Assembly: GCA_027335515.1 (NCBI GenBank)
Contig: DAHWHT010000117.1
Location: 1 to 16,651 of the forward strand
Reading direction: 5' to 3'
Source of the DNA: Clostridia bacterium
Lineage (GTDB): Bacteria > Bacillota_E > RBS10-35 > JAJYVN01
DNA length: 16,651 nt
In this document: in pieces, positions 1 through 16,651 of the stretch
How positions within the stretch are numbered: position 1 is the first letter of the stretch
How the letters are laid out: each line of letters starts with the position of its first letter
Translations under genes and position numbers: made by a program
Notes under the pieces: generated by a model
The model's database searches: none
What the model was told of the DNA's origin: nothing
What the model saw: the letters and a program-made list of their open reading frames with translations, nothing else

Positions 1-53
1 TCCGGGGCACGATCCGCGTAACGACCGGGAGCACGACTTCCAAACTTTCGCCG

Positions 54-83
54 AGCATACCAGCCCGCTCGTCGCACCGTCAA
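54..83 (-). promoter_or_regulatory. Candidate sigma-A promoter reading out of the left edge
   Basis: On the minus strand a TTGACG box (78-83) is followed after 18 bases by TATGCT (54-59). A TG dinucleotide one base before the -10 box (61-62) makes it an extended -10. Transcription would start near 47 and leave the window. It lies just downstream of the permease stop, so it may drive the next minus-strand gene; GTG codons at 34 and 10 are possible starts, but too little sequence remains to tell. The -35 matches consensus at 5 of 6 bases and the -10 at 4 of 6. In a GC-rich genome such AT-rich matches are uncommon, but this rests on pattern only. Confidence 0.45.
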
Positions 84-108
84 GCCACGGGCGGCGGGGG
101 GGGCGCCG

Positions 109-1632
109 TCAGGCGCGGCGCAGGGCCTCGACGGGTTCCAACTCGGATGCCAGGTAGGCCGGGTACGTTCCAAACAGCACCCCAATCCCGGCCGCCGCCA
201 GAAGGGCCACGCCCAGCGCCCCCGGCAGCGGCGCCGCCTTGACCCCATAGTGTTGCAGGAGTTGCACCCCGCCAAAGCCGGCCAGCCACCCGAGCGCACC
301 GCCCACCCCGCACAGCAGCAGGGCCTCCAGTACGAACTGATACAACAGGTCCCCCTGCAGCGCGCCCAGCGCCTTGCGCAGTCCGATCTCCACCGTCCGC
401 TCGCGCACCGACACCAGCATGATGTTCATGACGCCGATCCCACCGACCAGGAGCGACACGCCCGCGATCGCCGTCAGCATCAGCGTCAAGACCCGGTTTG
501 CCGCATCGGCCTGTTTGACCAGCGCATCCAGACTCTGCACGGACACCGCGGGGCCGCCGCCGCCCGGCAAGACCAGTTGGCCGCCACCGCCGCCGCCGCA
601 GCCCGGGCACATGCCAAAGGCACCCGGACCCGGAAAGCCGCCCGCAAACGGACCCACCCCCTTGAATCCGCCCGGCGCGCCACCCCCGGACGGGCCCAGG
701 TGAAAGGTGTAGCTCAGGATCCGTTGCGCCTGCAGGACCGCCGGCTGCACCTCGGCCCGGCTCTTGGCCTTCATCCAGATGGCGGACACCTCGGTATTGT
801 CGGTCAGCCACTCCGCCGTCCGCTCCGGAATCAGCACACTCGCGCCGATCCCGGTCCCCAGGGCCACGGTCTGCTGTGGCGACGGCCCCTTCCCGCTCCC
901 ACTCCCGCTACTGCTCCCACTCCCACTGCCGCTCCCGCCGGAACTGGCGGTGGCGCCCCCCGTCCCACTTCCGCCGCCCGAACCCGATGCGGCGGAACTG
1001 GACCCCCCGCCGGAGAGGGCGGGCAACGACCCCATGGGCACACCCCCCGGCTGGGCCGCGAGCACACCGATCACGCGGAAGGGCACCTGCCCGATGTAGA
1101 TCTGCTGGCCGATCGGATCCAGGCCGCCAAACAGCGTGACCGCCGCGGTATGCCCCAGCACGGCCACATCCAGGGCATGGCGTTCCTCCGTGGCGTTCAG
1201 GAAGGTCCCCGCCGCGACCTTCGCCTTGCGGATCTTGAGCAGGGCCGGGGTGACCCCCAGCACCGTCGGGGACGAGGACGTATTGGCCCCCACCAATCGC
1301 CAGCGCACCGGCGCGTTCAGGCCGACCACGGGCATGACGGCCGAGGCGAACGGCACGCCCCCGGTCAGCGTGGCGGCGGTGGCGCGGGTCAGACGGACCA
1401 ACCCGCTGTGGCTCTGGATGCTGATGACGTTCGTGCCCAGCGCCTGATACTGCGCCGCCACCGCCAGGCGCGCCCCCTGACCGACCGCCAGCAGGCTCAC
1501 CACCGAGGCCACCCCGATGCTGACACCCAAAACGGTCAGCACCGAACGCAGGCCGCCGGTCCGCACCCCGTCCACGGCAACCTCGATCCCGGCGGCAAGC
1601 CGGACCAACCAGCTCCAGATCGTGCGCAGCAT
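109..1632 (-). CDS. MacB/YknZ-type ABC transporter permease with Gly/Ser-rich insertions
   Basis: This 507-residue protein is the membrane subunit of an ABC export or mechanotransmission system of the MacB/FtsX family. A transmembrane segment lies at about 31-50, followed by a large extracytoplasmic domain (about 55-375) and three C-terminal segments at about 380-405, 430-455 and 470-492. The family-typical block GGIGVMNIMLVSVRER follows residue 396 and precedes the EIGLRKALGA coupling region. The start is the ATG at 1632, two bases after the adaptor stop, with an AAGGGA ribosome-binding site five bases upstream; the longer open frame upstream lies inside the adaptor gene. The extracytoplasmic domain is interrupted by an almost pure Gly/Ser stretch (208-248) and a Gly-rich stretch (314-360) containing a CPGC motif (342-345). 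These are not typical of the family. The exported substrate cannot be told from sequence. Confidence 0.92.
   Translation of the reverse strand: MLRTIWSWLVRLAAGIEVAVDGVRTGGLRSVLTVLGVSIGVASVVSLLAVGQGARLAVAAQYQALGTNVISIQSHSGLVRLTRATAATLTGGVPFASAVMPVVGLNAPVRWRLVGANTSSSPTVLGVTPALLKIRKAKVAAGTFLNATEERHALDVAVLGHTAAVTLFGGLDPIGQQIYIGQVPFRVIGVLAAQPGGVPMGSLPALSGGGSSSAASGSGGGSGTGGATASSGGSGSGSGSSSGSGSGKGPSPQQTVALGTGIGASVLIPERTAEWLTDNTEVSAIWMKAKSRAEVQPAVLQAQRILSYTFHLGPSGGGAPGGFKGVGPFAGGFPGPGAFGMCPGCGGGGGGQLVLPGGGGPAVSVQSLDALVKQADAANRVLTLMLTAIAGVSLLVGGIGVMNIMLVSVRERTVEIGLRKALGALQGDLLYQFVLEALLLCGVGGALGWLAGFGGVQLLQHYGVKAAPLPGALGVALLAAAGIGVLFGTYPAYLASELEPVEALRRA
889..1011 (-). repeat. Low-complexity Gly/Ser-coding tract inside the permease gene
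   Basis: About 41 codons encode almost only glycine and serine, with a few Ala and Thr (permease residues 208-248). The codons vary, so this is imperfect low complexity and not a clean tandem repeat. It reads in frame and falls in the extracytoplasmic domain, where a flexible linker could be tolerated. Confidence 0.7.
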
Positions 1633-1634
1633 GG

Positions 1635-3350
1635 CTATCCCTTCCCTGCCGCAACCGGCTTGCCCGCGATGCCCGCCTTGGCCACCGCCACGCTCTTCAC
1701 AGGCCCTCCGGCGCGCACCAAGGACTTGACCGGCAGGGCGCGGCCGAGGGCCTTGGCTCGGATGGCACCCGACGATGTGGACGTCGACGCGCCGCTGGTC
1801 GCGCCGGCCGGCAGGGCCTGGCCGGCCATGCCCGTCACCACCGATTCCCCGGCCTTCAGCCCGGAGAGGATCTGGGCCCAGTGGCTGTTGACCAACCCCA
1901 CCTTGACCCGCACCGACTGCGGCGTTCCTCCATGGAGCACCACCACTTCGGTGTGGCTCCCCTGCTGGATCAGGGCCCACACCGGTACCAGCAGGGCGTT
2001 TTTGACCGTACGGATCACGATGCGGGCATCCGCCGTCATGCCGGGCTTGAGGACCGAGGTATGTCCGACGGTGATGCCCACGGAAAAGGTGGCCAAACCG
2101 TTCTGCGCGTTCTGCCCCATGCTGGCGACGTTCTGAACCCGGCCCATGAAGACCCGCCCCGGCAACCCGGGGCTCGTGATCTCGACGGACTGGCCCGCGT
2201 GCACGTTCGCCACCTGCAGTTCGTCCACTTGGATATTAAGGTTCATGCTGGAGTTGTTGAAGACGTTGCCGAAAAACTGCCCCGAACTCACCGACTCCCC
2301 GGCGTTCAGATTGAGAAAACCGACGATACCGGAGAGTCTGGAGCGCACCGTCAACGCCCGCAGGTGCTGCTCGTCGATGTGCAGCGTCGTCAGGTCCTGC
2401 GCGACGGTCGCCTGGGCCTGTTCGATCGCGGTCACCGCCGCGGAGCCACCGATGACCAGCAGGGGTTGGCCCTTGGTCACCCAACCATTGTCCTGCACCC
2501 CCACACTCTGCACCGTCCCGGCCACCGGCGCGTTGACGACCGTCGAGCGGCCATACCCGCTGACGGTGGTGGTATGCGGCAGGGTGTAGGTGCCGTGCGG
2601 GGTGTGGATGGTGACGGTGCCCTTCAGCCCGGGCGTCACCAGCCCAGGGTTCTGCAGTTGGATGGTCGCCGGGTAGACCACAAAGCCGTTGGTCGGCGTC
2701 GGGTTGGGCGAAATCGCCGTGATCACCCCGTCGACGTGACCGGAAAACTGCGAAAAGCGCACCGTCACCGGATCCCCGACCGCCGCCACGTGGTAGTCGT
2801 ACGGCACCAGGCCGGCCTGCATCACCACCTTGGCGTCGTTGACCACGGTGGCCAGCACCTGCCCCGAGGTCACGCTGTTGCCCTGAGAGGCCTTGAGGTG
2901 AACGACGCGACCCGTCTGCGGGGCATAGACCGTGATGCCCCGGGTCGGTTGCACCTTGGACACCTGGGCCAGGGGCACCCCGGCCGTCGAAGCCAGTGCC
3001 TGCTCGTCCCGCTGCAGGCGCACCTTATCCTGACGGATGGTGTCCACCATCGTCGGGTTCTTGAGGATTGCCAGCACCTCGCCCTTGTGCACCACCGAGC
3101 CCTGATGGACGTTCACCTTGACGACGGTGCCGGATACCGGGATCTGCAGCCCGTTGGCAAACTGCGGGTTGAGGGGCCCGAAGCCCACCACATCGGCGAC
3201 CATGGTGCCGCGCCGCGCCTGCGAGACCGCATACACCGGCTTGGCCGGCTTGGACGCCACGGACAGGCGCTGCCGGGCGTAATACGCACCGCCACCGATC
3301 GCCGCCAGCACCGCCACCGCCGCGACCAGGCCCCTAACCCGCACGTCCAT
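1635..3350 (-). CDS. HlyD/MacA/YknX-family adaptor, apparently internally duplicated
   Basis: This 571-residue adaptor would link the ABC exporter to its substrate or cell-envelope partner. It has a short basic N-terminus and one membrane anchor (about 7-24), then an extracytoplasmic domain. Two successive sets of adaptor modules are visible. Set one has biotinyl-lipoyl halves near 69-97 and 138-170 and a beta-barrel near 172-250. Set two has lipoyl halves near 270-300 and 332-365 and a barrel plus membrane-proximal part near 368-508. Typical family members have one set and about 350-420 residues, so a duplication or fusion is likely. The tail (about 512-571) is Ala/Gly/Lys/Val-rich low complexity. 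I chose the ATG at 3350 because a membrane anchor follows directly and the gene then overlaps the ATPase by 17 bases, suggesting translational coupling. The frame is open farther upstream, but only inside the ATPase gene. Confidence 0.88.
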   Translation of the reverse strand: MDVRVRGLVAAVAVLAAIGGGAYYARQRLSVASKPAKPVYAVSQARRGTMVADVVGFGPLNPQFANGLQIPVSGTVVKVNVHQGSVVHKGEVLAILKNPTMVDTIRQDKVRLQRDEQALASTAGVPLAQVSKVQPTRGITVYAPQTGRVVHLKASQGNSVTSGQVLATVVNDAKVVMQAGLVPYDYHVAAVGDPVTVRFSQFSGHVDGVITAISPNPTPTNGFVVYPATIQLQNPGLVTPGLKGTVTIHTPHGTYTLPHTTTVSGYGRSTVVNAPVAGTVQSVGVQDNGWVTKGQPLLVIGGSAAVTAIEQAQATVAQDLTTLHIDEQHLRALTVRSRLSGIVGFLNLNAGESVSSGQFFGNVFNNSSMNLNIQVDELQVANVHAGQSVEITSPGLPGRVFMGRVQNVASMGQNAQNGLATFSVGITVGHTSVLKPGMTADARIVIRTVKNALLVPVWALIQQGSHTEVVVLHGGTPQSVRVKVGLVNSHWAQILSGLKAGESVVTGMAGQALPAGATSGASTSTSSGAIRAKALGRALPVKSLVRAGGPVKSVAVAKAGIAGKPVAAGKG

Positions 3351-4086
3351 CCACCCCTTCGGCCTCAGCCCAGGATGCCAACAACTGCTCGGCGGACAGG
3401 CGCTCGACGATCGTCTCCTGAGAGGAGATGCGCCCATCCCGCAGGCGGATCAACCGCGAGCCGTGGCGCGCGATATCCGGTTCGTGGGTCACCTGGATGA
3501 TCGTCTGCCCCTCGGCGTTGAGCTGCTGAAAGAGCGCCATGATGCCTTCACCCGTGCGGGAATCCAGCGCGCCCGTCGGCTCATCGGCCAGGATGAGGGC
3601 GGGCTCGGCGATCAGGGCACGCGCGATGGCTGCGCGCTGCTGCTGGCCTCCCGACACCTCCGTCGGTCGCCGGTCGGCCAGATCCTCGATACCGACGGCC
3701 CTGAGAACCGCGAGGGCACGCCGCCGCCGCGCCATGCCGCCGATGCCGCGATACACCAGCGGCATCGCGACGTTGGCGGCGAGGGTGAGCCGGGGCAGGA
3801 GGAAAAAGCTTTGAAAAACGAAACCGATGCGCCCGTTGCGCTCCCTGGCCAATCCCCGGCCGCCCAGCCGTTCCATCGAACGGCCGGCCAGGCGGTAGGT
3901 GCCCTCGCTTGGCCGGTCCAGGAGGCCAAGGAGGTTCATCAGGGTGGACTTTCCCGAACCCGACGGCCCCATCACCGACACGAACTCGCCCGACTCAACC
4001 TCAAGTTCCACGTCGCGCACCGCCACCACGGCGGCGCGGCCACTCCCGTAGCGTTTGGCGATCCCCTTCAACTCAATGAGTGCCAC
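3334..4086 (-). CDS. MacB/LolD/YknY-type ABC transporter ATPase
   Basis: This 250-residue nucleotide-binding subunit powers the permease and adaptor encoded directly downstream. It has Walker [10 protein letters not shown] (40-48), the Q-loop glutamine at 92, the signature VSGGQQQR (144-151), Walker B running into [10 protein letters not shown] (166-175) and the switch histidine H201. The [10 protein letters not shown] form and the compact length are typical of the LolD/MacB/FtsE branch. The start is GTG at 4086. A run of nine G residues (4092-4100, read on the minus strand) ends five bases before it and probably serves as the ribosome-binding site. It is the first gene of the three-gene unit ATPase-adaptor-permease. 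An intrinsic terminator lies upstream, so the unit probably has its own promoter in 4087-4150, though I see no convincing one there. Confidence 0.95.
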
Positions 4087-4152
4087 CGCCGCCCCCCCCC
4101 GCCGTGTGACGCCGCCGCCGCCCGGATGGTTCCCCGTGCCAACCCAGCAGAC

Positions 4153-4190
4153 AAAAACAGGGGACGGCGGGCAAACCCCGCACCGTCCCC
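4153..4190 (-). terminator. Rho-independent terminator after the UgpC-type ATPase gene
   Basis: Read on the minus strand, arm GGGGACGG (4183-4190) pairs perfectly with CCGTCCCC (4160-4167). An inner CGGG/CCCG stem (4177-4180 with 4168-4171) closes a five-base loop, with a two-base bulge at 4181-4182 between the stems. A T-rich tract containing TTTTT (4153-4157) follows. It sits about 30 bases past the stop of the upstream gene and separates it from the export operon. Confidence 0.88.
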
Positions 4191-4219
4191 CGTTCCGCCG
4201 GCCGCCCCCATCGGAAAGC

Positions 4220-5323
<1,104 letters not shown>

Positions 5324-5501
5324 GGCTCTGTCCCCTTCCGTGTGCGCCAGCTCGGTGCCCGGCGACCGGCCCGCCGCGCGCCGCAGGCCGCAGCCCGACG
5401 GATCATTCGTGGCAACGCCTTACGCCGCCGCCCACCGGGATTCCTGCCGAGGTGCTCCAACCTCCAGAAAATCAGCGCCGGGTCGGCGGTAGCGATCCTG
5501 G

Positions 5502-6575
5502 CTAGCCGGCGATCGTGCCCGCCGACGGCCGCTGCGCTGCGCGGGAGACGGCGCCGTCGGGACCCGGGGCCTCTTCAAAGTAGCGGACCCGCTCCTTTTT
5601 GAACTCCCGGCTGCTCCACAGTGCCTGCCGCTGCGTGATACCGGTCCGGGCGGCGATGGCGTCGAGGGTGCGCACGCACTCCTCCCGCGTGCGCCCGTGG
5701 ACCATCGTGTAGACGTTGTAGGGAAAATCCGGATAGACCGGGCGCAGATAGCAATGGCTGACCGCGGCAAAGGCGGCCATCTGGGCGCCGACCTCCTCAA
5801 CGCGCTCGACGGGCACCTGCCAGACCCCCATGGCGTTGCTGACAAAACCCGCGTTCTGGTGGCGCAGCACGGCCGAAAAGCGGCGCATCTTGCCGCTGGC
5901 GGTCATGGCGGCACACCACTGGAAGACGCCGTCCAGGCCCACGCCCAACTCGGCCGCATACCCGTCGAACGGCCGCGAGACGTGCGGCAGGTCGCGCTGC
6001 AACACGCGGATGAAGGCGATGTCGCGCGGATCCAGCGGGGCGCGCTGGCCGCGGGTCACATCCGCCGCCCCGTAGATCCGCTGTCCCTCCTGCGCCTCCG
6101 GCGACCGCTCGCCGGCGACATCCAGACGCACCCCGATCTTGAAGAGCCGCAGCGTCGGCAGCACCCGCGTCTGCAGGGCGCCCGTGCGCGCACCCAGCGC
6201 CTGGGCGGCGGCGGCCACCTCCTGACCCGGCGGCACCGCGAGCGTAAACCACAGGTTGTATTCGTGCTGGCGGGCGTAGTTGTGGCTGACCCCGGGATGG
6301 TCGGAGATCTGCTGCGCGGCCGCCTCCAGCCGCTCGGGCGCAAACCGCATCGCGACCAGCGTCGATTGGTAGCCCAGGGCGCGGGTGTCGAAGATCGCGC
6401 TGATCTGCCGGATGACCCGCGCCTCGCGCAATCGGGCGATGCGGGCCAGCACCTCATCCTCGCCCAGGTCGACCGCCGCGCCCAGCGCGCGGTAGGGCAC
6501 GGCTTCCAGGGGAAAATCCTCCTGAATCCGATTGAGCAGGCGGCGGTCGGCCGCATCCATCTCGTGCAGTGCCAT
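5502..6575 (-). CDS. ahbAB: Fused siroheme decarboxylase AhbA-AhbB (NirDL-like), Lrp/AsnC-related
   Basis: This 357-residue protein contains two tandem AsnC/Lrp-like units. The N-half (about 1-155) has a winged-helix region, then HEYNLWFT (104-111) and LPTLRLFKIGVRLD (139-152). The C-half (about 180-335) has FSAVLRHQNAGF (233-244), SNAMGVWQVP (246-255), SHCYLRP (273-279), PYNVYTMVHGR (285-295) and a REFKKERVRYF tail. These blocks are those of AhbA/AhbB and NirD/L/G/H, which decarboxylate siroheme to didecarboxysiroheme on the way to heme b or heme d1. They are often misannotated as transcriptional regulators. Separate subunits are common; a fused NirDL form is known in some denitrifiers. Which half equals A and which B is tentative. 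The ATG has GGGGAGGG six bases upstream, and pgpA ends 20 bases before it, so it is probably the last gene of the suf-promoter operon. No AhbC/AhbD or nitrite reductase gene is in the window. Confidence 0.88.
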   Translation of the reverse strand: MALHEMDAADRRLLNRIQEDFPLEAVPYRALGAAVDLGEDEVLARIARLREARVIRQISAIFDTRALGYQSTLVAMRFAPERLEAAAQQISDHPGVSHNYARQHEYNLWFTLAVPPGQEVAAAAQALGARTGALQTRVLPTLRLFKIGVRLDVAGERSPEAQEGQRIYGAADVTRGQRAPLDPRDIAFIRVLQRDLPHVSRPFDGYAAELGVGLDGVFQWCAAMTASGKMRRFSAVLRHQNAGFVSNAMGVWQVPVERVEEVGAQMAAFAAVSHCYLRPVYPDFPYNVYTMVHGRTREECVRTLDAIAARTGITQRQALWSSREFKKERVRYFEEAPGPDGAVSRAAQRPSAGTIAG

Positions 6576-6595
6576 GTGGAGCCCTCCCCGAAGCG

Positions 6596-7126
6596 TCAGC
6601 CTTCCCGCCCGTCCACCGGTGTGGAACCGTGCTGGCGGTGGGCGATCCGCGCCGCGGCGGCCGCGGCGATCGCCGCGATCAGGTCATCCAAGAACGTATT
6701 GCAGCGGCCATCGGCATGCCCGGCCCGATCGACAACCCCCACCACGCCCGGCTTGACCTTGTCCAGATAGCCGAAGTTCGTGAACCCGATGCTACCGTAA
6801 ATGTTGACCACGGCCAACGCCAGCACCTCATCGATCCCATACAGCGGGTCATCGTGGGCGACCGCCCCCTGCAGCGGCGCCGGCAACGCGCCGCGCTCCG
6901 CAAGCTCATCCAGGGCGATGCCGGTCAGGAGGGCGTTGCAGACCTCGCGCTTGGCCAACACCGCCTCAAGACTGTCCATGCACTCGGAAAGCGTCAGTTC
7001 CGGGATATAGGGCAACTGCAGCCGGCACACCAAGGTGGCCAGGGCCCGCATCCCCACACCGCGCGCCGCCAGCCGCTCCACGCACAGGGCCAACGCCGCG
7101 TCGCCCTCCGGCGTATGGGCCCGCAT
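6596..7126 (-). CDS. pgpA: Phosphatidylglycerophosphatase A family protein (YutG-like)
   Basis: This 176-residue soluble protein resembles the YutG branch of the PgpA family found in Gram-positive bacteria. PgpA enzymes dephosphorylate phosphatidylglycerophosphate to phosphatidylglycerol. Visible family blocks are LTLSECMDSLEAVLAKREV (45-63), LYGIDEVLALAVVNIYGSIG (95-114), NFGYLDKVKPG (117-127) and CNTFLDDLIAAIAAAAAARI (142-161), with an acidic DD pair at 147-148. No long hydrophobic segment is seen other than the Ala-rich helix. I chose the ATG at 7126, which has GGGAG (7133-7137) six bases upstream. An ATG at 7144 would add six residues but has no well-spaced ribosome-binding site. It lies between sufU and ahbAB in one unit. 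The activity is assigned by family only; YutG-type members are less studied than E. coli PgpA. Confidence 0.85.
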   Translation of the reverse strand: MRAHTPEGDAALALCVERLAARGVGMRALATLVCRLQLPYIPELTLSECMDSLEAVLAKREVCNALLTGIALDELAERGALPAPLQGAVAHDDPLYGIDEVLALAVVNIYGSIGFTNFGYLDKVKPGVVGVVDRAGHADGRCNTFLDDLIAAIAAAAAARIAHRQHGSTPVDGREG

Positions 7127-7155
7127 CCCGTTCTCCCGTCCCATCCTGCCGGCCG

Positions 7156-7635
7156 TCAAGCGTCGGCCTCCCCGGCCGCGTCGCCGCTCAAAGCGTGGAG
7201 CGCCGCGTTCCAGGCCAACGTGGCGCACTTGACCCGCACCGGAAACCGCGCGACCCCGGAAAGGGCCGCAAGGTCCCCCATGCCCTCCAGTTCCGCCTCC
7301 GGGATGGTCTGGCCCATCAGCATCGCCTTGAAGCGGGCGCTCAGGGCCACCGCATCCTGCGCGGTGCGGCCGCGCAACGCCTCGGTCATCAACGAGGCCG
7401 ACGCCATGCTGATGGAACAGCCGCGGCCCTCAAAGCGCAGGTCGGCGATGCGGCCGCCTTCGAGCCGCGCGCTGACGCGAATCTCGTCACCGCAGGTCGG
7501 GTTTTGCAACTCTGCCGTCGCGGCACCGTCGCCGGTCACGCTGCCGCGGTTGCGCGGGCGCCGATAGTGGTCGAGGATCACCTCGCGATACAGTTCCTCA
7601 AGCTGGTCGTCGCCGGCGGTGCGGGCATCAGGCAT
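7156..7635 (-). CDS. sufU: SufU Fe-S assembly protein (zinc-dependent sulfurtransferase)
   Basis: This 159-residue SufU accepts persulfide sulfur from SufS during Fe-S cluster assembly. The expected zinc ligands are present: C48 and D50 in NPTCGD, C73 in GCSIS and C137 in KCATLAW. The extra segment between the second and third cysteines (about 85-130) distinguishes SufU from IscU. The ATG at 7635 overlaps the sufS stop by eight bases and has GAGGGAG seven bases upstream. A longer frame upstream lies inside sufS and adds unrelated residues. The immediate neighbour SufS is its known partner in Bacillus-type systems. Confidence 0.95.
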   Translation of the reverse strand: MPDARTAGDDQLEELYREVILDHYRRPRNRGSVTGDGAATAELQNPTCGDEIRVSARLEGGRIADLRFEGRGCSISMASASLMTEALRGRTAQDAVALSARFKAMLMGQTIPEAELEGMGDLAALSGVARFPVRVKCATLAWNAALHALSGDAAGEADA

Positions 7636-8875
7636 GGAAAAACTCCCTCGCCCGCTCAATGGCGCCGCACAGGGCGTCGACATCGGCGGTCGTGTTGTAC
7701 AGGGCGAAGCTGGCGCGCGCGGTGGCCACCACGCCCAGATGGCGCATCAGCGGCTGGGCGCAGTGGTGGCCGGCCCGAATGGCGACGCCCTCCTGGTCCA
7801 GAACCTGCGCCAGGTCGTGGGGATGAACGCCCTCCACGTTGAAGGTCACCAGCGCCCCGCGCGGGGCGGGCGGCCCATACACCGTCACCCCGGCCATACC
7901 GCCGATGCGTTCCAGGGCATAGGCGGTCAGCGACGCCTCATGCGCGGCCACCGCCTCCATCCCCACGCCGCGCAAAAAGCCGACCGCGGCGGCGAGGCCC
8001 ACCGCGCCCGGGACGTTGGGCGTGCCGGCTTCGAACTTATAGGGAACGGCGTTCCATGTCGACTCCTCCAGCTCGACGCGCAGGATCATCTCGCCGCCGC
8101 CCAGGAAGGGCTCCATCTCCTCCAGGCGGGACGGACGACCGTAGAGCACACCGATGCCCATCGGGGCATACATCTTGTGGCCGGAAAACGCCAGGAAGTC
8201 GCAGCCAAGCGCCTCCACGTCCACGGGAAGGTGGGGCACGCTCTGCGCGGCATCCACCACGGTCAGCGCGCCTGCCGCGCGCGCGCGGCGGCAGAGTTCC
8301 GCCGCCGGGGTGATGGTGCCCAACACATTGGAGCAGTGGGTGAAGGCCACCACCCGGGTCCGCGGCCCCAGGACCGCATCCAGGGCCTCGGGCTCCAGAC
8401 GCCCCCGTTCATCCAGGGCGACAAAGCGCAACCGGGCGCCGGTCTCCCGCGCCACCATCTGCCAGGGCACGAGGTTGCTGTGGTGCTCCATGGGTGTCAG
8501 AACAATCTCGTCACCGGGCCGCAGCCGACGCCGCCCCCACGCCCAGGCGACCAGGTTGAGTGCCTCGGTGGCGTTGCGCAAAAAGACCACGCCGCGCGGG
8601 TCCGGCGCGCCCAGGAACGCCGCCAGCTGGGTCCGCGCGGCCTCGTAGGCGGCGGTAGCCTCCTCCCCCAGGGCGTGAATCGCACGGTGGACGTTGGCGT
8701 TGTAGCGCAGATAGACGCCCTGCTCGGCCTCGATCACCTCAAGTGGCTTTTGGGTGGTCGCCGCGTTGTCCAGATACACCAGCGGCCGGCCGTGGACCCG
8801 GCGCTCCAGGATCGGGAACCGTGCCCGCAGGGCCGCGACGTCCAGCGCCGTATCGCGCGTTGTGCCGCCGATCAA
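7628..8875 (-). CDS. sufS: SufS cysteine desulfurase (PLP-dependent)
   Basis: This 415-residue group II cysteine desulfurase converts cysteine to alanine and passes persulfide sulfur to SufU. The PLP lysine is K234 in SGHKMY. H131 (EHHSN) would stack on PLP, D208 and Q211 (VVDAAQ) contact the cofactor, and the catalytic cysteine is C372 in RAGHHCAQP. The extended LYLRYNANVHR-like region near 55-64 and the RASF end (387-390) are also typical. The start is TTG at 8875, supported by GGAAGGAG nine bases upstream and by the correct N-terminus (LDVAALRARFPIL). The 91-base gap from sufD holds this ribosome-binding site and nothing else I recognise. Confidence 0.96.
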   Translation of the reverse strand: MIGGTTRDTALDVAALRARFPILERRVHGRPLVYLDNAATTQKPLEVIEAEQGVYLRYNANVHRAIHALGEEATAAYEAARTQLAAFLGAPDPRGVVFLRNATEALNLVAWAWGRRRLRPGDEIVLTPMEHHSNLVPWQMVARETGARLRFVALDERGRLEPEALDAVLGPRTRVVAFTHCSNVLGTITPAAELCRRARAAGALTVVDAAQSVPHLPVDVEALGCDFLAFSGHKMYAPMGIGVLYGRPSRLEEMEPFLGGGEMILRVELEESTWNAVPYKFEAGTPNVPGAVGLAAAVGFLRGVGMEAVAAHEASLTAYALERIGGMAGVTVYGPPAPRGALVTFNVEGVHPHDLAQVLDQEGVAIRAGHHCAQPLMRHLGVVATARASFALYNTTADVDALCGAIERAREFFHA

Positions 8876-8884
8876 CCTGGATCG

Positions 8885-8892
8885 CTCCTTCC
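8885..8892 (-). promoter_or_regulatory. Ribosome-binding site deciding the TTG start of sufS
   Basis: GGAAGGAG on the minus strand ends nine bases before the TTG at 8875. It is the strongest Shine-Dalgarno match in the cluster and supports a rare start codon at the position predicted from homology. Confidence 0.75.
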
Positions 8893-8966
8893 AAATCCCC
8901 AGCCGGCCACCCCCAAGCGGGCCCCCGGGCGGCGCACCCAGCCGCGACGGAGCCGGCCAAGGAGCC

Positions 8967-10169
8967 TCAGCCGGCCGCCAGGCCGCGATCGATCTTGTCG
9001 TCGATCAGCGCCGTCAACTCCTGGCGCACCGACTCCAGGGGAACGCGCTCCAGCAGGGGCGCGAAAAAGCCGTGCACCACCAAACGTTCCGCCTCGCGCC
9101 GTGGCAATCCGCGCGACTGCATATAGAAGAGTTGCTCGGGATCCACCTTGCCGGTGGTGGCCGCGTGGCCGGCCTGCAGGTCGTTTTCGTCGATGTACAG
9201 CGCCGGGATGGCGTCGCTGCGCACCCCGTGGCCGAGGTGCAGCGTGTTCTCCTTCTGCTGCGAATCGCTGCCCTTGGCACCGTGGCGGATGTCGGAGATA
9301 CCCCGATAGACGGTGCGGGCCGTGCCGGCCAGGACGCCCTTGGCCAAGAGCAGCCCGTTGGTGTGCTCCCCGTGGTGGCGCAGCGTCGCCGTCAGGTCCA
9401 GATGCTGGCGGCCGGCCGCGAAAAACACCAGCAGCGCCAGGGCCTCGGACCCGGCGCCCTCCAGCACACTGGTGGTGCCCGCCCGGACGATGCCGCCACC
9501 CATCTCCCCCAGCAGCCACTGGACGTTCGCGTCGCGCCCCAGCACCGCCTGACGGGTCGCATACACCGCGACCCCTTCACCCCACTGCTGCAGTTCGATG
9601 TGGCGCAGACGGGCCCCGTCCCGAACGTCCGCCTCGACCACCGCAGTGACCAGCGCGGGCGCGCCGTCCGCGGCCGGCCCTCCCGCGCAGCGCTGCAGGA
9701 CGGTCGCCTCGGCGCCGCGCTCCAGGACGACCACCGTGCGGGGGTGGAACTGGCCGCCGTCCAGCTGATACGCCACCTCAATCGGTTCCGCGACGACGAC
9801 CCCGGCCGGCACGTGAATCAGACAACCGCGGTGGGCTGCGAGGTTGCGCGCCTCCAGGCGACCGGCGCCGGCGGGCACCAACCGGCCCAGGTGCGCCCGC
9901 ACCCGCTGCGGATCGCTGCGGGCGAGCTCGCCGAGCTCCGCCGCAACCACCCCTTGGGCGCGCGCCGCTGCCGGCACCCGCAGTCGAACGCTGCCGCCAC
10001 CCGCCAGCGCGAACGCGGCCGGCTCCAGCCGGGATGCATCGGTACGATCCCAGCGCGGCGCGACAGAGGCGGCCTCCACCGCGGCCGCCGCGCGCCGGGA
10101 GGCCGCGAGCCAATCCGGGTCGTCCAGGCGGGAGATGTACGACTCCAGTTCGGGCATCGTGCTGACCAC
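8967..10169 (-). CDS. sufD: SufD subunit of the Fe-S scaffold complex
   Basis: This 400-residue protein belongs to the SufB/SufD family, which forms the SufBCD scaffold with the SufC ATPase. The beta-helix core and the conserved C-terminal block (about 296-375) are present. The AGHAATTGKVDPEQLFYMQSRG-type block (starting at 333, given here in short) carries H335, at the place of the functional histidine of E. coli SufD. The local AGH form and the lack of a SufB-type catalytic cysteine context point to SufD, not SufB. The GTG at 10169, three bases after the sufC stop, has a G-rich ribosome-binding site nine bases upstream. An ATG at 10157 is the alternative. No sufB lies in the window, so the partner must be encoded elsewhere or this subunit may act alone. 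Confidence 0.87.
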   Translation of the reverse strand: MVSTMPELESYISRLDDPDWLAASRRAAAAVEAASVAPRWDRTDASRLEPAAFALAGGGSVRLRVPAAARAQGVVAAELGELARSDPQRVRAHLGRLVPAGAGRLEARNLAAHRGCLIHVPAGVVVAEPIEVAYQLDGGQFHPRTVVVLERGAEATVLQRCAGGPAADGAPALVTAVVEADVRDGARLRHIELQQWGEGVAVYATRQAVLGRDANVQWLLGEMGGGIVRAGTTSVLEGAGSEALALLVFFAAGRQHLDLTATLRHHGEHTNGLLLAKGVLAGTARTVYRGISDIRHGAKGSDSQQKENTLHLGHGVRSDAIPALYIDENDLQAGHAATTGKVDPEQLFYMQSRGLPRREAERLVVHGFFAPLLERVPLESVRQELTALIDDKIDRGLAAG

Positions 10170-10172
10170 GGC

Positions 10173-10943
10173 CTACTGCCCCCCGCCCGGCACGGCTGCG
10201 ACGGCATCGCGAACCCAGTCGTAGCCCTCCCGCTCGATACGGTCCACCAGCTCCCGGCCGCCGGAGCGCACGATGCGCCCGGCCACCATCACATGGACAA
10301 AATCGGGCTGAATGTAGCGCAGGATACGCTCATAGTGCGTGATGACCAGCACGCCGAGCCCCGGCCCGCGCAGCGAGTTGACGCCGTTGCTGACAATTTT
10401 GATGCTGTCGACATCCAACCCGGAGTCGGTCTCGTCCAGGATGGCGATGGCCGGCTCCAGCATCGCCATCTGCAGGATCTCGTTGCGCTTGCGCTCCCCG
10501 CCCGAAAACCCCTCGTTGACGTAACGGCGCGCGACACCCTCGTCCCACTCCAGCAGCGCGATCTTCTCCAAGAGCTTCTTGCGGAACTGCACAAAGGGCA
10601 ATTCCCGTCCGCGGGCCTTGAGCGCGGAGTGGATGAAGTTGGCCACCGTCACGCCTGGAACCTCGGTGGGATACTGAAAGGCGAGAAACAGCCCCGCCCT
10701 GGCCCGTTCGTCGGCGCCCATCTCCAGCAGGTTCTGACCGCCCAGGCGCACCGCGCCGCCGGTCACCGCGTAGCGCGGATGCCCCGCCAACGTATTGGCC
10801 AGCGTGCTCTTGCCCGAACCGTTGGGACCCATGAGCGCATGCACTTCACCGGGGCCAATCCGCAGGGTCAGTCCCCGCAGGATCTGTTGACCTTCAACTT
10901 CCGCCTCCAGGCGCTCGATCTCCAGAGCGACGCCGTCCGCCAC
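10173..10943 (-). CDS. sufC: SufC ATPase of the Fe-S assembly complex
   Basis: This 256-residue ABC-type ATPase drives conformational change of the SufB/SufD scaffold. Walker A GPNGSGKST is at 39-47, the Q-loop at Q90 (AFQYP), the SufC-specific signature FSGGERKRNE at 146-155, Walker B into ILDETDSGLD at 168-177, and the switch H203 in ITHYERIL. I chose GTG at 10943 because homology begins just after it (LEIERL) and a GGGG-rich ribosome-binding site precedes it. The GTG at 10967 would add eight residues. The open frame running to 11195 cannot be right because it passes through the promoter at 10989-11018. With the start at 10943 the leader is about 40 bases. It is the first gene of the operon. 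Confidence 0.95.
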   Translation of the reverse strand: MADGVALEIERLEAEVEGQQILRGLTLRIGPGEVHALMGPNGSGKSTLANTLAGHPRYAVTGGAVRLGGQNLLEMGADERARAGLFLAFQYPTEVPGVTVANFIHSALKARGRELPFVQFRKKLLEKIALLEWDEGVARRYVNEGFSGGERKRNEILQMAMLEPAIAILDETDSGLDVDSIKIVSNGVNSLRGPGLGVLVITHYERILRYIQPDFVHVMVAGRIVRSGGRELVDRIEREGYDWVRDAVAAVPGGGQ

Positions 10944-10988
10944 GCCCCACGCCCCCGTTTCCGCCACCGCGACCCGCAGGCCGCCGCC

Positions 10989-11018
10989 ATTATAGGCGCA
11001 GCCTCGGAGGGGTGTCAA
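10989..11018 (-). promoter_or_regulatory. Perfect-consensus sigma-A promoter of the suf operon
   Basis: The minus strand carries TTGACA (11013-11018), an 18-base spacer and TATAAT (10989-10994), both hexamers matching consensus at every position. The start site is expected near 10982, about 40 bases before sufC. A small inverted repeat, CCTC-C-GAGG (11002-11010), lies inside the spacer and could be a repressor site, though it is short and may be chance. No promoter of similar quality is visible for the divergent plus-strand gene at 11167. Confidence 0.88.
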
Positions 11019-11166
11019 AAGCTGAGCGGAACACTCGGATATGGCGGCGGCCCGGCAGGCGTTGCGGCACACCGTGCCTGGACGCAGGAAAGGATCCGCC
11101 CGGGAGGGACGCGCCCCGCGGCGCCCGAAGTCGCTTACGGGGAGTCCCTGAAGGGAGAATCGCACC

Positions 11167-12513
11167 GTGAACCTGGTCGTGGTCGTTTCGGACACCTTCC
11201 GCTACGATTATTGTGGCTTCAACGGCAACCCGTGGATCCGGACCCCGGACCTCGACCGCTTCGCCGCCGAGGCGGTCGCCTTCGACCAAAACCACGTCTC
11301 CAGTTTTCCCACCATCCCGATGCGCACCGATTGGTTCACCGGCCGCTACGGCTTCCCGTCCCACGGCTGGCGGCCGCTGGACCCGAACGTACCGGTTCTG
11401 GCCCAACGCCTGGCACACGCCGGCTATCTGACCCAACTGATCATGGACAACCCCCACATGATGCGGGGCACCGCCCACTTCGACCGCGGCTTCGAAGGCC
11501 AGTGCTGGCTGCGCGGGCAAGAGGGAGACACCTACCTCACGCGCTTCAACCGCCTGCACGAAGCCATGCCGCCCGCCAAGACACGGCGCCAACCGCTGCG
11601 CCGTGGCCATACCCTTGCCGATATCCACCGCACGACCAACATCGACTGGGCCTGGGAGGAAGACCGCTTCGCCGCCCGCACCCTGCGTACGGCGAGCCGC
11701 TGGCTGGAAGAGAACTACCGCGCCGAGCAGTTCCTGCTGTGGGTCGACTGTTTCGATGTGCACGAGCCCTGGGATCCGCCCGACTACTGGGGGGAGCGCT
11801 ACGACCCCGACTACCGCGGCGCCCCCATGCTGCACCCCAACTACGGACCCGCCGACGCCTACACCCCGCAGGAGCTGGCCAACCTTCGCGCCCATTACGC
11901 CGGCGAGGTCAGCATGATCTCGCGCTGGTTCGGCCGCCTCCTCCAAAAGCTCGAGGACGTCGGCCTCGCCGACCGGACCGCGGTTGTATTCCTCTCCGAC
12001 CACGGCATGTTCCTGGGTGAGCACAACCGCACGGGCAAGAGCAACATCGCCGCCGAGGACAAGCGCCGCTGGCCGCTGTACCAGGAGGTCGCGCACATCC
12101 CCATGTTCCTGCGCCTGCCCGGGGTCGCGCCGCGGCGGGTGCCCGCCATCGTCCAGCCGCCCGACCTGCTGCCGACGCTGCTGGAGATCGCCGGGCAGAG
12201 CCCCCCCGAAGGAATCCACGGCCGCTCGCTGCTGCCGTTGCTGCGCGGTGAAACCGACCGCCACCGCGAGGTGGCCATCAGCGGCACCCACGGCCCCCGC
12301 GCGCTGCTGCGCGTCACCGATGGGCAATACACCTTCTATCCCGACGGCGAACTCGGCACACCGGAGCTGTATGACCTGCAGCGCGACCCGGGCGAGGCCA
12401 AGAACATCGCGAGCGAGCGGCCCGACGCCGCGGCGCGCCTGCAGGCCGCGATGGAAGCGTCTCTGGCGTCCTGGGCTCCCGACACGGCGTCCAAGCCCAT
12501 GGGCGGGGCCTGA
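11167..12513 (+). CDS. Sulfatase-fold hydrolase with threonine at the nucleophile position
   Basis: This 448-residue protein belongs to the alkaline phosphatase/sulfatase superfamily. The N-terminal metal site is DTFRYD (D9), and the C-terminal one is LSDHG (D278, H279) with K291 in a GK pair; H199 lies in VDCFDVHEPWDPP. The region that normally reads C/S-x-P-x-R followed by TGR is TIPMR (49-53) with TGR at 58-60, so threonine replaces the cysteine or serine that becomes formylglycine. It therefore may not be a classical sulfatase; phosphodiesterases and lipoteichoic acid synthases of this superfamily use a threonine nucleophile. There is no signal peptide: the first beta-strand begins at residue 2, implying a cytoplasmic enzyme. 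The GTG start has AGGGAG nine bases upstream. It is related to the two minus-strand sulfatase genes farther on. The substrate is unknown. Confidence 0.9.
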   Translation: MNLVVVVSDTFRYDYCGFNGNPWIRTPDLDRFAAEAVAFDQNHVSSFPTIPMRTDWFTGRYGFPSHGWRPLDPNVPVLAQRLAHAGYLTQLIMDNPHMMRGTAHFDRGFEGQCWLRGQEGDTYLTRFNRLHEAMPPAKTRRQPLRRGHTLADIHRTTNIDWAWEEDRFAARTLRTASRWLEENYRAEQFLLWVDCFDVHEPWDPPDYWGERYDPDYRGAPMLHPNYGPADAYTPQELANLRAHYAGEVSMISRWFGRLLQKLEDVGLADRTAVVFLSDHGMFLGEHNRTGKSNIAAEDKRRWPLYQEVAHIPMFLRLPGVAPRRVPAIVQPPDLLPTLLEIAGQSPPEGIHGRSLLPLLRGETDRHREVAISGTHGPRALLRVTDGQYTFYPDGELGTPELYDLQRDPGEAKNIASERPDAAARLQAAMEASLASWAPDTASKPMGGA

Positions 12514-12526
12514 AGCTCCCGCCCGT

Positions 12527-12563
12527 GGCGGGGTGGTGGGCCGGCCGGGTTCACCACCCCGCC
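12527..12563 (+). terminator. Strong hairpin after the plus-strand sulfatase gene
   Basis: A perfect 12-bp inverted repeat, GGCGGGGTGGTG (12527-12538) and CACCACCCCGCC (12552-12563), encloses a 13-base loop 14 bases past the stop codon. No T-tract follows, so it may be an imperfect terminator, an RNA-stabilising 3' structure or an intercistronic processing site. It separates the sulfatase gene from the trehalase-like gene. Confidence 0.55.
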
Positions 12564-12683
12564 AAGACCAACCCCGCGGGGCGCCCGGCGCCCAGGCCCG
12601 TGCAGCCCGCGGTGGAATGGATGCACCCGAGCATCACCGACGCCCTACAGGAAGCAGGCGGCCGGGGTGCTAGGCGCCGGAGC

Positions 12684-12690
12684 GGGGAGG
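12684..12690 (+). promoter_or_regulatory. Ribosome-binding site deciding the GTG start of the trehalase-like gene
   Basis: GGGGAGG ends eight bases before the GTG at 12699. The frame stays open upstream to 12525, but that extension covers the hairpin at 12527-12563 and is low-complexity Arg/Pro/Gly sequence, so the GTG is preferred. Confidence 0.7.
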
Positions 12691-12698
12691 ATTGGCGC

Positions 12699-14021
12699 GT
12701 GGAACCGCGAGCCGGAGCCCGCCCCGACCAAAAGGAAGTCCAGCAACCCGCGGCCTTGGACTGGGAAGCGTGGGCGGCCCTGGATACCCAGATCCGCGCC
12801 GGCTGGATGCAGGGGCGCACCGAGGCGTTGGAGCCGCAGATCCGCAAGGATCCGAAGGGCAACCTCTTGTTCTTGCCCCGCCCCTACATCACCCCGAACG
12901 GTTCACCACCCGCCGCTCCCGCCGCGACCAAAAACGATCTCTTCCGCGAGATGTATAACTGGGACACATACTTCATCAACCGCGGCCTGCTCGCGCATAA
13001 CCTCCCAGAGCCGGTGCGGGACCACATCCTCAACTACCTCTTCATGATCGACCGCTTCGGATACATGCCCAACGGCAACCGGGCACCGCTGTCGACGCGG
13101 TCGCAGATCCCGATCTTTCCGGACAGCATCTGCAGGTACTTCCAGGCCACGGGCGACCGCGAACTGCTGGCGGCGGCGTATCCCCGACTGCGCCGCGAGT
13201 TCTCCGAATACTGGCTGTCCCCGCCGCACCAGACGGCGATCGGCCTGAGCACGAACATCGACCCGGCGGACCCCCACCTGCCACCGGAGTTGTCCGCCGA
13301 GGCGGAAGCCCTGGACTGGACACCCATCTACGGGGGAGACATCCGGCGCTGCGTGCCGCTGATCACCAACTGCGCCCTCGTCTCGTACGCCGCGGCACTG
13401 GCGGACATGGCGCAGACGCTGGGGGACGCCGCCGGAGCGGAGGCGATGCGCCGGGAGGCCGGGGCGCGGGCCAAGCGCATCCGCGACCTCCAGTGGGACG
13501 GCGCCCGGGGCGTGTTTTGCGAGTACGACGCCGTGGCGGGCCGCCAACTCCCGTACGTATCCGACAGTGCCTTCTGGGCCCTGTGGGCCGGGGTCGCCAC
13601 GGCGGAACAGGCCGCCGAGTCCGTACGGTCGCTGCGGGCCCTGCGCGCACCGTGGGGGATCACCGCGACCGACCGCACCTACCCCGATCCGCACCGCCCC
13701 GGCCTGCTCGCCGCAGGTTCCCTGCAGTGGATGTATCCGGCCGGTTGGCCCCCATCGCAGTGGATCGCCTGCGAAGGGCTCGACCGCTACGGCTACCACG
13801 CGGACGCCGAACGGATCGCGGCCTCGTTCCTGCAGCTGGTGCTGGCCATCCACGGGCGCACCGGCCGGCTGTGGGAGAAATACAACGTCGTCGAAGGCAG
13901 CCTCGAACTGCCCAACGCCCGCTATGGCATCCTTCCCATGGCGGGCTGGACGGCGGCCTGTGTGGCGGTTCTCGGCCGCCGCCTGCGCAAAGGGGCGGCG
14001 ACGAACCAGGCTCGTTGGTGA
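12699..14021 (+). CDS. GH37 trehalase-like glycoside hydrolase with altered signatures
   Basis: This 440-residue protein has the (alpha/alpha)6 glycosidase pattern of GH37, whose known members hydrolyse alpha,alpha-trehalose to two glucoses. Matches to the family are LFREMYNWDTYF (81-92), MPNGNR (123-128) followed by STRSQ (132-136), QWMYPAGWPP (343-352) and LWEKYN (391-396). E393 fits the catalytic base of the EKYD motif; D206 (EALDW) is a possible catalytic acid, with a weak local match. Differences matter: the first signature normally reads PGGRF before x-E and here reads KNDLF, and the second is QWMYP where QWDxP is expected. The specificity may therefore differ from plain trehalose. No signal peptide is visible. 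It follows a sulfatase-fold gene by 185 bases and converges on another, 42 bases away, suggesting a shared substrate. A GH63-type enzyme is a less likely alternative. Confidence 0.85.
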   Translation: MEPRAGARPDQKEVQQPAALDWEAWAALDTQIRAGWMQGRTEALEPQIRKDPKGNLLFLPRPYITPNGSPPAAPAATKNDLFREMYNWDTYFINRGLLAHNLPEPVRDHILNYLFMIDRFGYMPNGNRAPLSTRSQIPIFPDSICRYFQATGDRELLAAAYPRLRREFSEYWLSPPHQTAIGLSTNIDPADPHLPPELSAEAEALDWTPIYGGDIRRCVPLITNCALVSYAAALADMAQTLGDAAGAEAMRREAGARAKRIRDLQWDGARGVFCEYDAVAGRQLPYVSDSAFWALWAGVATAEQAAESVRSLRALRAPWGITATDRTYPDPHRPGLLAAGSLQWMYPAGWPPSQWIACEGLDRYGYHADAERIAASFLQLVLAIHGRTGRLWEKYNVVEGSLELPNARYGILPMAGWTAACVAVLGRRLRKGAATNQARW

Positions 14022-14063
14022 GCCGGCCGCCGCCGCGGACGCGATTCCTCCCCTTCAATGCGC

Positions 14064-15548
14064 TCAGAGGCCGAGGCGCTGGGCCTGTTCGGGAGGGGCG
14101 CCGACCTCAAGCAGCCAGCGGCGCAGGCCGTCTTCCAGCCGCCGCAGATCCCCGGGTCGCTCGCCGCTCAGATCGCGCGACTCCGATGCGTCCAGCAGCA
14201 CGCTGCCGCAGGGACCGCGCACCCAGTCCACCGGGTAGCGCGCCAGCGTCGGCGCCGGCCAGGGCTCCGGCGCACCCAGCCCGCGCGGCCGCATGAACTG
14301 AGGCGGTTCGGCGCCATACCAATACAGCGGGGTGTTGGATTCGGCCGGCGGCCAGCGGTGCAACACGAGTTCGCCGTCGGTGACCTGGATCGCCTCGCCG
14401 AACTTGGCGTAGCAGGCGAAGGGGCGGGGATCGCCCGGCGCGCCGCGCAGCAGCGGCAGCAGGCTCTTGCCGTGGCACTGCCAGCCCTGCGGCAGCGGCA
14501 CGCCCATGGCCTCCAGCACCGTCGGATAGAGGTCGACCGTCTGCGTCAGCGCGTCCAGGTGCGCGCCGGAACCGCGGGCCTCGGGGTGGTAGGCCAGCAG
14601 GGGCACATGCGCCAGATCGCGGTAGAGGTTGCTGTCGCCGTGCGAGGAGGACGGCTTGCCGATCATGCCGTGTTCCCCGAAGAGGTGGCCGTGGTCCGTC
14701 GTCACGAGCAGCACGGTGTCCTCCATGCGCCCCAGCCGCTCCAGGGTATCCACCACGCGGCCGAGCCAGGCATCGACCAACCCCACCTCACCGGCATAGA
14801 GCCGGCGGATGGAAGCGAGTTCGGCCGGGGTATAGCGGTCGGCGCGGCCGTAGATCGGCCATGCCACCGCCGTCGGGTCGTCCGGCGCGGGCGCCCCGGC
14901 GCGCTGCCGCCACGCCGGGGGCGGATCGAACGGCTCGTGCGGATCGAAGCAGTCGACCAGGAGGAAAAACGGCCGCGGCGCCGGACCGGATGCGTTCTCG
15001 TCCAGCCAGTGGGCGGCCGCGCCCAGGGTCTGCGCCGCGAAGGTGTCCTCCTCGCGCCGCCATTCCAGGCCCTGACGCCAGCGGACCGTGTTGCGCCAAT
15101 ACCGCTCCCAGCGTCGGTGCAGCTTGCGCTCCCGCTCCTGCGGCCAGGGGACCTCCACCCCCCGAACCGCCCAGCGGTCGTCCTCCTGGCCGCGCAGGAA
15201 CTCCCAGCCGTCGAATCCGAAGTAGTAGTTGCCCGAGCCGGGCTGGAACAGGTGGTAGTGGTCGGTGATCAGCGCGGTCTGCACCCCGGCCGCCGACAGC
15301 ACCGACGGCAGGTCGCGGTCGCCGGCCTGCAGCTGCCCCCAGCCGCGCCAGGGAAACTCGTAGCGCCCCGTCCACAGGTCGCGCCGCGCCGGCATGCACG
15401 GGTAAGACCCGAGGAAGTAGCGGTCGAAGGTCACCCCCAACCGCGCCAAACGGTCAAAGGTCGGGGTGGGCAGCGGCGCGGCCGCACCGACGTACGGGGT
15501 GAGGTGATCGCGCCGCAGGGTGTCGATCAGGACCAGGACGACGTTCAA
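14064..15548 (-). CDS. Cys-type sulfatase (CMPAR formylglycine motif)
   Basis: This 494-residue sulfatase has the complete Cys-type active-site motif CMPAR (51-55) followed by TGR (60-62), as needed for conversion of C51 to formylglycine. Metal ligands are expected at D9 (IDTLRRD), D285 and H286 (TTDHG), with K298 and H204 (VDCFDPHEPFDPP) near the substrate. No signal peptide is visible, so it is probably cytoplasmic. I chose TTG at 15548: GAAGGGGG lies seven bases upstream, and the resulting MNVV start parallels MNLV of the plus-strand paralogue. GTG at 15554 is the alternative, but its ribosome-binding site is only one base away. The upstream sulfatase stop codon overlaps this ribosome-binding site, so the two are co-transcribed. 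No maturase (FGE or anSME) gene is in the window. The sulfated substrate is unknown; phosphonate or phosphate esters are possible for this family. Confidence 0.92.
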   Translation of the reverse strand: MNVVLVLIDTLRRDHLTPYVGAAAPLPTPTFDRLARLGVTFDRYFLGSYPCMPARRDLWTGRYEFPWRGWGQLQAGDRDLPSVLSAAGVQTALITDHYHLFQPGSGNYYFGFDGWEFLRGQEDDRWAVRGVEVPWPQERERKLHRRWERYWRNTVRWRQGLEWRREEDTFAAQTLGAAAHWLDENASGPAPRPFFLLVDCFDPHEPFDPPPAWRQRAGAPAPDDPTAVAWPIYGRADRYTPAELASIRRLYAGEVGLVDAWLGRVVDTLERLGRMEDTVLLVTTDHGHLFGEHGMIGKPSSSHGDSNLYRDLAHVPLLAYHPEARGSGAHLDALTQTVDLYPTVLEAMGVPLPQGWQCHGKSLLPLLRGAPGDPRPFACYAKFGEAIQVTDGELVLHRWPPAESNTPLYWYGAEPPQFMRPRGLGAPEPWPAPTLARYPVDWVRGPCGSVLLDASESRDLSGERPGDLRRLEDGLRRWLLEVGAPPEQAQRLGL

Positions 15549-15555
15549 CGCCACG

Positions 15556-15563
15556 CCCCCTTC
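15556..15563 (-). promoter_or_regulatory. Ribosome-binding site overlapping an upstream stop and supporting a TTG start
   Basis: GAAGGGGG on the minus strand lies seven bases before TTG at 15548. It shares its first two bases with the TGA stop (15562-15564) of the preceding sulfatase gene, which suggests translational coupling. Confidence 0.6.
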
Positions 15564-16651
15564 AAACCAGGTTGCTGCCCTCCCAGCGCTCACCGGCCGC
15601 GGCACGCTGGCGCCGGATCTCGCGCAGGCCGCCCGGTGTGGCGGCAAACCCTCGGCCCGGCCGGTGGTTGTAGTGGGCCGGCAGCGGCTCCCCGAGCAGA
15701 GCCTCGAGTTGACCAAGCTTGGCCGCCACGATCTGCGGCTGGTCGGCCGCGATGTTGCGCTCCTCGGCCGGATCCGCCTCCAGGTCGTAGAGACGCTTTT
15801 CCACCGTCGGGTCCTGGGTGTGTACGATCAAGTTGTGGCGGCGGTCCCGTACCGAGGCCCAGGCCTCCCAGCCGATGACGATGTGGTCGCGCGCCGGCTG
15901 CGGCGTGCGCCCGATCGGCCAGACGTCCCTCCCATCCAGCGGCCGGTGGGAGACGTCCAGCAGGCCGAGCAGGGTCGGCACGAGGTCGTGGTTTTGCACG
16001 AAGCCCCCCACGTCCAGGCGGCCGCGGCGTTCGGGGTGGCGGACCATCCAGTTGATGTGCGTGTTGTACGGATACGGGCGGGCACCGGACTTGCCGAACT
16101 GGCCCTTGTCCCAGAGCTCGGTGCCGTGGTCGGACAGCACCACGACGACGCTGTCGCGCAGGGCGCCCGCCTTCTCGATCTGGTCGAAAAAGCGGCCGAA
16201 CCGCTCATCGGCGAAGGTGACATACCCCTGATACAGGGCCTTGGTCCGCGCAATATCGGCGGGGTCCGGCTCCGGACGGTTCGCGCCGCGGTTGAGCATC
16301 TGCGGCACGATGTGGTCGCGTCGGCCTTCCCCGGGGTGGTAGGCGTCGGCAAACCGCGTGGGCGGGTCCCAGAACTCATGCGGCGTGAAGGAGTCCACCC
16401 ACAGGAAGTAGGGGCTGTTCCCCTGGTTTCCTTCCACCCACTCTGCGGCGGAATCCAGCACCCGCGCCGCGAAGTAGTCCTCGTCGCGGCTGCGGTCGCG
16501 CGTTTGATAGAGGTAGGACGCCGGGCCAAGCCTGCGGCCGGCAAAGGCGGACGGGTCACGCAGCGAATCGGCGGCCAGGACGCGCGTATCCCCCTCCTGG
16601 CCGCGAATGAAGTCCCAGGAGACAAACCCCCGCGTGAAGTTCATCGTCGGC
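15562..16651 (-). CDS. Sulfatase-fold hydrolase, N-terminus cut by the window edge
   Basis: The frame is open to the right edge, so the gene starts outside the window; comparison with the downstream paralogue suggests about 100-110 residues are missing. These include the N-terminal metal site and the CxPxR region, so Cys, Ser or Thr type cannot be decided. What is present: FIRGQEGDT, the DEDYFAA block, VDSFTPHEFWDPP with its histidine, LSDHG with a following GK (metal and substrate residues), and a C-terminal LYDLEADPAEERN block typical of sulfatases. The internal ATG at 16644 is not a plausible start because it falls within the fold. It is co-directional with the next sulfatase, 13 bases apart, and is clearly a paralogue of it and of the plus-strand gene. 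Confidence 0.88.
   Translation of the reverse strand, partial: PTMNFTRGFVSWDFIRGQEGDTRVLAADSLRDPSAFAGRRLGPASYLYQTRDRSRDEDYFAARVLDSAAEWVEGNQGNSPYFLWVDSFTPHEFWDPPTRFADAYHPGEGRRDHIVPQMLNRGANRPEPDPADIARTKALYQGYVTFADERFGRFFDQIEKAGALRDSVVVVLSDHGTELWDKGQFGKSGARPYPYNTHINWMVRHPERRGRLDVGGFVQNHDLVPTLLGLLDVSHRPLDGRDVWPIGRTPQPARDHIVIGWEAWASVRDRRHNLIVHTQDPTVEKRLYDLEADPAEERNIAADQPQIVAAKLGQLEALLGEPLPAHYNHRPGRGFAATPGGLREIRRQRAAAGERWEGSNLV

Follow-up and report, generated by a model that had tools for sequence, protein, structure and literature searches.

Threonine at the formylglycine position of a sulfatase-fold protein and of its homologues

Introduction

The window analysed here, by which we mean the whole stretch of 16,651 nucleotides, encodes two related sulfatase-fold proteins, one with cysteine and the other with threonine at the position of the nucleophile. 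FGE requires a CxPxR-type motif, and a threonine in this place is unusable by the known routes to formylglycine (FGly), a point made by an earlier sequence-only reading of the window and supported by our analysis. The same reading suggested that the Thr-type protein may be a phosphodiesterase or phosphotransferase built on a sulfatase scaffold. The locus raises the question of whether the Thr-type protein is a damaged paralogue or a working enzyme, what chemistry it may perform, and in which direction the change between Thr and Cys went. The CxPxR motif is described in PMC5066984.

Results

The reading frame of the Thr-type gene (Table 1) starts straight in the first beta strand (E2-8), without an N-terminal extension. 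Its product matches the Pfam sulfatase profile PF00884 with 111 bits (cut-off 25), carries an SGSH_C tail and matches PF01663 weakly (30 bits). No NCBIfam model was reached over its cut-off, the top one being the PRK13759 arylsulfatase profile with 139 bits of the 481 needed; the LtaS profile gave 21.5 bits against a cut-off of 970. In-frame translation confirmed TIPMR in the place of the neighbour's CMPAR, and BLASTP, which found 159 identities in 422 positions (38%) between the two proteins, aligns TIPMRTDWFTGR with CMPARRDLWTGR free of gaps, so that TGR lies equally far behind the motif in both, as had been read.

Table 1 Features of the Thr-type gene and of its neighbours in the window.
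Feature	Position	Strand	Remarks
Thr-type sulfatase-fold enzyme	11167..12513	+	448 aa, GTG start, PF00884 profile
D9, predicted metal ligand	11191..11193	+	falls on the N-terminal metal Asp of sulfatases and PMHs; role from PMC5870055
TIPMR motif	11311..11325	+	residues 49-53; T49 putative nucleophile, R53 conserved motif Arg
D94-N-P-H97 signature	11446..11457	+	D-x-x-H, against K-x-H of most bulk FGly sulfatases; 117-row alignment
RGQE (R116-E119), second superclade signature	11512..11523	+	117-row alignment
H199, predicted leaving-group acid	11761..11763	+	corresponds to His in the His-Lys pair of sulfatases; PMC5870055
D278-H279, predicted metal ligands	11998..12003	+	alignment; role from PMC5870055
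K291, predicted to stabilise the leaving group together with H199	12037..12039	+	alignment; PMC5870055
Trehalase-like (trehalase/MGH1-like) glycoside hydrolase	12525..14021	+	between Thr-type and Cys-type genes; order kept in L001
Cys-type superclade member	14064..15557	-	497 aa; natural nucleophile counterpart
CMPAR motif of the Cys-type neighbour	15384..15398	-	fits the CxPxR pattern
Third superclade member	15562..16650	-	N-terminus including nucleophile beyond window edge; Thr-type (PTIPFR) in syntenic L001

We checked the conservation of the threonine in the best 120 of 1888 homologous proteins (E<=1e-20; the query is one of the 120, and the others are 46-77% identical to it). Thr stands at position 49 in 120/120, as one of 35 invariant positions, and T-x-P-x-R replaces the [CS]-x-P-x-R nucleophile motif of FGly sulfatases in every one of these best-listed proteins. 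The idea that another nearby Cys is the true site was dismissed, as the columns conserved in at least 112 of the 120 include no Cys. The gene is under purifying selection (dN/dS ~0.14 against the nearest locus) which, together with the invariant T49, argues against a damaged paralogue; with an open frame and Thr in all listed homologues, a sequencing error or pseudogene was likewise ruled out. Since there is no N-terminal extension, and 116 of the 120 best-listed homologues have the nucleophile position no later than residue 60, the protein is probably cytoplasmic.

The same column was typed for the other two sulfatase-like genes of the cluster. Homologues of the Cys-type neighbour (best 120 of 2082, E<=1e-10) gave 119 Cys and one gap, and those of the third gene (best 120 of 240) gave 117 Thr (86 TxPxR, 30 TxQxR and one TxExR) and three gaps; the TxQxR proteins form a branch that has lost the proline at +2. 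Among the matches listed, source records include Gemmatimonadota and Armatimonadetes for the Thr-type protein, and Chloroflexota, Planctomycetota and Lentisphaerae for the third gene.

According to PMC5870055 and PMC5488252, Asp...Asp-His binds the metal in sulfatases, a His-Lys pair stabilises the leaving group and a His beside the nucleophile has been put forward as the base that cleaves the hemiacetal in arylsulfatases, a position at which PMHs have Thr or Asp, with Tyr replacing Lys. The commonest residues in both sets of 120 best-listed homologues are D9, R53, H97, H199, D278, H279 and K291; D9 is kept in 119/120 of the Thr set and 118/120 of the Cys set, and the other six in 119-120/120. 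The Asp ... Asp-[Asn/His] pattern of sulfatase metal ligands is thus present as D9, D278 and H279, and the one-metal site appears intact, in agreement with the earlier remark that the metal-site aspartates and histidines remain. T10 occupies a place that is mostly Gln or Asp in bulk sulfatases. An AF2 model (pLDDT 95) has the fold of sulfatases and phosphonate monoester hydrolases (PMHs), with T49 predicted to open the nucleophile helix at its N-terminal end, and Foldseek and VIA-align placed sulfatases and PMHs among the best 50 matches listed for this model.

A 117-row alignment placed the Thr-type protein in a superclade of 57 Thr and 19 Cys rows, the latter being the clade of the Cys neighbour. 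Each of D94, R116, P48 and W68 is found throughout (57/57 Thr, 19/19 Cys), and H97 in 55/57 and 19/19, these marks having been defined on the same rows on which they were counted. No row of either kind lacks H199, D278, H279, R53 or K291, and the superclade Thr rows keep the Arg of TxPxR in 57/57 and its Pro in 46/57. The window's Thr-type protein bears all the marks (D94-x-x-H97, R116, P48 and W68) and has D94 in place of the conserved Lys of the sulfatase K-x-H, which fills that column in 29 of 34 bulk Cys sulfatases. Six further Thr rows group on their own outside the main superclade and are NPP-like, with TxPxY/H (once TxAxY), the +4 Arg lost and Asp for the catalytic Lys of the K291 column; they come from G001 (L064, L082, L112), G002 (L128, L134) and G005 (L047).

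In the genome samples, a match to the Thr-type protein was found in 42 of the 64 genomes of G006's group (E<=1e-60) and in three of the 299 of G001's group (E<=1e-40), namely G001, G261 and G367. The matches in the last two are 30% identical to the Thr-type protein and proved to be Cys-type on typing; at these Bacillota-group loci (L184 in G261, L185 in G367) the sole superclade member among the matches found is a Cys-type protein with PCMPAR. We typed 48 domains from the loci fetched, which overlap partly with the earlier data as some come from G001 and G006-G008. The full superclade signature was present in 32 (30 Thr and two Cys, the latter from G261 and G367); the other 16 comprise seven Thr, eight Cys and one gap.

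The gene order of the window, with SufC, the Thr-type gene, the trehalase-like gene, the Cys-type gene and a third sulfatase, is matched in L001, a syntenic locus of a Bacillota MAG. The third sulfatase is complete there (12467-13885) and of Thr type; as the window's gene is 92% identical to this copy over the shared part, we read it as Thr-type too. At another related locus, L002 (about 1-16700), orthologues of both the Cys-type and the Thr-type gene are clustered with a second Thr paralogue (PTIPCR) and with three ordinary Cys sulfatases. Elsewhere in the window, near SUF iron-sulfur genes, a gene at 5502-6575 (minus strand) encodes two tandem siroheme-decarboxylase-like halves in one protein, in which Pfam detects NirDL-like HTH and AsnC_trans_reg2 twice each.

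In order to place the Cys clade we built a tree with the nucleophile column blanked from 89 of the 117 rows, 28 having been omitted beforehand (15 long, duplicate or truncated, and 13 for thinning; the 28 include L113 as well as L143, a Thr row). The superclade was recovered with support of 100/100, and the neighbour's Cys clade, also with 100/100, was nested within it. The Thr and Cys states need two changes on this tree, and Thr or Cys formed a single clade in none of 200 bootstrap trees. Forcing all Cys rows into one clade cost 52.5 log units (p-AU 3.26e-05) and was rejected. Holding the 44 superclade Thr rows together, with Cys as sister to all, cost 11.4 log units (p-AU 0.033, for a group that was named after inspection of the tree). 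A FastTree analysis of all 117 rows grouped the long Cys row L113 with the NPP-like Thr rows, and there the Thr label takes three changes. The nesting was also recovered in an LtaS-rooted tree, for which 15 further rows were thinned and two LtaS-type rows (L209 and L212) added; some forks around the nesting fell below 95. Thr is the most parsimonious ancestral state on this tree, and both LtaS-type rows lie outside all others, on branches so long (2.4 and 2.8) that the root is weak.

The rejection of a single Cys clade indicates that the Cys of the neighbour is inherited separately from that of the bulk sulfatases. With its clade nested inside a large Thr-type superclade, Thr is probably the rule there and the neighbour's Cys probably secondary to it. 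A descent of the Thr-type protein from a Cys sulfatase of the neighbour's kind is therefore probably the wrong reading, with the polarity probably inverted.

The hosts of L001 and L002, the Bacillota MAGs G001 and G002, have 57 and 80 PF00884 matches in ~4.0 and ~3.7 Mb. With pieces below 200 residues and a few tiny fragments left out, G001 has 52 unique sulfatase-like domains (38 Cys, 13 Thr and one without the region) and G002 has 77 (63 Cys, 13 Thr and one without the region). The +2 position of the 101 Cys domains of both genomes is Pro in 97, Ala in three and Ser in one; in the 21 Thr domains that are not NPP-like it is Pro in 15, Gln in four, Cys in one and Asp in one. Such loss of the motif in part of the Thr branches is consistent with an unmodified Thr, as FGE needs it, and it is seen only in Thr branches other than the window's own clade, in which the +2 Pro is kept in 120/120 best-listed homologues.

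A protein with the FGE domain PF03781 was found in six of the eight genomes tested, and an anSME over the cut-off in seven, with both in G001 and G002. A PF03781 match alone does not prove an FGE, as four of 14 control genomes have one too; TIGR03942 matches 12 of the 14 controls and is over its cut-off in two. None of three FGE candidates scores above an NCBIfam cut-off, and the one from G001, which alone was compared with solved FGEs, scores 415 bits to these against at most 104 for CalU17, EgtB, SenA and similar proteins.

We surveyed the genomic context by clustering the reading frames around the Thr gene in 27 loci and by a Pfam scan of 32 neighbour proteins from relatives and of ten further proteins of the window. 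The neighbours include Gfo/Idh oxidoreductases (L003, L006), an ABC permease (L008), GH32 (L195, L197), PL11 (L195), enolase-family, SMP-30, PhyH and nucleoside transporter genes (L199), further sulfatases (L002) and, in several of L190-L197, halogenase-like, aminotransferase and epimerase (DUF1731) genes, besides CoA-transferase, aquaporin-like, MFS, peptidase and CobT-like types. Neighbour groups are common within a lineage (e.g. L190, L191 and L194-L197). Across lineages, the only recurring neighbours in the 27 loci are a Gfo/Idh homologue (L003, L006) and an ABC ATPase group (L001, L003), and none recurs in most lineages. The neighbours are often, though not always, of a carbohydrate-catabolism type, CobT-like, MFS and restriction-modification genes pointing elsewhere, and the context is vaguely carbohydrate-related.

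Discussion

The Thr-type protein may well be catalytically active, as a one-metal hydrolase, probably located in the cytoplasm, that belongs to the sulfatase/PMH branch of the alkaline phosphatase superfamily and has T49, unmodified, for its nucleophile. A metal on D9, D278 and H279, together with the motif R53, would activate the hydroxyl of T49, and the alkoxide would attack the phosphorus (or sulfur) of a small soluble ester, the leaving group being protonated by the H199-K291 pair. The covalent phospho-Thr (or sulfo-Thr) would then be hydrolysed by water with H97 as base, where FGly enzymes instead use hemiacetal elimination. We infer the nucleophile role of T49, the metal and the order of the steps by analogy with these enzymes. 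As substrate one may guess at a small anionic sugar ester that the cell imports, and a phosphate mono- or diester or a phosphonate would seem more likely than a sulfate ester.

Two observations speak against phosphorus chemistry: a gene specific for phosphate or phosphonate metabolism was not seen in the neighbourhoods scanned, which differ between lineages, and the retained H97, at a position where PMHs have Thr or Asp, speaks rather for a sulfatase. The protein could then be a true sulfatase without FGly, in which the Thr alkoxide attacks sulfur and H97-activated water clears the sulfo-Thr. This we hold to be rather unlikely, even though the Thr genes occur among Cys-type sulfatases in the sulfatase-rich genomes G001 and G002, the Cys paralogue in the window has the same site, and the arylsulfatase-type His is so well kept in the superclade Thr rows. 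Five arylsulfatases and four PMHs in which Ser replaced FGly had measurable activity on both sulfate and phosphate esters (PMC5488252). Their activity fell about tenfold on average, whatever the class of substrate, and single cases lay anywhere between a slight gain and a 10^3-10^4-fold drop. A hydroxyl nucleophile alone thus leaves a sulfatase possible, and Thr by itself does not prove a phosphoesterase. However, the advantage of FGly is regeneration by elimination, and an FGE-bearing lineage such as that of G001 would have little reason to use Thr on sulfates. The change of the sulfatase-typical Lys to Asp also argues against this explanation, yet it is equally found in the clade of the Cys neighbour.

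The Thr nucleophiles of LtaS, EptA and DeoB act in transferase or mutase chemistry. A phosphotransferase or mutase of the LtaS/EptA or phosphopentomutase kind, which would pass the phospho-Thr to a second hydroxyl rather than to water, is nevertheless improbable here: the nearest profiles and folds are those of hydrolases, a membrane anchor and N-terminal extension are absent, and the two LtaS-type rows lie outside all other tree rows on their long branches. That Thr is common in the PF00884 Pfam seed (30/59; PMC5066984) favours it somewhat. The missing canonical nucleophile could also suggest a dead sulfatase-fold protein retained for binding or regulation, which we consider very improbable, as Thr is invariant in the listed set and the remaining catalytic and metal residues are so or nearly so, the gene is under purifying selection, and G001 and G002 carry many Thr-type paralogues each (13 of 52 and 13 of 77 domains). 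We know of no enzyme that converts Thr to a keto residue. A maturase of this kind, giving a methyl-ketone analogue that acts like FGly, would explain why TxPxR is kept in so many superclade Thr rows, and oxidation of Thr would indeed yield a ketone, not FGly (PMC5066984); it is scarcely credible all the same, since FGly from Thr was never demonstrated according to that paper, the loss of the +2 Pro in some Thr branches shows a motif that is not maintained, and a ketone hydrate would be a weaker nucleophile.

Taken more widely, the unmodified-Thr reading leads to a proposal that we make tentatively: the superclade could be a large multi-phylum family of soluble one-metal hydrolases running on plain Thr in a sulfatase active site that is otherwise almost complete, of which one branch, the neighbour's, re-acquired Cys in a full CxPxR, as a second, independent FGly-capable origin in a lineage with FGE. 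If so, the neighbour's Cys would also be informative on the ease with which FGE gains new clients. In the superclade, Thr and Cys versions of a single active site have evolved naturally, and the window has both in one cluster; its two paralogues, which are 38% identical and lie some 1.5 kb from each other, amount to a nucleophile swap made by nature. The role of FGly, in sulfate against phosphate chemistry and in elimination against hydrolysis of the intermediate, could therefore be addressed with native enzymes rather than crippled mutants.

The Thr-type branch is large, widespread and apparently unstudied; no paper on TxPxR proteins was found in the open-access PMC literature. Its members are usually labelled sulfatase or arylsulfatase although FGly is impossible in them by known routes, and environmental sulfatase counts may be inflated by such entries, given their share of the domains in G001 and G002.

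With the FGly (type I, S1) arylsulfatases of PF00884 the Thr-type protein has in common the fold, an SGSH_C-like C-terminal domain, the metal Asp/Asp-His, the motif Arg, the His-Lys leaving-group pair and the His near the nucleophile; it differs in having Thr for Cys/Ser, D-x-x-H for K-x-H and an extra RGxE. The PMHs and dimeric arylsulfatases (RlPMH, BcPMH, SpAS1, SpPMH and ArPMH) make FGly from Cys where the Thr-type protein has T49, and PMHs have Tyr and Thr/Asp at the Lys-A and His-A positions (PMC5488252) against D94-x-x-H97.

Straightforward membership of the LtaS or NPP families was rejected, on the NPP side tentatively. The LtaS-like PF00884 proteins L209 and L212 likewise have Thr at the nucleophile position, for which a like role is predicted in the Thr-type protein, but they carry another motif, branch outside in the tree and belong to a profile that the Thr-type protein matches far less well (21.5 bits) than PRK13759 (139 bits). 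LtaS is a membrane-anchored transferase with an N-terminal membrane domain, and the Thr-type frame, beginning in the first core strand, has no such domain. TxNxE, which we take to be the mark of LtaS-like proteins, is in line with the L212 row. Thr in PF00884 is already in print for TxNxE proteins, a group that PMC5066984 names beside the Thr members of the seed and none of which, according to that paper, had been characterised at the time.

In the Thr-type clade itself, the one-metal sulfatase set of R53, H199 and K291 is kept. NPP and PafA-type phosphatases use a Thr nucleophile at a two-metal site. The Thr-type protein has a Thr in this place, the superfamily fold and a weak PF01663 match, and the one-metal set probably separates its clade from them.
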